Positions 1-63,543 of a DNA stretch of 63,543 nucleotides are shown piece by piece. The stretch is from Sulfurovum sp. 16-42-52 (GTDB taxonomy: Bacteria > Campylobacterota > Campylobacteria > Campylobacterales > Sulfurovaceae). Below the pieces are notes generated by a model, which did not search any database, had not been told where the DNA came from, and saw only the letters and a list, made by a program, of their open reading frames with translations. The translations under genes were made by a program, and so were the position numbers. Every line of letters begins with the position of its first letter. Position 1 is the stretch's first letter. The stretch covers positions 1 to 63,543 of the forward strand of contig NCHB01000008.1 in NCBI GenBank assembly GCA_002281755.1, given 5' to 3'.

Positions 1-86
1 TCAAAAGAGCAAGACAAACGGCGTTGATTCCATACATCGTAGACAGAAAGAATGTCGTTGAAAATCCATTCGAAAACGTAAGATAA
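1..86 (+). CDS. rpsR: 30S ribosomal protein S18, C-terminal end (partial)
   Basis: The window opens inside this gene; only the last 27 codons are present, in the third reading frame, ending at TAA 84-86. The visible tail contains RARQTALIPYIVDRK followed by NPFENVR, which matches the C-terminus of S18 in Campylobacter and Helicobacter. S18 binds with S6 on the platform of the 30S subunit. The start and the usual upstream partners (rpsF, ssb) lie outside the window. A hairpin follows 24 bases after the stop, so this is probably the last gene of its operon. The identification rests on a short but distinctive stretch. Confidence 0.85.
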   Translation, partial: KRARQTALIPYIVDRKNVVENPFENVR

Positions 87-110
87 GTTCAATCTATCTA
101 CCCTTTTTCT

Positions 111-137
111 CTTCCTCTTTTTTGAGGAAGATTTTCT
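111..137 (+). terminator. Intrinsic terminator after rpsR
   Basis: A perfect 7-bp inverted repeat CTTCCTC (111-117) / GAGGAAG (124-130) flanks a six-T loop and is followed by ATTTTCT. It lies 24 bases after the rpsR stop and before the promoter of the next operon. The stem is short, so efficiency is uncertain. Confidence 0.55.
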
Positions 138-202
138 ACACTATAACTACATTTTTCCATTTTACGTTCTTCAAACAATATTATTATTTGTGTTTATCCT
201 GC

Positions 203-208
203 TATAAT
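203..208 (+). promoter_or_regulatory. -10 box upstream of the cyclodeaminase-like gene
   Basis: TATAAT sits 41 bases before the TTG start at 250. No good -35 is visible, as is common in Campylobacterota. Transcription would start near 215 and give a leader of about 35 bases, ending in the ribosome-binding site GAGGA at 238-242. Confidence 0.55.
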
Positions 209-249
209 CTTTTACTTAAATTCCACTTTTTTTATGTGAGGAACACTTT

Positions 250-1242
250 TTGGTACAAGATTTACTGAGGTTGGGTGACGAACAACACCTCTATTTTAAT
301 GAGCTTCAAATTCATGACGTCTTGGTTGAGAATATTTTAGAATTTATGGAATATTTAAAAATATTTTATCAAGATTGGCATAATAGTGATACCTTAGTTA
401 CATTACCAAAAAAGCAAATCTTTCAAACCCAAGACTCCAAGGGTGATTTTAGAATTATGCCGTGTATCATCCATAATGACTACAAGATAAAAGCTGTAAA
501 AATCATTGGTACCAATGAAGAAAACAGGGTCATCAAAGATAAAATATGTGTAGGAAAATCATTTCTTATACATCCCTATGATAACTTTATCTACGCTATG
601 TTTGATGTATGTGCCTTATCCTCTTTTCGAACTGCAGCCATTTCTGTATTGGCCTATCATCTGTTGAATACCATTCAGGCATCTGGTGTCGGCATCATTG
701 GATGTGGAAGAATCGGATTTTATACAGCACTGATTTTGAACAAATGGCTTAACGTTAATCACTTTTATTGTAATGATATTAATCAGACCAATCAAGAAAA
801 CTTTTTAAAATTGGCAGAAGAATATATGGCAGAGATTCATATAGATTTTATGCCTATAACCAAAATGGAAACTGTTTGCGACAGTATTTTTCTAGCAACT
901 GATTCCACAAAAGCTATTCTGCATGCAAACAATACTACAAACATTAAATTCATCTCGAGTGTAGGAGCTGATGCAGACAATCTTTCTGAGCTTGATGCCA
1001 ATTTACTGGAGGGCAGAACAGTTGTAGTCGATTCGTATCATTCGATGATGCTAGGTGATTTAAAAGCATGGGAAGATCAAAATATATTGGATCGCAAAAG
1101 TGTACTTGAGCTCCGTACCTTTATAAACAATCAAAACAATCCACCACAAAATATAGTGTTTATCTCCACTGGTATTGCAACACAGGATGCACTTATTAGC
1201 CAATTTATTTATGACAAACTGACAAAAAACAATCAAAATTAG
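250..1242 (+). CDS. Ornithine cyclodeaminase / mu-crystallin family protein
   Basis: 330 aa, read from TTG 250 with GAGGA about 8 bases upstream. The central Rossmann motif GVGIIGCGRIG (around residues 147-157) and the preceding SSFRTAA are the NAD-binding and substrate-loop signatures of the ornithine cyclodeaminase/mu-crystallin family. Members include cyclodeaminases, imine reductases, archaeal alanine dehydrogenase, and SbnB, which makes diaminopropionate for siderophores. The true substrate cannot be read here. The next gene, an ATP-grasp ligase, starts 8 bases after the stop and is surely co-transcribed, which suggests that the amino or imino acid made here is ligated to something else. 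The family call is firm; a role in a small peptide-like product is inference. Confidence 0.8.
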   Translation: MVQDLLRLGDEQHLYFNELQIHDVLVENILEFMEYLKIFYQDWHNSDTLVTLPKKQIFQTQDSKGDFRIMPCIIHNDYKIKAVKIIGTNEENRVIKDKICVGKSFLIHPYDNFIYAMFDVCALSSFRTAAISVLAYHLLNTIQASGVGIIGCGRIGFYTALILNKWLNVNHFYCNDINQTNQENFLKLAEEYMAEIHIDFMPITKMETVCDSIFLATDSTKAILHANNTTNIKFISSVGADADNLSELDANLLEGRTVVVDSYHSMMLGDLKAWEDQNILDRKSVLELRTFINNQNNPPQNIVFISTGIATQDALISQFIYDKLTKNNQN

Positions 1243-1250
1243 GAGAAAAA

Positions 1251-2246
1251 ATGGCACATATACTTAATGCAGTAGGTATAGAAGACAGCAACACCATCAT
1301 CATAGTAAAAAATGCAGGGATTATCTCCAAATCTCTTTTTGATATACAAGGAAACAGCAATCTACTCCAAACACTCCGCTCCCCAGACACACAGATAGCG
1401 CAAATGATCTTTGGCGGCGTGCAGCAAAATATAGAAGTACAAGTGCCTTCAGATACCATACTCTTTAACAGTATCTGCAATGCAGACAGTGCATCCAAAG
1501 CATTAAGATTATTGTCTGATTTTGCAACGCAACTCTCGTTGCCAATCATAAATCATCCTGATAAAGTATTGGAAACAACGCGAGACGGTATTGCAAAAAA
1601 ACTTTCGTCCATCCAAGGTGTACGCGTACCAAAATGTATCAAAATTATGCCACACTCAACCAAAGAGATCAAACAAATTATTAAAAATGAAAATTTTCCA
1701 TTGCCTTTTATCTTTAGAACAACAGGGGATCAAGGCAGTAAAAATATGATCAAAATAGACGCGTTAGATACTCTAGCAGAAGCACTGGAGTGTTTTGCCA
1801 TCACAGGAGAAAATACCTTCTATCTTATCGAATATATTGAATACCAATCAGATGACGCATATTATAGAAAAGCCAGATACTGGGTAGTAGGTAACAAAGT
1901 GATTCCACGACATCTTGTCATAGCAAATACATGGAATATCTCTTACGCCATCAAAAAAGAGATGATGTATGGTAATGAGGCATTGCAAAACGAAGAAAAA
2001 GCATTTATGCAAAGTGAAAATCAAGATATTGTACAAAAGTGTCTTGCCATCAAGGAAGCCTTGGGTCTGGACTACTTTGGCATAGACTGCAACATCAACC
2101 AAAAAGGTGAGATGATTGTCTTTGAAGCAACACCGTGTATGGCACTACTTGAAGACAAAGATTTTCCTTACATTAACACTGCCATAGCAGAGATAAACAG
2201 GGCGATACAAGAGTTGATTGCCCAAAAGCAACAAGAAAATCTGTAA
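1251..2246 (+). CDS. ATP-grasp (RimK/glutathione-synthetase type) ligase
   Basis: 331 aa, starting at ATG 1251 with AGGAGA upstream, 8 bases after the cyclodeaminase-like gene. The N-terminal ~100 residues look like a pre-ATP-grasp domain. The ATP-grasp region starts near NHPDKVLETTRDGIA, with FPLPFIFRTTGDQGSKNM as the nucleotide-binding loop and YLIEYIEY as the hinge. The C-terminal metal-binding segment reads VFEATPCMAL, where related ligases usually have E-x-N, so Asn appears replaced by Thr. ATP-grasp enzymes join a carboxylate to an amine or thiol through an acyl phosphate. Paired with the upstream gene, the likely role is peptide-bond formation in a small-molecule pathway; the product is unknown. 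The next gene has its own promoter. Confidence 0.75.
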   Translation: MAHILNAVGIEDSNTIIIVKNAGIISKSLFDIQGNSNLLQTLRSPDTQIAQMIFGGVQQNIEVQVPSDTILFNSICNADSASKALRLLSDFATQLSLPIINHPDKVLETTRDGIAKKLSSIQGVRVPKCIKIMPHSTKEIKQIIKNENFPLPFIFRTTGDQGSKNMIKIDALDTLAEALECFAITGENTFYLIEYIEYQSDDAYYRKARYWVVGNKVIPRHLVIANTWNISYAIKKEMMYGNEALQNEEKAFMQSENQDIVQKCLAIKEALGLDYFGIDCNINQKGEMIVFEATPCMALLEDKDFPYINTAIAEINRAIQELIAQKQQENL

Positions 2247-2265
2247 ATTATTTTTCATTTTTGGC

Positions 2266-2271
2266 TATAAT
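2266..2271 (+). promoter_or_regulatory. -10 box giving a predicted leaderless subtilase mRNA
   Basis: GGCTATAAT ends six bases before ATG 2278 (TATAAT-ACAACC-ATG). Initiation 6-7 bases after the -10 falls on or beside the start codon, and no Shine-Dalgarno sequence precedes this ATG. The same arrangement occurs at 31867-31872 (minus strand) and 56723-56728. Confidence 0.55.
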
Positions 2272-2277
2272 ACAACC

Positions 2278-4308
2278 ATGAAATCTAATCTTTTTTTACT
2301 TATTTTTGTTATCATCATAGGGTTGCTAAATGGATGCGGTGGCGGTTCTAGCTCAAACTCTACTGAACCAATTATCGGGCAGCTGCCAACGGACAATATA
2401 GATGTACCTAGCATAGAGCCTCCTGTTGAACCTGATATACAAATTCCCATTTTTATTACAGAAAATACTTTATTAGTAAGAGAAAATACCGTCATAGCAA
2501 CTTCTGTTCAAGCCGATGATGATTCATCTGTTTCTTATAGTATTAGTGGCACTGACAGCCTATTGTTTATTATAGATAGCCGTTTGGGTACTTTGAAGTT
2601 CAAAACTGCACCCAACTTTGAATCTCCTCTAGATAACAACCAAGACAATATTTATGAGATAACCGTAACCGCTACAGATACTGCAAACAATAAAGCGGTA
2701 CTTACTATGTATATCTCTGTAACAGACATAGATGAAAGCAGCGCAGATGACAGCGATAATGACTATATATCTGACAATATAGAGATTTTGATACAGAGCG
2801 ACCTTGGCGAGAGTGATATAAATAATAACGGTATAGAAGATGGTCTTGACACACAAGGAGTCTATGGCGATACTTTTTTTGATCATTTGTGGTACATCAG
2901 AAGTCTGGGCACTTTGACAAACGAGAGTGGCGTAAGGAGTATTATCCCAAACGATCTCAATCTTTTGGGGCTTTACCATACCTATATGGGGTACAATTAC
3001 GGCGAAAACATCATCGTACAGATAGTCGATACGGGTGTAGAAGCAGACCATGAAGATCTTGTAGCCAATATGGATCTTTCGCGCTCTTATGACAATGCAA
3101 CCGTAGGCGACCCCTCAGGAAGCAATGCACACGGTACTAAAGTAGCCGGTATTATGGCTGCCAGGGCTTTCAACGGCAAAGGGGTCAGAGGTATCATCCC
3201 GTTTGCAAAGATAGCCGGAAGCAACTGGCTTGAGGCACAACGAACTCCCGCACTGGAAAAAGCATGGCTCACAGGTGACGGGGCGAACGATATTGCGGTG
3301 TCAAACAACAGCTGGGGGAGTTACTTCGATACCGACACACTCTATGAAAGCATTATGGAGCTTGGTACGCGTACGCTTAGAGACGGCAAAGGCAGAGTGT
3401 ATGTATTTGCAGGTGGTAACGACAGGATAGATGGGGGTAATGCCAATTTGCAGTATGCCCTCAGTAACCGTTACGCTATCGCCGTAGCCGGACTCAAACA
3501 TGACAACACCTATGCGGACTATTCTACTCCTGGATCAAACATCTTAGTCTCAGGCTACAGCGGAAATTATTACCAAGATAGTCCCACGTTAGGTTCAACA
3601 ACTATCATGGGTACCTCCAGCAACACAGGTAACATCGACACCCAAACAACATGGGATGAAGATGTACAAGAAAACTATACGTTTACAACCAACGGCACTT
3701 CTGCTGCTTCGCCTACAGTGGCAGCCTCCATCGCACTGGTGTTGGAGGCATGCCCCGATTTAACCTACAGGGATATCAAATATCTCGTTGCAAAAAACGC
3801 CTTGCAGATAGACTCTTCCAATCCTACATGGGTAACCAATGCTGTTGGATTTAAGCACAGCATAGACTACGGTTTTGGGCTTATCAACCCGCAAGGGATG
3901 ATTGATGAATGCACTACCACTTACACCATACTTCCTTCTGAACGCAATGCAAGTATTACAAAAGTTTTTAATGAGCAAATACCCGATGACCGAAGCACTC
4001 TCTCTTTTGATCTCAATGTCACGGAAGATATGACAGTAGAGTGGGTGGAGGTCACAATTGACAACACGAATCGCTTTGCGTCAGACTACAGAGTGGCGCT
4101 CATCTCCCCAGAAGGCACCAAAACAACCATCATGACAGAAAACACCTCCCCAGATATCAACAACTGGATGAATGGCGGCTTTAGACTTGGGGCTGCTGCG
4201 TTGATGGGTGAGAAAAGTCAAGGGCTGTGGAGAGTTGAGATGACAGACCTGGTAGCTGATGACGCCGGTACACTCAGAAGCATTCAACTCAAAGTGTACG
4301 GACATTAA
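2278..4308 (+). CDS. Lipoprotein S8 (kexin-like) subtilase with cadherin and P domains
   Basis: 676 aa from ATG 2278, chosen because the protein then begins with a lipoprotein signal (lipobox LLNGC, followed by GGGSSS). Order: lipid anchor and Ser/Pro linker; cadherin-like repeat (about residues 60-155); an acidic, calcium-type DSDNDYISD segment; S8 catalytic domain with Asp251 (VDTG), His285 (HGTKVAG), oxyanion Asn381 (AGGND) and Ser475 (GTSAAS); C-terminal P/Homo B domain from about residue 560. The protease is probably at the cell surface, calcium-stabilised, and cleaves proteins. No inhibitor_I9-like propeptide is visible between the signal and the cadherin repeat, yet a propeptide-like protein is encoded directly downstream. 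The catalytic triad is complete, so activity is expected; the substrate is unknown. Confidence 0.88.
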   Translation: MKSNLFLLIFVIIIGLLNGCGGGSSSNSTEPIIGQLPTDNIDVPSIEPPVEPDIQIPIFITENTLLVRENTVIATSVQADDDSSVSYSISGTDSLLFIIDSRLGTLKFKTAPNFESPLDNNQDNIYEITVTATDTANNKAVLTMYISVTDIDESSADDSDNDYISDNIEILIQSDLGESDINNNGIEDGLDTQGVYGDTFFDHLWYIRSLGTLTNESGVRSIIPNDLNLLGLYHTYMGYNYGENIIVQIVDTGVEADHEDLVANMDLSRSYDNATVGDPSGSNAHGTKVAGIMAARAFNGKGVRGIIPFAKIAGSNWLEAQRTPALEKAWLTGDGANDIAVSNNSWGSYFDTDTLYESIMELGTRTLRDGKGRVYVFAGGNDRIDGGNANLQYALSNRYAIAVAGLKHDNTYADYSTPGSNILVSGYSGNYYQDSPTLGSTTIMGTSSNTGNIDTQTTWDEDVQENYTFTTNGTSAASPTVAASIALVLEACPDLTYRDIKYLVAKNALQIDSSNPTWVTNAVGFKHSIDYGFGLINPQGMIDECTTTYTILPSERNASITKVFNEQIPDDRSTLSFDLNVTEDMTVEWVEVTIDNTNRFASDYRVALISPEGTKTTIMTENTSPDINNWMNGGFRLGAAALMGEKSQGLWRVEMTDLVADDAGTLRSIQLKVYGH

Positions 4309-4314
4309 GGAGAG

Positions 4315-4755
4315 ATGATGAACAAAACAACCCTACCTCTTGCAGCATTGCTTTTTCTTTTGGGCAGCAGCTTAGCATTTTCAGATAAAACTGATCTAAA
4401 GATGGCAGAGAAAAACTATACTGAAGCCATCATCTTAGATGAGGGGGTTAAGCGTACCATCCACATACCAAAAGACTCCAATACCACAGCCAAAGCCAGT
4501 ACCTACGAGTCGATACAAACACTGAGTAAAAAAGAAGGTGTGATGGTCAGTTTTAGAAAAAATAATGGGCTTTCCATTGGTGTATTTGAGACAAAGTACG
4601 GGTTAAAGCTTCAAGAGAAATTGGCAATAGGGTATTATATTTTTGAAAATGTATCGGATAAAAGCGATATGGAAATCGTTCAAGATATCATCAAAAATGA
4701 AAGTGCTGTCAAAACAGTCAAACCAAACTGGGAGAAAAAAAACATACCTCGATAG
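4315..4755 (+). CDS. Small secreted protein resembling a free-standing subtilase propeptide
   Basis: 146 aa with an N-terminal signal peptide (LPLAALLFLLGSSLAFS). AAGGAGAG overlaps the end of the protease gene; ATG 4318 has better spacing than ATG 4315. Residues about 60-146 show the pattern of S8 propeptides (inhibitor I9 / fervidolysin-type): a VMVSFRKN strand, then ETKYGLKLQEKL, IGYYIFENV, a helix with MEIVQDIIKNESAV, and the closing strand VKTVKPNWEKK, comparable to the 'V-x-x-V-E-P-N' end of subtilase propeptides. It lies 6 bases after a subtilase that lacks its own propeptide. A trans-acting folding chaperone or inhibitor of that protease is the best hypothesis. The similarity is judged by eye; no search was run. 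Confidence 0.6.
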   Translation: MMNKTTLPLAALLFLLGSSLAFSDKTDLKMAEKNYTEAIILDEGVKRTIHIPKDSNTTAKASTYESIQTLSKKEGVMVSFRKNNGLSIGVFETKYGLKLQEKLAIGYYIFENVSDKSDMEIVQDIIKNESAVKTVKPNWEKKNIPR

Positions 4756-4769
4756 GAGGTATGTTTTTT
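4737..4769. terminator. Symmetric bidirectional terminator
   Basis: A perfect 14-bp stem, 4737-4750 against 4756-4769, has A6 on one side and T6 on the other, with a 5-base loop GATAG. The stop codon of the upstream gene (TAG 4753-4755) lies in the loop. Placed between convergent genes, it should terminate both strands. Confidence 0.85.
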
Positions 4770-4828
4770 GAGCTTACTCGTATAGCCATAGCATACCAGG
4801 CAAGTGCCCGATATGCTATTTAACAGTT

Positions 4829-6463
4829 TTAATATATATACGCGATGCCCATATCTTCGATACTGTCATACTCAACAGGCTCTTCACCTTCGATGGTAAT
4901 CGTACCGTAAGTTATATCTTCAGCATCTTTCAAGAACTCAACCGTCGCTGTATTGGTACCCGTCAAGACTGTTTTTCCTGCATAAGGAGAGTAGTCAACA
5001 TAAGGGTAAAAATAGTTGTATCCGATTTCTTCAGGCAACATAGAACCGCGATTCTCAGGATATGCAGAACTCATCAACCATGGACTTGGTGTACTTAGTA
5101 CTGCGCTGCCTCCCATCAGTGTCGAACCGACTGTGCCGCTTAGGCTTAAGCTTTCTGCATTGCTGTTTGTAGATACATATGTTTGATAGTTGTATGTTTC
5201 GTGACCATCATACGTATATCCTATAGTTAATCCATCAGCATACAGATCTAAACCTCCCTCACTGTCTTGCAATACAAGATAACCGCCCAACTTGGTACTT
5301 CCCTCACTCTCATACTTACCATCATAAGAAACAGTAGTGTACCAATTTTCACTTACATACGAATACACACCTTTAGAGGTTGATGTGTTTTCGACCGTGA
5401 CATTGCAAGCAGAAAATGCTGTAGTGGTATTGACGTCATAAAATTCCTGTAGAGTCTCACTTCCTTCAAAAGTTGCATTTGTAGAGTATTGTCCACTGTA
5501 TTGATTGTTGGATGTGTAGTTACCTTCATTGGTTGGTGTATCATAGCTATTGTTGTTTTCGTTTGTATAGCTGTAATCAAATGTAACCGACAGCTCTTCA
5601 GTTGAGGCAAAATGCCATAGTGTTGCATTGTCTTCTTTGTATTCTGCACTCAGACCCTCTGTAACAACATGCGAAGTACCGCTACCTAAATACTGATCAT
5701 TAGACCCATCATCTCTTTGTACTGGATTATCATTCCATTCATTATAGGCATATGTATAGTCACTATTGTACTCAAGCGAGAGTGACCCGTTAAAGGTTGT
5801 TGTGCTACTGCTTGCTTCATAGTAATTGAGACGATTAATGATGCTGTTGTACATAATCATCTCTTCAAAGAAGTTTAGTGCTTCACTACCTACCATATTG
5901 TCCATCACGCATTCATCAAATGAAAGTGTGACTTTATTCATATTTGATGAAATATCAATCCCATTATTTTCACCATATGTATAACTATCTTCCTGCTGAA
6001 GTGAATAGGTACCACCTAAATCACACGCAATGTTATCACCATACTCAAGTGATCCATCACCAGAGATAAGGGTTTTCTTCACAGTGGCTGTGTTTTGTTG
6101 AAGTGTTTGTATCTTGCCACTAAGCATGGAAGCCAGCTTAGAAACTTTTTTTGGTTCTTTTTCTGAAGCTTTTGCCTCTCCAGGACCCATATTGTAGCCA
6201 CCGTCTGAAAGCAGGTATGCTATATCTTCACTTACCAATGCTGCACTAAGTGCTGCCTTGGTGTTATTTTGATCGAGTGTTGCAGGAGCTTTAACAGCTT
6301 CAGGCACGCAGGTATCAACCGGTGTATCTTGTGGTGGTGTACCTTGTGGTGGTATTTGTGTGATTGGATTTGTTGTAGTTCTATCTGAATTGCCACATCC
6401 TGTCATCCCTATAGTAACAACTGCACAACACGCCAAAGCGGCTATTTTACTTAACTGTGTCAT
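4829..6463 (-). CDS. Secreted lipoprotein of unknown function, Tyr/Asn/Ser/Thr-rich
   Basis: 544 aa from ATG 6463, chosen because GGGA lies just upstream and the protein then starts with a lipoprotein signal ending in GMTGCG; an in-frame ATG at 6496 would add 11 residues before the signal. After a Thr/Pro-rich linker (about residues 25-50), the rest is an extended region full of Tyr, Asn, Ser and Thr with alternating-strand patterns (for example SLSLEYNSDYTYAY), suggesting a large beta-structure outside the cytoplasm. No known domain was recognised. It stands alone between a symmetric terminator and its own promoter, and could be a surface adhesin or envelope protein, but nothing in the sequence proves this. 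Confidence 0.7.
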   Translation of the reverse strand: MTQLSKIAALACCAVVTIGMTGCGNSDRTTTNPITQIPPQGTPPQDTPVDTCVPEAVKAPATLDQNNTKAALSAALVSEDIAYLLSDGGYNMGPGEAKASEKEPKKVSKLASMLSGKIQTLQQNTATVKKTLISGDGSLEYGDNIACDLGGTYSLQQEDSYTYGENNGIDISSNMNKVTLSFDECVMDNMVGSEALNFFEEMIMYNSIINRLNYYEASSSTTTFNGSLSLEYNSDYTYAYNEWNDNPVQRDDGSNDQYLGSGTSHVVTEGLSAEYKEDNATLWHFASTEELSVTFDYSYTNENNNSYDTPTNEGNYTSNNQYSGQYSTNATFEGSETLQEFYDVNTTTAFSACNVTVENTSTSKGVYSYVSENWYTTVSYDGKYESEGSTKLGGYLVLQDSEGGLDLYADGLTIGYTYDGHETYNYQTYVSTNSNAESLSLSGTVGSTLMGGSAVLSTPSPWLMSSAYPENRGSMLPEEIGYNYFYPYVDYSPYAGKTVLTGTNTATVEFLKDAEDITYGTITIEGEEPVEYDSIEDMGIAYIY

Positions 6464-6520
6464 TTTATTCCCTTTTTTAGTATTAGATTTGTTCATACCT
6501 TAAGACATAAACATCTGACG

Positions 6521-6526
6521 ATAATA
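6521..6526 (-). promoter_or_regulatory. Possible -10 box of the lipoprotein gene
   Basis: On the minus strand GGTATTATCG gives TATTAT at 6526-6521, about 57 bases before ATG 6463. The surrounding 6497-6570 gap is AT-rich and contains no gene. The match is moderate and no -35 is evident. Confidence 0.35.
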
Positions 6527-6570
6527 CCATAAAAAAATAATATTTTTGTCACAAAAATATTGAAAATAAT

Positions 6571-6942
6571 TTATAGTTTTGCATTACACTTCTTACACAC
6601 CCCTTTGATGATCATCGTGTCGATTTTGTATCCATTGAGTTTGATGGGGGGGAGTTCTTTAAGGCATTCGATACTGTTGCATACAGTACAGATGATATGG
6701 GCATGAGGGGTATGGGCTAGTTCATAATACTTTTTTTTGTCGTTTGACTCAAAACTGTTCAGAATGAGTTCGCTTTCAAATTTGGCTACATTTCTGTAAA
6801 AGGTCGCTTTATCCATATGCAGTCTGTCTTTGACATCTTCAAAAGAGACAGGTTTGTCCTCTTGGCTGAGTATCTCTAACAACTCTTTTCGTGCATGCGT
6901 GCGCTTGAGGTTTTTTTCTTCGATGATGTGTTCGATATCCAT
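6571..6942 (-). CDS. Fur-family metal- or redox-responsive repressor
   Basis: 123 aa, slightly short for the family. The winged-helix part covers residues 1-75 (LKRTHARKELLEIL, then a recognition helix with MDKATFYRNVAKFE). The dimerisation part has the HAHIICTVCNSIECL motif and a second pair CKKCNAKL at the very end, giving the two CxxC pairs of a structural zinc site. Which metal or oxidant it senses (Fur, Zur or PerR type) cannot be told. The start at 6942 follows AAGGGA, and the gene lies 14 bases after the methyltransferase gene, so it is the last gene of the coaX-hisG run. No obvious Fur box was found nearby. Confidence 0.82.
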   Translation of the reverse strand: MDIEHIIEEKNLKRTHARKELLEILSQEDKPVSFEDVKDRLHMDKATFYRNVAKFESELILNSFESNDKKKYYELAHTPHAHIICTVCNSIECLKELPPIKLNGYKIDTMIIKGVCKKCNAKL

Positions 6943-6956
6943 CTGCTTATCCCTTC

Positions 6957-7670
6957 TTAGTCTTGGGTTTTTCTAAATACAAAAAATGTTTTATCTGCTT
7001 CTTCAAAACCATATAAAAAGACATCTTCAGACGCTATCAGTTCCAAACCGCTTAAAGCGATGAGCTCTTGGGGAGTATGATAGGTTTGTCTGATGCTCTC
7101 TTGTGACTTGAAAAAGCATGTCCCTTCTTGCTCGAACAGGGTAAACGTTGAGAAGTATTCGCCCGCTTCAAAATCGCTGTCTATGGTGAGAAACCGTTTC
7201 TCATCATCTACGATAAACGAGCCAACCGCAACATTTTCAAAACCATAAAGCGTATTGGTATCACACAAAAAGTATCCGCCCGCATTGAGATGGGTGTTGA
7301 TGCAAGCTAAAAAGTCTTTGAGTTGTGTTGCATCTAAGTAATTGAGCATATCGAACACTGCGGTGATGACATCAAAACTTCCTTCTACTTCACACACACC
7401 CATACACTCTGCCTCAAAGCCCTGCTCGCGTGTTTTGGAAACCATGAGAGGGCTAAGGTCAATCCCTGTGGCTGAGGGTATCTCTAACGCACCCTGCATC
7501 TGCCGTAAAAAATCGCCCGAACCGCATCCCACATCCAAAAGTGTCTCAAACTCAAGAGTCTGTAAAAAAAGAAGGTAATGGGCATAAAGCGTCGGAGCAG
7601 CCTCTTTGACGCCTAGCAGGTCTTCTACTTTGGCGTACAAGTCCAGCGCAGGGGAGACTGAATCAGCCAC
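6957..7670 (-). CDS. Class I SAM-dependent methyltransferase
   Basis: 237 aa. The SAM-binding motif I is LLDVGCGSGDFLRQM (about residues 43-57), followed by the acidic loop ATGIDLSPLM and motif FDVITAVFDMLNYL. The fold is that of small-molecule methyltransferases, but the acceptor is not apparent. Its start overlaps the end of hisG by 8 bases, so it is translated from the same transcript, and the Fur gene follows within 14 bases. No histidine-pathway role is implied by the sequence alone. Confidence 0.78.
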   Translation of the reverse strand: MADSVSPALDLYAKVEDLLGVKEAAPTLYAHYLLFLQTLEFETLLDVGCGSGDFLRQMQGALEIPSATGIDLSPLMVSKTREQGFEAECMGVCEVEGSFDVITAVFDMLNYLDATQLKDFLACINTHLNAGGYFLCDTNTLYGFENVAVGSFIVDDEKRFLTIDSDFEAGEYFSTFTLFEQEGTCFFKSQESIRQTYHTPQELIALSGLELIASEDVFLYGFEEADKTFFVFRKTQD

Positions 7671-8283
7671 GGCTCTCTACAATGGCACGGATTTTTTCAT
7701 ACAAAAACAAAATTGCTTCTTTTTTGGCGTAAAAGCTGTTTTTATTGGCAATGAGATGTGCTGAGGAGTCCATGATATTCTCAGCCACTTTCAAACCGTT
7801 TTCACGCATGGTAGAGCCAGTCTCAACGATGTCCACGATGGCATCAGCCAAGCCCACAAGCGGAGCAAGCTCAATAGAGCCGTAAAGTTTTACCACCTCC
7901 ACACCTACCGCTTTTTGGGCAAAATAGTTTTTGGTGATATTGACCATTTTCGTCGCTACTTTGATGTTTGGGCGTGTCCAGTCGAGTTCATCTTCATTTT
8001 TGATACCGATAGCGACTTTGCATTTACCCAGCTGCATATCAAGAAGTTGGATGATATCAAGTTCTTTTTCGGTAATCACATCTAGCCCCACCACACCCAA
8101 ATCGGCTGCGCCATGTTCAACATAAGTTGGAACATCCTGATTACGCACATTGAGAAAGCGAAAACCGCCTTTGTCCAGTATCAGCTCTCTGCCTTCAAAC
8201 TTGAATTCTCCGCCAAAGATTTCGGCAAAAATATCCAGTGTCTCTTCTGCTATTCTTCCTTTTGGAAGTGCTATGGTTAACAT
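7663..8283 (-). CDS. hisG: ATP phosphoribosyltransferase, short form
   Basis: 206 aa. Catalyses the first step of histidine synthesis, joining PRPP and ATP. LTIALPKGRIAEET opens the protein, and the PRPP loop near the end reads DIVETGSTMRENGL. The length matches the short-form enzyme that lacks the C-terminal regulatory domain and works as a complex with HisZ; no hisZ is in this window. It overlaps coaX by 7 bases upstream and the methyltransferase gene by 8 bases downstream, so it is part of a tightly packed minus-strand operon. Confidence 0.93.
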   Translation of the reverse strand: MLTIALPKGRIAEETLDIFAEIFGGEFKFEGRELILDKGGFRFLNVRNQDVPTYVEHGAADLGVVGLDVITEKELDIIQLLDMQLGKCKVAIGIKNEDELDWTRPNIKVATKMVNITKNYFAQKAVGVEVVKLYGSIELAPLVGLADAIVDIVETGSTMRENGLKVAENIMDSSAHLIANKNSFYAKKEAILFLYEKIRAIVESRG

Positions 8284-8912
8284 ATCTCTATTTCCTTCAT
8301 CACTTTTTGCATCCCCTGAAATACCAAGGTTTCATCATACACGGCATCTTGAAAAAAATGGGACAGAAGTTTTCCGTCACCACCGCTGATATAAAGTTTT
8401 TGTCCCTTGCGATGCCTATCGATAAGTGTTTTTATGGGCGCGATTATACCATAGCTTATCCCATCTTTGGTTGTCGTGGGCAGGTGCTCTAAAGAGACAT
8501 TTGCATTAAACTCTGTTACCAGTGCCGGAGAGATTTGCGCATAGGCTTGAAGCATCGCACCTACCCCCGGTACGATAAACCCACCTCTATACTGCCCATT
8601 TTGCATCACATCCACCGTAATCGCTGAACCTGCATCCACAAAAATACCCTCTTCATGACTCAGACACAACGCTTTTCTGTCCACTCCCATGGTCTCATAT
8701 GCACCGTTTAGCTGTATCGCTTTGGAGATATTTTTCCATAACGCTATAGACTCTATGGTGTGATTTAACGCGTGTTTGACACAAATATAATAAAGTTTCC
8801 TATGACTATATTTCTCTATCGCCTCTTCATAAGAGAGATGTTCAACAAAAGTACCGTTATAGATATGAAAATGTGTATTGCCAATATCGGCAAGCAAGTG
8901 TTTAGGCTTCAT
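8277..8912 (-). CDS. coaX: Type III pantothenate kinase
   Basis: 211 aa, shorter than the roughly 250 aa typical of CoaX but like Campylobacterota forms. It phosphorylates pantothenate in the first committed step of coenzyme A synthesis. The phosphate-binding start LLADIGNTHFHIYNG, the GVDRKALC segment and the DAGSAITVD loop with the catalytic Asp are all visible. Overlaps with the genes on both sides (8902-8912 and 8277-8283) indicate translational coupling in one operon. Confidence 0.92.
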   Translation of the reverse strand: MKPKHLLADIGNTHFHIYNGTFVEHLSYEEAIEKYSHRKLYYICVKHALNHTIESIALWKNISKAIQLNGAYETMGVDRKALCLSHEEGIFVDAGSAITVDVMQNGQYRGGFIVPGVGAMLQAYAQISPALVTEFNANVSLEHLPTTTKDGISYGIIAPIKTLIDRHRKGQKLYISGGDGKLLSHFFQDAVYDETLVFQGMQKVMKEIEIC

Positions 8913-9231
8913 GCCATACTTTCCAACCCTGATCTTGCAGCAGTTTTTTGGCGTGTGAACACAAAGGAGCTTTGATGATGATATATTTTTTGGTTACCTT
9001 GGTATCGATGTAAGCTTCCACTTTTTCATGCAGCATCATGAGTTCAGCGGCTTCTTTTTGAAGTACCCTGCTTTTTTTCTCCACCGCTATCACTAAAGCA
9101 TAATAGCTTTTAAGATCCACTCCCACATAAAGCGATACTTTTTTACGCGAACCCAGCTCTTTTGGCGCTATCTCTCGTAAAGATTTGAACACAATGGTAT
9201 GTGCTGCAAGCGTCTCAACCACAGACTTCAT
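8902..9231 (-). CDS. Conserved small protein of unknown function
   Basis: 109 aa, lying between xerH and coaX and overlapping both. No domain was recognised. It begins with a helix, then two strands (KVSLYVGVDLKSYYALVIAV), a basic helix rich in Lys and Glu, and a C-terminal IIIKAPLCSHAKKLL segment, so it is a small soluble alpha/beta protein. Overlapping starts and stops, a normal composition and the absence of a better frame support it as a real gene. No function can be assigned. Confidence 0.65.
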   Translation of the reverse strand: MKSVVETLAAHTIVFKSLREIAPKELGSRKKVSLYVGVDLKSYYALVIAVEKKSRVLQKEAAELMMLHEKVEAYIDTKVTKKYIIIKAPLCSHAKKLLQDQGWKVWHEA

Positions 9232-10052
9232 GATACGCCTCTGAGTGGGTGGTAGGTATGCATTGTATCGGCTAGATTTTGCTTTTGAATGTGGGTATAA
9301 ATCTGTGTCGTCTCTAGTGAACTGTGCCCGAGCAACTCCTGAACGACCCGCAAATCTGCACCGCCTATAATCAAAGAAGAGGCAAAAGAGTGTCTTAACA
9401 CATGCGGTGAGACACCCAAATATTTTATCACAATCTTATAGGCTGAAATACGGCTCAGTACTTCACCTTTATAGTTGAGCCAGAGTGAACGGCTTGACAT
9501 ACCCTGTGCATGCAGATACCCTTCAAGCGCTTCAAGCGCAATAGGTGCAAGCGGTACCACACGCTCTTTTTCTCCTTTGGCAAAACGAATCTTCAGCCAC
9601 CCATCCACAATGTCTCTTCGCTCTACACTCAAGGCTTCAGAGATGCGACACCCGCTTGCATACAAAAAAAGTATCAACGCATAATCCCGCAATCCCATGA
9701 TCTTACTTCGGTCAATCTGATTGAGACGGTACAGTATTTCAGCACTGTCCATGTATTTGGGTAAATTGCGGGGGACTTTTGCCATAGGGATTTTGATTTT
9801 GCCGTGGGCAAACTCTTTTTTGTGGCAAAAATGAAAAAACGCATTGATAGCAGAGAGTTTTCGGTTGAGTGTTCGTTTGTTCTCAAAGGTCGCTAAAAAA
9901 GAGAGTACATCGGTGGTGTCTAAAGCAGTCAGTACTTTTTGGGTATGCGTTTCAAGCTGCACAAGGTCGCTAAGATACGAAGAGACCGTATGTGCATCCA
10001 GTGCTTTGGTTACACTGAGGTACTCTTCAAACGCAAGAAGCAGACTACTCAT
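9228..10052 (-). CDS. xerH: Tyrosine recombinase of the XerH type
   Basis: 274 aa. The N-terminal SAM-like DNA-binding domain (about residues 1-85) is followed by the catalytic domain with Arg in ASGCRISEAL, the H-x-x-R pair in HVLRHSFASSL, His in LLGHSSLETT and the nucleophile Tyr in QIYTHI. Campylobacterota usually carry one such recombinase, which resolves chromosome dimers at difH with FtsK. I did not identify a dif site in the window. It overlaps the BamB-like gene upstream by 8 bases and the unknown 109-aa gene downstream by 4 bases. The alternative is a non-Xer integrase, but the core-gene context argues for Xer. Confidence 0.85.
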   Translation of the reverse strand: MSSLLLAFEEYLSVTKALDAHTVSSYLSDLVQLETHTQKVLTALDTTDVLSFLATFENKRTLNRKLSAINAFFHFCHKKEFAHGKIKIPMAKVPRNLPKYMDSAEILYRLNQIDRSKIMGLRDYALILFLYASGCRISEALSVERRDIVDGWLKIRFAKGEKERVVPLAPIALEALEGYLHAQGMSSRSLWLNYKGEVLSRISAYKIVIKYLGVSPHVLRHSFASSLIIGGADLRVVQELLGHSSLETTQIYTHIQKQNLADTMHTYHPLRGVS

Positions 10053-11064
10053 AGCCTAGTTTAGACAACTCGATAACATCACCATCTTTGTAGAGTTTTG
10101 TGCCTGAAATAAATGCAGGCTCTTCAACCTCTCCGACATCATAAATCTTAGATTTACTGAGTGCGCTGTTAAGCACGATGAGTGAACCTTGCTGTTCAAG
10201 CGCATATACCCTGCCGTTAAACGCTGTAGCAGCAGAATAGTGTGCAAACTTGAATTTCTGTGTAGCCAATGGTTTAAGATGACTATCCAAAGCAAACACT
10301 TCGCCCTCTTTGGTAAAGAGATAAATTCTGTCGTTATCGACTGTTACTTCAGAGATATTTGCACTGTACTCTTGTCTGCCTGCATCCCCTAAGGTAATGA
10401 GTCTTTTGGAAGTTGCGGCTATCATAGTGTTGCCCATTCGGGACAGATAAATCACGTTATTAAAGACAGGCTCATTACTGATATAGACGACTTTTGCATT
10501 TTGCGTATCGGCGGTATCAACTATGATGAGTTTACCGTCAAGCATCGGCATCACGATAAGATTGTCTATAAATATTGGACTGGCTGCTCTGGTGTCGATG
10601 GCAAACGTTTTTTCAGAACGGCTCTCCATCACTTTTGATTTGTCTGCCATTTTATAGATACCAAAACTGTTGTTATCAAGGATATACGCTATAACGCCTC
10701 CTTGGATACTTGCAGAGACGACAGGTATGCGTGCAGACAATAAGGCCTCCTGCACCGTTTGTTTGGTTTTTTTATCGATGATTTTGAGCACACCTTCTGC
10801 GTTGGCTGCTAAGACATAGGTCTCATTTTCATTGATAAATCTAAAACCTTCACCCAAGGCAAGATTGCTGATACCGCCTCTGTCGATATAACGGCTGCCT
10901 TCGAGCGTCCCCCCGTCACGGCTGATATCTACCATCTTTCCGCCATACGAAGCAGTAGCACTGGAGGCTGAGAATGTATTTTCCGGCTCAAAGTACTGTT
11001 TACTCGTACATCCGGAAAATACAAGAGCAAGTGTTACAAATACGATACCCATTAAACCCTTCAT
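10045..11064 (-). CDS. BamB-like beta-propeller lipoprotein
   Basis: 339 aa. Lipoprotein signal with lipobox VFSGC (cleavage about residue 18). The rest consists of PQQ-like propeller blades: repeated strands such as GVLKIIDKKTKQTV, GKLIIVDTADTQ, GEVFALDSHL and GSLIVLNSAL, each ending in a short 'x-h-h-D' turn. This is the architecture of BamB, the outer-membrane assembly accessory lipoprotein. The gene directly upstream encodes a protein laid out like YfgM, which lies beside bamB in E. coli too, supporting the call. The sequence is too diverged for a gene symbol. Confidence 0.65.
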   Translation of the reverse strand: MKGLMGIVFVTLALVFSGCTSKQYFEPENTFSASSATASYGGKMVDISRDGGTLEGSRYIDRGGISNLALGEGFRFINENETYVLAANAEGVLKIIDKKTKQTVQEALLSARIPVVSASIQGGVIAYILDNNSFGIYKMADKSKVMESRSEKTFAIDTRAASPIFIDNLIVMPMLDGKLIIVDTADTQNAKVVYISNEPVFNNVIYLSRMGNTMIAATSKRLITLGDAGRQEYSANISEVTVDNDRIYLFTKEGEVFALDSHLKPLATQKFKFAHYSAATAFNGRVYALEQQGSLIVLNSALSKSKIYDVGEVEEPAFISGTKLYKDGDVIELSKLGYE

Positions 11065-11660
11065 TAGTCTGCCTTTATCATGGAGTGTTTTAAAAATCCT
11101 GAAACAACCGCAAGCGGTGAACGCTCATCGATCAGATCAAGTTTTGCTTTTGCTTGTTTCACATCACCTGCACCGATTGCCAAATAGGCTTCTACAAAAA
11201 GCGCGAGTTCATGGTACAGTTTGGAATCGACCGGTTTTTTAGCCAGTATCCCTGCTGTGTAGCTGCTTGCATCTGCAATGATGGTATTGGTACTCGAACT
11301 GAGCGCTTCCAAGGCTTTTGCATCTTGTTTTGCCGCACCTTGAGCGTAGCTGTAGAGTTCAAATAGTCCAAGATTGTTTGCTTTGAGTGTCTCTAGTGCT
11401 TTGGTGTCACCACTGTTTTTTTGTAGTAGCAGAAATGCTTCATTTGCCTTGACAAGCTTGGCTTCATGCATCGCATCCATCGTTCCGCGAACACCAAAAA
11501 ACAAAACAATGCCTGCAACGACTGCCCATAATTTCGACTTGTGTTTTGCATAGAGTGACTCAAGCTTAAAAGCACTCTCAAGTACTTTTTCATCTCCACT
11601 CAACTCTGTTTTTACAAACTTTACCTCATCCTTAATGCCCACTTGGTTCTCCTGCAACAT
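11064..11660 (-). CDS. YfgM-like single-pass membrane protein
   Basis: 198 aa when read from ATG 11660, chosen because a TATAAT box lies just upstream at 11678-11673. A cytoplasmic N-terminus (about 45 residues, rich in Glu/Lys) is followed by one transmembrane helix, LWAVVAGIVLFFGVRG, and a periplasmic helical region with TPR-like pairs (AFLLLQKNSGDTKALETL; LYHELALFVEAYLAIGAGD). This is the layout of YfgM, a periplasmic chaperone adapter linked to the SecYEG/BamB system, and the gene next to it is BamB-like (1-base overlap). Function is inferred from layout and neighbourhood. Confidence 0.6.
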   Translation of the reverse strand: MLQENQVGIKDEVKFVKTELSGDEKVLESAFKLESLYAKHKSKLWAVVAGIVLFFGVRGTMDAMHEAKLVKANEAFLLLQKNSGDTKALETLKANNLGLFELYSYAQGAAKQDAKALEALSSSTNTIIADASSYTAGILAKKPVDSKLYHELALFVEAYLAIGAGDVKQAKAKLDLIDERSPLAVVSGFLKHSMIKAD

Positions 11661-11672
11661 TTTAATGCTACT

Positions 11673-11678
11673 ATTATA
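11673..11678 (-). promoter_or_regulatory. -10 box of the YfgM/BamB-like operon
   Basis: The minus strand reads GGTATAATAG, 12 bases before ATG 11660, inside the gap-free junction with mutS2. The leader would be only about 5 bases, too short for a Shine-Dalgarno site. Confidence 0.5.
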
Positions 11679-11700
11679 CCCTTTGGAGTTAAAAGAGGGG

Positions 11701-13923
11701 TTAGAGTTCCACAACCGTTATCCCTAAGTTTCCGGGCATTTTATAAAATTTTGCTATTTTGGGATGCTTTTTAAGATACTCAGCTACCAGTTTGGACAAT
11801 ACCCCTCCACCGGTTCCATGGATAATCTGTACCTCATGCAAGCCGTTGACTAGCGCATCTGAAAGAAATTTATCGATTGTATCGAGGGCTTCATCGGCAT
11901 ACATGCCAAGCAGTTTGACCGACACGGCAGCCCCTGTTTTCTCTACTGTCACCTTACTTTCTTTGGGTTTGCTTTGGGTGCTTTGCAACGGCACATCCCC
12001 GCTTCTTTTGAGCTGCGACAGAGGGACTCTCATCTTTAAACCATCCACCGTGATGGTTGCATCACTACCGTGCAGGGTGAGAAGTTCAGCTTTATGGGAA
12101 CGGTATTTGACCTTATCGCCTTCTTTGAGCGGTATGGGTTCTGAGGGTTTGACCTCTTTTTGTTTTAAGGCTTTGTGCTGATGTGCAACATTGAGCAAAC
12201 GTCTTCCCTCGGTGGATTCTTGGACTTTGAGTGCTTCTCTTGCTTTTTTAGTTGCCGCATTGTAACGGTTTTCAAGTGTCGCCAGTGCTTTCCTGTGGCT
12301 CTCTTGTAGTCTGAACTCCTCTGCTTTGAGCTTCTCTTTGCTGCGTTCAACCGAATGCAGTTCTTCATCGACCTTTGCTATCTTGAGGCGTAACTCACGC
12401 TCCAGTGAAGTTGATTTTTCGATGAGCTCATTGAGATTTTCCTTATCCTCACCGTAAACCTCTTTTGCCTTGGCAACGATAGAAACAGGAATCCCATAAC
12501 GCTGTGCCGTCTCAAAAGCATAACTCTTACCGATACTGCCCTGTAAAAACGTATAGGTAGGCACACGTCGTTCTTCATCATACAGTGCAGCAATAAGCTC
12601 CACCTCCTCATCAGCTGCCATGAGTGCAGCCAGACGCTTATGGTGTGTGGTCACGACAAATGAGATACCTTTGTACGCCAAGGCATCAAGCATGACCCTA
12701 AACAATGAAGCCGCTTCATCCGAGTCTGTCCCCAGTTCTATCTCATCGACTCCCACAATAGCGTCTTCTTTACTAAAAAGCGTTGCAAACTCCTGCATCC
12801 GTCCTGCAAAGGTAGAGATGTCATTTTTAACCGATTGCGGGTCATCGATGACGGCTTCTATATGCCTGTAGTGTCCCACCTCGGTTTTGGCTGCATCACA
12901 GCGGAAGGGAAGCAGGTATTTACTCAGATACACCGCGCTCAACATTGACTTGAGCAACATCGTTTTTCCCCCTGCATTCACACCCGTTACCAACATGATG
13001 CGTTTTGAAAAGTTGATGCTGATAGGTACAGGATTTTCTATGGCAGGGTGTGCAAAATCGTGCAGTTTTATGCCTTTTTTCTTGGAAGGCAGTACAAACT
13101 CATACTCTCTTGCTCTTGCAAAACTCACACGTGCCTGATAGTGATCAAACCGGTCATACTCTTTGTTGATAAACGCCAAAAAACGCTCCCATGCAAAAAA
13201 CACAGCAGAAAACCGTTTGCAATACTTGTAGATGATCTCTTCTTTATGTGAAAGCAACGCGGATTCTTTTTCTTTCAGATGGGTGATACTTTGGGGGATG
13301 ATATAAAAAAATCCTGCTGTACTGCGTGCCACGACGCTTGCTTTGATGGCATGATTGAAGCCGCCGCGTACCAGTAAAGTCTCTTCTCCGCCATTAAAAT
13401 GCACCTGCGTATCGACCAGATAAGGTTGGAGTTTTGAAGAATGCGCCAATTTATAAAGTGTCTCTTTGATCTCACTTTTATTCTGTTTGATGGCACGCTC
13501 AAGGCTGTAGAGTTCAGGGTCACGCTCGGCATTGAGCTCACCTTCATGGGTAAAATACGCCATCACTTCGCGTATCTCGTCAGGTATCTCTATGGCGTGT
13601 ATCCAAGCATGAAGCGGTTCGGGGAAATGCTGTGAATGTAAGGTGTTGAAGTAGGAAATCATCTTGACAAATGCATAAATCTCCTCTAAACTCAACACTG
13701 CCTGCAGATGAATGCGTGCAAGCTCCTTGTCTAATACCGGAACATTGGGGGGAGGAGGAAACTGTACTGAAGAGAGTGCCTGTATGTAGCGGTAATGTTG
13801 GTTGATATCGCCTTGCATGGCGACTGACTTATCCCTTGCAAGGAAGTGTTTAAACTGTCCGATATAGCCATCTAAATCCAATTTTTGGACGATGGATGTC
13901 TCGCTCTTCTCTTGGGAGCGCAT
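11701..13923 (-). CDS. mutS2: MutS2 family ATPase/nuclease
   Basis: 740 aa. Walker A reads VTGVNAGGKTMLLKSM and Walker B reads VGVDEIELGTDSDEA, followed by a long coiled-coil clamp region rich in Lys/Glu (about residues 470-570) and a C-terminal Smr domain containing LHEVQIIHGTGGGVLSKLV. The mismatch-recognition domain of MutS is absent, as in all MutS2. In Helicobacter, MutS2 suppresses recombination and helps repair oxidised DNA; in other bacteria it rescues collided ribosomes. It lies 3 bases after murC, the neighbour also seen in Campylobacter, so the two are co-transcribed. Confidence 0.92.
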   Translation of the reverse strand: MRSQEKSETSIVQKLDLDGYIGQFKHFLARDKSVAMQGDINQHYRYIQALSSVQFPPPPNVPVLDKELARIHLQAVLSLEEIYAFVKMISYFNTLHSQHFPEPLHAWIHAIEIPDEIREVMAYFTHEGELNAERDPELYSLERAIKQNKSEIKETLYKLAHSSKLQPYLVDTQVHFNGGEETLLVRGGFNHAIKASVVARSTAGFFYIIPQSITHLKEKESALLSHKEEIIYKYCKRFSAVFFAWERFLAFINKEYDRFDHYQARVSFARAREYEFVLPSKKKGIKLHDFAHPAIENPVPISINFSKRIMLVTGVNAGGKTMLLKSMLSAVYLSKYLLPFRCDAAKTEVGHYRHIEAVIDDPQSVKNDISTFAGRMQEFATLFSKEDAIVGVDEIELGTDSDEAASLFRVMLDALAYKGISFVVTTHHKRLAALMAADEEVELIAALYDEERRVPTYTFLQGSIGKSYAFETAQRYGIPVSIVAKAKEVYGEDKENLNELIEKSTSLERELRLKIAKVDEELHSVERSKEKLKAEEFRLQESHRKALATLENRYNAATKKAREALKVQESTEGRRLLNVAHQHKALKQKEVKPSEPIPLKEGDKVKYRSHKAELLTLHGSDATITVDGLKMRVPLSQLKRSGDVPLQSTQSKPKESKVTVEKTGAAVSVKLLGMYADEALDTIDKFLSDALVNGLHEVQIIHGTGGGVLSKLVAEYLKKHPKIAKFYKMPGNLGITVVEL

Positions 13924-13926
13924 CGC

Positions 13927-15249
13927 CTAGTGTTCTCCGCGTATCTGATAGGTGATGTCACCCGCACCAAAGGCGACAATGAGTCCATCGCCATACTCTT
14001 GCATCACGTGTCCTTCCTTGAGTATCTTTACCACCCCGTCTTTTTTTGTCACGGCATCTGCCATATGGAGTTTGTACCTGCTAAATGCCCCTTTGAGGTC
14101 GATATCCACTTCCAGTTCACCCGCTGACCAGATCGGTAAAATCACTAACTCATCTACACCCTCAAAACACTCTACAAAACCATGAAGGTTATCGAGGGTT
14201 CGGCTGTACTTATGGGGTTGCCAGATGACATGAAGTGTGCTAAAACCGCGTAATTGTTTATAGACTTGCAGCGAGGCAATGGTGGCTCTTATCTCTGTGG
14301 GATGATGTCCGTAATCATCGATCACCACACAGGATTCTTTATCTTGGATGATGTCAAAACGTTTTTTGATACCTTTATAGTGAAGCAGATTAGCGCGTAT
14401 GGCTTCCAAAGGTTCACCCAACTCCACTGCAGCCAAAATAGCCAACGCAGCATCCAGCGCGATATGATTTCCTAAACCAAGCACTTCAAAGAGACCCAAA
14501 TCCAAAAGCTCAAACTGCGTGTGCGGTTTTCCGTCTACGAGAGTAAAATGTATATTTTTGATATCTTTAGAGGGGTAAAGCTTGACACTCTCCATCTCCA
14601 AAGCGCCCAAAAAGGTATCTTCTGCATTGATGATGCGTATTTTCGCCAAAGACAAAAAGTTTTTATAGGCGTTGTAAAACCGTTCTTCATCATAGCCATA
14701 GTACTCCATATGTTCAGGCTCTACATTGGTGACGATGGCAAGATAGGGGTTGGAGTTCAAAAAACTTTCATCACTCTCATCGGCTTCAAAGACGACTTTG
14801 TTGTTTGCATAACTGCGTACATTAGAGCCAAACTCTTTGGAGATTGCCCCTATGAGTGCGTTGGATGAAGGTACAATCGAAGCTAGCATCGCTGAAGTGG
14901 TACTCTTTCCGTGTGCACCCCCCACGGCATAGACTTCTTTTTCACCCAAAATGCTTTTTAGTGCTTCTTTGCGTGAAAGGAGTTCGATGCCCAAGGCTTT
15001 TGCTCTTTGGTACTCTGGATTGGTAGGACGCACTGCAGCGGAGTAAATCACCCTATCCACTCCCTCTACCGCATCTTCATGGTGCGGGATGGTGATCTTG
15101 GCATCAAAATTGGTTGCCAAATCATTGGTGATTTCACTTTGTTTGATGTCTGAACCGGAGATTTTATGTCCGTCATTGGCTAAAAACTTTGCTAAAGCAG
15201 AAAGCCCGATGCCACCAATGCCAATGAAGTGTATTTTGAGTTTTTTCAT
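13927..15249 (-). CDS. murC: UDP-N-acetylmuramate--L-alanine ligase
   Basis: 440 aa from ATG 15249; an in-frame ATG at 15264 adds five residues, but the shorter start has GAGAG upstream and begins directly with the conserved KIHFIGIGGIG. It adds L-Ala to UDP-MurNAc in peptidoglycan precursor synthesis in the cytoplasm. The ATP loop GGAHGKSTTSAM (about residue 110), VFEADESDESFL, and the C-terminal VIWQPHKYSRT are Mur-ligase landmarks. Downstream mutS2 follows after 3 bases, and an unknown gene upstream ends at the start codon region. Confidence 0.95.
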   Translation of the reverse strand: MKKLKIHFIGIGGIGLSALAKFLANDGHKISGSDIKQSEITNDLATNFDAKITIPHHEDAVEGVDRVIYSAAVRPTNPEYQRAKALGIELLSRKEALKSILGEKEVYAVGGAHGKSTTSAMLASIVPSSNALIGAISKEFGSNVRSYANNKVVFEADESDESFLNSNPYLAIVTNVEPEHMEYYGYDEERFYNAYKNFLSLAKIRIINAEDTFLGALEMESVKLYPSKDIKNIHFTLVDGKPHTQFELLDLGLFEVLGLGNHIALDAALAILAAVELGEPLEAIRANLLHYKGIKKRFDIIQDKESCVVIDDYGHHPTEIRATIASLQVYKQLRGFSTLHVIWQPHKYSRTLDNLHGFVECFEGVDELVILPIWSAGELEVDIDLKGAFSRYKLHMADAVTKKDGVVKILKEGHVMQEYGDGLIVAFGAGDITYQIRGEH

Positions 15250-15250
15250 C

Positions 15251-15847
15251 TTATTTGCTCTCATCTAAACTGCGTAACTCTTTGTGCGCCTCTTCAACCT
15301 GCTTTGCATACTTTTGCAGTAAAACTTCAGTCGGTTCTGTAAAAGTTTGGATAAAAAATGCGAGCGGATCATGCGCGTCCACCTCTTCCACATCCACAAG
15401 ATTTTCGATAAAATCTTCAAAATCATGCCCTGCCATCACGGCTACAGCATGCACCATCATCGCGTCTTTCAATCCCTTATGTTCCATCGTGTAGTATAGG
15501 ACAAGAAAAATTTCTTTGGCACCTTTTTTGTCGTTTTCACTGTAGCGCTGTATACCATGCTCATAGATGGCTCTTGCCGTTGCTCTGTCTTCATCATCAT
15601 TCATATCAAACAAGACTGATGTGGTCAGTTTTTCTGCCAGCCTGTCAAAAGCGGTATTGACGATAAAGGTAAAAATCTCATTGATCTCCTCTTCCGGTGC
15701 TTCGATGATGAGCTGCGCATCTAAGAGTTGATAGCCTTTGGCAATACTCTCTTGTTCTTTGCATTCACGCTCCAGCCTTGCGATATTGGCTAAAAATTCG
15801 GGGTCTTTTTTGAGTTCTTCAACATGGATTTCAGGGTCTATTTTCAT
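15251..15847 (-). CDS. Conserved helical protein of unknown function
   Basis: 198 aa, acidic, predicted almost entirely helical, without signal peptide or membrane segment. No domain recognised. It sits between dapC (4-base overlap) and murC (overlap or abutment), so it is translated within a peptidoglycan-precursor operon. Glu/Asp-rich surfaces (EAPEEEINEIF, NDDEDRATARAIYEHG) and a C-terminal coiled-coil-like KQVEEAHKELRSLDE suggest a protein-protein role. Real coding is supported by tight packing and composition; the function is unknown. Confidence 0.7.
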   Translation of the reverse strand: MKIDPEIHVEELKKDPEFLANIARLERECKEQESIAKGYQLLDAQLIIEAPEEEINEIFTFIVNTAFDRLAEKLTTSVLFDMNDDEDRATARAIYEHGIQRYSENDKKGAKEIFLVLYYTMEHKGLKDAMMVHAVAVMAGHDFEDFIENLVDVEEVDAHDPLAFFIQTFTEPTEVLLQKYAKQVEEAHKELRSLDESK

Positions 15848-16980
15848 TTTTTCTCCAAACAGTGTTTTATGCGTGTGAGTGCTTCAGTGGTTTTATCGGC
15901 TTCGTACACCAGTGCCAACCTGACATAGTTTTGACCTTCACCCTCTCGTCCCAGAAAAGAACCTGGTATGACTTTGAGATTGTACTCTTTGTAAAGCTTG
16001 AGCGTAAAGGCTATCTCATCTTCGACTTTGAGCCAGATGTAAAAGGTTGCTTCAGGCATCTCTACACCCAAAATCGCTTTGGCAATGCGGAAGTTCTCTT
16101 TGTACTTTTCTCTAAACGTATCCACATGCTCCTGATCTGCCCATGCCGCAGCGGCTGCATACTGCAAAGGAAGCGGTGACGCACAGCCCACATAGGTTCG
16201 GTAGACCATATAGGCTCCCAGTATCTGTGCATCCCCTGCGATGAATCCTGAGCGCAAGCCTGGCGCAGAGGAACGTTTGGAGACAGAGTTAAGCACCAAA
16301 ATATTTTTAAACGACGTGTTGCCGACTTCTATACTGGCGTTAAGCAAAGAAGGCAATGGCTCATTGAGATACAAATCAATATAACACTCATCATTAAGTA
16401 GCACAAAATCATGTTTTAACGCCAACCTCACCCATTCTTTTAAAGACTCCATCTGCATCACCGAAGAAGTCGGATTATTGGGAGAGTTGAGGATGACAAA
16501 GTCTGCCCTGCTTAATGCTTCTTCATCTACTTGGGGCTGAAAGTCGTTACTGGCATCCAAATTGAGATAAATCACTTCCGCCCTGCATGCTTTAGCTGCG
16601 CCTTCATAGATCTGATAAAAAGGATTGGGGTAGACCATCACGGGGTCTTTGATTTCGTGGAGCAAAAACTGGGGAAAGTTAAACAGCACTTCTCTAGTAC
16701 CAAAAGTAGGAATCAACTGTGCATCTTTGAGTTCTAAGCCAAAACGAACACTCACATAATGCAACATCGCCTCTCTTAGCACACTTTCACCAGCTGTTTT
16801 GGGGTATTTGTTAAGGAGTGGACTGTGTTGGTTTAACGCATCCAAGATAAATGTTGGTGTATCAAACTGCGGCTCACCGATGGTGAGACTCAACTCTGCA
16901 TACGCACTGTTTGGGGTCACACCCTCCAGTAAAGCAGCCAGCTTCTCAAAGGGATAGGTTTCGAAGTTCATGAAGTGCAT
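15844..16980 (-). CDS. dapC: Class I aminotransferase, probably N-succinyl-diaminopimelate aminotransferase
   Basis: 378 aa fold-type I PLP enzyme. The PLP lysine lies in NSVSKRSSAPGLRSGF; the substrate Asn in NSPNNPTSS; the Asp-Glu-x-Tyr in LLNDECYIDLY. The sequence pattern is that of the Campylobacterota DapC group, which forms N-succinyl-LL-diaminopimelate in the lysine/diaminopimelate pathway. Lying first in an operon with murC (peptidoglycan precursor) agrees with that role. A different specificity (aspartate or alanine family) cannot be excluded from sequence alone. AGGG lies about 6 bases before ATG 16980. Confidence 0.8.
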   Translation of the reverse strand: MHFMNFETYPFEKLAALLEGVTPNSAYAELSLTIGEPQFDTPTFILDALNQHSPLLNKYPKTAGESVLREAMLHYVSVRFGLELKDAQLIPTFGTREVLFNFPQFLLHEIKDPVMVYPNPFYQIYEGAAKACRAEVIYLNLDASNDFQPQVDEEALSRADFVILNSPNNPTSSVMQMESLKEWVRLALKHDFVLLNDECYIDLYLNEPLPSLLNASIEVGNTSFKNILVLNSVSKRSSAPGLRSGFIAGDAQILGAYMVYRTYVGCASPLPLQYAAAAAWADQEHVDTFREKYKENFRIAKAILGVEMPEATFYIWLKVEDEIAFTLKLYKEYNLKVIPGSFLGREGEGQNYVRLALVYEADKTTEALTRIKHCLEKK

Positions 16981-17003
16981 AACAACCCTGATTTTTTAAA
17001 CTG

Positions 17004-17009
17004 ATTATA
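17004..17009 (-). promoter_or_regulatory. -10 box of the dapC-murC-mutS2 operon
   Basis: The minus strand reads GGCTATAATCAG, 23 bases before the dapC start, in the 62-base gap after the PBP4 gene. The leader would carry the CAGGG ribosome-binding site. Confidence 0.6.
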
Positions 17010-17042
17010 GCCAACTTGGCGTTAAAGCTTTCAAACTCGCGC

Positions 17043-18776
17043 TTAAAACTTGAGGATAAAGGCTTGTTTGCTCACGTGCTGACGTATTTTCGCCAAAGCG
17101 CTTCTTGCTGGACTCTGGGCAGCGTAAGGTCCTACAAGCACTTTATATTTGCCGGCATGCTGCAATACTTTATAGCTCAATCCCATACGCTCAATGCGAA
17201 GTAAATAGTCTTTTTGGGGCATCTGTTCAAAAGAGCCTGCCTGTACAAAATAACGGGTATCCTGTTGGCTTGAGGCTTCTTGGGCAACTGGAGAAGATGT
17301 AGTGGTCTGTGTTGCGGCCAAAGGTGCATCGACAGCTTTTTGAACCCTTTTTTGACCTGCTTTTGGTTTCGTTCCCAATCTACCGCCACTGTAGCCAGCC
17401 AGCCATTTGATGATGTCATTTTGAAGTTGTGCACCCCGCCATGTACCGTTTTTGGTCTCTACCAGTATGACGACCGTATAAAGCTGACCTGATCTGCTCT
17501 GTACATAGCCTGCGATATTTTTTACCCCATTCACTGTACCTGTTTTCATCCATGCTTTTCTGCTTACAATGCTGCCTGCAAAACGTCTTTTTATCGTGCC
17601 GTCCACCCCTGCAATAGACAGTGTTTGCATCCATCGTTTCCCATAGCGGGTATGGGCATCATCCAGCATATCTCCGAGCTCTTTAGCCGTGATGCGTGCG
17701 GTACGTGAGAGTCCGCTTCCGTTGTCTATCTTGATGTTGCCCTCAATCGCGCCACTTTTTTTCAAGGTCTCCACTACTGCGTTTCTGCCTTTGTTGAGTC
17801 TTGCAGGTGCACCGTACATTTGTGCCCCCAGATAGAGCATCAAATGTCTAGCGTATAAATTGTTACTCTTTTTAGCCGTGGTGGAGATGATGGCTTCCAA
17901 AGGGTCTGAGTAGTGCGTAAAAAGCATGGTCGCATTTTGGGGAACTGTGCGCAAACGCATCGCTCCGTTAACCGTCACGCCACTTTTTTGCAACCTCTCT
18001 TTGAGCGCATAATAAAAAGAGAGGTACGGCTTGGTGATCACCTGACAGATATTGCTCGTACCGCAGCGGCTTGAGATAGGTCCGTAGAATGAAACGACCG
18101 GTGTATTGGTGCTTTTGTCAACTTTCACTGCCGGCCACGCGTATCTTCCTGAGCAGGGCTGATTGACAGGCTTGAGCCGATTGATGACTTTATAACTGCC
18201 ATCAATTGTTTTTTGGCTGACCTGATTTTTTCTAGGCGTTACACAGACTGTACTGATTCGTTCATTGAACATCATCCCATCGGGCATCGCGTTGTAGGCG
18301 CTGTAGGTATTTTTATCAAAACCTGAGTTGTCTTTGCTTCCCACATCGAAGTAGCTTCTGTCGATGACGATATTGCCCGTGATTTTTCGGATACCCTGCT
18401 CTTTGATACGCTGGACTATGTCACCTAAATCATCATCCCTCAGGGTAGGATCACCAAACCCTTTGATGACCAGATCACCCTCAAGTACACCATTTCGCAG
18501 AGCGCCGCTTCTGTAAAACTGTGTAGGAAATCGATAGTCAAAACCCAGTTTCAATACCGATGCATACGTCGTCATCACCTTGATGACCGAAGCAGGTATG
18601 CGTGACTGGCTCTCGCGATGGGTGGCTACGATGTTGCCATTGCTGCCTGTTTCTTTGATGTAAATGCTGACATCTTTACTGTTAAGTCCTGATTTTCTAA
18701 GCTGGGCTTCGATACCTGCAGGCATTGCCAATAGCCAAGCCGACAATACCACATAAAGTACAACTATCGCTCTCAC
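17043..18776 (-). CDS. dacB: PBP4-type D-Ala-D-Ala carboxypeptidase/endopeptidase fused to a SPOR domain
   Basis: 577 aa with a signal peptide ending near AMPAGIEA. Family S13 motifs are SVIK (nucleophile Ser and Lys, in RIPASVIKVMTTYA), SNN (TTAKKSNNLYARH) and KTG (AWMKTGTVNG). These enzymes trim and cut peptidoglycan cross-links in the periplasm. After a Thr/Ala/Gln-rich linker, the last ~75 residues form a SPOR domain (RYFVQAGSFEQ ... YKVLVGPYAAQSPARSAL), which binds denuded glycan at division sites. The fusion predicts a septum-targeted endopeptidase. Standard PBP4 lacks a SPOR domain. It overlaps the downstream end of the PLP lyase gene by 4 bases. Confidence 0.9.
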   Translation of the reverse strand: MRAIVVLYVVLSAWLLAMPAGIEAQLRKSGLNSKDVSIYIKETGSNGNIVATHRESQSRIPASVIKVMTTYASVLKLGFDYRFPTQFYRSGALRNGVLEGDLVIKGFGDPTLRDDDLGDIVQRIKEQGIRKITGNIVIDRSYFDVGSKDNSGFDKNTYSAYNAMPDGMMFNERISTVCVTPRKNQVSQKTIDGSYKVINRLKPVNQPCSGRYAWPAVKVDKSTNTPVVSFYGPISSRCGTSNICQVITKPYLSFYYALKERLQKSGVTVNGAMRLRTVPQNATMLFTHYSDPLEAIISTTAKKSNNLYARHLMLYLGAQMYGAPARLNKGRNAVVETLKKSGAIEGNIKIDNGSGLSRTARITAKELGDMLDDAHTRYGKRWMQTLSIAGVDGTIKRRFAGSIVSRKAWMKTGTVNGVKNIAGYVQSRSGQLYTVVILVETKNGTWRGAQLQNDIIKWLAGYSGGRLGTKPKAGQKRVQKAVDAPLAATQTTTSSPVAQEASSQQDTRYFVQAGSFEQMPQKDYLLRIERMGLSYKVLQHAGKYKVLVGPYAAQSPARSALAKIRQHVSKQAFILKF

Positions 18777-19933
18777 TCTCTATCCTTGTATGCGTTATAA
18801 ATTCTCATCATCGCCTCTTGCAGTACCTTGCGTGATGTACCTATGTTTAAGCGCATAAACCCTTCTCCTGCCTTACCGAAACTCACACCGTCATTGAGAC
18901 CCACTTTTGCCTTCTTGACAAAAAAGTCTACCAGCTCTTCCTGCCCCAGTCCCAATCCTTTACAGTCCAGCCATATTAGATACATGGCTTCTGTGGGTAC
19001 AGGCACGATAGGTAGTTTGTGTTGCACAAGAAATGTTTTCACATACGCTACATTTTCATATAAATGTTGCTTCAGTGCTTCAAGCCAAACTTCACCCCCC
19101 TCATAAGCAGCCATGAGTGCTTCTATCCCAAATGGATTGCCGTTACTGATGCCTGATTTGGCTTGCTCTATTTCATAGGCATGACGCAATTTTGAATCAG
19201 GAATAATAGCATAAGAGGTATTAAGCCCTGCGATATTAAAGCTTTTAGACGGTGCATTGAGGACGATACACCGCTTGGCTATCTGCTCAAACGTACCCAG
19301 AGTGTGGTGCACCCTCTCATAGACGATATCAGCATGAATCTCATCAGCGATGATAAGGACATCATAGCGGAGGCAAAGGTCTATCATCTTCTCTAACTCT
19401 TCTTTGCGCCATACTCTGCCTGTGGGGTTATGGGGTGAACAAAGTAAAAACAACTTGGCTTTGGATACTTTGGCTTCAAAATCATTAAAATCGATAACAT
19501 ACTGTCCATTTTGATAGAGAAGGGTATTGTCAAGCACTTTTCTGTTTTTATGCTTGATACTGGAAGCAAAAGGAGGATACAGAGGGGTTTGGATTAGGAT
19601 ACCATCTCCTTCTTTACTGAAAGCAGAAATGGCAAAACTCAGCGAAGGCACTACCCCATAACAAGGCACGATCCACTCTTTTTCTACTTTAAATCCATAG
19701 CGTTTTTGCATCCATGATACAATGCTCTCATAATAGCGCATCGGATACACAGTATAACCGTAGATGGGATGTAAAGCGCGTTTTTGCAGCGCCTCCTGCA
19801 CACAAAGCGGAGAAGCCAAATCCATATCGGCTACCCACAAGGGCAACACATCATTCGTACCGAACTTTTGTTTGGCACCATCAAACTTGACGGTGTATGT
19901 ACCGTCACGCCCCAAAGCTTCAAAGGTTTGCAT
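18773..19933 (-). CDS. PatB/MalY-family PLP C-S lyase, candidate OvoB
   Basis: 386 aa. The start VLPLWVADMDLASPLCV is the hallmark of the PatB/MalY C-S lyase group; the PLP lysine is in VLNAPSKSFNIAGLN, and LLCSPHNPTGRVW is the substrate loop. These enzymes cleave C-S bonds of cysteine conjugates, releasing pyruvate and ammonia. The start overlaps the end of ovoA by 14 bases. OvoA makes 5-histidylcysteine sulfoxide, and the next step in ovothiol synthesis (OvoB) is a PLP beta-lyase, so this gene is a strong OvoB candidate. A general cystathionine beta-lyase role is the alternative. Confidence 0.85.
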   Translation of the reverse strand: MQTFEALGRDGTYTVKFDGAKQKFGTNDVLPLWVADMDLASPLCVQEALQKRALHPIYGYTVYPMRYYESIVSWMQKRYGFKVEKEWIVPCYGVVPSLSFAISAFSKEGDGILIQTPLYPPFASSIKHKNRKVLDNTLLYQNGQYVIDFNDFEAKVSKAKLFLLCSPHNPTGRVWRKEELEKMIDLCLRYDVLIIADEIHADIVYERVHHTLGTFEQIAKRCIVLNAPSKSFNIAGLNTSYAIIPDSKLRHAYEIEQAKSGISNGNPFGIEALMAAYEGGEVWLEALKQHLYENVAYVKTFLVQHKLPIVPVPTEAMYLIWLDCKGLGLGQEELVDFFVKKAKVGLNDGVSFGKAGEGFMRLNIGTSRKVLQEAMMRIYNAYKDRE

Positions 19934-22034
19934 CGACTCTCTTTTGCCATACGCTCATCTGCGCGATGGTATGCTGGTGTTTTCTAGCCGTTTCCTGTAT
20001 CACAAAAGGAATATCCTGAGTATCAAGCAGTACAAAATCTCTGCTGAGTATCTCTTCTAAACCCTGAAGTGTCGTGACAGATTCACCGTCTCTTTTGTAG
20101 CCGCCTATCCATTTTTCTTTCGGTGTGGACTCTTCCTGCCAGGTATAAGGTGAGGTAAGAATGAGCATACCGCCCTCAACCAAACGGTGTGCTACATCTT
20201 CCAAAAATTTTTGCGGGTCATAGAGTCTGTCTATGAGATTGCCCCCAAAAATAAGGTCGAACCCTTGATAGATTGGCTTCAGGTTACACGCATCTGCTTG
20301 CCAAAAGGTGACTTTCTGTCGTGTTTGGCTAAGATTAAAGGTTTCAAGATTGACCTCGTGAAACTGCTCCAAATCCCCTTCGGTTTTGATGCTATACCGC
20401 AAGATACCCTCGTCTTTAAGCACCTGCGCCTCTTGTATGAAGCGTGCAGAAAAATCTACGCCTATAACTTCATCAAAACCGCGCGCCAACTCAAAACTGC
20501 TCCGTCCTATGGCACAACCGATATCCAAAGCTTTTCTTCTGGGCTTGTCTTTCATGTATACCAAGGCTGTACGGGCGCAGGCTGCCGGGTAATTTTCCAC
20601 ACCCAAAACATTCTCTCCCCAGCCAAAGTGGCAATACTGTGTGATACTTGTATCGGTATTATAAATATTGGTCGCTATCTTCTCGTCATAATTGCTCTGT
20701 ATCATTCTAAATCCTGCATGTTGGTAAAAATGTCTTCTAAACCCGTAACGGCTTTTTTGTGTGGCAAGATTGCCGCAGCTTATCCATGAACCGCCGTTTA
20801 TGAGGTTGTGTTTGGCATCAAAAGTGGGTACGGTGAAATCATCATACACAGGATGCACCCCAAAGCCGTCAAAAGGGTACATCGGGGTACGCGAGTGTTG
20901 CCACACGTTGCCTATGATATCATAAAAGTCACCGTGTTTATGGGTATCAACCGGTACAGAAGAGGCAAAACCCTCCAAATTGATAGCTGCAATACTTTTG
21001 CCTGCACTCGTCCACTCCAGATATGCAGGCACGCCACTTACATCACGAAGTCTGACATACTCATCTTCTGTGGGTAAGACGACCCGTACCCCTTCTTGTT
21101 GGCTCTTCCACTTGCAAAATGCACTGGCTTCAAGGTGATTGACCTCAACCGGCCAACTTAGAGGCAAGGTTATCTCTTTGCTGAGAGTTCGCAGAGTATA
21201 CCCCTGTGCAGACTTTCGCCAAAACATCGGATGTTCTGCACCTGTATAGTCCCTCCATGCTCTGCCTTCTTCACACCAGTAGGCATCCTCATCATACCCC
21301 CCCTCTTGGACAAACGCCAAAAACTCTGCATTGGAAGTGAGGTATTTCGCTGCTTTAAATGACGGTATGTGTGCCTCATGCCTGCCGTATTCGTTATCCC
21401 AGCCAAAGAGTTTTGCTTCTTTGCTTTTACCTAAGATAACCGTGCCTTCATGTACATCAATCCATTCATTTTGTGGTGCATCCCTGTCACTCTCACACAC
21501 TTGCCATGCGGCATCTTCTCGTACATACGCTAAAGGCAACTGACGTATGAGCACAGAAGAGGTTTCCAGATGGATATTTTCGTGTTCAATCCCCATCAAT
21601 ATCACCCACCACGGGGACTCGTGGGTTATAGGAAGCGTAAGTGGCAACGACTCCATCACTTGATTTACCAAGACAAACACCTCATCTCGGTACGCCTGCA
21701 CTCTTTCAAGGCTGGGCCACTCATAATGCGTTTCATTCAAATCATCCCAACTCATCTCATCAACACCCACAGCAAACAAAGATTCCAACTCAGCATCAAT
21801 GCGTCTATCGATGATTTTAGCCAGTTTGAGTTTGTTGATGAAAAAAGTAGCGGTATGCCCATAATAAAAAATAAGCGGTTGACGAAGCGGATCTGCTTTT
21901 TGATAATAGCCATTTTGATCTGCTATCAGCCTAAAGAGCGATTCATAACGCTGATAACAGAGTTGAAAATACGTTTGGATCTCTTTGCGTTTTGTTTGCG
22001 CATCACTGCCGTGAAGTGTGGGCATTTGCACCAT
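19920..22034 (-). CDS. ovoA: 5-histidylcysteine sulfoxide synthase / N-methyltransferase
   Basis: 704 aa from ATG 22034; the ATG at 22040 sits directly on AAAGGA, so the third Met is better spaced. Three parts are visible: an N-terminal DinB-like domain with the iron ligands in GIEHENIHLETS; a central FGE-sulfatase-like domain (INGGSWISCGNLAT, YGFRRHFYQHAGFRMI); and a C-terminal SAM methyltransferase (ALDIGCAIGRSSFEL). This order is diagnostic of OvoA, which joins cysteine to histidine C5 oxidatively and then methylates the imidazole, leading to ovothiol A, an antioxidant thiol. It is coupled to the PLP lyase gene next to it. Confidence 0.93.
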   Translation of the reverse strand: MVQMPTLHGSDAQTKRKEIQTYFQLCYQRYESLFRLIADQNGYYQKADPLRQPLIFYYGHTATFFINKLKLAKIIDRRIDAELESLFAVGVDEMSWDDLNETHYEWPSLERVQAYRDEVFVLVNQVMESLPLTLPITHESPWWVILMGIEHENIHLETSSVLIRQLPLAYVREDAAWQVCESDRDAPQNEWIDVHEGTVILGKSKEAKLFGWDNEYGRHEAHIPSFKAAKYLTSNAEFLAFVQEGGYDEDAYWCEEGRAWRDYTGAEHPMFWRKSAQGYTLRTLSKEITLPLSWPVEVNHLEASAFCKWKSQQEGVRVVLPTEDEYVRLRDVSGVPAYLEWTSAGKSIAAINLEGFASSVPVDTHKHGDFYDIIGNVWQHSRTPMYPFDGFGVHPVYDDFTVPTFDAKHNLINGGSWISCGNLATQKSRYGFRRHFYQHAGFRMIQSNYDEKIATNIYNTDTSITQYCHFGWGENVLGVENYPAACARTALVYMKDKPRRKALDIGCAIGRSSFELARGFDEVIGVDFSARFIQEAQVLKDEGILRYSIKTEGDLEQFHEVNLETFNLSQTRQKVTFWQADACNLKPIYQGFDLIFGGNLIDRLYDPQKFLEDVAHRLVEGGMLILTSPYTWQEESTPKEKWIGGYKRDGESVTTLQGLEEILSRDFVLLDTQDIPFVIQETARKHQHTIAQMSVWQKRVDANL

Positions 22035-22080
22035 GATCATTCCTTTACACTACGATTTGATGCACCATACCCAAGAAGAC

Positions 22081-22419
22081 TTAAAAATCCGCCTTTTCTT
22101 TGGCACTTTCTATCATCGAGATGACGATGGTATAAGAGTTTGCAATCACCGCACCTATCACCAACCCTGTCGCCAAGAGATCATTACCGTAAAACTGAAA
22201 TGCAAAAAATGCTGGCAAAAGATGCAAGTCTGCTACCAAAGAGCCTGCTAAGAGCTCAGCTGAAAGCAGATTTCGCACGCCTATTTTCAACAAGGTAGAG
22301 ATAACATTCACTGAACCTGCAATAAACAATGCTACAGCAGAATGCTCATACAAAAATGCCGCTGATGTCGTGAGAGACATCAATGTAAAAAACATATAAA
22401 AGACTTTGCCCCAATTCAT
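22081..22419 (-). CDS. Small integral membrane protein (possibly DUF6394)
   Basis: 112 aa from ATG 22419, which has AAGGA upstream; the TTG at 22422 is an unlikely start. Four hydrophobic segments are visible: VFYMFFTLMSLTTSAAFLY, SAVALFIAGSVNVISTLL, LLAGSLVADLHLLPAFFAF and LLATGLVIGAVIANSYTIVI. It resembles a small conserved Campylobacterota membrane protein family, which I believe is annotated DUF6394; that label is from memory. Function unknown. It lies just after secF with its own -10 box, and ovoA follows. Confidence 0.68.
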   Translation of the reverse strand: MNWGKVFYMFFTLMSLTTSAAFLYEHSAVALFIAGSVNVISTLLKIGVRNLLSAELLAGSLVADLHLLPAFFAFQFYGNDLLATGLVIGAVIANSYTIVISMIESAKEKADF

Positions 22420-22438
22420 CAAAATTCCTTAAAAATGG

Positions 22439-22444
22439 ATTATA
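22439..22444 (-). promoter_or_regulatory. -10 box overlapping the secF stop codon
   Basis: The minus strand reads CGTTATAATCC, 19 bases before ATG 22419. Its bases overlap the TAA of secF (22442-22440), so the small membrane protein gene and perhaps ovoA may be transcribed independently of secDF. Confidence 0.5.
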
Positions 22445-23411
22445 ACGTACCGCTCTCATACATGGCGCGCATTTTTTCTTTCTCTTTCTCTCTTTTGAGT
22501 TTGGCGGCTTCTTTTTCTCTGTAGTTAGATGCAGAAAATCCAAGCCACATCAAGATGGGGGATGCTACAAAAATGGAAGAGTACGTCCCGATAATGACAC
22601 CTACCAGCAAGGTAAAACTAAATCCATGTATGATTTCACCTCCAAAGAGATAAAGGGTCAAGATTACCAAGAATGTTGTCATCGACGTCAAAGTTGTTCG
22701 AGACAGGGTACGCGTCACTGATTCATCAATAATCGTTTCCAATCTTGAATCTTTAACAGTGTTGATACCCTCACGGATACGGTCAAAGACGATGATGGTG
22801 TCGTTAATCGAGTAACCCAGCAACGTCAGGATGGCTGCCAAGATGTCCAGATTGACTTCAAATTCAAAAAAAGCAATGAGTCCCATCGTAATCGTGGCAT
22901 CATGTACCAGCGCCAAGATAGAAGCCAAGGCAAAACGCCACTCAAATCGTATGGAAACATAGATAAGAATACCAAGAAGAGAAAGCACCATCGCAAGCAG
23001 TCCCTGTTCACGAAGCTCAGAGCCTACAGCTGCACCGACCATATCAACACGTCTGACTTCAAACGTACCTGTATCTTGAAGCAGTCCTCGAACCGTGTCA
23101 CCGACATCTACACCCAATGCGCCAGAGCTAACCTTAGAGCGGATAACGATCTCTTCGTCGCTGCCAAAAAATGTCACAGACGCACTTTCAAATTCTTTGT
23201 TCGCTTTGAGTGCTTCTCTTACTTCATTGATCGGTGCTTTGGTCTCGTACTTGACCTGTATGAGCGTACCGCCGGCAAAGTCTATACCGTAGTTTAACCC
23301 TTTTGTAAAAAGCACAACCAAAGCAAGTGCGAACACAGTCAATGAGAGTAAGCCAAAACGCTTGCTTTTGCTCATCAGTGACATGGGTTTTGTGTATTTA
23401 AACAGTTCCAT
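22440..23411 (-). CDS. secF: Protein-export membrane protein SecF
   Basis: 323 aa. SecF and SecD together use the proton gradient to help proteins leave the SecYEG channel. Six transmembrane helices are visible; the first periplasmic part includes GLNYGIDFAGGTLIQV, and later segments read YSINDTIIVFDRIRE and SRTTLTSMTTFLVI, both conserved SecF motifs. The gene overlaps the end of secD in TAATG. The C-terminus is a charged, Lys/Glu-rich tail. Confidence 0.97.
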   Translation of the reverse strand: MELFKYTKPMSLMSKSKRFGLLSLTVFALALVVLFTKGLNYGIDFAGGTLIQVKYETKAPINEVREALKANKEFESASVTFFGSDEEIVIRSKVSSGALGVDVGDTVRGLLQDTGTFEVRRVDMVGAAVGSELREQGLLAMVLSLLGILIYVSIRFEWRFALASILALVHDATITMGLIAFFEFEVNLDILAAILTLLGYSINDTIIVFDRIREGINTVKDSRLETIIDESVTRTLSRTTLTSMTTFLVILTLYLFGGEIIHGFSFTLLVGVIIGTYSSIFVASPILMWLGFSASNYREKEAAKLKREKEKEKMRAMYESGTL

Positions 23412-24991
23412 TAGTGTGCTCCTTCATTTCTCATACCAAACCAAAACAAGGTTTTTTTCTTATCCATTCGCGGTAAGAGCCATTGGTAGATGCCATGAGT
23501 ACCCACTATAGCCGTCAGCATAGACGCCAAGATACCGATAGTCATGGTAATCGCAAACCCTTTAATAGCCCCAGTCCCGTACACATATAACATCAAGGCA
23601 GCAATCAGCGTCGTCACGTTCGCATCCCAAATCGCCGTAAACGCATTGTCATACCCATCTTCTATGGACTTCGCTATGGATTTACCTTCACGCAACAGTT
23701 CACGGATACGCTCGTTGATGATGACGTTTGCATCCACCGCCATACCGACAATGAGGACAATACCTGCCATACCCGGAAGCGTGAGCGTTGCGCCAACCAG
23801 TGACATGGTAGCCAGTATCAAAAAGAGGTTAACAATGAGTGCTATATTGGCAATCATCCCTGCCATACCGTAGTAAAAGATCATAAACAACACCACAAGT
23901 CCCAAGCCGCTAGCAAGCGCGATGGAGCTTGCTTTAATGCTGTCTGCACCCAAACTAGGTCCCACAGAGCGTTTTTCCATCACATACACCGGAGCAAGCA
24001 ACGCACCCGAACGCAACGCGATAGCCAAGTCATGGGCTTCAGCGATGGTGAAACTTCCGCTTATCTGCACCCGTCCGCCACCAATGCGTTCATTGATGTT
24101 TGGCGCAGAGTACACCTTGTTATCAAGCACCACTGCCATACGTTTACCGACACTGACTGCTGTAAAATCACCAAAGATTCTCGCACCTTGACCATTGAGT
24201 GTGAAGTTGATAACGGGTTGATTGTTTTCATCGAAGCCTACTTTTGCATCGGTGAGCATCGAGCCATCGAGTACGGGGATGGCTCGAAGGAGATATTTTT
24301 CAGGTGAAGCGACATCACTAAGTATCACATCGCCAAAACTTTTGGCTTCATCGTTGCTCATCGTATTCACACGCGCGTTACGCTCTTCGTCCACTGCCAT
24401 CAGCTGCAAGTGTGCGGCACGCGCGATAAGCTCACGGATACGCTGTTCATCTTCCTGGGTTTTAATGCCCGGAACCTCAACCAAAATCTTGTCTTCACCC
24501 TGCTTTGCCACGATAGGCTCTGCCAGTCCAAATTCATTGAGTCTGTTTCTGATGGTATCTACTGCTTGCAAGATGGCATTTTGTGTCGTTCGTGTCACTT
24601 CTTCAGGTGTCATACTCACCGTAAATACAAGCCCATTTTCCTCTAGTACAATACCCTCAAGCTCTTTTTTAAGCAGCGTTTTGGCGCGTTCTACATCATC
24701 ACTATCAAGCAGTTCAAAAGTAACTTTTCCGCCATCCAAGATGCGCAAACTGTCAAAGATGATCTCTGCATCATCAAAGAGATACTTCACAGATGCTGCC
24801 ATAGACTTGATGCGTGATTCGATGGCGATCTCGCTTTTGACGCCCAAAAGCATATGTAACCCACCCTGAAGGTCAAGTCCCAGCGTGATCTTTTTTCCAC
24901 TCTCGCTTTGCGTCAAAGAAGGGATAGAAAAAACCACCCCAAAAATGAAGGCAAAAGCAAAGAGTATGATTCTAAAATTAAGCGACTTCAC
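23411..24991 (-). CDS. secD: Protein-export membrane protein SecD
   Basis: 526 aa from GTG 24991, preferred over upstream in-frame starts (25027, 25015) because the protein then begins KSLNFRIILFAF and overlaps yajC by only 14 bases. Motifs: ITLGLDLQGGLHMLLGV after the first membrane helix, the P1 periplasmic domain, and the SecD RND helices with AVDANVIINERIRELL. It forms SecDF-YajC, the holo-translocon accessory complex. Order yajC-secD-secF is conserved. Confidence 0.96.
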   Translation of the reverse strand: MKSLNFRIILFAFAFIFGVVFSIPSLTQSESGKKITLGLDLQGGLHMLLGVKSEIAIESRIKSMAASVKYLFDDAEIIFDSLRILDGGKVTFELLDSDDVERAKTLLKKELEGIVLEENGLVFTVSMTPEEVTRTTQNAILQAVDTIRNRLNEFGLAEPIVAKQGEDKILVEVPGIKTQEDEQRIRELIARAAHLQLMAVDEERNARVNTMSNDEAKSFGDVILSDVASPEKYLLRAIPVLDGSMLTDAKVGFDENNQPVINFTLNGQGARIFGDFTAVSVGKRMAVVLDNKVYSAPNINERIGGGRVQISGSFTIAEAHDLAIALRSGALLAPVYVMEKRSVGPSLGADSIKASSIALASGLGLVVLFMIFYYGMAGMIANIALIVNLFLILATMSLVGATLTLPGMAGIVLIVGMAVDANVIINERIRELLREGKSIAKSIEDGYDNAFTAIWDANVTTLIAALMLYVYGTGAIKGFAITMTIGILASMLTAIVGTHGIYQWLLPRMDKKKTLFWFGMRNEGAH

Positions 24992-25250
24992 CAGACTCAA
25001 CCTTTTTTGCAACATACGCTCTATCAAGCTTTACAATCGTATCCTCATTTAATTTGATTTTGATAAAATCTGCTTCAGGCTTCACGATGACTGCTATGAG
25101 TCCGCCTGTTGTGACGATAGTATCACCTTTAGTCAAACTCTCAAGCATTGCTTTGTGTGCTTTTTGATGCTGCTGCTGCGGTCGGATGATGAGGAAATAA
25201 AAAATTGCAAACAAAACAATAAGAGGTAAAAATGAGCCGAGTTGTTCCAT
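24978..25250 (-). CDS. yajC: Sec translocase accessory subunit YajC
   Basis: 90 aa with one N-terminal membrane helix (FLPLIVLFAIFYFLII) followed directly by the typical RPQQQHQKAHKAML and the cytoplasmic SH3-like part with GDTIVTTGGLIAVIV. AAAGG lies 7-11 bases before ATG 25250. First gene of yajC-secD-secF. Its 5' end overlaps the 5' end of lnt on the other strand by up to 19 bases. Confidence 0.95.
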   Translation of the reverse strand: MEQLGSFLPLIVLFAIFYFLIIRPQQQHQKAHKAMLESLTKGDTIVTTGGLIAVIVKPEADFIKIKLNEDTIVKLDRAYVAKKVESGEVA

Positions 25251-26548
25251 GGAAAGCCTTTGTAAGTAAAATGAGCGATTATTTTAACACCTTTGTACTA
25301 ACAAGAGGCTTGTTCATTTCTCTTCTTGCATCTGCTTTTATCTACCTTGACTATTGGGGTCTCTCCCACCCGTTTATCAACACGCTTTTAGGACTCACCG
25401 CGCTCTATCTGCTGCTTCAAGCAGACAAAAAAGTGTGGTTTATCGCCGGAGCTGGCATCGGGTTGTTGTGGTTTTGGTGGATTGTTCTGAGCCTTTGGCA
25501 CTACGGGATGATTTGGGCTGTGCCGATTGAACTGATTATTATCATGCTTACCTATGGTCTTATGTTTTGGGTTATTGCGTGGATTTCAGAAAAGATATCA
25601 TCCAAGATACCCATCCCAACTGTTTACATGAAAGCACTTGGGCTTTTGGGTTTGAGCTATCTGCATCCCTTCTCTTTTGACTGGCTCAAACCTGAACTGA
25701 TATTTGTGGAGAGTTACCTTGGCATCAAAAAATGGCAATTTGCTCTCATCCTGCTTGGCATTACTCTAAGCATTCACACCCAGCGTTTTTACTATCTTCT
25801 ACTTCTCTTTTTTGCCTATGAACCACGGGTGTATACCACAACACCGCTTGAACAAAACATCGCGCTGGTCACCACCCACACCACCGTGAGCGAGAAATGG
25901 GATGAGAGCATGCAGACCGCACACTTTAAGATACTCATCGAAGCAATAGATGCCGCCATCGAGGCAAAAAAGAGTCTGGTTGTACTGCCTGAGTCCGTGT
26001 TTCCTGTTTTTTTAAACCATTCACAAGAACTCATAGATGCCCTGCAAGCAAGAGCTAAACAGATCTCCATTGTTACGGGAGGTCTGTACTGGGACGGCAA
26101 AACGCCTAGAAACTCTGCGTACATCTTTACGGGCAACACCATCACCGTTGCCAACAAAGTGGTACTCGTTCCTTTTGGCGAGAGCAATCCCCTGCCCGAT
26201 TTTTTAAGCGACTGGGTCAATAAAGTCTTTTATGATGGTGCAGTGGACTACAAAGCAAGCTCTCAAACGACTGACTACCTCGTAAACGGTGTACGCTACC
26301 GCAATGCCATCTGTTTTGAAGCCACCTCAGAGATACTCTACAGCAAAGATGCAAACGGCAACAGACCCCAAAACATGATAGTCCTCAGCAACAATGGCTG
26401 GTTCACCCCCTCCACAGAACCCACACTGCAAAAACTCCTACTCCAGTACTACAGCAAAAAATACGGCACGACCATCTACCACGCAGTCAATATGTCAGAG
26501 TCGTATGTGGTAAAAGAGGGATTGGTATTTAAAACTACAAAAAACTAG
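25232..26548 (+). CDS. lnt: Apolipoprotein N-acyltransferase
   Basis: 438 aa, shorter than the E. coli enzyme (about 510 aa) but usual in this phylum. It adds the third acyl chain to lipoproteins at the inner membrane. N-terminal membrane helices occupy residues ~20-190; the nitrilase-like domain has the catalytic Glu in VVLPESVFPVF, a Lys region near GGLYWDGKTP, and Cys in NAICFEATSEIL. ATG 25232 has AGAGGT at good spacing but overlaps yajC; ATG 25271 (14th codon) is the alternative without overlap. Several lipoproteins in this window are likely substrates of the pathway. Confidence 0.9.
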   Translation: MSRVVPWKAFVSKMSDYFNTFVLTRGLFISLLASAFIYLDYWGLSHPFINTLLGLTALYLLLQADKKVWFIAGAGIGLLWFWWIVLSLWHYGMIWAVPIELIIIMLTYGLMFWVIAWISEKISSKIPIPTVYMKALGLLGLSYLHPFSFDWLKPELIFVESYLGIKKWQFALILLGITLSIHTQRFYYLLLLFFAYEPRVYTTTPLEQNIALVTTHTTVSEKWDESMQTAHFKILIEAIDAAIEAKKSLVVLPESVFPVFLNHSQELIDALQARAKQISIVTGGLYWDGKTPRNSAYIFTGNTITVANKVVLVPFGESNPLPDFLSDWVNKVFYDGAVDYKASSQTTDYLVNGVRYRNAICFEATSEILYSKDANGNRPQNMIVLSNNGWFTPSTEPTLQKLLLQYYSKKYGTTIYHAVNMSESYVVKEGLVFKTTKN

Positions 26549-26573
26549 ATAAACACATCTTGAATCATTTTGT

Positions 26574-26945
26574 TTACTTCATTCTTTGCATCATGGCTTC
26601 AATAGCCATAAGAAGTCCTGACAATTTTGTATCACAAACATTATAGATTTCTTCAGCATCTATATCAAAATAATGATGGGAAATTATATCTCTCATACCT
26701 TTTGCCCCTCGCCAATCAACCTCAGGATAATCTAAAAATAAACTTTTATCTGTTATTTTGTCAATGTTTTTGAGACTCTCTCCAATGGCAATAAGCAGCA
26801 TACAAATACTGTCAAGCTTTTCCATCCCTTGAGGAGTATCTGTAAAATCATTCACATCTTTTATCGGCTCAAATCTTTGCTCAATAGTCTTAATGGCATC
26901 AGAAATTTGTTACAATATTTCTAAAACCAAAGTTTTATCATACAT
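26574..26945 (-). pseudogene. hepT: HepT HEPN toxin with an in-frame nonsense codon
   Basis: The natural start is ATG 26945, overlapping the end of mntA in ATGTATGA. Codon 12 (26912-26910) is TAA; the frame then continues uninterrupted to 26574. Read through, it would give about 123 aa, the normal HepT length, and the next codon is CAA, so a single CAA-to-TAA change explains the break. The C-terminal part has the HEPN RNase motif R-x4-H-x-Y (RDIISHHYF). HepT cleaves RNA or tRNA and is silenced by MntA-catalysed AMPylation of the motif Tyr. An internal start at GTG 26855 would give 93 aa lacking the first helix, probably non-functional. Suppression of the stop is another possibility. Confidence 0.75.
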
Positions 26946-27228
26946 ATATAGCTTCTTTATTAATGCGGTTCTTCAGATACGGATTCATTTTTTCTCGCAC
27001 TCTGACAATATCTACACTTTTAGAAAATAAAGTACTTAGCTCATCTTTGATATGCACCAACATAAACATATCTGCAACTTTTGATTTTAGACATATATCT
27101 ATATCACTATCGTCTCTTGCCTCATCTCTTGCCAAAGACCCAAATATACCAATCTGATCTATGGCATACTTATCAGCATTTTTTTCTTTAAATTCTTTAA
27201 GTTTTTGTATGGCTTCATGTTTAGTCAT
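26938..27228 (-). CDS. mntA: MntA minimal nucleotidyltransferase antitoxin
   Basis: 96 aa from ATG 27228, which has AAAGGA 8 bases upstream and a TATAAT box at 27255-27250; a longer frame upstream is not supported. The polymerase-beta-type motif is GIFGSLARDEARDDSDIDI, with GS and the DxD metal ligands in place, plus a later Asp in SVDIVRVRE. MntA adds AMP to the HepT toxin and neutralises it. It is intact, whereas the adjoining toxin is interrupted. Such pairs are common in defence islands. Confidence 0.88.
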   Translation of the reverse strand: MTKHEAIQKLKEFKEKNADKYAIDQIGIFGSLARDEARDDSDIDICLKSKVADMFMLVHIKDELSTLFSKSVDIVRVREKMNPYLKNRINKEAIYV

Positions 27229-27249
27229 AAGATTATCCTTTGTCAGAAA

Positions 27250-27255
27250 ATTATA
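27250..27255 (-). promoter_or_regulatory. -10 box of mntA-hepT
   Basis: The minus strand reads GGTATAATTTTC, 21 bases before ATG 27228, in the 122-base gap downstream of the DUF262-HNH gene. The rest of that gap shows no gene. Confidence 0.5.
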
Positions 27256-27350
27256 CCAAAAGTTAGTCCAATTAAAATACAACACATCCGTATAGACTTG
27301 ATAGATAAACTGTAGCCAATTTACGCAACCTTCTCCGATGGCTATTGGGT

Positions 27351-28463
27351 CTACTTCCCCGATTTTCGTCTGTTGCATTCTCTGCATAACATTTGACAAT
27401 TATTTGCTTCCGTTTTCCCACCTTCATGCCAAGGGGTGATGTGGTCGGCTTCCATTTCGTTTAGTTCATAGTGTATTTTTTCGCTTTTGTTTTTGACGCA
27501 CACAGGGCAAATCCCTTTTTGCCTTTCATACGCTTCTCTTTTTTGCTTGTCGCTAAATGCACGGATATTGAGATGCTTTTCTTTGCCCGTTAGCAGATAC
27601 TCATAGATTCCTTTTTTACTACCGACATCCTCATCTTGCATCAGTTCTGATATTTTGGCTTCAAGTGTTTTGGGGTCTAGGCTATTATCGTCTTTATACG
27701 CATTGAACAAAATACCCCACTCTATCCCCTTCATCTCTTTACGGTATTTAGGAAATACTGCACTCACCCAATCAATAACACTTTTAAAATACAACCATAG
27801 TTCATTCGCATTGGTATCATGTTGATGTGTTGCCATGTATTTTTCTATGATCGTTTTGTCGCGTTTGGCAATCCAATCAATAGCCGTCTCCAAATAATCT
27901 TGACGATTAACCGTACCGCCCATGTATTGATGTCCCATACTATAGGCTACACAACCATTTCTACTAAAATACTTTTTTGCTTCAGTGACCCAAGAGCCAC
28001 TATACACCGCATTTCTCAACTCTTGTTCTGTAAGTTCTTCTCCTGCTATGTTGATAGTTTTAAACCACTCCAGTTTTTCACTGTCCGTCCCACTGCAAAA
28101 ATAGACCATCAGCTTATAATCCAAAATCTCCTCTTGCTCGTCTTTTTGCAAGTTGTGAAAATAGCGCATCATGTAGGCAAAATCACCGTTTATGTATTGA
28201 GAGATAGATATGGTTCTTTGTTGTCCGTCTATCACCTCGTAGCCACCATCTTCTTTCATAGCCCAATACATCACATTGAGCGGAAAACCTTTGGTTACGG
28301 TATCGATCACCGCTTCTCGTTGTTTATCTTTATAGACAAACTCTCTCTGATAGGGTGGTCTTATATCGAGCTTGCCGTCAAACCCTACTACACCATCTTC
28401 TTCGTTGTCGATATAGCCGTTTGTGAGTTCTCGTATCGTGATTTCTTTAAGTTCTATTTGCAT
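27351..28463 (-). CDS. DUF262 (ParB/GmrS-like) nuclease with C-terminal HNH domain
   Basis: 370 aa. The N-terminal DUF262 part has IRPPYQREFVYKDKQREAV and the signature VIDGQQRTISI, the NTP-binding/nicking fold seen in GmrSD-type restriction enzymes. The last ~55 residues are an HNH nuclease: CPVC, then EADHITPWHEGGKTEANNC and MLCRECNRRK, with zinc-knuckle cysteine pairs and the His of the beta-beta-alpha metal site. Its start overlaps the end of the EcoRI-family methyltransferase gene by 10 bases. This strongly suggests that it is the cutting partner of that methylase. All motifs are present and the frame is intact. Confidence 0.82.
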   Translation of the reverse strand: MQIELKEITIRELTNGYIDNEEDGVVGFDGKLDIRPPYQREFVYKDKQREAVIDTVTKGFPLNVMYWAMKEDGGYEVIDGQQRTISISQYINGDFAYMMRYFHNLQKDEQEEILDYKLMVYFCSGTDSEKLEWFKTINIAGEELTEQELRNAVYSGSWVTEAKKYFSRNGCVAYSMGHQYMGGTVNRQDYLETAIDWIAKRDKTIIEKYMATHQHDTNANELWLYFKSVIDWVSAVFPKYRKEMKGIEWGILFNAYKDDNSLDPKTLEAKISELMQDEDVGSKKGIYEYLLTGKEKHLNIRAFSDKQKREAYERQKGICPVCVKNKSEKIHYELNEMEADHITPWHEGGKTEANNCQMLCRECNRRKSGK

Positions 28464-29494
28464 ATTTCTAATCTCCTATTTTTAATAAACACTCTTGCAT
28501 AAGTATTTTTGCTATTTATTAAAGGTCTTGCATCTTTATCACCCAAAAAAGGAATACCAACAACATCTTCACTGTAACCAGCTGAAGCTGACATACCTAA
28601 AATTTTAAACTGTTCGGGATTGTACTTGTCTAAAAATGTAATAGGAACGCCCATCACACCACTATAGTCGATAGGTATATCTTTGGTTTTATTAACATTA
28701 ATTGCATCATAATTGTCATAAGTTGGATATTCTTCTGGAGTATAGTTTTTATAAAGCATCAAATCTTCATGTCGTTTTTTAATTTCTAAGTTTGTAAACC
28801 AAACAACACCTGAAACTCTTATCATTCCTTCTTTGTGGTCACTAGCAGTTGCATAATCTTCATATTTAATATTAATAAAATGTCCAGCACCACCCTTAAA
28901 ACCATAGCCTAGCCAAAGTTTATTTTCTTTTATTAACTTGAAGATTTCTTTATAGGTTATAGCATTTTGATGACCGACTATCACAAACTTTTTATCATAC
29001 TCTACCAGTTGCGCTACATATTCGCGAAAAAGAGAAAACGGTGGATTGGTTACGACTATATCGGCTTGCTTTAAAAGCTCAATGCTCTCTTGACTTCTAA
29101 AATCTCCATCACCGTTAAGCGCATGAACGCCTATCTCCTCTACATTTGGAACATTGTCTCCGTTTTTATCGCCATCATATTCTAAATAAACGGCATTTTC
29201 TGAATTGTTTTGACTAAAAAGATTAGTGTCTTGATTTTTATAGCAAGTTGCGATGAGTTTTTTGAGTCCTAATTTTTCAAAATTGTGAGAAAAATAGTGA
29301 AAAAAATTACTCACTCTGGGGTCATCACAGTTACAGTAAACCACTTTGTTTTTAAAATGCTCTTTATAGTGTTTCAACTCTCGCTCTATATCTTCCAGTT
29401 GTGTATAGAACTCATCATTTTTGCCTTTTTTGGCACTATGGAGGTTTTTGTTTAGAACTTTTTTTTCAATCTGCTGATTAGACATATTCCACAC
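28454..29494 (-). CDS. EcoRI-family adenine-specific DNA methyltransferase
   Basis: 346 aa from GTG 29494, or 343 aa from ATG 29485. The start KNLHSAKKGKNDEFYTQ and NCDDPRVSNFFHYFS are characteristic of the EcoRI methylase family; the catalytic motif IV is ADIVVTNPPFSLFREYV (N6-adenine type, NPPF). It would methylate adenine in a specific site and protect host DNA. The overlapping downstream gene is a DUF262-HNH nuclease rather than an EcoRI-like endonuclease. AT content around the island is higher than in neighbouring core genes, consistent with acquisition by transfer. The recognition site cannot be deduced. Confidence 0.87.
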   Translation of the reverse strand: MWNMSNQQIEKKVLNKNLHSAKKGKNDEFYTQLEDIERELKHYKEHFKNKVVYCNCDDPRVSNFFHYFSHNFEKLGLKKLIATCYKNQDTNLFSQNNSENAVYLEYDGDKNGDNVPNVEEIGVHALNGDGDFRSQESIELLKQADIVVTNPPFSLFREYVAQLVEYDKKFVIVGHQNAITYKEIFKLIKENKLWLGYGFKGGAGHFINIKYEDYATASDHKEGMIRVSGVVWFTNLEIKKRHEDLMLYKNYTPEEYPTYDNYDAINVNKTKDIPIDYSGVMGVPITFLDKYNPEQFKILGMSASAGYSEDVVGIPFLGDKDARPLINSKNTYARVFIKNRRLEICK

Positions 29495-29556
29495 TTTTAA
29501 CTATTTTTGTTTATTTATAAAACATTATATTTGAAAGTGTTTAATATAGCTACATA

Positions 29557-29562
29557 ATTATA
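29557..29562 (-). promoter_or_regulatory. -10 box of the methylase-nuclease operon
   Basis: The minus strand reads TATAATTATG, about 63 bases before GTG 29494, in the AT-rich divergent gap 29495-29641. The same gap has the inverted repeats ACACTTT/AAAGTGT around 29491-29540 and GTTTA-TT-TAAAC at 29573-29584, possible operators for the small HTH protein divergently encoded at 29642. Confidence 0.4.
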
Positions 29563-29641
29563 CAAATTTGATGTTTATTTAAACAGTTGTATTTTTATAG
29601 TCTAAAAAGTAAGCTACCTAAACAGGCAAAGGGTAGAATTT

Positions 29642-29845
29642 ATGAATAAAAGAGATACGGCATTTTATTTAGGTATAGACAGATCAACGCTCTATAATTG
29701 GGAAAAGTCAAAACCAAATCTCTACAAAACAATCATGCTTGGTCTCAAAGCAGATGAAATAATCGAAAAATCAGAAAAAAATATTGCAGAACTCAAAGAA
29801 CTGAAAGGAAAACTTGAGGCTACAAAATCTTTAGAGAACAAGTAA
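29642..29845 (+). CDS. Small helix-turn-helix protein, possible R-M controller
   Basis: 67 aa. AAAGGG about 8 bases before ATG 29642. Residues 3-27 (RDTAFYLGIDRSTLYNWEKS) form a clear helix-turn-helix like those of phage or Cro-type repressors; residues 45-67 are a Lys/Glu-rich helix (SEKNIAELKELKGKLEATKS) likely to dimerise. It diverges from the methylase-nuclease operon across a gap with inverted repeats, the arrangement of restriction-modification controller proteins, though no controller family was recognised. The alternative is an unrelated repressor left by a mobile element. Confidence 0.6.
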   Translation: MNKRDTAFYLGIDRSTLYNWEKSKPNLYKTIMLGLKADEIIEKSEKNIAELKELKGKLEATKSLENK

Positions 29846-29921
29846 AACTTTACCCTCCGTATCTTGCTCATTTTTCACCCAAACCCCGCCTTGACACCCT
29901 GCACCATTTAAGCTAAACTTG

Positions 29922-29931
29922 TCAATATATT
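29922..29931 (+). promoter_or_regulatory. Palindrome/-10 region ahead of the Phd-ParE operon
   Basis: CAATATATTG is a perfect 10-bp palindrome flanked by TTGT and TACAA, 17 bases before ATG 29949. It contains TATATT, a plausible -10. Phd-type antitoxins repress their own promoter through such palindromes, so this is a candidate operator. Confidence 0.45.
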
Positions 29932-29948
29932 GTACAAAAGGATTTTTG

Positions 29949-30203
29949 ATGAAAGCAGTCAACTACTCTCATGCCAGAAACAACCTCAAAGCCATCATCG
30001 ATGCTGTATGTGACGACAACGAAGAAGTCATCATCACGACTAAAAATGACAAATCGGTCGTCATACTCTCCATGGATGAATATAACCGTACACATATGCA
30101 AGTCAAACGGGATGTACAAGAAGCGCTGCGTCAAGTGGAGATGAATGACCTTATGGAAGCTGATGAAGTCTTTGATGTACTGCTGAGCAAATATGAAGAT
30201 TAA
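29949..30203 (+). CDS. Phd/YefM-family antitoxin
   Basis: 84 aa from ATG 29949, preferred over an upstream in-frame ATG because AAAGGA lies 8 bases before it and the fold then begins MKAVNYSHARNNLKAIID, the standard Phd/YefM start. The DNA-binding part has EEVIITTKNDKSVVILSM; the C-terminal helix (from about residue 55) would wrap the toxin. The start of the ParE-like toxin gene overlaps its last 11 bases. Together they make a type II toxin-antitoxin module, probably autoregulated by the palindrome just upstream. Confidence 0.87.
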   Translation: MKAVNYSHARNNLKAIIDAVCDDNEEVIITTKNDKSVVILSMDEYNRTHMQVKRDVQEALRQVEMNDLMEADEVFDVLLSKYED

Positions 30204-30477
30204 ATTCACGCCAAAATTTTATGCGCGTCTTGAGGAGATTGCTGATTTTATCTCTATCCAGAGTGGGTCGAAAAAAATAACGATTGGGTTTATTCTTGCA
30301 TTAAAAAAACACATCATCGTATCACTGACCACTTTCCCAAAAATGGGTAGACCCGCTGAAGAATTCGGTAAAGATGTACGTAAATTAGTACATCAACATT
30401 ACACCATTCTTTATAAAATACAAGAAGAAAATATTGTTGTTCTTACTATTTACAAAGAAAACTTACCAAGTCTATAG
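30193..30477 (+). CDS. ParE/RelE-superfamily toxin
   Basis: 94 aa. Begins MKIKFTPKFYARLEEIADFI, the first strand and helices of the RelE/ParE fold, and contains FPKMGRPAEEFGKDVRKLV and HYTILYKIQEENIVVLTIY, the central beta sheet. ParE members poison DNA gyrase, RelE members cut mRNA on ribosomes; the short C-terminus and GRP..R pattern favour ParE-like. Overlaps the antitoxin by 11 bases; no disabling change is seen. Confidence 0.83.
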   Translation: MKIKFTPKFYARLEEIADFISIQSGSKKITIGFILALKKHIIVSLTTFPKMGRPAEEFGKDVRKLVHQHYTILYKIQEENIVVLTIYKENLPSL

Positions 30478-30492
30478 ACTACTTCATTGACA

Positions 30493-31860
30493 TCAGATAT
30501 AAAACGTTGAACTTCTCAGCAACTTGAGTGCATGCTCTATCTTCTCTTCTAACATCGCTTCATGTTCGCATAAAAGTGGGTCGGTATCGAGGGCGGTGTT
30601 GCTTGCGTGTTTTTTGATGTGTGTCAAGATGAGTGTACGTTCTTTGCAGTTTCGCCATTCGCGCAAGGGTTTGAGCAGGATGTTAAGCTCATCTACGATG
30701 GTCTGCACCTCTTTTTCACCGATGATATGGAAAAAATCTTCCAAATGTGTCTGGATACAGTCCAAAGAGGCATAGAGCTGTTCAAGCAGTGTCTCATCAT
30801 ACCCTTCTTTGGTTTGGGCTAACAACTTTTCAAATCGTCTCAAATGTTTTTTAACGGCACTCTTCACCTCTTGCTGCAAAGAAGTAAAACGCACAATCTC
30901 AGTCTCGTGCAGCTCCCTCGAGAGTATCTGAATCAAATGCACAAAGGGTCTTGCAAGCAGCATTTGCATCACGGCTCTCTCTTCTTGTGTGGTAAGGCTA
31001 TTGAGTTCACTGTAGAGACTCATCTTGGCATCTTCGCGTGTAACACACAGCTCATCTAAGAAGTAAAGATAGCGCAAAAACTTCGTCTCTTCATGATAAC
31101 GTAACAAGAGATTGACACAAAAACGCTGCACGTAAGGACTAAAAAGATCTGAAAATGTCTCCAAGATGGTAGCTGTACGGCGTAACAATACACGCAAACG
31201 ATGCAGTGTTGCACTGTTATGTTTGTTCTGAAAGGCTACTTTATAGTAGTTAAGAAGACGGATGTTTTTATAGAGTATCAGCGCCACGCCATCACGCACA
31301 TAGAGGCGTGTGGGAACTTGCCAAAAGAAGAGATTGGAAGCTTCAAACGCATCGATTTGCTCATACATTTTATCGAGGTTGTACTCCATTGGTTTACCAT
31401 AAAGACTCAAGGCTTCTTCGGTGTATTTTGCATCTTTGCTGATCTGCTTGAGTATGAAAGGCTGCAAGGTTTCCAAGACTTCAGACTCACGCGCGGATTT
31501 TTCACTCACAAAGGTGGCAACAAGGATGCAAAGCCCCTCAAGACTTCTTTCGTACATTTGAAACTCAAACACTTCGTCTTCTATGTTGACCGTACTCACA
31601 TTTTTAACCAGCTTCGTGCCCACACGCATGTCACTGTGTGCAAGATAAACCTCTTTACTCACAGGCACAACGCTCTGCCCCTCTTCTTTGCTTAGGGTAA
31701 CTTTAGTGTAAGTATCGGGAAAGTGTTTGGCATAGTAGCACAGTGTGCCAATATCGGGCTTGACATAAAACTGCTCTATCTTGGCTGTCGTAACTGTCTG
31801 TTTTTCGAGCCAGCGCCCAATGTCTGCTGAGATGAGAAATGTCTGTTGTATCGTGTTCAT
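30493..31860 (-). CDS. CYTH-like/CHAD-domain protein
   Basis: 455 aa. The N-terminal ~190 residues resemble a degenerate CYTH (triphosphate tunnel) domain (IEQFYVKPDI ... TYTKVTLSKEEG). From about residue 215 a CHAD helical domain begins with the conserved ATLHRLRVLLRRTATILE, whose Arg and His line a polyphosphate-binding surface, and continues with repeated helical hairpins to the end. CHAD proteins bind polyphosphate granules. It has its own, apparently leaderless, promoter. The catalytic residues of CYTH look incomplete, so enzymatic activity is doubtful. Confidence 0.78.
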   Translation of the reverse strand: MNTIQQTFLISADIGRWLEKQTVTTAKIEQFYVKPDIGTLCYYAKHFPDTYTKVTLSKEEGQSVVPVSKEVYLAHSDMRVGTKLVKNVSTVNIEDEVFEFQMYERSLEGLCILVATFVSEKSARESEVLETLQPFILKQISKDAKYTEEALSLYGKPMEYNLDKMYEQIDAFEASNLFFWQVPTRLYVRDGVALILYKNIRLLNYYKVAFQNKHNSATLHRLRVLLRRTATILETFSDLFSPYVQRFCVNLLLRYHEETKFLRYLYFLDELCVTREDAKMSLYSELNSLTTQEERAVMQMLLARPFVHLIQILSRELHETEIVRFTSLQQEVKSAVKKHLRRFEKLLAQTKEGYDETLLEQLYASLDCIQTHLEDFFHIIGEKEVQTIVDELNILLKPLREWRNCKERTLILTHIKKHASNTALDTDPLLCEHEAMLEEKIEHALKLLRSSTFYI

Positions 31861-31866
31861 AGGGTG

Positions 31867-31872
31867 ATTATA
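31867..31872 (-). promoter_or_regulatory. -10 box giving a predicted leaderless CHAD mRNA
   Basis: The minus strand reads GGCTATAAT-CACCCT-ATG, with only six bases between the -10 and ATG 31860. This nearly copies the layout in front of the subtilase gene at 2266-2280. Confidence 0.55.
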
Positions 31873-31940
31873 GCCAAGTATGCTTCTTCTTAGCTTCTTC
31901 TTGTTGGACGCTTTTAAAACACCCTACCAAAGGGTAAAAA

Positions 31941-31969
31941 TTGACACAATGACACAATTCAACTATAAT
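31941..31969 (+). promoter_or_regulatory. Full-consensus sigma-70 promoter for yidD-pyrC-cysK
   Basis: TTGACA (31941-31946) and TATAAT (31964-31969) are both perfect and separated by exactly 17 bases. This is the only perfect -35/-10 pair noticed in the window. The spacer overlaps a tandem direct repeat TGACACAA (31942-31949 and 31950-31957). Confidence 0.8.
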
Positions 31970-31998
31970 CAACCCTACGTTTAAACTCGAGGGATACC

Positions 31999-32391
31999 AT
32001 GCACTCTGCGCCAGCATTTTTGGTTAAAAAATTCTTTCAAGCTCCTATCAAAGGCTATCAGTATATCTCCAAAATGCTGCCTGCATCATGTCGTTATTAT
32101 CCGAGTTGTTCCGAGTATGCCGCGTGGCAGTTTGAGTTCAATGCCCCGCATACTGCACTATTAGAGAGTTCTCTGCGCATTTTGCGTTGCAATCCCTTCT
32201 TTAAAGGTGGCATAGACTACCCCCTTGTGACGTTTATACCGCCCAAACACAGCTGTTTACTCAGACTTAAACCTTTTTGTGGCAAAATCAACATCATTTA
32301 TTGGCTGGTGCCAAAAAGCACCGATAAAACCAATACACGCTACGCCATAGTAAAGGATTTTGATGTCATTAACGCTTCTAAACCCGCTTGA
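31999..32391 (+). CDS. yidD: Membrane protein insertion efficiency factor YidD
   Basis: 130 aa, longer than most YidD (about 75-115 aa). The family signature CRYYPSCSEYA is followed by LRILRCNPFFKGGIDYPL. YidD is a small amphipathic protein that helps YidC insert membrane proteins. Usually the gene sits between rnpA and yidC; here it instead leads an operon with pyrC. The C-terminal ~45 residues extend past the normal end. GAGGGAT precedes ATG 31999. The last 29 bases overlap pyrC. Confidence 0.92.
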   Translation: MHSAPAFLVKKFFQAPIKGYQYISKMLPASCRYYPSCSEYAAWQFEFNAPHTALLESSLRILRCNPFFKGGIDYPLVTFIPPKHSCLLRLKPFCGKINIIYWLVPKSTDKTNTRYAIVKDFDVINASKPA

Positions 32392-33376
32392 TATGCACTT
32401 GCACCTCAGAGATGGGGAGATGCTTGCAAATATTGCCAAAGAGAGTGCCCATACCTTTTGTGGTGCGCTTATCATGCCCAACCTTGTACCGCCTGTAAGT
32501 ACCAAAGAAGAGGTCATAGCCTACAAACAGCGTATCATAGCTGCCATCGGGGATGAGACATTTACACCCTACATGACACTTTTCTTCAAACCCTCTTATG
32601 ACAAAGCTTTTTTGACATCTATCAAAGACGAGATTACCGCTATCAAGCTCTATCCTGCCGGTATCACCACCAACTCAGAAGGCGGAGTGAGCGGGTTTGA
32701 TGTGGAAGAGTTGCGTCCTGCCCTGGAAGCCATGAGTGAGCTTGGCATCCCTCTCTGTGTCCATGGTGAGACCAATGGCTTTGTGATGGACAGAGAAGCT
32801 GAGTTTGTCAACATCTATGAAAAACTGGCACACGCATTTCCCAAACTCGTCATTATCATGGAACACATCACCACCAAAGAGAGTGTCGCTGCGCTTGATC
32901 GCTTTGAAAATCTCTATGCCACTATCACCGTGCACCATCTGTTGATCACCCTGGATGATGTAGCAGGCGGTATGCTTAGACCGCATCTTTTTTGCAAACC
33001 CATCGCCAAACGCCCCGAAGACAAAGATGCCCTGCTTGATGCTGTCCTTTCGGGACACCCCAAAGTGATGTTCGGTTCAGACTCCGCACCCCACCCCAAA
33101 CACGCCAAAGAGTCTTGCGGTTGTGCTGCAGGAGTGTTTACCGCACCGCTTGCATTACAGATTTTGGCTGAACTTTTTGACAAAGAAAACGCAGCACTTG
33201 AGCATCTTCAAGCCTTTATCTCTGGCAATGCGCAAAGGATTTACAAACTTAACCCTCCGGCAAAAACCGTAAGGCTTAAAAAACAAAGTTTTCACGTCCC
33301 TTCAGACTACAAAGGTGTTGTACCGATGTATGCTGGAGAAGAAATTGCATATACGATAGAAGAAGTTAATAGCTAA
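32363..33376 (+). CDS. pyrC: Dihydroorotase
   Basis: 337 aa from ATG 32363, spaced 5 bases from AAAGGA; a TTG three bases earlier is less likely. The protein closes the ring of carbamoyl-aspartate in pyrimidine synthesis. The metal-binding DMHLHLRDGEM opens it; the carboxylated Lys region reads TAIKLYPAGIT; LCVHGE, VIMEHITT and MFGSDSAPHPKHAKE supply further metal and substrate ligands of the class II, E. coli-type dihydroorotase. It overlaps yidD and is followed 17 bases later by the cysteine synthase gene. Confidence 0.95.
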   Translation: MSLTLLNPLDMHLHLRDGEMLANIAKESAHTFCGALIMPNLVPPVSTKEEVIAYKQRIIAAIGDETFTPYMTLFFKPSYDKAFLTSIKDEITAIKLYPAGITTNSEGGVSGFDVEELRPALEAMSELGIPLCVHGETNGFVMDREAEFVNIYEKLAHAFPKLVIIMEHITTKESVAALDRFENLYATITVHHLLITLDDVAGGMLRPHLFCKPIAKRPEDKDALLDAVLSGHPKVMFGSDSAPHPKHAKESCGCAAGVFTAPLALQILAELFDKENAALEHLQAFISGNAQRIYKLNPPAKTVRLKKQSFHVPSDYKGVVPMYAGEEIAYTIEEVNS

Positions 33377-33393
33377 TAGGAAAGGGTGAACAC

Positions 33394-34314
33394 ATGATTG
33401 CAAACAACATAGAACAACTGATAGGCAATACCCCCATAGTAAGAATCAACTCACTCTCAAGTGAAACCGGGGCAACCATCTTGGGAAAATGCGAATTTAT
33501 GAATCCCACCAGTTCGGTCAAAGACCGTATCGCATTCAATATGATCAATGAAGCCCTTAAATCAGGAGAGATCAATCACTCCACAACCATCATAGAACCC
33601 ACAAGCGGCAATACAGGCATAGGCTTGGCAGCGATATGTGCGGCTAAAGGCTTAAAACTCATCTTAACCATGCCCGAATCGATGAGTATAGAGCGAAGAA
33701 GAATCCTCACGCATTTAGGTGCCAAACTGGTACTTACACCCGCAACTGAAGGCATGTCGGGTGCCATAAACAAAGCGGCTTCTTTGGAAAAAGAGCTTGA
33801 CAATGCCAAAGTCCTGCAACAGTTCAACAACCCGAACAATCCCAGCATCCACCGCAATACCACTGCACCGGAGATACTCAAAGATACAGAGGGAAAGGTA
33901 GATATCTTTGTCGCCTCAGTGGGTACAGGCGGCACACTCACAGGTACCGCCGAGGTACTCAAGGCACACCTCCCCGGTATCAAAATAGTCGCTGTCGAAC
34001 CCTCTGCCTCAGCCGTACTGAGTGGCAAAAAAGCAGGACCCCATAAAATCCAAGGTATCGGTGCAGGATTTGTACCGCAGATACTCAACACTGAGATTTA
34101 TGATGAAGTACTCTGTGTGAGCGATGAGGACTCGTTTGCGATGGCACAAAAGATTGCTAAAACCGAAGGGCTGCTCATCGGTATCTCCGCAGGTGCCAAT
34201 CTGCATGCAGCGTACATCCTTGCAAGCAGACCTGAGAACAAAGGCAAAACGATCGTCACCATCCTTTGTGATAGCGCTGAACGTTATCTTTCCACGGAAC
34301 TTTTTGGCTGCTGA
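33394..34314 (+). CDS. cysK: Cysteine synthase (O-acetylserine sulfhydrylase)
   Basis: 306 aa. PLP lysine in NPTSSVKDRIAFNM; the substrate loop in EPTSGNTGIGLAAI; the phosphate-binding GTGGTLTGTAEVL. Catalyses sulfide plus O-acetylserine to cysteine in the cytoplasm. The CysK and CysM subtypes are not separable with confidence here; the general features and the C-terminal part (IQGIGAGFVP) favour CysK. AGGAAAGGG precedes ATG 33394. Its TGA overlaps the ATG of the next gene. Confidence 0.9.
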   Translation: MIANNIEQLIGNTPIVRINSLSSETGATILGKCEFMNPTSSVKDRIAFNMINEALKSGEINHSTTIIEPTSGNTGIGLAAICAAKGLKLILTMPESMSIERRRILTHLGAKLVLTPATEGMSGAINKAASLEKELDNAKVLQQFNNPNNPSIHRNTTAPEILKDTEGKVDIFVASVGTGGTLTGTAEVLKAHLPGIKIVAVEPSASAVLSGKKAGPHKIQGIGAGFVPQILNTEIYDEVLCVSDEDSFAMAQKIAKTEGLLIGISAGANLHAAYILASRPENKGKTIVTILCDSAERYLSTELFGC

Positions 34315-34916
34315 TGAAGCAAGTCCAGACCGAAACACCTCTTCTACTTGAGAGCATCAAGATAGAAAATGCCCAGATACACAATCTAACCTACCATCAA
34401 GCCCGTTGCACGCAAAGCCGTCAACAGCTTTTTGGCAGCACCGACACGCTTGATCTTTTAAGTGTAATTCATCCGCCCCCACACGGTCTCTATCGTTGTC
34501 GCATACGCTATGCACACACGGTGCAAACGGTAGAGTACCTTCCCTACACGCCTAAAACAATCAACACGTTGAAGATTGTACCTTCAAGCGTAGAGTATAG
34601 GCTTAAATATGCCGACCGATCTGCACTGGATGCACTGCTCTCATCCAACTCGGATGTCGATGAAGTGCTGATAGAAAAAGAAGGATACCTCACCGATACC
34701 ACCATCGCCAATGTTGCATTCTACGATGGAAAACGCTGGGTTACACCCGAAAAACCCCTGCTTAAAGGCACCATGAGAGCCAAGCTAATAGACGAGGGGT
34801 TTTTACACCCTGCACCCATCAAAAAAGAAGATCTCTCTTCTTTTAAACAAGTAGCTCTAATGAATGCTATGATAGGATTTAACATCTTAAATCACTTCAA
34901 TATCCACCAGAAGTAA
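34314..34916 (+). CDS. Small class IV aminotransferase, probable aminodeoxychorismate lyase
   Basis: 200 aa, shorter than the roughly 270 aa of PabC. Class IV fold: YRCRIRY, then EYRLKYADRSALDAL, in which the Lys of LKYADR is the probable PLP lysine, and DEVLIEKEGYLTDTTIANV, the conserved 'E-x-x-x-x-N' segment, with LKGTMRAKLI at the C-terminal phosphate loop. Likely makes p-aminobenzoate for folate from aminodeoxychorismate. Starts inside the cysK stop. The shortened N-terminal domain is unusual but appears complete. A branched-chain or D-amino-acid aminotransferase is the alternative. Confidence 0.72.
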   Translation: MKQVQTETPLLLESIKIENAQIHNLTYHQARCTQSRQQLFGSTDTLDLLSVIHPPPHGLYRCRIRYAHTVQTVEYLPYTPKTINTLKIVPSSVEYRLKYADRSALDALLSSNSDVDEVLIEKEGYLTDTTIANVAFYDGKRWVTPEKPLLKGTMRAKLIDEGFLHPAPIKKEDLSSFKQVALMNAMIGFNILNHFNIHQK

Positions 34917-34927
34917 AGGCACGCCTT

Positions 34928-35407
34928 ATGAGTAAAAACCTCTTTAATACCCCAGAGTATCGTACTTTGATGCAGGAACACCTCACTAAAACGATAAGCT
35001 ATTTATTTGAAAGCAATCAAGAATTTGCACTTGCCTGTGAAGTAAAATATATCACCTTTTCACCCCAACTTCCTGATTCTATCAAAGATAATTTTGACCA
35101 TACGGTACTCTTTATACTGGGTGGATTTACCTTTGAAAGCGCACATATACAAGAGGAATATTGTGTTTTTGAAGCAGGATTCGGAAGTGAAAATTTTGGC
35201 TCAGTTGTCTCAGTGCCTCTGCTTGCGATTAGACAGATTTTTGTAGGCGACAATCCCATTGTGATTAACTTTGCAGACCCCAAACCACCAGAGAATAAAG
35301 CAGCAAGCCTGTTAAATGCATCATCCCAAAATGCCTCCAAAAAAACATCTATGGAAGCACTTTTAAAAAACCCTGATAATAAAAAACTTCTCAAAAATAA
35401 AAAATAG
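34928..35407 (+). CDS. SspB-like protein, candidate ClpXP adaptor
   Basis: 159 aa, close to E. coli SspB (165 aa). Placed beside SspB from memory, the order of conserved features agrees: an N-terminal helix before ACEVKYITFSPQLP, the strand TVLFILGGFTFESAH, then FEAGFGSENFGSVVSVPLLA, which parallels SspB's F-x-A-x-F-G ... V-S-V-P-L-x-A, then IRQIFVGDNPIVINFADP. The last ~45 residues are a disordered, Lys-rich tail ending LLKNKK, like the flexible SspB tail that tethers ClpX, though without the XB motif. SspB delivers ssrA-tagged proteins to ClpXP. The similarity is by eye. It is the last gene of the pyrC-cysK run, with no link to those enzymes. Confidence 0.55.
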   Translation: MSKNLFNTPEYRTLMQEHLTKTISYLFESNQEFALACEVKYITFSPQLPDSIKDNFDHTVLFILGGFTFESAHIQEEYCVFEAGFGSENFGSVVSVPLLAIRQIFVGDNPIVINFADPKPPENKAASLLNASSQNASKKTSMEALLKNPDNKKLLKNKK

Positions 35408-35408
35408 C

Positions 35409-35430
35409 TCTTAGCAGTGACCCGCTAAGA
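35409..35430. terminator. Hairpin between convergent genes
   Basis: A perfect 7-bp inverted repeat TCTTAGC / GCTAAGA with an 8-base loop lies directly after the stop of the SspB-like gene and spans the end of the LysR gene (stop 35411-35413). The tail after the plus-strand stem is TAAAATT. Weak but well placed. Confidence 0.45.
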
Positions 35431-36313
35431 TAAAATTGACCACCTGATCCACATAGGCATTGTGTTTGTTCTCTTTAGAATAGACGATGTAAAAATTTCG
35501 TGTCATCGTGTAGCCTCTGAGTCTTGCCTCAAAAAGCTCTCCGTTTGCCACTTCATCCATAATAGCATACTTTGACAAGATCGACACGACAGGTCTGTCT
35601 GGATTTCTCTCGCTTTTTTTGATGGTTTGTAACACTGTGGTTGTGTTGCTGACTTCAGAAAGCACATTAAAATTTTTACAAGAAACCCCCAGCTCTTCAA
35701 ACACTTCGGCAACCACTTTTCGTGTATGCGAAGCCTCGTTACGGCAAATCCAATCAAAAGTATAAAGATCTTCAGTCTTAACGATTTTTGGGATAGGCAC
35801 GTTACTCACCAAAACGAGTTCATCTTCAAGCCACTCTCTGTAAATCAAATCACTATCCATAATCGGTGATTCTATCAATCCCACATCGAGTTTTCTGTCT
35901 TTGAGTTTTTCCACTATCTTATCACTCACATCGATATCGAGCTGTACACTGTTATGGATGGCTTCACCTACGGTGTTGAGGCATTGTCCTGGGATAATGT
36001 AGGTTCCTATCGTGTAAGATGCGCCCAGTCTAAATGTGATTTCTTTATTGATAATCTTTAAGACATCCTGCTCGGCAGAGTGAATCTCTTTTTCAAGTCT
36101 AGTTGCCACCTTATAGAGTTCTTCACCTTCATTGGTCAGTTTGATACCATTTTTTTTACGTTCAATGATCTTTGCACCCAGATATTTTTCTATAAATTTT
36201 ATCTGCTGAGTGACTGCAGGCTGTGAAATGCCCAACTTTGCCGATGCTTTAGAGAAACTTCTTTCCCGTGCTACAGTTAAAAATGTTTCTAATTTTACAA
36301 AATCTTTTAACAT
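35411..36313 (-). CDS. LysR-family transcriptional regulator
   Basis: 300 aa. N-terminal winged helix: FLTVARERSFSKASAKLGISQ and AVTQQIKFIEKYLG is the standard LTTR helix-turn-helix. From residue ~90 comes the two-lobed effector domain. It is divergent from the helicase gene, with a perfect T-N11-A palindrome (36396-36410) between them, so it probably regulates itself. Effector and targets are unknown; the sequence resembles CysB/CbbR-type regulators in general only. AAAGGA lies 8 bases before ATG 36313. Confidence 0.88.
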   Translation of the reverse strand: MLKDFVKLETFLTVARERSFSKASAKLGISQPAVTQQIKFIEKYLGAKIIERKKNGIKLTNEGEELYKVATRLEKEIHSAEQDVLKIINKEITFRLGASYTIGTYIIPGQCLNTVGEAIHNSVQLDIDVSDKIVEKLKDRKLDVGLIESPIMDSDLIYREWLEDELVLVSNVPIPKIVKTEDLYTFDWICRNEASHTRKVVAEVFEELGVSCKNFNVLSEVSNTTTVLQTIKKSERNPDRPVVSILSKYAIMDEVANGELFEARLRGYTMTRNFYIVYSKENKHNAYVDQVVNFILAGHC

Positions 36314-36395
36314 GAATTTTTTCCTTTATTTTTCTTATGCAACGATACATAGATTAGTTATTAATTTTATTATATCAAATTATACTTAATTAAAC

Positions 36396-36410
36396 ATAAG
36401 TAGTACTTAT
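36396..36410. promoter_or_regulatory. LysR-type operator (ATAAGTA-G-TACTTAT)
   Basis: A perfect 7-bp inverted repeat around one base forms a T-N11-A LysR box, 83 bases upstream of the LysR start and 106 bases before the helicase start. A further half-site TACTTA lies at 36383-36388 on the same strand. The rest of the 203-base gap is AT-rich and has no gene. Confidence 0.6.
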
Positions 36411-36481
36411 TAGAATAATTTTTATTTTACACAACAAAGGTTAATACACACTGTTTATGTCGATTCTAATCATTTAAAAGG

Positions 36482-36487
36482 TATAAT
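36482..36487 (+). promoter_or_regulatory. -10 box of the helicase gene
   Basis: GGTATAATCAAT lies 29 bases before ATG 36517. The leader carries the CAGGAG ribosome-binding site at 36500-36505. No -35 is evident. Confidence 0.6.
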
Positions 36488-36516
36488 CAATACACTAAGC
36501 AGGAGCAAAAACCCCA

Positions 36517-38583
36517 ATGGAAACACTACTACATTCTCTCAATCCATCACAGCGTGAAGCCGTTGAGCACATAGATGGTGCGATGCTTATCCTTGCGGGT
36601 GCAGGAAGCGGGAAAACAAAAACCCTGACTGCCAGACTGGCGTATTTGGTAGGCGAAGTGGGTATAGACCCTGCCAATACCCTTACGCTTACTTTTACCA
36701 ACAAAGCCGCAGCCGAAATGAGAGAACGCGCACTCAAATTGATGCCCAACTCGCTCTCCTATCCTCCGCTTCTGTGTACTTTTCATAAATTTGGTTTACT
36801 TTTTTTAAAATTCCACATCGAAAAACTGGGCAGAAGCAATGCCTTTGTCATCATAGACAGTGATGACAAAAAAAGACTGTTACGTTCCATAGCCAAAGAA
36901 CTCAAAAGTGAACTCAACATCGCCTTTATCGCTTCAGAAATTTCAAAATACAAAAACTCCATCCTCTCCCCTGAAGTCGTTTTGGAAAAAGCAGAGCTAC
37001 CCGACTACAAACAAATCGCAGCCATTTATGCGAAATATCAAGCCAATATCGAAGAAAACAATCTGGTTGATTTTGATGATCTTTTGATGCTGAGCTACAA
37101 GATTTTAAGCGAAAATGATGAACTTAGACGTGAAACAAGCAAGCGCTACCGCTATATCATGGTGGATGAGTACCAAGATACCAACGAACTGCAGTTTCAG
37201 CTTCTGCAGCTTCTTGCTTCTGAGCACAACAACCTCTGCGTTGTAGGGGATGACGACCAGAGTATCTACGGATGGAGGGGTGCCAATATCCGTAATATCT
37301 TAGAGTTTGCCGATAACTTTAGCGCCTGCAAAACAGTCAAACTGGAGACCAACTACCGCTCCACCCAACCCATCCTTCAGGCAGCCAATACCCTCATCGA
37401 ACACAACTCTACACGACTGGGTAAAAAACTCACTTCACACAAAGGGGAAGGACAAGAGGTCAAACTACTTCACTCGCTTGATGAGTCGATGGAAGCAAGA
37501 GCCATTGCACGCGCCATCAAAAACCTTCTGGAATCTGGTGCCAATCCTGATGAGATCGCCGTACTCTACCGCATCAATGCCCTTTCACGTTCTCTGGAAG
37601 AGGGGTTTGGCAAAGAGGGATTGAGTTTTAAACTTATCGGAGGGATGCGCTTTTACGAACGTGCTGAGATCAAAGATCTTATCTCTTACCTTCGGGTGCT
37701 TTCCAACCCGCATGATGACTTTTCGCTCCTACGTATTATCAATAAACCCAAAAGAGGTATCGGCAAAGCATCCATCGAAAAACTACAAAAAGCAGCCTAT
37801 GATGCAGGCTCTTCGCTCTTTGGGTACATCAAAACCTCCCTGCATGATCAACTCGGCTCTGTTGCCAGTAAAAAAGTTTTCACTGCTCTGGGTAAGATGG
37901 TAGAAGATATAGAGACACTGCAAGAAGAGATACACCATTCACCGGGAAATTTCATCACCCTCTTTGAAGAACGAATCAATTTTAAAAACCATTATGCACC
38001 GATGCCGGATGGATTTGAACGTATCTTAAACATCGATGAGTTTTACGGATACTTTAGAGATGCCGTGATGAAAAATCCTGAACTGAGTCTGGATGAATTT
38101 CTCAATGACATCTCACTCCAAAGCGATCAAGACCAGATAGAAGACAATGCGATTACCATCATGAGTATCCACGCAGCCAAAGGCTTGGAGTTTGAACATC
38201 TTTTTGTCATCGGACTGGAAGAGGAGTTCTTTCCACTGCTTGGTGAAGGCACTAACATGGAAGAGGAGCGCCGTTTGGGTTATGTTGCCATCACCAGAGC
38301 CAAATCGGATTTGACCTTGTGTTATGTGGATAGCCGCTTCTACAAAGGACGCCGCAAGATGATAGACAAAAGCCGATTTTTGGGTGAAGCGGGACTCATC
38401 CAAGATACCAGTCTGAAAATCACCAAAAGTTCAGCCTTTAAGAAAGGGGATCTTGTCAAACATAAGATTTTTGGCATCGGTCGGGTGCAGGAGGCGAATA
38501 AATCGGGTAAAGAGTATAAGCTGCTTATTAACTTCGGTGGGAACAAAAAAGAGATTTTAAGCTCTTTTGTTCAGAGTATCTGA
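36517..38583 (+). CDS. UvrD/PcrA/Rep-family DNA helicase
   Basis: 688 aa. Motif I AGAGSGKTKTLTARL; motif Ia TFTNKAAAEMRERAL; motif II MVDEYQDTNELQ; motif III VVGDDDQSIYGWRG; motif IV KLETNYRST; motif V SIHAAKGLEFEHLFVIG; motif VI AITRAKSDLTL. A 3'-5' SF1 helicase of nucleotide excision repair and replication restart. The C-terminal segment HKIFGIGRVQEANKSG with the following strands is the small Tudor-like domain of PcrA/UvrD that contacts RNA polymerase. PcrA, UvrD and Rep cannot be separated safely, so no symbol is given. CAGGAG precedes the start. Confidence 0.93.
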   Translation: METLLHSLNPSQREAVEHIDGAMLILAGAGSGKTKTLTARLAYLVGEVGIDPANTLTLTFTNKAAAEMRERALKLMPNSLSYPPLLCTFHKFGLLFLKFHIEKLGRSNAFVIIDSDDKKRLLRSIAKELKSELNIAFIASEISKYKNSILSPEVVLEKAELPDYKQIAAIYAKYQANIEENNLVDFDDLLMLSYKILSENDELRRETSKRYRYIMVDEYQDTNELQFQLLQLLASEHNNLCVVGDDDQSIYGWRGANIRNILEFADNFSACKTVKLETNYRSTQPILQAANTLIEHNSTRLGKKLTSHKGEGQEVKLLHSLDESMEARAIARAIKNLLESGANPDEIAVLYRINALSRSLEEGFGKEGLSFKLIGGMRFYERAEIKDLISYLRVLSNPHDDFSLLRIINKPKRGIGKASIEKLQKAAYDAGSSLFGYIKTSLHDQLGSVASKKVFTALGKMVEDIETLQEEIHHSPGNFITLFEERINFKNHYAPMPDGFERILNIDEFYGYFRDAVMKNPELSLDEFLNDISLQSDQDQIEDNAITIMSIHAAKGLEFEHLFVIGLEEEFFPLLGEGTNMEEERRLGYVAITRAKSDLTLCYVDSRFYKGRRKMIDKSRFLGEAGLIQDTSLKITKSSAFKKGDLVKHKIFGIGRVQEANKSGKEYKLLINFGGNKKEILSSFVQSI

Positions 38584-38608
38584 TGTGCTCTATTTTGGGA
38601 TATTCCCC

Positions 38609-38614
38609 TATAAT
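38609..38614 (+). promoter_or_regulatory. -10 box ahead of the truB leader
   Basis: CCCTATAATTT begins 28 bases after the helicase stop. Transcription would start near 38621, leaving an unusually long leader of about 140 bases before the TTG start of truB. Confidence 0.5.
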
Positions 38615-38620
38615 TTAAAC

Positions 38621-38749
38621 TGTGGCATTGTTTCTCTTTTCATTTTTTTAGAAAAAACGAAACAAAAAATCGTCGTGACTCTCAAATCGCTTCGCTTTCA
38701 TGGATGTTCATCACGACAAAACACACTTCGTGTGATTCATATTATGCAC
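38621..38749 (+). other. Structured leader or small RNA candidate upstream of truB
   Basis: Within ~130 bases three consecutive hairpins can be drawn: TTGTTTC/GAAACAA (38628-38634 / 38659-38665, with an inner T6/A6), GTCGTGA/TCACGAC (38672-38678 / 38711-38717) and CACAC-TTC-GTGTG (38722-38734). The ends (GTGGCAT at 38622, ATGCAC at 38744) can pair with one bulge. No ORF of use is present. Such order is unusual for this compact genome. It might be a 5' regulatory leader, a processed small RNA or chance; no known RNA family was recognised. Confidence 0.3.
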
Positions 38750-38761
38750 TAGAGGAAAACA

Positions 38762-39592
38762 TTGAACAGACTATTTGTTGTCAATAAACCTATCTTTCGT
38801 ACTTCTAATGGGTATATGGGGTATGTTAAAAGAAAATACAAAACCAAAAAAGTGGGCTTTTCGGGGACACTCGACCCCTTTGCAACAGGTTGTCTCATTG
38901 TTGCCACGGGTCAGTACACCAAACTTTTTCAGTACCTCGCCAAAACCCCAAAAACTTACCGAGCAACCCTTTGGCTGGGAGCCAATTCTTGCAGTCTTGA
39001 CATCGAAAATGTAGACAGCATTCAAAAAGTACCTTGCTTTGAAGAAAAAACTATCAAAGATGCGCTTGCTTCGCTTCAAGGTGAACTTTCGTATTATCCG
39101 CCCAAATTTAGTGCAAAAAGAGTGGATGGCAAACGGGCGTATGCCTTGGCACGTGAGGGCAAAGAGGTCACACTCAAAAGCATTACTTCCACTATCTACA
39201 GCATCAAACTACTGCATTACACCCATCCTTTTGTGCATTTTGAAGCCACGGTGAGTGAAGGCACTTACATCCGTAGTTTAGGGGCTTTACTTGCCGATAT
39301 ATTGGGTGTAGATGCCACCCTTTCAGGCCTGCACCGTGTGCATGAGGGTCAGTTTTACTATGAAGATGAAAAAGCACTCAATCCTTTCACTCACCTTGCC
39401 ATACCGCTTAATTACTTCAATGCTGAAGATGAACAGATTGAACTGGGTAAAAAGCTCAGTGTGGATGATTTTGAGATACAAGAAGACGGTACCTATCTCG
39501 TTGAGACCTCAGGATTTTATTCTATCGTTGAGATAGCAGACAAAGAGGTGCATTACCGTCTGAACCGACTAGCAAAGTTTGAAGAAACCTGA
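38762..39592 (+). CDS. truB: tRNA pseudouridine-55 synthase
   Basis: 276 aa from TTG 38762 with GAGGA 6 bases upstream. Catalytic Asp in KKVGFSGTLDPFATGCL; later signatures GQYTKLFQYL, KTYRATLWLG and GTYIRSLGALLADILG. Forms the pseudouridine at position 55 of the T loop in tRNA. The C-terminal part is divergent. In related genomes csrA and ispE follow truB; here ispE follows without an intact csrA. Confidence 0.94.
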   Translation: MNRLFVVNKPIFRTSNGYMGYVKRKYKTKKVGFSGTLDPFATGCLIVATGQYTKLFQYLAKTPKTYRATLWLGANSCSLDIENVDSIQKVPCFEEKTIKDALASLQGELSYYPPKFSAKRVDGKRAYALAREGKEVTLKSITSTIYSIKLLHYTHPFVHFEATVSEGTYIRSLGALLADILGVDATLSGLHRVHEGQFYYEDEKALNPFTHLAIPLNYFNAEDEQIELGKKLSVDDFEIQEDGTYLVETSGFYSIVEIADKEVHYRLNRLAKFEET

Positions 39593-39630
39593 GCAGAAAG
39601 CACTTGCCAAAAGTTAAATGCTAAAAACAG

Positions 39631-39636
39631 TATAAT
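39631..39636 (+). promoter_or_regulatory. -10 box upstream of ispE
   Basis: TATAAT ends six bases before the ATG of a 7-codon mini-ORF (39643) and 32 bases before ispE ATG 39669. The spacing TATAAT-CATCCT-ATG matches the leaderless arrangement seen elsewhere in the window. Confidence 0.5.
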
Positions 39637-39642
39637 CATCCT

Positions 39643-39666
39643 ATGATTTTAATAAGAAAGGGTTAA
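39643..39666 (+). other. Seven-codon mini-ORF ahead of ispE
   Basis: ATG-ATT-TTA-ATA-AGA-AAG-GGT-TAA encodes MILIRKG and stops 2 bases before ispE ATG 39669. Its AAAGGG doubles as the ispE ribosome-binding site. It could be a leaderless leader peptide coupling translation to ispE, or chance. The start of CsrA (M-L-I-L-x-R-K) is similar, and csrA often sits here in related genomes, but seven codons cannot prove a relic. Confidence 0.25.
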
Positions 39667-39668
39667 GT

Positions 39669-40568
39669 ATGGGTGGTTTTGCAGGTGGCGATGAAGGAGG
39701 ATACTGGGAAGAAGATACACTCCTTAAAAAAGTGCGCAAAAACAAAAATGCCAATCAAGTATTGCCTATCAGTATAGAGGACTCTATCTACAGCATCAAA
39801 GCCTATGCCAAAGTCAATATCTTTTTAAAAATCACGGGGCATAAAGAGGGCTATCATACCCTACTCTCGCGTTTTATGCGTGTTGAAAATCTCTATGACA
39901 CTATCGCTTTTGTGCCCTGTGAGTGTGACACTTTTACCATAGAAGGCTGCGATGGTGTACCTTTAGAATCTAACACCATCTACAAAGCCTACAAAGCACT
40001 CAACGAACATACAGGTGACCTTGACATCCTCAACTTTTTTTACCACCACAAAGTCGTTGTCACCAAACGCATCCCTTCTCAGGCAGGACTTGGTGGGGGC
40101 AGTTCAGACGGGGCAGCCTTTATGCTCTTGGTTAGAGAAGTGTGCAATCTTCTCATCAGCACCCAAGAACTCGTACGCATAGGAAGCACTATAGGAGCTG
40201 ATTTTCCTTTTTTTCTCCACAACTTCTCTAGTGCAAACGTCAGCGGATTTGGAGACATCGTCGAACGCTTTGATGAAGAACCGCTCAGTGTAGAACTCTA
40301 TACCCCAGATATCGGGTGTGACACTTCCCTTGTCTATCGAACTTTTAAAGAAAACTTTCTAGCAACTATCAATCCAAATAGCTTTTTGGGGTGGCAGTAC
40401 ATGGACTCAGAAACCCTGCTTAACACTATCTCGGATCCGCTGTTGCTGAATGACCTGTATGGCGCTGCGTGCATGGCTTATCCGCAACTGCAGGTCTTAG
40501 CGCCAAAAGGATGGTTTTTTTCAGGCAGTGGCAGTACCTTTTTTAGGCTCAAAAACAGACGTTCTTAA
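39669..40568 (+). CDS. ispE: 4-diphosphocytidyl-2-C-methyl-D-erythritol kinase
   Basis: 299 aa. GHMP kinase of the MEP isoprenoid pathway. The conserved start SIKAYAKVNIFLKITG lies at about residue 43, the ATP loop is IPSQAGLGGGSSDGAAF, and the C-terminal glycine motif is GWFFSGSGSTFF. The first ~42 residues (Gly/acidic MGGFAGGDEGGYWEED, then a Lys/Asn-rich stretch) are an extra N-terminal extension. The start ATG 39669 has AAAGGG 8 bases upstream, so the extension appears genuinely translated; an internal TTG at LPISIED has no ribosome-binding site. Role of the extension unknown. Confidence 0.9.
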   Translation: MGGFAGGDEGGYWEEDTLLKKVRKNKNANQVLPISIEDSIYSIKAYAKVNIFLKITGHKEGYHTLLSRFMRVENLYDTIAFVPCECDTFTIEGCDGVPLESNTIYKAYKALNEHTGDLDILNFFYHHKVVVTKRIPSQAGLGGGSSDGAAFMLLVREVCNLLISTQELVRIGSTIGADFPFFLHNFSSANVSGFGDIVERFDEEPLSVELYTPDIGCDTSLVYRTFKENFLATINPNSFLGWQYMDSETLLNTISDPLLLNDLYGAACMAYPQLQVLAPKGWFFSGSGSTFFRLKNRRS

Positions 40569-40579
40569 ACTTTAACCGT

Positions 40580-40585
40580 TATAAT
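40580..40585 (+). promoter_or_regulatory. -10 box of the desaturase gene
   Basis: CGTTATAATCTC lies 30 bases before ATG 40616, directly after ispE. No strong ribosome-binding site precedes the start codon. Confidence 0.5.
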
Positions 40586-40615
40586 CTCTTCCATTTTATA
40601 TACAAAGCAAACATT

Positions 40616-41572
40616 ATGACATCTTTTCATCCCCATCTGTTTGATGAACTCAAAGCACAAGTACGCAATGCCGGTCTTCTCAAACGCGTACCCGTTCGCG
40701 GTTCGGTTGAGATGGGTGCCATTCTTGTCTCTATTGTGCTGGCTCTTGTGAGTGCGCCACTTTGGAACCCCGTACTTTTAGGGCTTTTTTTAACTTTGGT
40801 CTTTACACGTTCTGTCTTCGTTTCACACGATATTTTACATATGCAGTACTTTAAAAATAAAGCACTTTCCAAAAAACTCTCCTACCCATTTTCCGCACTG
40901 ATACTCTCAAACTCCTCCTCATGGTGGGACTACAAACACAATGTCAATCACCATACCTACTGCAATATCATCGAAAAAGATGCCGACATACGTGCACTTG
41001 ACGGTGCTTTTACCCCTATTAAAGGCAACAAACCCTTTATCAAAAAGTATAAACATACCATTTTTTGGGGAGCACTCTTTTTTATGTATCCTGCATTTAT
41101 CGCGCAGTCTTACAAATTTGTCATCACACGCAAACTCTGGGGCGAACTGACGCTCATGCTTTTGCATTGGCCCCTTATTTGGGGAACGCTACTCTATCAA
41201 ATAGGTGCAAGCAACACGCTCATCGTAGCCCTGACACTCAACTTTGTGCTATCACCATGGCTGGCATTTGGGTTCATCACCAACCATTTGGGCTGCGAAA
41301 CATTCCATGAAGAAGAAGCCAAACATTTCTCTTGGCTGGAGCTACAGATGAGAGGAAGCCGATCTCTAAAAGGCGGCAGTTTGATACACTGGTTTTATGG
41401 CGGACTCAATACCCAGATAGAACACCACCTTTTTCCTAAAGCACCGCGTTTTCACCTTCTAAAGGTACAAAAACTAACCAAAGCCTTTGCCAAAAAGTAC
41501 AATATCCCCTACTTTGAAACCACACCATTTCAGGCATACATCCAAATCAATCAGGCGCTTAAAGCATATTGA
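40616..41572 (+). CDS. Membrane fatty acid desaturase
   Basis: 318 aa. The three iron-binding histidine boxes are present: SHDILHMQYF, the KHNVNHHTY box and TQIEHHLFP, plus membrane segments (GAILVSIVLALVSAPLW, GALFFMYPAFIA, LMLLHWPLIWGTLL). The Q-x-x-H-H third box is typical of front-end and acyl-lipid desaturases; no cytochrome b5 domain is fused, so the electron donor is separate. Likely introduces a double bond in membrane lipid chains. Regiospecificity cannot be assigned. Confidence 0.86.
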   Translation: MTSFHPHLFDELKAQVRNAGLLKRVPVRGSVEMGAILVSIVLALVSAPLWNPVLLGLFLTLVFTRSVFVSHDILHMQYFKNKALSKKLSYPFSALILSNSSSWWDYKHNVNHHTYCNIIEKDADIRALDGAFTPIKGNKPFIKKYKHTIFWGALFFMYPAFIAQSYKFVITRKLWGELTLMLLHWPLIWGTLLYQIGASNTLIVALTLNFVLSPWLAFGFITNHLGCETFHEEEAKHFSWLELQMRGSRSLKGGSLIHWFYGGLNTQIEHHLFPKAPRFHLLKVQKLTKAFAKKYNIPYFETTPFQAYIQINQALKAY

Positions 41573-41806
41573 TTAGGGTTTCTCTTTTTGGGCTATCATG
41601 ACCAGATAAACGGCTTCCACTTTAGCCCGCGCCCAAGGTGTTTTTCGCAAAAATTTCAAACAAGAGTTGATGCTGGGCTCATGTGAAAAACAGTTTATGT
41701 TCACAAACTGAGCTAACAACTCCCAACCATAATGGGCCTGCAATTCTTCAAGTATCTGCTTAAGTGTAATGCCGTGCAACGGATTGTTTGGATGTGCTTC
41801 AGACAT
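41573..41806 (-). CDS. VF530-family DNA-binding protein (DUF2132)
   Basis: 77 aa. It contains [31 protein letters not shown] and [19 protein letters not shown], the near-invariant pattern of the VF530/DUF2132 family. A member from Vibrio fischeri has a solved structure and was proposed to bind DNA; the biological role is not known. It overlaps the end of the ycaO gene by 8 bases and abuts the desaturase end on the other strand. Confidence 0.85.
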
Positions 41807-43571
41807 GCGCTTCCTTCTTTTGCCAATGTGCCTCTTTGGCTCTGCTTACTTTTGCATATCCTTCAAGAAGCCCATGATGTCTCATAAAACCTTCTAAACC
41901 AAGCCCCGGTGTATGCAGTCCATAAAAGTGTTCTCTGCCTTCGATGACACCCATTGATGTTGCTACCAGCTCTGGTGTATAGAGTTTTTCCAATGCATCC
42001 CTGTACTGCTCCAGCTTCCTCTCTTCATCCGATTTTATCTCGATAAGTGCATGCAAACATCGATAGTATTTTTTACGCTCCAAAGGTATCTGCGCAATGT
42101 GGATACACCAATTGTGCCACTCATTTGCTTCTTCATACTCGCCCAGAGCGACACAGAGCATCGCTTTGAGTTCACCCAACTGCAAGGTTTCCCACACTGT
42201 CCCAAGATCAGGTGCCACCCCGATAAACTCTGCTACCTTTTGCATATCATTATACTCCGCCTCAGCAAGACTATCCAGTACCGCCTGCCACTCCTCGCGT
42301 TCCAAATGCCTAAGGTTTAAAATACTTTCGCGGTAGAGTGCACCTTCATTATTGTTATTCCACACCAAATCATCCACGGGGTAGATCTCAGACATACCCG
42401 GTACAAGAATGCGACAGGTATTGACACCCAGATGTCTATATTCTGCAACATAGATATCATGCCCCAAGCTATGAATCACTCCAGTTAAGTAGTCCAATTC
42501 ACCTTTAGTATCTGATTCATAATTCCAATCTACAAACGTATAATCAGCCACTTCTTTAAAAAAGTCATACGAGAGCAAACCCGTAGCATTGATGAAATGT
42601 GTCTCCAGATTATCAGGGTCAGCAACTTCATCACTGTTAAAACTAGGGGCTTGAAACTCATTGCCTCCGTTGATATCTGCGAGTTCTCTGCCTTGTAAAA
42701 GCTCTGTTATCGTTCGCTCCAGTGCTACTTCAAAACAAGGGTGTGCACCAAATGAAGCAAATACAGAAGCATCATCGGGGTTCATCAGCGTCACTGAAAT
42801 CACCGGAAACACGCCCCCAAGCGACGCATCTGCAATACGCAGATGGTAGCCCTTTGCTAAAAATGCCTCCACAGAAGCCTTGATATGAGGAAAACGTTGA
42901 AGTACCGCATCGGGAATCATCGGCAGACAAATCCCTTCGGCAATGACTTTGTTTTTAACATAGCGTTCACAGATTTCAGAGAGTGCCTGCACTTTGGCTT
43001 CATTCATCGTATTGCCGGCTGACATGCCGTTACTGACGTAGAGATTGCCAATGATATTGACAGGAAAATAAACTTTTTTTGCATCACGAACCCGCTCAAA
43101 CGGCAACGCACAAATACCACGTTTCCCATTGCCCGAATTCAAATCAAAAAGCTGCGTAGCGTCCAATTCATCATGAGGGTTGTAAAATTCCCACAAAGAC
43201 TCATCAAGCAGCCCTTCGGGTCTTTTGGCATCATCAACATCAAACCAGCGTTCATCAGGGTAATGCACAAAAGGTGCAGTGCCAACCGCCTCACCCAAAT
43301 AGTAGTCTGCAAAAAAATAATTACACGAAATCCGCTCAAAAAACTCACCCAAGGCACTCGCACGTGAAGATTTTTCACATGCGCCTTTACCATTGGTGAA
43401 CATCAATCCGCAAGTGCTATCGTGGATATGTACCGAATAGACATAAGGAACAGGATTTTTCCATGATGCTTCTTCTACCTGTAAACCTAAAGCGTTCAAC
43501 TTATCTGTCATGGAAGCAATAGATGTTTCCAAATCCCACTCTTTACCTTTTATAAATGTCTTTTCGCTCAT
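41799..43571 (-). CDS. ycaO: YcaO protein (accessory factor of ribosomal S12 methylthiolation)
   Basis: 590 aa, essentially the length of E. coli YcaO (586 aa). YcaO enzymes activate amides with ATP; this free-standing type supports RimO, which methylthiolates an Asp of ribosomal protein S12. Features: [20 protein letters not shown], in which the 'E-x-x-x-R' helix binds ATP; the second Glu/Arg set in [31 protein letters not shown]-type loops; and a C-terminal TPR-like helical region (from about residue 430). The absence of peptide-precursor genes nearby argues against an azoline natural-product role. It overlaps the DUF2132 gene by 8 bases. Confidence 0.87.
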
Positions 43572-43580
43572 CTATCGTCC

Positions 43581-44153
43581 TTACTTTTTACTTCGATACG
43601 CTTTAGGTGTATATCGGTACCGTTTAACAATATCTACAATAAAAGTATCACGCAAGAAATTACGTCCTATCAGTACAGGATACGTATAGGCATCACGGTT
43701 GTTCAGATTGACCTCAATCATACGTGACACATCCCCTAGCGTGATACGCATCTTTACTACATAGCGTGTTTGGGGGCTTTTGTTGTGACGCTTGATCTGC
43801 ACAGTAGAGATGACCCTTTTTTTGATGGTATACCCCTTAGTTCCAGAGATACAGTCAAAGCGAACCCACTGTTGCCCTTCATGCATAAATGGCGTGATGT
43901 TGCGGGCATCGACAGAGGTCGTTTTGGCTCCTGTATCGATACGTGCCTTAAGCACAATGTTGGGAGGCACGATTCGTACATTTTCAACAGCGCCAATGAT
44001 GATTTTATCTGTTTTAGGTTTTTTGATGGGGCTTTTAGGTGCATGGTATTGTGGCATCAGAGAGGGTAAATTTTCTTCTGCGCTCACAAAAGTAAGCGTA
44101 AAAAAAGTGAAGCCAATCAACCCATATACCCATCTTTTAAGTTGATTCTCCAT
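43581..44153 (-). CDS. Secreted retropepsin-like RimK-associated (RimB-type) peptidase
   Basis: 190 aa from ATG 44153, with GGGGAG 8-9 bases upstream; longer in-frame starts are unlikely. An N-terminal hydrophobic segment (WVYGLIGFTFFTLTFVSA) is a signal peptide or anchor. The core has the aspartic protease-like LKARIDTGAKTTSVDA and closing VLIGRNFLRDTFIVD, matching the PF05618 family ('ATP-dependent zinc protease', RimB). RimB removes glutamate tails added to S6 by RimK, but this copy appears exported, so its target must be different. It lies 9 bases after the ycaO gene start region on the same strand. No RimK is in the window. Confidence 0.75.
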   Translation of the reverse strand: MENQLKRWVYGLIGFTFFTLTFVSAEENLPSLMPQYHAPKSPIKKPKTDKIIIGAVENVRIVPPNIVLKARIDTGAKTTSVDARNITPFMHEGQQWVRFDCISGTKGYTIKKRVISTVQIKRHNKSPQTRYVVKMRITLGDVSRMIEVNLNNRDAYTYPVLIGRNFLRDTFIVDIVKRYRYTPKAYRSKK

Positions 44154-44214
44154 TGCTACACTCCCCAAATTATTACGCCATTATAGCACAGCAAAGCCTC
44201 TTGACAATTTATGT

Positions 44215-44220
44215 TATAAT
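44215..44220 (+). promoter_or_regulatory. -10 box of smpB
   Basis: GTTATAATGCC lies 27 bases before TTG 44248. A nearby TTGACA at 44201 is only 8 bases upstream and cannot serve as its -35. Confidence 0.55.
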
Positions 44221-44247
44221 GCCAAAAACATACTCCAAAGGACACCC

Positions 44248-44709
44248 TTGGGCATCAATATCGTCGCGCAAAACAAAAAAGCCAGACATGACTATGAGAT
44301 ACTTGAAAAATTTGAAGCAGGTATTGTACTGGTCGGCGCTGAAGTCAAAGCACTTCGCGCAAAACGCGCGAATCTTGCCGATTCGTATTGTCGTTTTATC
44401 CAAGGTGAACTTCACATTCTCAATGCACATATTGCCCATCTTGAGACTACGGTCAAACAGTATGTACCAGACACCAGAGTGCCTAGAAAACTGTTGTTAC
44501 ACAAAAAAGAACTAGAAAAACTTTATGCCAAAGTCCATAAAGACGGCTATACAATAGTACCGTTGATGATTTACTTTAACGAAAAAAACCTCGCCAAAGT
44601 CAGCATCGCAATCGCAAAAGGAAAACAGCTCCACGACAAACGTGCCGATATGAAAGCGAAGACTCTCGATAGAGAAGCCCAACACTCCATTAAAAACAGA
44701 GAATACTAA
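44248..44709 (+). CDS. smpB: SsrA-binding protein
   Basis: 153 aa from TTG 44248 with AAAGGA 8 bases upstream. SmpB binds tmRNA (SsrA) and carries it to stalled ribosomes so that the nascent chain is tagged for ClpXP/ClpAP. Landmarks: NKKARHDYEILEKFEAGIVL, VGAEVKALRAKRANL (the G-x-E-V-K-S-x-R box), and the Lys-rich C-terminal helix GKQLHDKRADMK. The ssrA gene itself is not in this window. It is likely to cooperate with the SspB-like protein found at 34928. Confidence 0.95.
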   Translation: MGINIVAQNKKARHDYEILEKFEAGIVLVGAEVKALRAKRANLADSYCRFIQGELHILNAHIAHLETTVKQYVPDTRVPRKLLLHKKELEKLYAKVHKDGYTIVPLMIYFNEKNLAKVSIAIAKGKQLHDKRADMKAKTLDREAQHSIKNREY

Positions 44710-44783
44710 ATTTTAGATGGTATGTTCGCTGATTGGCATTCTTTGATTGTAAAAAATTTGAAGGAATAGAGAAGTAAAAGCGT

Positions 44784-44809
44784 ATGACAAAATTAAAATT
44801 TTGCCATAT
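44784..44809. terminator. Hairpin between smpB and rplS
   Basis: A 12-bp near-perfect inverted repeat TATGACAAAATT / AATTTTGCCATA with one mismatch (a G-U pair on the minus strand) lies in the 125-base gap between convergent smpB and rplS. There is no clear T-run, so a terminator role is only possible. Confidence 0.35.
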
Positions 44810-44834
44810 GTTTAGAAAAACAAAGCGAAAAAGA

Positions 44835-45194
44835 TTATTTTCTTCTAAGCTCTTTGATACGTGCGGCTTTACCTTTAAGGTCTCTAAGATAGAACAATTT
44901 AGCTCTTCTGATTCTACCTCTTCTAAGTACTTCAATACTTTCGATAGAGTTTGAATAAAGAGGGAAGATTCTCTCAACACCAACGCTGTTGGCACCGATT
45001 TTTCTTACCATAAATGTTTTACCTGTTCCTTGACCTCTAAGTGCGATACATAGCCCTTCAAAGTTCTGAACTCTTGTTTTTTCGCCTTCTTTGATGTTAA
45101 CGGCTACTCTAAGTGTATCACCCGCTCTAAACGCTGGGATATTTTTGCTTTCTATTTGTGCTTGCTCGAAGCTTTCGATGTATTTATTTCTCAT
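44835..45194 (-). CDS. rplS: 50S ribosomal protein L19
   Basis: 119 aa. [20 protein letters not shown] and [18 protein letters not shown], then [16 protein letters not shown], the Arg/Lys-rich C-terminus typical of L19, which lies at the 30S-50S interface. Last gene of the order rpsP-khpA-rimM-trmD-rplS and overlaps trmD by 11 bases. Confidence 0.97.
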
Positions 45195-45879
45195 CTGTTA
45201 TACCTTTTTTGTATAAGTCCGGCCTAAAATACTTTGTTTTACACAAAGCCAGCCCTCTTTTTAAGTCCGTGATTTTACTATGATTACCCTTTAGAAATTC
45301 TGAAATAACCTCTGCACCCTCATAATTTATGGGTTTCGTAAAAGAAGGGGCTTCCAAAAGCGATGATTCAAAGCTTTCCACACTCAAAGAATCACTATTG
45401 CCCAATACCCCTTCCACATTGCGACTAATCGCATCACAGAGCACCAAACTTGCCAACTCTCCACCCGTTAAGATGTAATCTCCTATGGAAAAAAGCTCAT
45501 CTCCATACGCTTCTATCACACGCTCATCTATGCCTTCATATCTGCCGCTGACCAAAACAAGATGCTCTTTTTTGGCTAAACGTTTTGCATCATTTTGCAT
45601 AAACCGTTTTGCCACAGGAGAGACAAAAACAATATATGCGTTTGGATTGTTTGTTTTAATGCTTTCAAGCGTATCCATCAATGGCTGCGGTGACATCAGC
45701 ATACCTGCTCCGCCACCTATCATGGGTGCATCTACCCGGTTATGTTTGTCTGTGGTCACATCACGGGGATTATAAAAATCGACCGCAATTTTTTCATCTT
45801 CTATAGCCCGCTTGAGGATGCTCTGCGTGAAATATCCCTTGATAAGTTCAGGGAAGAGGGTAACAAAAGAAAAATGCAT
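45184..45879 (-). CDS. trmD: tRNA (guanine-37-N1)-methyltransferase
   Basis: 231 aa from ATG 45879; the TTG at 45888 is less likely. SPOUT-class trefoil-knot methyltransferase that methylates G37 next to the anticodon and prevents frameshifting. [18 protein letters not shown] begins it; [16 protein letters not shown] and [17 protein letters not shown] form the SAM-binding knot. Placed between rimM and rplS, as in most bacteria. Confidence 0.96.
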
Positions 45880-45884
45880 GATGC

Positions 45885-46412
45885 TCAACTGGCTTCTAGT
45901 ATATCTTTTGCATCTTTAGTATAGACGATTTTTGCATCTATATCGACGCTTGCAATATAGCGGTCTATGTAAGGGAGTAAAAAGTGTTTTGCCAATCCTT
46001 GCTCTATCAGATTATCACTGGTTTTAACGCTAAAATAATCAGTATCTGCCATACGCTGAACCTCTTCTATAGCACCCAACACGATATCGTCTTGCTTAAC
46101 AGAGCATCCTATCAGATCGAACCAAAAATACTCACCCTGCTTCAAATCACAATTTGCTTTGGTTTGCTCTATCGTCGTATAGATTTTAGTATTGGTGAGT
46201 TTTTTTGCAGCATCAACGCTTTCATATCCTACAAAACGAATCATACCCCGTTCGATATTGATATCTGAAATCGTAAGAGTGCCTCGGTCACTTTGATAGC
46301 TTGTGCCTATTTTAAATTGTTCTGGAAAATCGGTGTGAAGATGAAATTTAAGGTCGCCCCATAGTCCGATAGTACGACCTATTTGAGCGATAAGTGAGCT
46401 GTCGTTGGACAT
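45885..46412 (-). CDS. rimM: 16S rRNA processing protein RimM
   Basis: 175 aa. N-terminal barrel LIAQIGRTIGLWGDLKFHLHT and C-terminal PRC-barrel LLPYIDRYIASVDIDAK are the family features. RimM assists maturation of the 30S head. It stands between khpA (3 bases) and trmD (5 bases) in the conserved block. Confidence 0.94.
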   Translation of the reverse strand: MSNDSSLIAQIGRTIGLWGDLKFHLHTDFPEQFKIGTSYQSDRGTLTISDINIERGMIRFVGYESVDAAKKLTNTKIYTTIEQTKANCDLKQGEYFWFDLIGCSVKQDDIVLGAIEEVQRMADTDYFSVKTSDNLIEQGLAKHFLLPYIDRYIASVDIDAKIVYTKDAKDILEAS

Positions 46413-46415
46413 CAG

Positions 46416-46658
46416 TTATTCAACAGCTTTGACATTCACGCGGTAGTTTTTACCGCCTTTGGCTTTACAGCCTGAAATGACTGTTTTGATAGAGTTTATC
46501 ATACGTCCTTCTTTGCCGATGAGTTTACCGATGTCTTCATTGTTTGCAAAAATCGTAATCTCATCAAAGTTCTCATCAACCTGAGCTATCTCTATGGATA
46601 CATCTTCAGGATTGTTTACCAAGAGTTTGGTATAAGAGAGCAAAAAATCTTGAACCAT
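46416..46658 (-). CDS. khpA: KH-domain RNA-binding protein KhpA
   Basis: 80 aa. Single KH domain with the GxxG loop in EDIGKLIGKEGRMINSI. KhpA pairs with KhpB to bind RNA in several bacteria and affects cell size and translation. The position between rpsP (5 bases) and rimM is conserved in many genomes. Confidence 0.93.
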   Translation of the reverse strand: MVQDFLLSYTKLLVNNPEDVSIEIAQVDENFDEITIFANNEDIGKLIGKEGRMINSIKTVISGCKAKGGKNYRVNVKAVE

Positions 46659-46663
46659 GAGGA

Positions 46664-46894
46664 CTATTTTTTGCCTGATAGTCTCGCTACAGTTGGGCTC
46701 ATTTGCGCACCAACACTTAGCCAGTAGTTAAGTCTTTCTGCATCAAGCGTAAGTTCTTTGTTGACACTTACCGGATTGTAGTGACCGATTGCCTCAATCC
46801 AACCACCGTCTCTTCTTTTTCTGCTGTCTGTTACTACGATTCTGTAAAATGGTTTTTTCTTTCTACCCATTCTTGTCATTCTGATCATTGTCAT
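46664..46894 (-). CDS. rpsP: 30S ribosomal protein S16
   Basis: 76 aa. [18 protein letters not shown] and [11 protein letters not shown] are near-invariant in S16, a protein of the 30S body. First gene of the rpsP-rplS operon; AAAGGA lies 6 bases before ATG 46894. Confidence 0.97.
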
Positions 46895-47025
46895 GGTCTA
46901 TCCTTTTAATATAATATTTCTCAAAGCAGGCACATGCCTCTTTAAGAGCGCGCTAAGTACTGACAACTGCTTTTTAATGACTAAAGCACTCATCAACACT
47001 TTTGGAACGCGATTTTACCATAAAA

Positions 47026-47031
47026 ATTATA
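47026..47031 (-). promoter_or_regulatory. -10 box of the rpsP operon
   Basis: The minus strand reads TTTTATAATTTTTATGG; the box is ~130 bases before the rpsP start, in the 212-base gap 46895-47106 between rpsP and the end of ffh. The resulting leader would be about 125 bases and could carry regulatory structure; a second AT-rich box (TATTAT) lies closer to rpsP near 46909. No gene was seen in the gap. Confidence 0.4.
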
Positions 47032-47106
47032 AAAACTGTATTAACCCGTCCACAAGGTACGTTCAAGGGTTTGCATAGGGTACAAACTTCCCGATTACTT
47101 CATTTT

Positions 47107-48453
47107 TTAGCGTGGTATTCCCCCGCCTTTCATCTGTGCCATCATGTCCTGCATCTGTTTCATCCCGCCTTTGGTTGACATCTTTTTTGCCATCATCGCT
47201 GCATTTTTGAACTGTTTTAAGACACGATTGACATGCGTCGGATCAAGACCTGCACCTGCAGCAAGGCGTCTTTTTCGCATATTGTTAAGTAGATCGGGGT
47301 TTTCTCTCTCTTTGGGGGTCATGGAAGAGACCAAGGCTTTTATCTGCTTCATCTCGGTAGAGTTTTCCAGATCCATCTCACCTATCTGTTTTGCCATAGC
47401 ACCCATTCCCGGTATCATCCCCATGATAGACTTCATACTTCCCAGTTTTTTCATCTGTTCCATCTGGGCTAAAAAGTCGTTGAAGTTAAACTGTCCTTTT
47501 TTGATCTTCTGTGCAAACTTTTTTGCCTCTTTTGGGTCAATGGCTGCCGCAGCTTTTTCAGCAAGCCCTTCCACATCTCCTGCACCCATCAAACGGCTGA
47601 CTATCCTGTCGCTGATAAACTGCTCCAAATCAGGCATCTTTTCACCCGCACCGATAAAGCGAAGCGGTACACCGACCTGTTGCGTAAGCCCTAGCGCAAC
47701 CCCTCCCTTGGAGTCTCCATCAAACTTAGACAGCACCACACCCGTAATACCGATCTTCTCTTTAAAGGTTTGTGCCGTTCTTACGGCATCCTGACCTGTC
47801 ATTGCATCTGCGACGTAAAAAAGCTCATCAGGATTTGCGATCTGTTTGATGCTTGCCAGTTCATCCATCAGTTCATCATCTATGGCCAAACGGCCTGCTG
47901 TGTCGATGAGTACCACATCATAGAGCTCTTTTTCTGCTCTTAAAAGTCCCTGCTTGACTATCTGGGTGGGTGTTGCACTCTCATCGGCCACCAGCTCTAC
48001 ACCTATGCTTGCAGTAATCTGCCTAAGCTGCTCGACAGCGGCAAGCCTTTGTAAATCTGCTGCGATAACCATCACTTTTTTCTTTTTCTGCTCTTTGAGA
48101 AAATAGGCCAGTTTTCCTGTCGTAGTCGTTTTACCTGAACCTTGCAAACCTATCATCAGCACAACCGTAGGGGGCTTGGAGGCAAAGGTAAAGCCTTTAG
48201 GTGCACCTTCTAGTGTGAGGATGCGGGTAAGCTCTTTTTGCAAGGCATGTAAAAATTGATCTTTGCCTATGCCATTTAGTTTTGTGTCATGCTCCACCGC
48301 TGCGATGAGTTCTTTGACTACCTTGTGATGTACATCTGCTGTAAGGAGTGATTTTTTAAGTTCTGCGGTTGCTTTTTTGAGTGCCTTATCATCATCATGA
48401 AAACGAATCTTGCCTATGGCATTTTTAAAACTGTCGGTGAGCGTATCAAACAT
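47107..48453 (-). CDS. ffh: Signal recognition particle protein Ffh
   Basis: 448 aa. NG GTPase: G1 LQGSGKTTTTGKLA, IDTAGRLAIDDELM, and VLSKFDGDSKGGVAL; the C-terminal Met-rich M domain (IMGMIPGMGAMAKQ, then MQDMMAQMKGGG) binds 4.5S RNA and signal peptides. Targets nascent membrane proteins to FtsY and SecYEG. Gene neighbours upstream are rluA-family and yggU. Confidence 0.97.
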   Translation of the reverse strand: MFDTLTDSFKNAIGKIRFHDDDKALKKATAELKKSLLTADVHHKVVKELIAAVEHDTKLNGIGKDQFLHALQKELTRILTLEGAPKGFTFASKPPTVVLMIGLQGSGKTTTTGKLAYFLKEQKKKKVMVIAADLQRLAAVEQLRQITASIGVELVADESATPTQIVKQGLLRAEKELYDVVLIDTAGRLAIDDELMDELASIKQIANPDELFYVADAMTGQDAVRTAQTFKEKIGITGVVLSKFDGDSKGGVALGLTQQVGVPLRFIGAGEKMPDLEQFISDRIVSRLMGAGDVEGLAEKAAAAIDPKEAKKFAQKIKKGQFNFNDFLAQMEQMKKLGSMKSIMGMIPGMGAMAKQIGEMDLENSTEMKQIKALVSSMTPKERENPDLLNNMRKRRLAAGAGLDPTHVNRVLKQFKNAAMMAKKMSTKGGMKQMQDMMAQMKGGGIPR

Positions 48454-48504
48454 TTTTACCCTATCTTTTACTAAATTTATACATTATTTTTGTGTGATTT
48501 TATC

Positions 48505-49242
48505 CTATTTGTACTTGGCGACATCTTTAGGTTCAGCGGCATTGAACTCATAGTCTAGCAACTTGATTTGAGAGGAGTGCAACAACACGCGTTTTGCCTG
48601 CGTACGGCTCCCATACTGCTCATCTCCTACAACAGGATGCCCGATATGTGCCATATGCACACGAATCTGGTGGGTTCTGCCGGTACGAATCTCTATGCGG
48701 ACTTTGGACTTCTTGCCCTGAATCTCTTCTGGAGTTACCAATGTATGCGCTTTTTTGCCTCGCACCGGGTCTATCATGGAAAATGCTTTTCCTTTTTTGA
48801 TGGTAAAGATAGGCTCATCTATTTCTATTTTTTCATACAGTACACCCTCTACCCATGCAACATAGTGTTTTTCAACCCTTCGTGCCTTGAACTCTGCGAT
48901 GGCACGCGCGACAAAAGCATCATTTTTACCCAAGAGCAACACCCCTGAAGTGTCCCTGTCAAGACGGTGCAACAGCACAGCGCCCTCTATGGCATCCTGT
49001 ATATCATATGAGTCGACCTGTGCAGGTTTGTTGATAACGATGATATCTTCATCCTGATACAAAATTTCAATTTTTTCAGGATATTCGATACGAAAAACCG
49101 TATCGGTAGAGAGATCAGCCCGTGCTATCTTTACTTTTTTGTCTTCCACAAAGACGATACCTCTGTCTATGAGTTCTTTTGCTTTGGAGTTTGAAATGCC
49201 CTGAGCCATTGCCAATACTTTATATGCTTTATCTGTTGCCAT
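48505..49242 (-). CDS. RluA-family pseudouridine synthase
   Basis: 245 aa. N-terminal S4-like domain (SNSKAKELIDRGIVFVEDKKV) and the catalytic motif VLLHRLDRDTSGVLLLGK with the nucleophile Asp; RIEIRTGRTHQIRVHMAHIG is the family's second signature. Modifies uridine in rRNA or tRNA; the target (RluD-like or other) is not certain. It lies 1 base after the yggU gene. Confidence 0.9.
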   Translation of the reverse strand: MATDKAYKVLAMAQGISNSKAKELIDRGIVFVEDKKVKIARADLSTDTVFRIEYPEKIEILYQDEDIIVINKPAQVDSYDIQDAIEGAVLLHRLDRDTSGVLLLGKNDAFVARAIAEFKARRVEKHYVAWVEGVLYEKIEIDEPIFTIKKGKAFSMIDPVRGKKAHTLVTPEEIQGKKSKVRIEIRTGRTHQIRVHMAHIGHPVVGDEQYGSRTQAKRVLLHSSQIKLLDYEFNAAEPKDVAKYK

Positions 49243-49243
49243 T

Positions 49244-49537
49244 TTACTTTTCCTTCATGTGTATGATCCACGCTTTAACCAATGCATTCAAAGGAAAGGT
49301 GACTATTTTAAACTTACTGTGCTGACCTGTTTTAAAAAGTATATCACTTTTTGAGAGCTTAAAACTCTTTGCGATAAACTTTCGTAATTCATCATTTGCT
49401 GCACCCTCTACAGCCGGGGCTTTGATGCGCACCTTGATGGCTTCATCTCCATAGAGCTCACACCACTCATTTTTGCTTGCGCTGGGCTGTGCTTTGAGAC
49501 GCAGGGTGACCCTTTCATCTTCTATGCTATAAAACAC
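49244..49537 (-). CDS. yggU: YggU/DUF167-family protein
   Basis: 97 aa from GTG 49537, which has GGAAAG upstream and trims a spurious N-terminus; the gene then overlaps waaA by 11 bases. Family pattern: VTLRLKAQPSASKNEW, IKVRIKAPAVEGAANDEL and SDILFKTGQHSKFKIV, with the P-S-A-x-x/G-x-A-N-x-x-L landmarks. Structure known (alpha/beta), function not. Confidence 0.8.
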   Translation of the reverse strand: MFYSIEDERVTLRLKAQPSASKNEWCELYGDEAIKVRIKAPAVEGAANDELRKFIAKSFKLSKSDILFKTGQHSKFKIVTFPLNALVKAWIIHMKEK

Positions 49538-50696
49538 GCTGTATACTTTCCAAGATAGGAGTGAGGTCGCTTTTATACCTAATCTTTGTATGCACCAGAT
49601 TCTCAAAATCCAAAACGCGTTCCACAAGTTCTTCTGCTTCTACCACAGCGATGCCTTCAATCGCTTCAAAAATATCTTTTTGATTAAAGTAATGTTTCCC
49701 TGAAATAATCTTACAGCCAAACTGTGCTGCCTCAGCTGCATTGTGCCCACCTAAAGGTACAAATGCACCCCCGAGTATCACCAGATCGCTTATGGCATAA
49801 AGATTGACCAATTCACCCATCACATCCACCAATACGATATCGCTGGAGAGCATCCTACCCTCAGAATACCGCTGTACCCTATATCCAGTCTGCACCACAA
49901 CATCTGCTAGCATTTTAGCTACGACCTCAAACCTTTCAGGATGACGCGGCACCAAAATCAACACTGCCTCTTGATGCTCTTGTTTCAGTGCAACAAAGGC
50001 TTTAAGTATGAGCTCTTCTTCGCCTTCATGCGTACTTGCACCGCACACGACCAACCCTGAAGGCTTTTGTATCTGTTCAGTCACACATGGCAAGTAGGCT
50101 AACTTGATATTGCCCGTAACCCTCACATCTTTAGCACCCAAAGCGAGTAAACGCTGTTTGTCTGATTCTGTTTGTGCATACACTTCATCGATATGCTTAA
50201 ACAGCTGAGCGTAAAACCATCTAAATTGCTTATATTTAGGGTAAGAACGGTCACTCATACGTGCATTAATGAGCAGTGTTTTGGCACCCCGTTTATGTGC
50301 CAAAACAAACAAAAGATACCAAAACTCGGCTTCCATCACCACCAATGCCTTCTGCGGTCTTATCCACCAAAAAAGTAAAGGTTCAAAAGGCAGATACCTG
50401 CTCTGCTGTGTATAGGTTTTTATCACAGAAAAACCAGTCTGTGTGGTGGCACTCATACGAAGCTGCTCTTTAGCAAAGGCGTCTACTAAGGGCTTAAGAG
50501 CTTTTGCTTCTCCCAAACTACAGGCATGAAACCAGATACCATCAGAACGCAAAGGGGTGTTGTGCCACAAAAAAAATCGTGAAGGCAATGCCTCTTTATA
50601 TTTGGCTTTAACAGAAAACAAAATTAAAAAAGGAAGTGCTAGAAGATACAGCAGAAAAGATAAACCACTATAGAGAAAAAAGAACGTTTTCTCCAT
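49527..50696 (-). CDS. waaA: 3-deoxy-D-manno-octulosonic acid (KDO) transferase
   Basis: 389 aa from ATG 50696, the first Met before the membrane segment LSFLLYLLALPFLIL; a longer upstream frame is unlikely. Transfers KDO to lipid A at the inner membrane. GIWFHACSLGEAKALKPL, VMEAEFWYLLF and VILGGAFVPLGGHNAAEA are the family signatures. Its end overlaps yggU. Indicates a Gram-negative envelope with LPS. Confidence 0.92.
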   Translation of the reverse strand: MEKTFFFLYSGLSFLLYLLALPFLILFSVKAKYKEALPSRFFLWHNTPLRSDGIWFHACSLGEAKALKPLVDAFAKEQLRMSATTQTGFSVIKTYTQQSRYLPFEPLLFWWIRPQKALVVMEAEFWYLLFVLAHKRGAKTLLINARMSDRSYPKYKQFRWFYAQLFKHIDEVYAQTESDKQRLLALGAKDVRVTGNIKLAYLPCVTEQIQKPSGLVVCGASTHEGEEELILKAFVALKQEHQEAVLILVPRHPERFEVVAKMLADVVVQTGYRVQRYSEGRMLSSDIVLVDVMGELVNLYAISDLVILGGAFVPLGGHNAAEAAQFGCKIISGKHYFNQKDIFEAIEGIAVVEAEELVERVLDFENLVHTKIRYKSDLTPILESIQRVL

Positions 50697-50706
50697 AATG
50701 CAACAC

Positions 50707-51426
50707 TTATGCTTCAGCGGTGACGGGCTCGATATATAAAATACGTCCGCAGTGAGGACAATTGACAATTTCGTCTGCTCTGATTACTTCTGAATAAGTT
50801 TTGTCATTGAGTTTCATATAACATCCGTAACATGCCTGTTTTTTCACAGGAACAACGGCTGTGTTGCCTGCCCAAATACGAATCTTTTCGTAAAAGGCAA
50901 GAACTTTTTGCTCAAGGTTTCTGCTTATCTCTTCACGTTTAACAAAAAGAATCCCTTTACTTTGCTCGATTTCTTGTTTTTGCGCCGCTGCTTCTTCATT
51001 GACCTTCTCAAACTCTGCGCTCAAACTCTCGACTTTTTCTTTTGCAGCATCCACTAAAGATTGTTTGGTTTGGTTGATGTTTTGAAGCCTGTTTATCTCT
51101 TCATTGGCAAATGTCATCTTCTCTTTTGCCATATCATCTTCAACAGAAAGTGCTTTCATCTCTTTTTCTGTCGTAATCTCTTTCGATTTTTTAACACTTG
51201 ATGACATTTTTTGGTTAAGCAGGTTCAGTTGCTCTTCAAAACTTTTGATCTTCATTTCATTAGATGCAATGGATGCAGCCAACTCATCAAGCTCACTTTG
51301 CGCGGCATCAATTTTACTTTGTATTTTTGCCACTTTTTTATCTGCGGCTGCGAGTTGCGGTGCGTAGCTGTCTATCTCTTTATCATTTTTTGAAAGCTCG
51401 ATGAGCTCATTTAGGTGTTTGTTCAA
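50707..51426 (-). CDS. Coiled-coil C4 zinc-ribbon protein, FlgZ (HP0958)-like
   Basis: 239 aa. Residues 1-~180 are a long coiled coil (DKKVAKIQSKIDAAQSELDE and later heptads); the C-terminal zinc ribbon has CYGCYMKL and NCPHCGRILY. This is the HP0958/FlgZ family; in Helicobacter the protein stabilises RpoN and binds flaA mRNA for flagellar synthesis. The neighbouring Nif3-like gene is the same as in Helicobacter (HP0959), supporting orthology. Whether this organism has flagella is not shown here. Confidence 0.78.
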   Translation of the reverse strand: MNKHLNELIELSKNDKEIDSYAPQLAAADKKVAKIQSKIDAAQSELDELAASIASNEMKIKSFEEQLNLLNQKMSSSVKKSKEITTEKEMKALSVEDDMAKEKMTFANEEINRLQNINQTKQSLVDAAKEKVESLSAEFEKVNEEAAAQKQEIEQSKGILFVKREEISRNLEQKVLAFYEKIRIWAGNTAVVPVKKQACYGCYMKLNDKTYSEVIRADEIVNCPHCGRILYIEPVTAEA

Positions 51427-51488
51427 TCTTTGTCCTTTTGGAGTTTAAGGGTTCTCAAGCATTCTTTTGAGAGGTTTTAAAGCGCATT

Positions 51489-52217
51489 TTATAGTGTTTC
51501 GCTATGAAATGGGTTTTTTGAATGCGCAATTATAACCAAAAGAGGTAAAACTTTCAACTCACCCGCCATAATTTCCGCAAAAAACCGCTCAGATTCATAA
51601 TGTCCTACGTCCACCATCATCAAATTTTCACTCATCGCCTTCATAGCATCATGGTACTTGATGTCACCGGTGAGAAAACAATCCGCTTCCACCTCATCCA
51701 TCAAAGACGCCCCTGCTCCGGTACAAAGCGCGATAGAGCCAATCTTTTCTTTTGGATTGACCACCTTAAGCGTAGGCAAGGCAAACTTCTCTTTGAGGTG
51801 CGAAAGCAAAGCATCAAGCTCCCATTCACCACTAGCAGTACAAAGAAAATCACTTTGTTGTCTCGCTTTAAACCCCAGCACTTTTTCAAATACATATTGA
51901 TTGAGGTGCGTCTTATCAAAATTGGTGTGCATCGCAATGAGTGACTGTTTTTTCAGTATCATTTTTTCCAATAAATTGGCAGGATACTTAGCAAAATCAA
52001 GCTGCGTAAGCTTTCCAAAGATGAGCGGATGGTGTACCACAAACAGCGTACCCTCTTTGGCATCCTCTATCATATCGCTGTCGATATCCAAAGAAACCAC
52101 GACCTCAGAGACTTCACGTCCCCACTCCCCCACAATCAATCCCGAGTTATCCCATTTTTCCTGAAGTAAAAAAGGGCTGATAGTATTTAAATGGTTGTAA
52201 ATCTCTTGAAGTTTCAT
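51489..52217 (-). CDS. Nif3-like dinuclear metal-centre hexameric protein
   Basis: 242 aa. KWDNSGLIVGEWGREV, LFVVHHPLIFGKLT (metal His pair), LIAMHTNFDKT and ALCTGAGASLMDEVEADC carry the metal-binding His/Asp/Glu of the Nif3/YbgI family. Despite older GTP-cyclohydrolase annotations, the function is not established. Upstream of flgZ-like gene; gap of 62 bases. Confidence 0.9.
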   Translation of the reverse strand: MKLQEIYNHLNTISPFLLQEKWDNSGLIVGEWGREVSEVVVSLDIDSDMIEDAKEGTLFVVHHPLIFGKLTQLDFAKYPANLLEKMILKKQSLIAMHTNFDKTHLNQYVFEKVLGFKARQQSDFLCTASGEWELDALLSHLKEKFALPTLKVVNPKEKIGSIALCTGAGASLMDEVEADCFLTGDIKYHDAMKAMSENLMMVDVGHYESERFFAEIMAGELKVLPLLVIIAHSKNPFHSETL

Positions 52218-52225
52218 CGGTTGGC

Positions 52226-52717
52226 TTACCTTTTTACGCGTGCCGATTTCACCATCACCTCTTCACTCAAGCTTGCTTTATAGGCGATGATATTTTCTCG
52301 TATCATTGAGGATGCAATAGAAGCAATTTGTGCTGCTAAAATCCCTGCATTTTTAGCCCCATTCAGTGCGACTGTCGCTACAGGCACACCGCTTGGCATC
52401 TGTAAGATAGAAAGCACCGAATCCCATCCATCAATAGAGTTACTAGACTTGATAGGCACACCAATGACTGGCAACGGTGAGAGTGAAGCTATCATCCCTG
52501 GTAAATGTGCTGCACCACCAGCTCCTGCGATGATGACTTGTATGCCGCGTGTATGCGCGTTTTTAGCATAGTCAAAGAGTTTTTCAGGTGTTCTGTGTGC
52601 AGAGACGATGTCAAGCTCATACCCTACACCCAAGTGCTCTAGTATTTTAGCTGCTTCTTCCATGATGGGCAAATCAGAATCTGACCCCATCACGATGCTT
52701 ACTGTTACTTTTTCCAT
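52226..52717 (-). CDS. purE: N5-carboxyaminoimidazole ribonucleotide mutase, class I
   Basis: 163 aa. The phosphate-binding GSDSDLPIM, the catalytic region ELDIVSAHRTPEKLFDYA, and IAGAGGAAHLPGMIASL are complete class I PurE motifs. It rearranges N5-CAIR made by PurK, whose gene overlaps it by 13 bases. A second, different purE-like gene lies 2 kb upstream at 54803. Confidence 0.93.
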   Translation of the reverse strand: MEKVTVSIVMGSDSDLPIMEEAAKILEHLGVGYELDIVSAHRTPEKLFDYAKNAHTRGIQVIIAGAGGAAHLPGMIASLSPLPVIGVPIKSSNSIDGWDSVLSILQMPSGVPVATVALNGAKNAGILAAQIASIASSMIRENIIAYKASLSEEVMVKSARVKR

Positions 52718-53880
52718 GATTTCACCTTTAGCGTGTTTTTAACGATGTTTGCCTTGTGCTGGGCGTGCTCCAAAGAGTCTGAAAGAATGGTCACATGTCC
52801 CATCTTTCGTGAAGGCCTTGTCTCTTTTTTGCCATAAAGGTGTATCTTGACCCCCTCAATCGCCATACAGGCTTCAAACCCTTCATAATAAACCGCCCCC
52901 TCATGTCCTACTTCACCGAGGAGATTGAGCATGACACTCTTTTTGAGTACTTCGGTCGTACCAAGAGGTAAACCGAGTATAGCACGCAGGAGCTGTTTAT
53001 GTTGGGATGTAAGCATGCTGTCTATGGTGTGGTGTCCGCTGTTGTGGGGTCGTGGAGCCACTTCATTGATGAGGATTTGCCCCTCTTTGTCTATAAAAAA
53101 CTCTACTGCCAATAGCCCCACCATGTCCAAAGCACGGATAATCTCTATGGCCAAACTTTGCGCCTTAGTGGCTTGTTCCGTGGTGAGGTTGGCAGGGCAA
53201 AAAATCTCTTCCACCAAATTGGTCTGCTCATCAAAAGTCATCTCCACCGCGGGGAAACAACGCACCTCATCCGCACTGTTTCGTGCCACAATCACGGCTA
53301 TCTCTTTGTCAATAGCCACTTTGGTTTCTACTACCGATGCACCCTCTAATAATACCTTGTCGGAACCATTAATCAAAGCCACACCACGCCCATCATAGCC
53401 GCCTTTACGCAACTTTTGCACAAATGGATAGTCGAGCACCCCTTTAGTTATCGCCTCTTTTATCGCATCACTACTCTCATAGAGTGCAAAATCTGAGCTT
53501 GGCAAATGATGTTTGGCATAAAAAGCTTTTTGAAGCCCTTTGTCTTGAATCAGTGCCAGCACATCAGGGTCTGGTGCTATATTTAACCCCTCAGCTTTGA
53601 GCTTTTGGAGTGCAGGTATATTGACATCTTCAAGCTCAAAAGTCAGTATATCTACCTGTTTCCCAAAAGCATACACTGCGTCAAAATCTCTAAAATCCCC
53701 TTTGACATAAAATGACGCCACATTACGAGCCGAACACGCTTCATCAGGATCAAGCACATAGGTTACGATATCCCAACGGCTCGCCTCTTGTATAAGCATT
53801 TTGCCCAATTGTCCCCCTGCGATAATCCCCATTTTGAGACTTGAGGTGCTAAGTTTTTCTATTAAGGTTTTACTCTGCAC
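52705..53880 (-). CDS. purK: N5-carboxyaminoimidazole ribonucleotide synthetase
   Basis: 391 aa from GTG 53880, preceded by AGGATAAGG. ATP-grasp enzyme: MGIIAGGQLGKMLIQEASRW, FVQKLRKGGYDGRGVAL, NEVAPRPHNSGHHTID. Uses ATP and bicarbonate to make N5-CAIR in purine synthesis. The start is 5 bases after glyQ and the end overlaps purE, so the pathway pair is translationally coupled. The first ~16 residues before the Rossmann-like start are extra. Confidence 0.93.
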   Translation of the reverse strand: MQSKTLIEKLSTSSLKMGIIAGGQLGKMLIQEASRWDIVTYVLDPDEACSARNVASFYVKGDFRDFDAVYAFGKQVDILTFELEDVNIPALQKLKAEGLNIAPDPDVLALIQDKGLQKAFYAKHHLPSSDFALYESSDAIKEAITKGVLDYPFVQKLRKGGYDGRGVALINGSDKVLLEGASVVETKVAIDKEIAVIVARNSADEVRCFPAVEMTFDEQTNLVEEIFCPANLTTEQATKAQSLAIEIIRALDMVGLLAVEFFIDKEGQILINEVAPRPHNSGHHTIDSMLTSQHKQLLRAILGLPLGTTEVLKKSVMLNLLGEVGHEGAVYYEGFEACMAIEGVKIHLYGKKETRPSRKMGHVTILSDSLEHAQHKANIVKNTLKVKSWKK

Positions 53881-53884
53881 GACC

Positions 53885-54778
53885 TTATCCTCTTACTCGC
53901 TCATTACGCGCTTCTTCTTGAGATTTGTAGAGTTGTGCACATCCCACGGCAAGTTCCCTTACTTTAAAAATGTAGTTCTGTCTCTGCGCTTGGGAGATGG
54001 CTTTTCTAGCATCAAGCACGTTAAAGGCATGAGAAGCGATCATGCACTGATCATACGCAGGCAGCGGAAGCCCTGCCTCCATACACGCTCTGCACTCCTG
54101 GCTTGCATCTTCAAAATGCTGTAACAGTTTTTCTACATTTGCGACTTCAAAATGATAGGTTGAAAACTCATACTCTGTCTCTTTATGTACATCCCCATAA
54201 GTCGTGACATGCTCACCCCTACGGTTCCACACCAGATCATACACCGAATCCACCCCTTGTAGATACATCGCAAGTCTCTCTGTACCATAAGTGATCTCCA
54301 CTGCGACAGGGTCACACGCGATGCCTCCAACTTGTTGAAAATAGGTAAACTGTGTCACCTCCATGCCATCAAGCCACACTTCCCAGCCAAGACCCCATGC
54401 TCCAAGTGTAGGAGACTCCCAATTGTCTTCTACAAAACGGATGTCATGCTCTTGTAAATTAAGCCCCAAAAACTCTAAAGACTTTAAATAAAGCTCTTGA
54501 ATGTTATCGGGTGATGGTTTAATGAGCGCCTGAAACTGATAATACGCTCCCAGTCTATTGGGGTTCTCTCCATAACGCCCATCGGTGGGACGACGAGAAG
54601 GAGCGACATACGCCGTACTCCACGGTTTGCTATCGAGTGAACGCAAAAGTGTAGCAGGGTGAAATGTCCCTGCACCACTTGGAATGTCATAAGGCTGCAC
54701 AATATTGCACCCCTGCTCCGCCCAAAATTGCTGGAGTTTGAGTAGTAGTTGGCTAAATGTAATGGCTTTGTTGTTCAT
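53885..54778 (-). CDS. glyQ: Glycyl-tRNA synthetase alpha subunit
   Basis: 297 aa. [52 protein letters not shown] and [19 protein letters not shown] are family signatures. It needs the beta subunit (glyS), which is not in this window. Order purE2-glyQ-purK-purE is on one strand. Confidence 0.96.
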
Positions 54779-54802
54779 CTGTGTTTCTACCTAGTGTTAA
54801 TT

Positions 54803-55297
54803 TTACAGTATCACTTCTATTTCGCTAGAGTCAAGTTCTACTTTTTTGGCTTTAGAGATGCGGTCTTCAAGGAGTTTGACATTGAGTTCGTCATCTTGCA
54901 GGGCTAGTATTTGTATCGCCAAATAAGCGGCATTGATAGCACCTGCTACGCCTATGGCAAGTGTCCCGACAGGCATACCTGCTGGCATCATCACTGTTGA
55001 AAGAAGTGAGTCTTCACCTTTAAGTGCACCGCTTTCTACAGGCACACCAAACACAGGTCTGGTTGTAGATGTTGCCAAGGCACCTGCAAGATGTGCCGCC
55101 ATGCCTGAAGCAGCGATGAACACTTGTGCGCCTTTGGCTTCTGCTTCTTTGACATATCTTTTGGTACGCTCAGGACTTCTGTGTGCTGAAGAGATGATAA
55201 GCTCGTAGGGCACGCCAAACTTTTTGAGTGTTTCTGCACACTCAGACATAATGCTGTAGTCACTCTTGCTTTCCATGACGATAGATACAAATTTCAT
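54803..55297 (-). CDS. Second PurE-like protein with altered GSxSD motif
   Basis: 164 aa. Clearly PurE family (IISSAHRSPERTKRYV; ASGMAAHLAGALA; STVMMPAGMPVGTLAIG), and close in pattern to the single PurE of other Campylobacterota, but the phosphate-loop GSxSD reads ESKSD: Gly is replaced by Glu9 (GAA, 55273-55271). The genuine class I PurE next to purK is different. A paralogue with changed specificity, a remnant, or the phylum's own PurE beside an acquired PurK-PurE pair are all possible. Whether it still binds CAIR is unclear. Confidence 0.8.
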   Translation of the reverse strand: MKFVSIVMESKSDYSIMSECAETLKKFGVPYELIISSAHRSPERTKRYVKEAEAKGAQVFIAASGMAAHLAGALATSTTRPVFGVPVESGALKGEDSLLSTVMMPAGMPVGTLAIGVAGAINAAYLAIQILALQDDELNVKLLEDRISKAKKVELDSSEIEVIL

Positions 55298-55314
55298 TTT
55301 AATCCTTTGACTTC

Positions 55315-56655
55315 TTATTTGGACTCTTGTACTTGGCTCATCGGCGTTGAAGACTCACTCAGCCCTTTATTGAACAATGCTTCATCTATCTTGCGTCTTA
55401 AGATGGTGTAGCTCGGTAACTGTGTCGGCAAAAGAATGTCATTCAAATCTCCGGAGTGGATACACTCAAATGTTTTGCCTGCTGTAGAGAGCATCTTTTT
55501 CATCGTAAGCCAATACTGTCCGTTTACCTCATCGATTTTACCGATATCGTTATCTACCAACTCAACGCTTGCACCTACAGGCAGAACGATCTCCACCGCA
55601 TCGCCTATACAGGTTTTGTCTTTACATTTCCACGAAAGACCGTCTTCGCTCACCAGCCCTGCTACCTGATGGGTGCCGTATTGCATGGAAAATGCATTGG
55701 ACTCCGCATCATTTCGCTCAAAAGGGCGTGAAAGCAAATAAGCATCGGTAAACCCACGGTTTTGCGTGGTATTGATTTCTCTTTGATAGCGCGCTTCATC
55801 AAAATCATTGGCATAATAATCATCAATCGCATGACGATACGCTTTTGTCACTACCCCTGCATAATACGGTGATTTGGTACGCCCTTCAATCTTGAGTGAA
55901 TCAATCACACCTGAAGCCAAAATCTCATCCACATGCGATGCCATATTCATATCTTTGGCATTCATAATGTACGTACCGATGCCCTCTTCTTCATCCAGTC
56001 TAAAGGTAGTTCCAGACTCAGGATTGTGCGCATAAATCTCATACGGGAAACGGCAGTCGTTGGCGCAACTTCCTCGGTTTGGTACGCGTCCTGTCTGAAG
56101 TGACGAGATAAGGCAACGCCCCGAGTAGGCAAAACACATCGAACCGTGCACAAACACTTCAAGTTCAAGTTGGGGCAAATGTGTCTTAATCGCTTCACAG
56201 TCTTTAAGTGAGATCTCACGCGCTACGATGATACGCTTCACCCCCAAATCATAATAGACCTCCGCATCCATCGCATTCATCACATTGGCTTGGGTAGAGA
56301 GGTGAATAGGGATATCGGGTGCGACACGGTGGGCTATCTTGACCACACCCGGACTGGAGACGATGAGTGCATCGGGTTTTAGTTCTGCTATCTTGGCGAT
56401 GTGGTTTTCGTACAGTTTGAGTTGCGAATTAAACGGGAAAGAATTGACGGTTGAGTAGACTTTTTTGCCACGTGCATGGGCATAGGCGATACCTTCAGCA
56501 TACGACTCTATGTCAAACTCTTTACCTGAACGGATACGCAATGAAAAGGTACTTGTCCCACCATACACGGCATCAGCACCATAATTTAGAGCGATTTTCA
56601 TCTTCTCTAGGTTACCTGCGGGTGCCAAAAGCTCTACTTTGTTTTGATGCAACAT
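55315..56655 (-). CDS. Peptidase U32-family RNA hydroxylation protein (TrhP/RlhA type)
   Basis: 446 aa. VELLAPAGNLEKMKIALNYG starts it; the Cys-rich signature FVHGSMCFAYSGRCLIS and RGSCANDCRFPYE are shared by the U32 family proteins that prephenate-dependently hydroxylate tRNA (TrhP/YegQ) or 23S rRNA (RlhA). The four cysteines are thought to hold an Fe-S cluster. TrhP versus RlhA cannot be decided; C-terminal barrel present. Divergent from the PHP gene. Confidence 0.85.
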   Translation of the reverse strand: MLHQNKVELLAPAGNLEKMKIALNYGADAVYGGTSTFSLRIRSGKEFDIESYAEGIAYAHARGKKVYSTVNSFPFNSQLKLYENHIAKIAELKPDALIVSSPGVVKIAHRVAPDIPIHLSTQANVMNAMDAEVYYDLGVKRIIVAREISLKDCEAIKTHLPQLELEVFVHGSMCFAYSGRCLISSLQTGRVPNRGSCANDCRFPYEIYAHNPESGTTFRLDEEEGIGTYIMNAKDMNMASHVDEILASGVIDSLKIEGRTKSPYYAGVVTKAYRHAIDDYYANDFDEARYQREINTTQNRGFTDAYLLSRPFERNDAESNAFSMQYGTHQVAGLVSEDGLSWKCKDKTCIGDAVEIVLPVGASVELVDNDIGKIDEVNGQYWLTMKKMLSTAGKTFECIHSGDLNDILLPTQLPSYTILRRKIDEALFNKGLSESSTPMSQVQESK

Positions 56656-56722
56656 CTCTTTTTCCGTACGAATTATTTTAGGTTTATTCTACCCTATTAG
56701 TGGTAAAAAACAGTTTTTATGC

Positions 56723-56728
56723 TAAAAT
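56723..56728 (+). promoter_or_regulatory. -10 box giving a predicted leaderless histidinol phosphatase mRNA
   Basis: TAAAAT-CAGGCT-ATG: the six-base spacing to ATG 56735 is the same as before the subtilase and CHAD genes. The 79-base divergent gap holds no other clear box for this direction. Confidence 0.45.
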
Positions 56729-56734
56729 CAGGCT

Positions 56735-57514
56735 ATGAGAATAGACCTACATAACCACACAACACGTTGCAACCATGCCGTAGGCACGATGGATGAGTAT
56801 CTTTTAAGAGCCATAGAACTCGGCATAGATATCTATGGATTCTCAGAGCATGCACCGATGGATTTTGACCCCTATTACCGTTTGGATTTTGAAGAGATGG
56901 AACTCTACCGTAATGAGGTTTTGGATGCCAAAGAGAGATATAAAGAGAGCATCAATATTCTTTTGGGCTATGAAGTAGATTATCTTCCCGGACATATGGA
57001 TGAACGGGTGCTAGGTGCAAAGGTGGACTACCTTATAGGCTCTGTGCACTTCATTGACAAATGGAGTTTTGACAATCCTGAGTTCATCGGAGGCTGGCAA
57101 AGTAAAGATATAGATGAGATATGGCAAGCCTATTTTGAAGCCACTGAAGCGATGGCAAATTCTGGTAAATTTGACATCGTAGGGCATCTTGACCTCATCA
57201 AAGTATTTAAATTCATGCCAAAGCAAGACACACGTCTGCTTGCCAAAAATGCGCTGCTTGCCATCAAACAAAGCAATATGGTGCTTGAGATAAACACAGC
57301 AGGGCTTCGCAAACCTGTTGGTGAGCTCTACCCTTCACGTGCCCTCTTGGAAGAAGCCTATGCGCTTGATATTCCTATTACCTTTTCTTCAGACGCCCAT
57401 GCAGTTGAACACATCGGGGCAGGATATGAAAAAGCCCGTGCATTGGCAAAAGAGATCGGTTACACGAAAGTTGCCACTTTTGAAGGTCGAGATAGACAAT
57501 TGATTACTTTTTAA
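56735..57514 (+). CDS. PHP-family histidinol phosphatase
   Basis: 259 aa. MRIDLHNHTTRCNHAVGT, YGFSEHAPMDF, LLGYEVDYLPGH, DIVGHLDLIKVF and FSSDAHAVEHIG carry the metal-binding His/Asp/Glu set of the HisK/HisJ PHP family. It removes phosphate from histidinol phosphate, so it complements hisG. The symbol (hisJ or hisK) depends on the species naming. Followed by glnA, 74 bases away. Confidence 0.85.
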   Translation: MRIDLHNHTTRCNHAVGTMDEYLLRAIELGIDIYGFSEHAPMDFDPYYRLDFEEMELYRNEVLDAKERYKESINILLGYEVDYLPGHMDERVLGAKVDYLIGSVHFIDKWSFDNPEFIGGWQSKDIDEIWQAYFEATEAMANSGKFDIVGHLDLIKVFKFMPKQDTRLLAKNALLAIKQSNMVLEINTAGLRKPVGELYPSRALLEEAYALDIPITFSSDAHAVEHIGAGYEKARALAKEIGYTKVATFEGRDRQLITF

Positions 57515-57548
57515 GCACAAACACTGAAGTAACTAATGGTTTTATGGC

Positions 57549-57554
57549 TATAAT
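57549..57554 (+). promoter_or_regulatory. -10 box of glnA
   Basis: GGCTATAATTATC lies 34 bases before ATG 57589. The leader carries AGGAG at 57574-57578. No sigma-54 GG-N10-GC element was seen in the short gap. Confidence 0.6.
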
Positions 57555-57588
57555 TATCTATCATTTTAAAAAATAGGAGCGTTACACC

Positions 57589-59016
57589 ATGGGTAAGTTT
57601 GTCAGCAGTATAGATGAGTTCTATACATTTTGTGAAGAAAATGAAGTACAGTTTGTAGATTTTAGATTTACAGACATCAAAGGTGCATGGCACCATCTCA
57701 GCTACAGAATGAGCGCTGTACCGAAAAGTATGCTCGAGAACGGTTTGCCGTTTGATGGTTCTAGTATTGATGCATGGCAGCCGATCCACAAATCAGACAT
57801 GGTACTTAAACCGGATGTCGATACAGCATTTATGGATCCGTTTACAGCTGACTCTACTATCATAGTTATTTGTGATGTGTATGACATCTACAAAGGTCAA
57901 ATGTATGAAAAATGCCCACGATCGATTGCTAAAAAATCATTGGAATATCTAGCTGAAGCAAACATCGGTGATGTAGCCTACTTTGGTCCTGAAAACGAAT
58001 TTTTTGTTTTTGACAGTGTTGAATTTAGAGACACGATGAACTCTGCGTCTTACCACATCGAAACAGAAGAAGGTGGATGGAACTATGACACTAAATATGA
58101 AAATGGAAACATGGGTCACAGACCAGGCGTAAAAGGTGGTTATTTCCCAGTTATGCCTACAGACTCTCAAGTCGATCTTAGAGCTGAGATGATGTTGCTT
58201 CTTGAAGAAGTGGGTCTTGAAGTGATGCTCGGTCACCACGAAGTAGCACAAGGTCAAGGCGAGATCGGTATCAAATTCGGTACGATGATAGAAGCGGCGG
58301 ACAATGTACAAAAATACAAATATGTCGTAAAAATGGTCGCTCACCTTAACGGAAAAACTGCGACATTTATGCCAAAACCGCTTTTTGGTGACAACGGTAA
58401 CGGTATGCACGTACACCAGTCTATCTGGAAAGACGGCAAAAACCTATTCTATAAAGAAGGCGCGTATGCAAACCTCAGCGATATGGCACTTCACTATCTT
58501 GGCGGTATCTTCAAACACGCTAAAGCGGTTGCGGCTATCACCAACCCAAGCACAAACTCGTACAAAAGACTGCTTCCAGGATTTGAAGCGCCAAGCATCT
58601 TGACGTACTCAAGCCAAAACCGTTCAGCTGCGTGTCGTATCCCGTATGGTGCAGGTGAGATGGCGACTAGAATCGAGACAAGATTCCCTGACTCTACTTC
58701 ATGTCCTTACCTTTGTTTTGCTGTATTGATGATGGCGGGTATTGACGGTATCAAAAATAAAGATATCCCAGTTGGACCTATGAACGAAGACCTTTTTGAG
58801 CTTAGCCTCGATGAAATCAGAGAGAGAAATATCCCTCAAATGCCTCATACGCTTAGAGAAGCCACAGAAGCCCTCATCGCAGACAATGACTTCCTAAAAC
58901 CTGTGTTCACACAAGAGTTTATCGACACCTACCAACACTACCAGTTTGAAAGACAAATCTGGCCAGATGAAGGCAGACCAACTGCTTATGAGTTTATTAC
59001 TACGTATTCTTGCTAA
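57589..59016 (+). CDS. glnA: Glutamine synthetase, type I
   Basis: 475 aa. Makes glutamine from glutamate and ammonia. [74 protein letters not shown] and [13 protein letters not shown] (active-site Arg/Glu) are intact. The adenylylation Tyr of gamma-proteobacterial GSI (in NLYDLP) is replaced: here the stretch reads [12 protein letters not shown] with Phe403, so control by adenylylation is unlikely, as described for Helicobacter. Own promoter and terminator suggest a single-gene unit. Confidence 0.96.
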
Positions 59017-59026
59017 GTACTTTCCT

Positions 59027-59046
59027 AGCGCACCTTTGAGTGCGCT
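59027..59046 (+). terminator. Terminator after glnA
   Basis: Perfect 7-bp stem AGCGCAC / GTGCGCT with a 6-base loop CTTTGA, 10 bases after the glnA stop. The downstream bases (CTATCAATCTCTT) are only moderately T-rich. The remainder of the 149-base gap before the PBP1A end has no gene. Confidence 0.55.
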
Positions 59047-59165
59047 CTATCAATCTCTTATTATAAAATCTGCAACTTATCCCATTTATCACTATGCTTT
59101 TTTAGATGCTTGAGCAATCAGTACCCACCACTGCATTTTAGTAATACGATAAAGCATAACTTCTT

Positions 59166-61397
59166 CTAAAACAACGACCCGCTGTCTTCTGATGCAGGCT
59201 CTAGTGGTGCTTTTTGGTTCGGATGTAGAGGGTCACCTTCATCTTCGGTTTCTTCTTCATCCATATCTATACTGACTGTTTCATCTTCATAGCTTGGGTC
59301 TTCATCGATGTTGAGTGTAGGTGCCATCTGTATCTCTGACTCATCGGGGTCTACATCTTCGGTGATTCCCACATCTTCTCCGAGCATTTCACGATACGTT
59401 CGTTCTTCTGCCGTCTCTTCTTGCCCCATCTGCTCTACATCACTTTCATCAGAAAGATTTTCATCTTCAATGACAGGAGGTTTTGGCACTCTAGGCAAAG
59501 GAGACTGCTCAGTATACAGCTCCATTTTCCCGTCATAATCGCCTCTAAATACCCCCGGAGGGATGTCAAACGTGCGTTTGGTATCAGGATACAGTTTGAT
59601 CAGTTTTTGAAAATAATACGCAAAAGCAGGTGCAGCCAAGGCACCGCCTGTTGCCCCTGCACCGATGCGTTTATTGTCATCTCTTCCTATCCATACGATG
59701 GCTTCGATGGTGGGTGAGTAACCGCAGAACCACGCATCGATGTTATTATTGGTAGTACCTGTTTTACCGGCAAGTTCGATGCCCTCTACACGGGCTTTTG
59801 TGCCCGTTCCTCTTTTGATAACATCCATCAGTACATCGGTCATCAGATAAGCTTGTTCGGGTGTAGTAAACCCTTCTATCTCCTTGGGGCGCGTCTCATA
59901 GATCACAGCGCCTTCTTTGGAGACTATTTTGCTCACCAGTCTTGGTTCTACCATGTGCCCTTTGTTGGCAAATACTGAAAATATCTGCGCCATCTTGAGT
60001 GGACTTAGACCTAAATTGCCAAGAGCGATGGACATATCTCGAGGGATGTGCGGTACATCCAAAAATGCCAATCGTTTGCGAATCGTACTCACGCCCAAAT
60101 CTGACACAAGGTTAATGGTCGCCAGGTTGCGCGAATGCACCAAAGCCTCTCTAAACGGGACAAAACCTTTAAAATCCCCTTCATAGTTTTTAGGTGACCA
60201 CACTTTGGGTTTGCCGTTTTCATAATATTGAAAGGTTCTTGCCAAGTCCGTCAAAGGTGTTGCAGGATTGTATCCCATGTCTAAAGCCGTCTGATAGATA
60301 AAAGGCTTAAAAGCTGAGCCGGGTTGACGTTTGGATTGGGTGACACGGTTAAAGGCAGATTTTTTATAGTCTGTACCCCCTATCATGGCTAAAATATCGC
60401 CTGTACTGCTCTCAACAGCTACAAACCCTGCACTCAAGGTTGATGTTTTGGCATTTTCTTTGTATTTTTTGAGGGCTTTACCATACACCAAACGAATCGC
60501 TTCATCGGCTATAGCTTGTTGTTTCATATCGATAGTGGTATAAATGGCATAGCCGCCTGTACGAATATCACCCAGTTTTCCCTTAAATTGTCTCAGTACT
60601 TCATCGACAATACCCGGTGCGATATTTTGTGTTAAAGAGGTTTTATAAATCTTAGGAGATTCTTTGACCGCTTTAAGATAATCACCCTGCGTAACCCAAC
60701 CGATGCTTTTCATGCGGTAAAGTACATTATTGGCTCTATCTAAGGCTCGTTTGTAGTGTTTGAGCGGGTTATAATAACTCGGCGCATTGGGCAAACCCAC
60801 CAAAATGGCACACTCTTTGAGTGTCAACTCATGTAATTCTTTATGAAAATACCCGTTGGCTGCAGTCTTCACCCCAAAGTAGTTATTGCCGTAAGAGACT
60901 TCATTGAGATAACGCTCGATAATATCTTCTTTGCTGAGTTCATGCTCTATCTTGAGTGCCAAAATGGCTTCTTTGAGTTTTCTGGCGAGTTTTTTCTCAT
61001 TGGTAAGCAGTTTATTTTTAATGAGCTGTTGGGTAAGGGTACTGCCGCCTTCAACAAATTTTCCTGCTTGGATGTCTTTGACGATAGCTCTGAGTATCGC
61101 ATCAGGATTGACACCGTTGTGTTCAAAAAACCGCGTGTCCTCCATCGCAACAAGACCCTCAACCAGATGTCCGGGTATCTCGTCATAGCGCGCATACAGA
61201 CGGTGCTGTCCCTTAAAGACATACGCCAATTTCTCACCGTTTCTGTCATAAATCACAGACGAGGTTTCAGGTTTGTAGTTGATGAGTTTATCTGCATCCA
61301 AAGAAACTTCTTCATAGGCATAGATAAATGCTGCAACGAGAGCCACAGAAAACATCAATGCCAGTATGATAGAACCTTTGATAACACTATTGAACAC
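59166..61397 (-). CDS. Penicillin-binding protein 1A (bifunctional)
   Basis: 743 aa. N-terminal membrane anchor ILALMFSVALVAAFIYA; glycosyltransferase family 51 motifs MEDTRFFEHNGVN and EGGSTLTQQLIKNKLL; transpeptidase motifs SxxK in RQPGSAFKPFIYQT, SRNLATINL and KTG in ELAGKTGTTNN. Builds and cross-links peptidoglycan. The C-terminal ~110 residues form a Glu/Asp-rich disordered tail (from PPVIEDENLSDE) absent from many homologues. Lies 24 bases after the BioF-like gene. Confidence 0.95.
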   Translation of the reverse strand: MFNSVIKGSIILALMFSVALVAAFIYAYEEVSLDADKLINYKPETSSVIYDRNGEKLAYVFKGQHRLYARYDEIPGHLVEGLVAMEDTRFFEHNGVNPDAILRAIVKDIQAGKFVEGGSTLTQQLIKNKLLTNEKKLARKLKEAILALKIEHELSKEDIIERYLNEVSYGNNYFGVKTAANGYFHKELHELTLKECAILVGLPNAPSYYNPLKHYKRALDRANNVLYRMKSIGWVTQGDYLKAVKESPKIYKTSLTQNIAPGIVDEVLRQFKGKLGDIRTGGYAIYTTIDMKQQAIADEAIRLVYGKALKKYKENAKTSTLSAGFVAVESSTGDILAMIGGTDYKKSAFNRVTQSKRQPGSAFKPFIYQTALDMGYNPATPLTDLARTFQYYENGKPKVWSPKNYEGDFKGFVPFREALVHSRNLATINLVSDLGVSTIRKRLAFLDVPHIPRDMSIALGNLGLSPLKMAQIFSVFANKGHMVEPRLVSKIVSKEGAVIYETRPKEIEGFTTPEQAYLMTDVLMDVIKRGTGTKARVEGIELAGKTGTTNNNIDAWFCGYSPTIEAIVWIGRDDNKRIGAGATGGALAAPAFAYYFQKLIKLYPDTKRTFDIPPGVFRGDYDGKMELYTEQSPLPRVPKPPVIEDENLSDESDVEQMGQEETAEERTYREMLGEDVGITEDVDPDESEIQMAPTLNIDEDPSYEDETVSIDMDEEETEDEGDPLHPNQKAPLEPASEDSGSLF

Positions 61398-61421
61398 AGT
61401 AAAACCTTTTATATTTTGACA

Positions 61422-62516
61422 TTATTGTACCGCGTTGTGTTGAATGAGTGCCAAGGCATGGCGAATCTTTTGTGTGGGTACACTTGTGTTTAGTATGAGA
61501 CGGATGATAGGTGTTTTAACGGTAGGCTGACGTATGGCACCGACTAGATACCCTTGTGCCATCAGCCCTTTTTGAACAAATAAAGCATGTTCATTGCTAG
61601 GCATCTCTATGGGCACGATAAGACTGTGGCACACCATACCTGTATCGTTTCTTGCCGCCATCTGTCGCTCTAAAATCTTTTTCGTATAGGTCGCTGCTTT
61701 TTTACGGATGTGTTCAATATTGACCAGTGCCAACGCCGTATCAAACACCGAAGGTGCAGTCGAGTAGATGATGGGTTTTGCTCTGTTGACCAAAAAGGCT
61801 ATAATCTCTTTAGAGGCCAAGATATACGCCCCATACGAGCCATATGCCTTACCCAGCGTCCCCATTTTGATGTGTCTTGGGGTTATCTGGATGCCATAGT
61901 ATTCGAAGATACCCATGAGCTTCAGTCCCAATACCCCTGCACTGTGCGCTTCATCGACGATGAGCAGGGCTTTAGCTTGCTCTGCAAGTTCAAAGATCTC
62001 TTTTTTACACAGATCACCACCCATAGAGTAGACACCCTCTACCGCGATGATCTGCCTAGCAGCAGGATAGGTTGCCAGTTTTGCTTTTAAGTCTTCAACA
62101 TCATTATGTGCAAATGTCACCACCCGTTCACCCAAAAGCTGCGCCGCCATCACACCGGAGGCATGGTACTCTTCATCCATAAAAAGCATATCGCCTTTTC
62201 GCACCAGTGCTTCGATGAGTGCCATATTGGCAAGAAACCCAGAGCCTACCACCAGCCCTTCTTCAAAACCGTTATACTCAGCCATCGTAAGTTCAAAGAT
62301 ACGGTGAATCGGATGGTACCCGTTGACCAGCATACTCGCTTTAGAAGTCAGTGTCTCATACTCACCCACCAGCTTCACGGCTTTTTTGAACTGTTTTTTG
62401 TTGCTTGATAGCCCCAAATAATCATTGGACGCCATATCTTGCAGGGTATCATCAAAAAGCTTACGCTCTCTGTATCGTCCCGCCTTCTTAAGGGCTTTGA
62501 GTTCATTTTCATACAT
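61422..62516 (-). CDS. BioF-like alpha-oxoamine synthase
   Basis: 364 aa from ATG 62516 (GGAG 9 bases upstream), overlapping the maf stop as ATGTATGA. Alpha-oxoamine synthase family: ASNDYLGLSSN, YHASGVMAAQLLG, VDEAHSAGVLGLKL and PLP lysine in KMGTLGKAYGSYGAYI. Most likely 8-amino-7-oxononanoate synthase of biotin synthesis. Glycine C-acetyltransferase or a lipid-related member is possible; no other biotin gene is nearby. Confidence 0.8.
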   Translation of the reverse strand: MYENELKALKKAGRYRERKLFDDTLQDMASNDYLGLSSNKKQFKKAVKLVGEYETLTSKASMLVNGYHPIHRIFELTMAEYNGFEEGLVVGSGFLANMALIEALVRKGDMLFMDEEYHASGVMAAQLLGERVVTFAHNDVEDLKAKLATYPAARQIIAVEGVYSMGGDLCKKEIFELAEQAKALLIVDEAHSAGVLGLKLMGIFEYYGIQITPRHIKMGTLGKAYGSYGAYILASKEIIAFLVNRAKPIIYSTAPSVFDTALALVNIEHIRKKAATYTKKILERQMAARNDTGMVCHSLIVPIEMPSNEHALFVQKGLMAQGYLVGAIRQPTVKTPIIRLILNTSVPTQKIRHALALIQHNAVQ

Positions 62517-63075
62517 TGTGTGCTCCAAATGTTAGCCACGGCAACAACACTTCCACCTGTAACCCCATCGCCGTACTCTCTAAACCATCAACTGATAAGA
62601 TGTAGGGTTTGCAAAATCCTTCTACCATACACGCCCCCGCTTTACCTTGCCATAACCCACTTTGAAGATAGGCTTCGAGTGCTTCTTTTTCAAATGGTGC
62701 AAACTGGTAATGCGTGGCTGAAATATCTGTAAAAAGAAACGCTTTGGATTTGTAGTGCAGCGAAGTGATGATAGAAATACTTGAGCCGCTTTGAAGAGTT
62801 AAAATGCGTCTTGCATCCTCTACATCTCTTGCTTTGCGCAAGATGCTTCCATCCTTTGCAGCGATGACCGTATCGGCACACAGAAGCGGTACGTCCAGTC
62901 CAAACTGACGCACAGCAGCCTCCATTTTTCCTTTACTTGCCGTATAAACAAAATCTTTGGCGTCCATAGTTGTGATCTGTTCTTCATCATAGCCGACTGA
63001 TTTTTGAGTAAACGCAACCCCAAATTTTTCCAAAAGCATTGCCCTGCTTGGGGAAGATGAGCACAGGTAAATCAT
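62509..63075 (-). CDS. maf: Maf-family nucleotide pyrophosphatase
   Basis: 188 aa. IYLCSSSPSRAMLLEKFG opening, LLCADTVIAAKDG with the catalytic Asp, and FEKEALEAYLQSGLWQGKAGACMVEG. Maf proteins hydrolyse non-canonical or canonical NTPs and are tied to division arrest. The C-terminal order differs a little from E. coli but all main blocks are present. Confidence 0.9.
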   Translation of the reverse strand: MIYLCSSSPSRAMLLEKFGVAFTQKSVGYDEEQITTMDAKDFVYTASKGKMEAAVRQFGLDVPLLCADTVIAAKDGSILRKARDVEDARRILTLQSGSSISIITSLHYKSKAFLFTDISATHYQFAPFEKEALEAYLQSGLWQGKAGACMVEGFCKPYILSVDGLESTAMGLQVEVLLPWLTFGAHNV

Positions 63076-63543
63076 TAAAGCCCTCTAAGGCTCACACCCA
63101 GCCATAGTGCGATTATACCCAAGACAATGTTCAGTGGTAAAAGCAGGTTAGGGATAAACTTCAGTTGTGCTTTTGCCTCCATGACATCACCTTTAGAAAA
63201 CAATTTCCATGCTTTTGCACGCTTAATGTACATATAGCTATAATTGACAGCCATAATCGTCCAAATGAACTCTTTGCTTAGAAAGAGTGATTTGAGCGCA
63301 CCATGATGTCCGCCTGTAGCTATCGCCATCACAAGACCGGTGGCAAACAAAAGGATAATGAAAACCATCACAAGATTAAAAAGTTTACCCATAATCTGCA
63401 GGGTAATCCCCAGCCGCTGCTTAGGTTGCAGCATCAACTCCATTACATCACTTTGGAGCTTCTGCTCTGCACTCACGCCTCCGCCACTGATGACAGGATG
63501 CACTGCGATGCGTATGGCTATCATCCCGCCTACCCACACAAAA
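63075..63543 (-). CDS. Integral membrane protein, CopD-like (5' end beyond window)
   Basis: The reading frame is open to the right edge of the window, so the start lies outside; at least 155 aa are visible. Segments: WVGGMIAIRIAV, a long helix LFNLVMVFIILLFATGLVMAI, EFIWTIMAVNYSYMYI and LLLPLNIVLGIIALWLGV. The F-V-W-V-G-G motif and layout recall CopD/DUF2269-type membrane proteins; this resemblance is weak. Its stop overlaps the maf start by one base. Confidence 0.6.
   Translation of the reverse strand, partial: FVWVGGMIAIRIAVHPVISGGGVSAEQKLQSDVMELMLQPKQRLGITLQIMGKLFNLVMVFIILLFATGLVMAIATGGHHGALKSLFLSKEFIWTIMAVNYSYMYIKRAKAWKLFSKGDVMEAKAQLKFIPNLLLPLNIVLGIIALWLGVSLRGL

Follow-up and report, generated by a model that had tools for sequence, protein, structure and literature searches.

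A gene pair in a 63,543-nucleotide stretch of Sulfurovum sp. 16-42-52 (contig NCHB01000008.1, assembly GCA_002281755.1; the whole stretch is referred to as the window) very probably encodes a propeptide-less, lipid-anchored, kexin-like protease and a propeptide that is supplied to it in trans, with binding, folding help, inhibition and release as the predicted roles of the second protein. Subtilase-type proteases normally carry a built-in folding helper, the propeptide. A sequence-only reading of the window had proposed a two-component maturation system, and this proposal was supported by the absence of a Pfam propeptide in the protease, the fold of the small partner protein, its pairing with the protease, a rule governing the length of its C-terminal tail and its homology to ORF2 of Aeromonas sobria, the biochemical function being predicted throughout.

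The protease gene (2278-4308, forward strand) encodes a lipoprotein subtilase of 676 amino acids, as had been read from the sequence, and no propeptide domain was found in it by the Pfam scan. Its best match among PDB sequences was the A. sobria protease ASP (3hjr, E 5e-32), which outranked furin and kexin. The lipobox LNGC (2326-2337, Cys20) has lipobox-like counterparts at the N-termini of relatives and is followed by a cadherin domain (residues 70-148, 2485-2721; PF00028, 29.5 bits with a cut-off of 28.8) and an Asp-rich TSP3-like segment (2740-2850). This segment lies immediately N-terminal to the catalytic domain, in the position otherwise expected for a propeptide; similar segments were observed in the relatives L083, L059, L076 and L057, and L102 gave a weak Pfam TSP3_bac match. 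The Peptidase_S8 domain (residues 242-522, 3001-3843; E 6.6e-34) retains the catalytic triad D251 (3028-3030), H285 (3130-3132) and S475 (3700-3702), the same residues that had been named before. A P_proprotein domain (kexin P-domain; residues 587-672, 4036-4293; E 5.9e-11), which the earlier label "kexin-like" had only implied, was detected by Pfam, and the S8 domain, the P-domain and the D/H/S triad are together the features of MEROPS S8B (kexin). All of these features are on the forward strand. The protease is the sole S8 gene of its 1.99-Mb genome (contig C16), and its nearest named relatives, found by scanning contigs with the protease alignment, belong to Sulfurovum and other Campylobacterales. 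An ortholog-like gene for 331 amino acids (1251-2246 of the window, region 250-2246) precedes the protease gene and has a counterpart in the same place in Sulfurovum sp. S141 (L118, 2844-3839); thus, synteny is conserved.

The small gene (4315-4755, forward strand) begins 6 bases past the protease stop codon and encodes a secreted protein of 146 amino acids, as originally reported. Its start is preceded by TAAGGAGAG, with a strong Shine-Dalgarno sequence (TAAGGAGAGATGATG; GGAGA at 4309-4313, forward strand), and the real start may be the second ATG (4318). Residues 1-22 (4315-4380) form a putative signal peptide with a helix at residues 7-16. At the other end of the unit, a TATAAT -10-like box (2266-2271, forward strand) lies 6 nt 5' of the protease ATG and is a possible leaderless promoter for both genes. 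This GCTATAAT box is conserved in three close relatives (L116, L117 and L118), and the promoter pattern scan reported no -35 match. The single leaderless promoter previously assigned to the pair is plausible rather than proven, since the relatives that share the box have leaders with a Shine-Dalgarno sequence. The single terminator behind the pair was confirmed by folding, which detected an intrinsic hairpin (4737-4769; -19 kcal/mol, z -6.3) that a simple pattern scan had missed; it overlaps the end of the small gene, has an A-tract and a T-tract on its two sides and is followed by a convergent gene.

The structure of the small protein was predicted with AlphaFold2 from a 17-row alignment. The body (residues 68-141, 4516-4737, forward strand) was modelled as strand-helix-strand-strand-helix-strand with pLDDT over 90, and the N-terminal extension was poorly ordered. 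This beta-alpha-beta-beta-alpha-beta arrangement is that of subtilase propeptides, including the I9 and fervidolysin types, which bears out the propeptide-like pattern first recognized by eye. Two details of that description had to be changed: the segment KYGLKLQEKL, taken for a turn, forms the last part of helix 1 and a strand, and the protein does not stop at EKK, its actual end being PNW-EKKNIPR. The first-ranked Foldseek match in the PDB was the ORF2 chain 3wqb_B (probability 1.00, E 7e-3), followed by other high matches to PC1/3 prodomains and fervidolysin, E-values that are weak in absolute terms. Re-alignment with VIA gave Z 7.4 for PC1/3 prodomains, 7.1 for ORF2, 7.0 for the subtilisin propeptide and 6.0 for the stand-alone inhibitor POIA1 (1itp), scores that are not decisive alone because RRM- and ACT-like folds have the same topology and reach Z 5-6. 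The alignment with ORF2 (residues 38-146 of the model) was one of the few that extended into the N-terminal extension.

Furthermore, a profile-profile comparison by hhalign linked the partner family to ORF2 across the whole body (score 40.0, E 3.8e-6), the best of 60 column shuffles reaching 13.4. The small protein alone had no matches in Pfam, NCBIfam or PDB sequences, and the 17-row family profile missed ORF2 when run against PDB sequences. No match above the curated cut-off was obtained with PF18492 (ORF_2_N), for which two relatives gave matches of E about 0.005 at the most favourable, and nothing exceeded the cut-off for the I9/fervidolysin propeptide families of Pfam; some members of the partner family weakly matched Fervidolysin_NPro-like and CspB_prodomain. 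As direct sequence searches gave nothing, the link to ORF2 is visible only by fold and by profile-profile comparison.

The co-occurrence of the two genes was analyzed in the order with a family profile. Among 299 genomes, 59 had a member of the partner family, at 78 places, and at 67 of these the member was beside or inside an S8 gene, a neighbourhood that is far above chance. For 7 of the 11 remaining places, the genome has an unlinked P-domain S8 gene. Two weak matches with no S8 gene nearby (G126 and G283; L075 and L208) are probably spurious and were given no weight as evidence. Three arrangements were distinguished: a P-domain protease with a separate downstream partner gene, as in the window; a protease without P-domain and a separate upstream partner gene, mostly overlapping the protease start; and a protease without P-domain to which the partner is fused as N-terminal propeptide. 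In the classified set, a P-domain was detected in 33 proteases with a downstream partner (7 without), in 2 with an upstream partner (16 without) and in none of the 17 with a fused partner. The arrangement labels required 5 changes on the catalytic-domain tree, for which two rows labelled 'none' were reassigned to upstream; shuffled labels required 31.7. With full support, the tree set apart a P-domain/downstream clade, in which 32 members have a downstream partner, 1 has an upstream partner and 2 have no neighbour.

Several further loci were recorded during this survey. In genome family f23 (L062, L065, L066, L070 and L071), the genomes have a P-domain protease and, unlinked to it, a partner gene ending in RGLK or similar. 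One genome (L082 and L085, G106:C1) holds an upstream-type partner with a P-domain protease twice, about 264 kb apart; the two partners have identical bodies and C-termini and a tail of 4 residues, not 7, apparently after a recent duplication. In a Spirobacillus cienkowskii MAG (L141), an S8 protease lies between two small secreted proteins (3103-3816 and 5733-6338) whose C-terminal parts are alike and propeptide-like, although the profile does not match them. Finally, small secreted proteins that look propeptide-like by eye were observed just upstream of S8 lipoproteins in Ruminobacter/Succinivibrionaceae (L145, 2697-3170; L146, 2608-3096; L151, 1381-1893), possibly an independent case of a separate-gene arrangement.

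The P-domain proteases were also examined from the side of the enzyme. The order contained 57 P-domain places, and 49 were counted on S8 genes, the P-domain matches without an S8 ORF (L245, L249, L250, L253 and L260-L262) being left out. A partner adjoined 34 of the 49 genes (seen only with a wider profile in 7 cases), was unlinked in the same genome for 7 and was not detected nearby for 6, one of them at a contig end; the other 2 loci were outside the neighbourhood check. Neighbourless homologues with a propeptide of their own were looked for as well, and the P-domain proteases of the order scanned with Pfam showed no recognizable propeptide. In L252 and L256, just about 20 residues separate the lipobox from the catalytic domain. 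Such a protease also stands without a neighbour in Sulfurovum FS08-3 and in a cave relative (L121 and L122), and each of the two genomes has one unlinked partner gene.

Additionally, three genomes were found with two tandem protease-partner pairs each. The partners share 56-71% identity within an orthologous type and 37-47% across types, and the proteases 56-63% within and 47-49% across, so that each protease lineage keeps its own partner. Since the stop codon between the two genes of the window is in frame, they form a natural single-chain construct, and the complex was modelled as one chain of 670 residues with the TAA read as Gln; seven relatives are readable as the same in-frame fusion. 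AlphaFold2 gave a pTM of 0.90 and a mean pLDDT of 87.5 for this tethered chain and, judged by these two scores, the model is confident as a whole. The hairpin of the N-terminal extension (residues 35-52, 4417-4470, forward strand) rose from a pLDDT of about 50 in the isolated partner to block values of 86 and 68 in the fusion, which fits an extension that would become ordered on the protease. The tail block stayed at 71, and as the chains are tethered, a position of the tail in the active site is suggested by ORF2 and by the tail rule described below.

The C-terminal tail of the window partner, EKKNIPR (4732-4752, forward strand), ends 7 residues past PNW, and its predicted seat is the active site of the protease. 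The same length was observed throughout the family: 66 of the 69 standalone partners end exactly 7 residues past a P-[ND]-[WF]-type motif (59 of 62 once duplicate entries for a genome are dropped). Of the 18 fused forms, 16 have an Arg at +7, 15 a basic residue at +4 and 12 one at +5, and none was basic at +8 to +13, as in PDF-IKVRKKR-SLDPLFKYAWHL. The +7 Arg looks like a kexin-type maturation site. The standalone ends coincide with this putative cut site, so the free protein resembles a propeptide that has already been cut. In the close relatives of the window partner the ends are KRNRPM, KHNRPM, KQNQPR, NNKPR and NNRPR, near the QQPR/QPK ends of ORF2; the last residue varies outside this clade (R, K, Y, Q, L, M or H), perhaps in step with the S1 pocket of the respective protease. 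A secreted protein of 217 amino acids directly downstream of an S8 protease in a Pseudomonadota MAG (L181, 5625-6278) ends in AQPNW-YRPLVTK and fits the 7-residue rule, although the profile misses it.

The closest known system is ASP/ORF2 of A. sobria (3hjr, complex 3wqb; ORF2, 2mk4, PF18492). Active ASP was obtained only with ORF2, which is encoded directly downstream, inhibits ASP with an IC50 of 84 nM and places its C-terminal Lys near the catalytic serine; asp-orf2 operons have been reported from four other genera besides Aeromonas (PMC5638518). A survey of 2022 treated ASP as the exception among subtilases, without N-terminal propeptide (PMC9549277). Nearly all of the PF18492 members that were collected from Pseudoalteromonas and its order follow a protease ORF directly, and QQPR, QQPK or xxPM is the end of many of them. 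The window pair shares with ASP/ORF2 an S8 protease with a P-domain and without a propeptide, a small secreted protein encoded directly downstream (also in the relatives of the window), and a partner with the propeptide fold, an N-terminal extension and a C-terminal tail that ends in a basic residue after Pro (QPK in ORF2, IPR in the window). It differs in the lipobox, cadherin repeat and Asp-rich TSP3-like segment of the protease, in a partner that falls below the PF18492 cut-off and is related at profile level, in its phylum (Campylobacterota, compared with the genera reported so far) and in relatives with unlinked, upstream and fused partners. Furin and kexin (S8B) have the same catalytic domain and P-domain (VIA Z 47-49 over 440-456 residues) and the same propeptide fold (Z 7.4 for the PC1/3 prodomain, as above), whereas these eukaryotic convertases hold the propeptide in cis and then cut it off. 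The I9-type propeptides of fervidolysin and subtilisin also have this fold, and the fused relatives of the window use the domain in cis; the propeptide-like domain of the window, in contrast, is a separate downstream gene.

By analogy, the window pair would work like ASP/ORF2, as a related lineage. The protease and the small protein would be exported separately, each with its own signal peptide, and the small protein would bind the unfolded protease, probably in the periplasm. Its prodomain body would template the catalytic domain, its N-terminal extension would become ordered upon binding, and the tail EKKNIPR would lie in the substrate cleft and put Arg146 into the S1 pocket, like the product end of a self-cleaved propeptide. 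Binding would help folding and block activity, which would begin once the small protein has dissociated or been degraded. Points against this reading are the 6 P-domain S8 genes with no partner detected nearby, the unlinked partners of 7 genomes, the variable last residue outside the clade of the window, the pLDDT of 71 in the tail block of a tethered model, and a link to ORF2 that shows by profile and fold but not as a Pfam match.

Alternatively, the small protein could be an inhibitor only, guarding the periplasm, with a protease that folds alone or by means of its N-terminal domains. POIA1, a stand-alone I9-type inhibitor, is likewise a single-domain protein of propeptide fold that acts in trans, although it has no N-terminal extension, and we know of no such inhibitor encoded beside a propeptide-less protease. 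The product-like tail would suit an inhibitor, and so would the unlinked partners of 7 genomes, which an inhibitor tolerates well. Nevertheless, this explanation is unlikely: in fused homologues this domain is a genuine N-terminal propeptide, the P-domain proteases that were checked carry no recognizable propeptide, and the homologue ORF2 is needed for active ASP (PMC5638518).

A secreted protein unrelated to the protease and co-transcribed by chance would account for the lack of a significant database family match of the small protein alone. It is very improbable, being contradicted by the family-wide co-occurrence with S8 genes (67 of 78 places) and also opposed by the fold, the profile match to ORF2, the tail rule and the tracking of cognate proteases. 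That one gene was recently broken into this pair (as a split pseudogene or by a sequencing error) is hardly credible even though fused forms occur in the same order, given that the small gene comes with a signal peptide and a Shine-Dalgarno sequence of its own, lies downstream, the reverse of the fused order, and keeps this arrangement through the whole clade.

The principle of supplying a propeptide in trans is already known, because ASP/ORF2 is of the same kind; the papers searched contained nothing on Sulfurovum subtilases and, apart from ASP, nothing on subtilase propeptides encoded by separate genes. New in the present analysis is a second phylum for the Aeromonas-type arrangement and the exact coincidence between the end of the free protein and the predicted cleavage site of the fused propeptide. 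Also new is that a single order has the partner in fused, upstream, downstream and unlinked form. The subtilase propeptide of Campylobacterota is probably, on balance, a detachable module that occurs in these four forms, so that some enzymes would be born with a pre-cut propeptide and activated by release of the partner without self-processing. If true, this would explain the origin of the Aeromonas-type external chaperone. With the window and its relatives, the arrangement of a propeptide-less protease and a partner is common in another phylum, and since fused and separate propeptides coexist in one order, the origin of external chaperones becomes directly testable, as does the rule that fixes where a separate partner must end.
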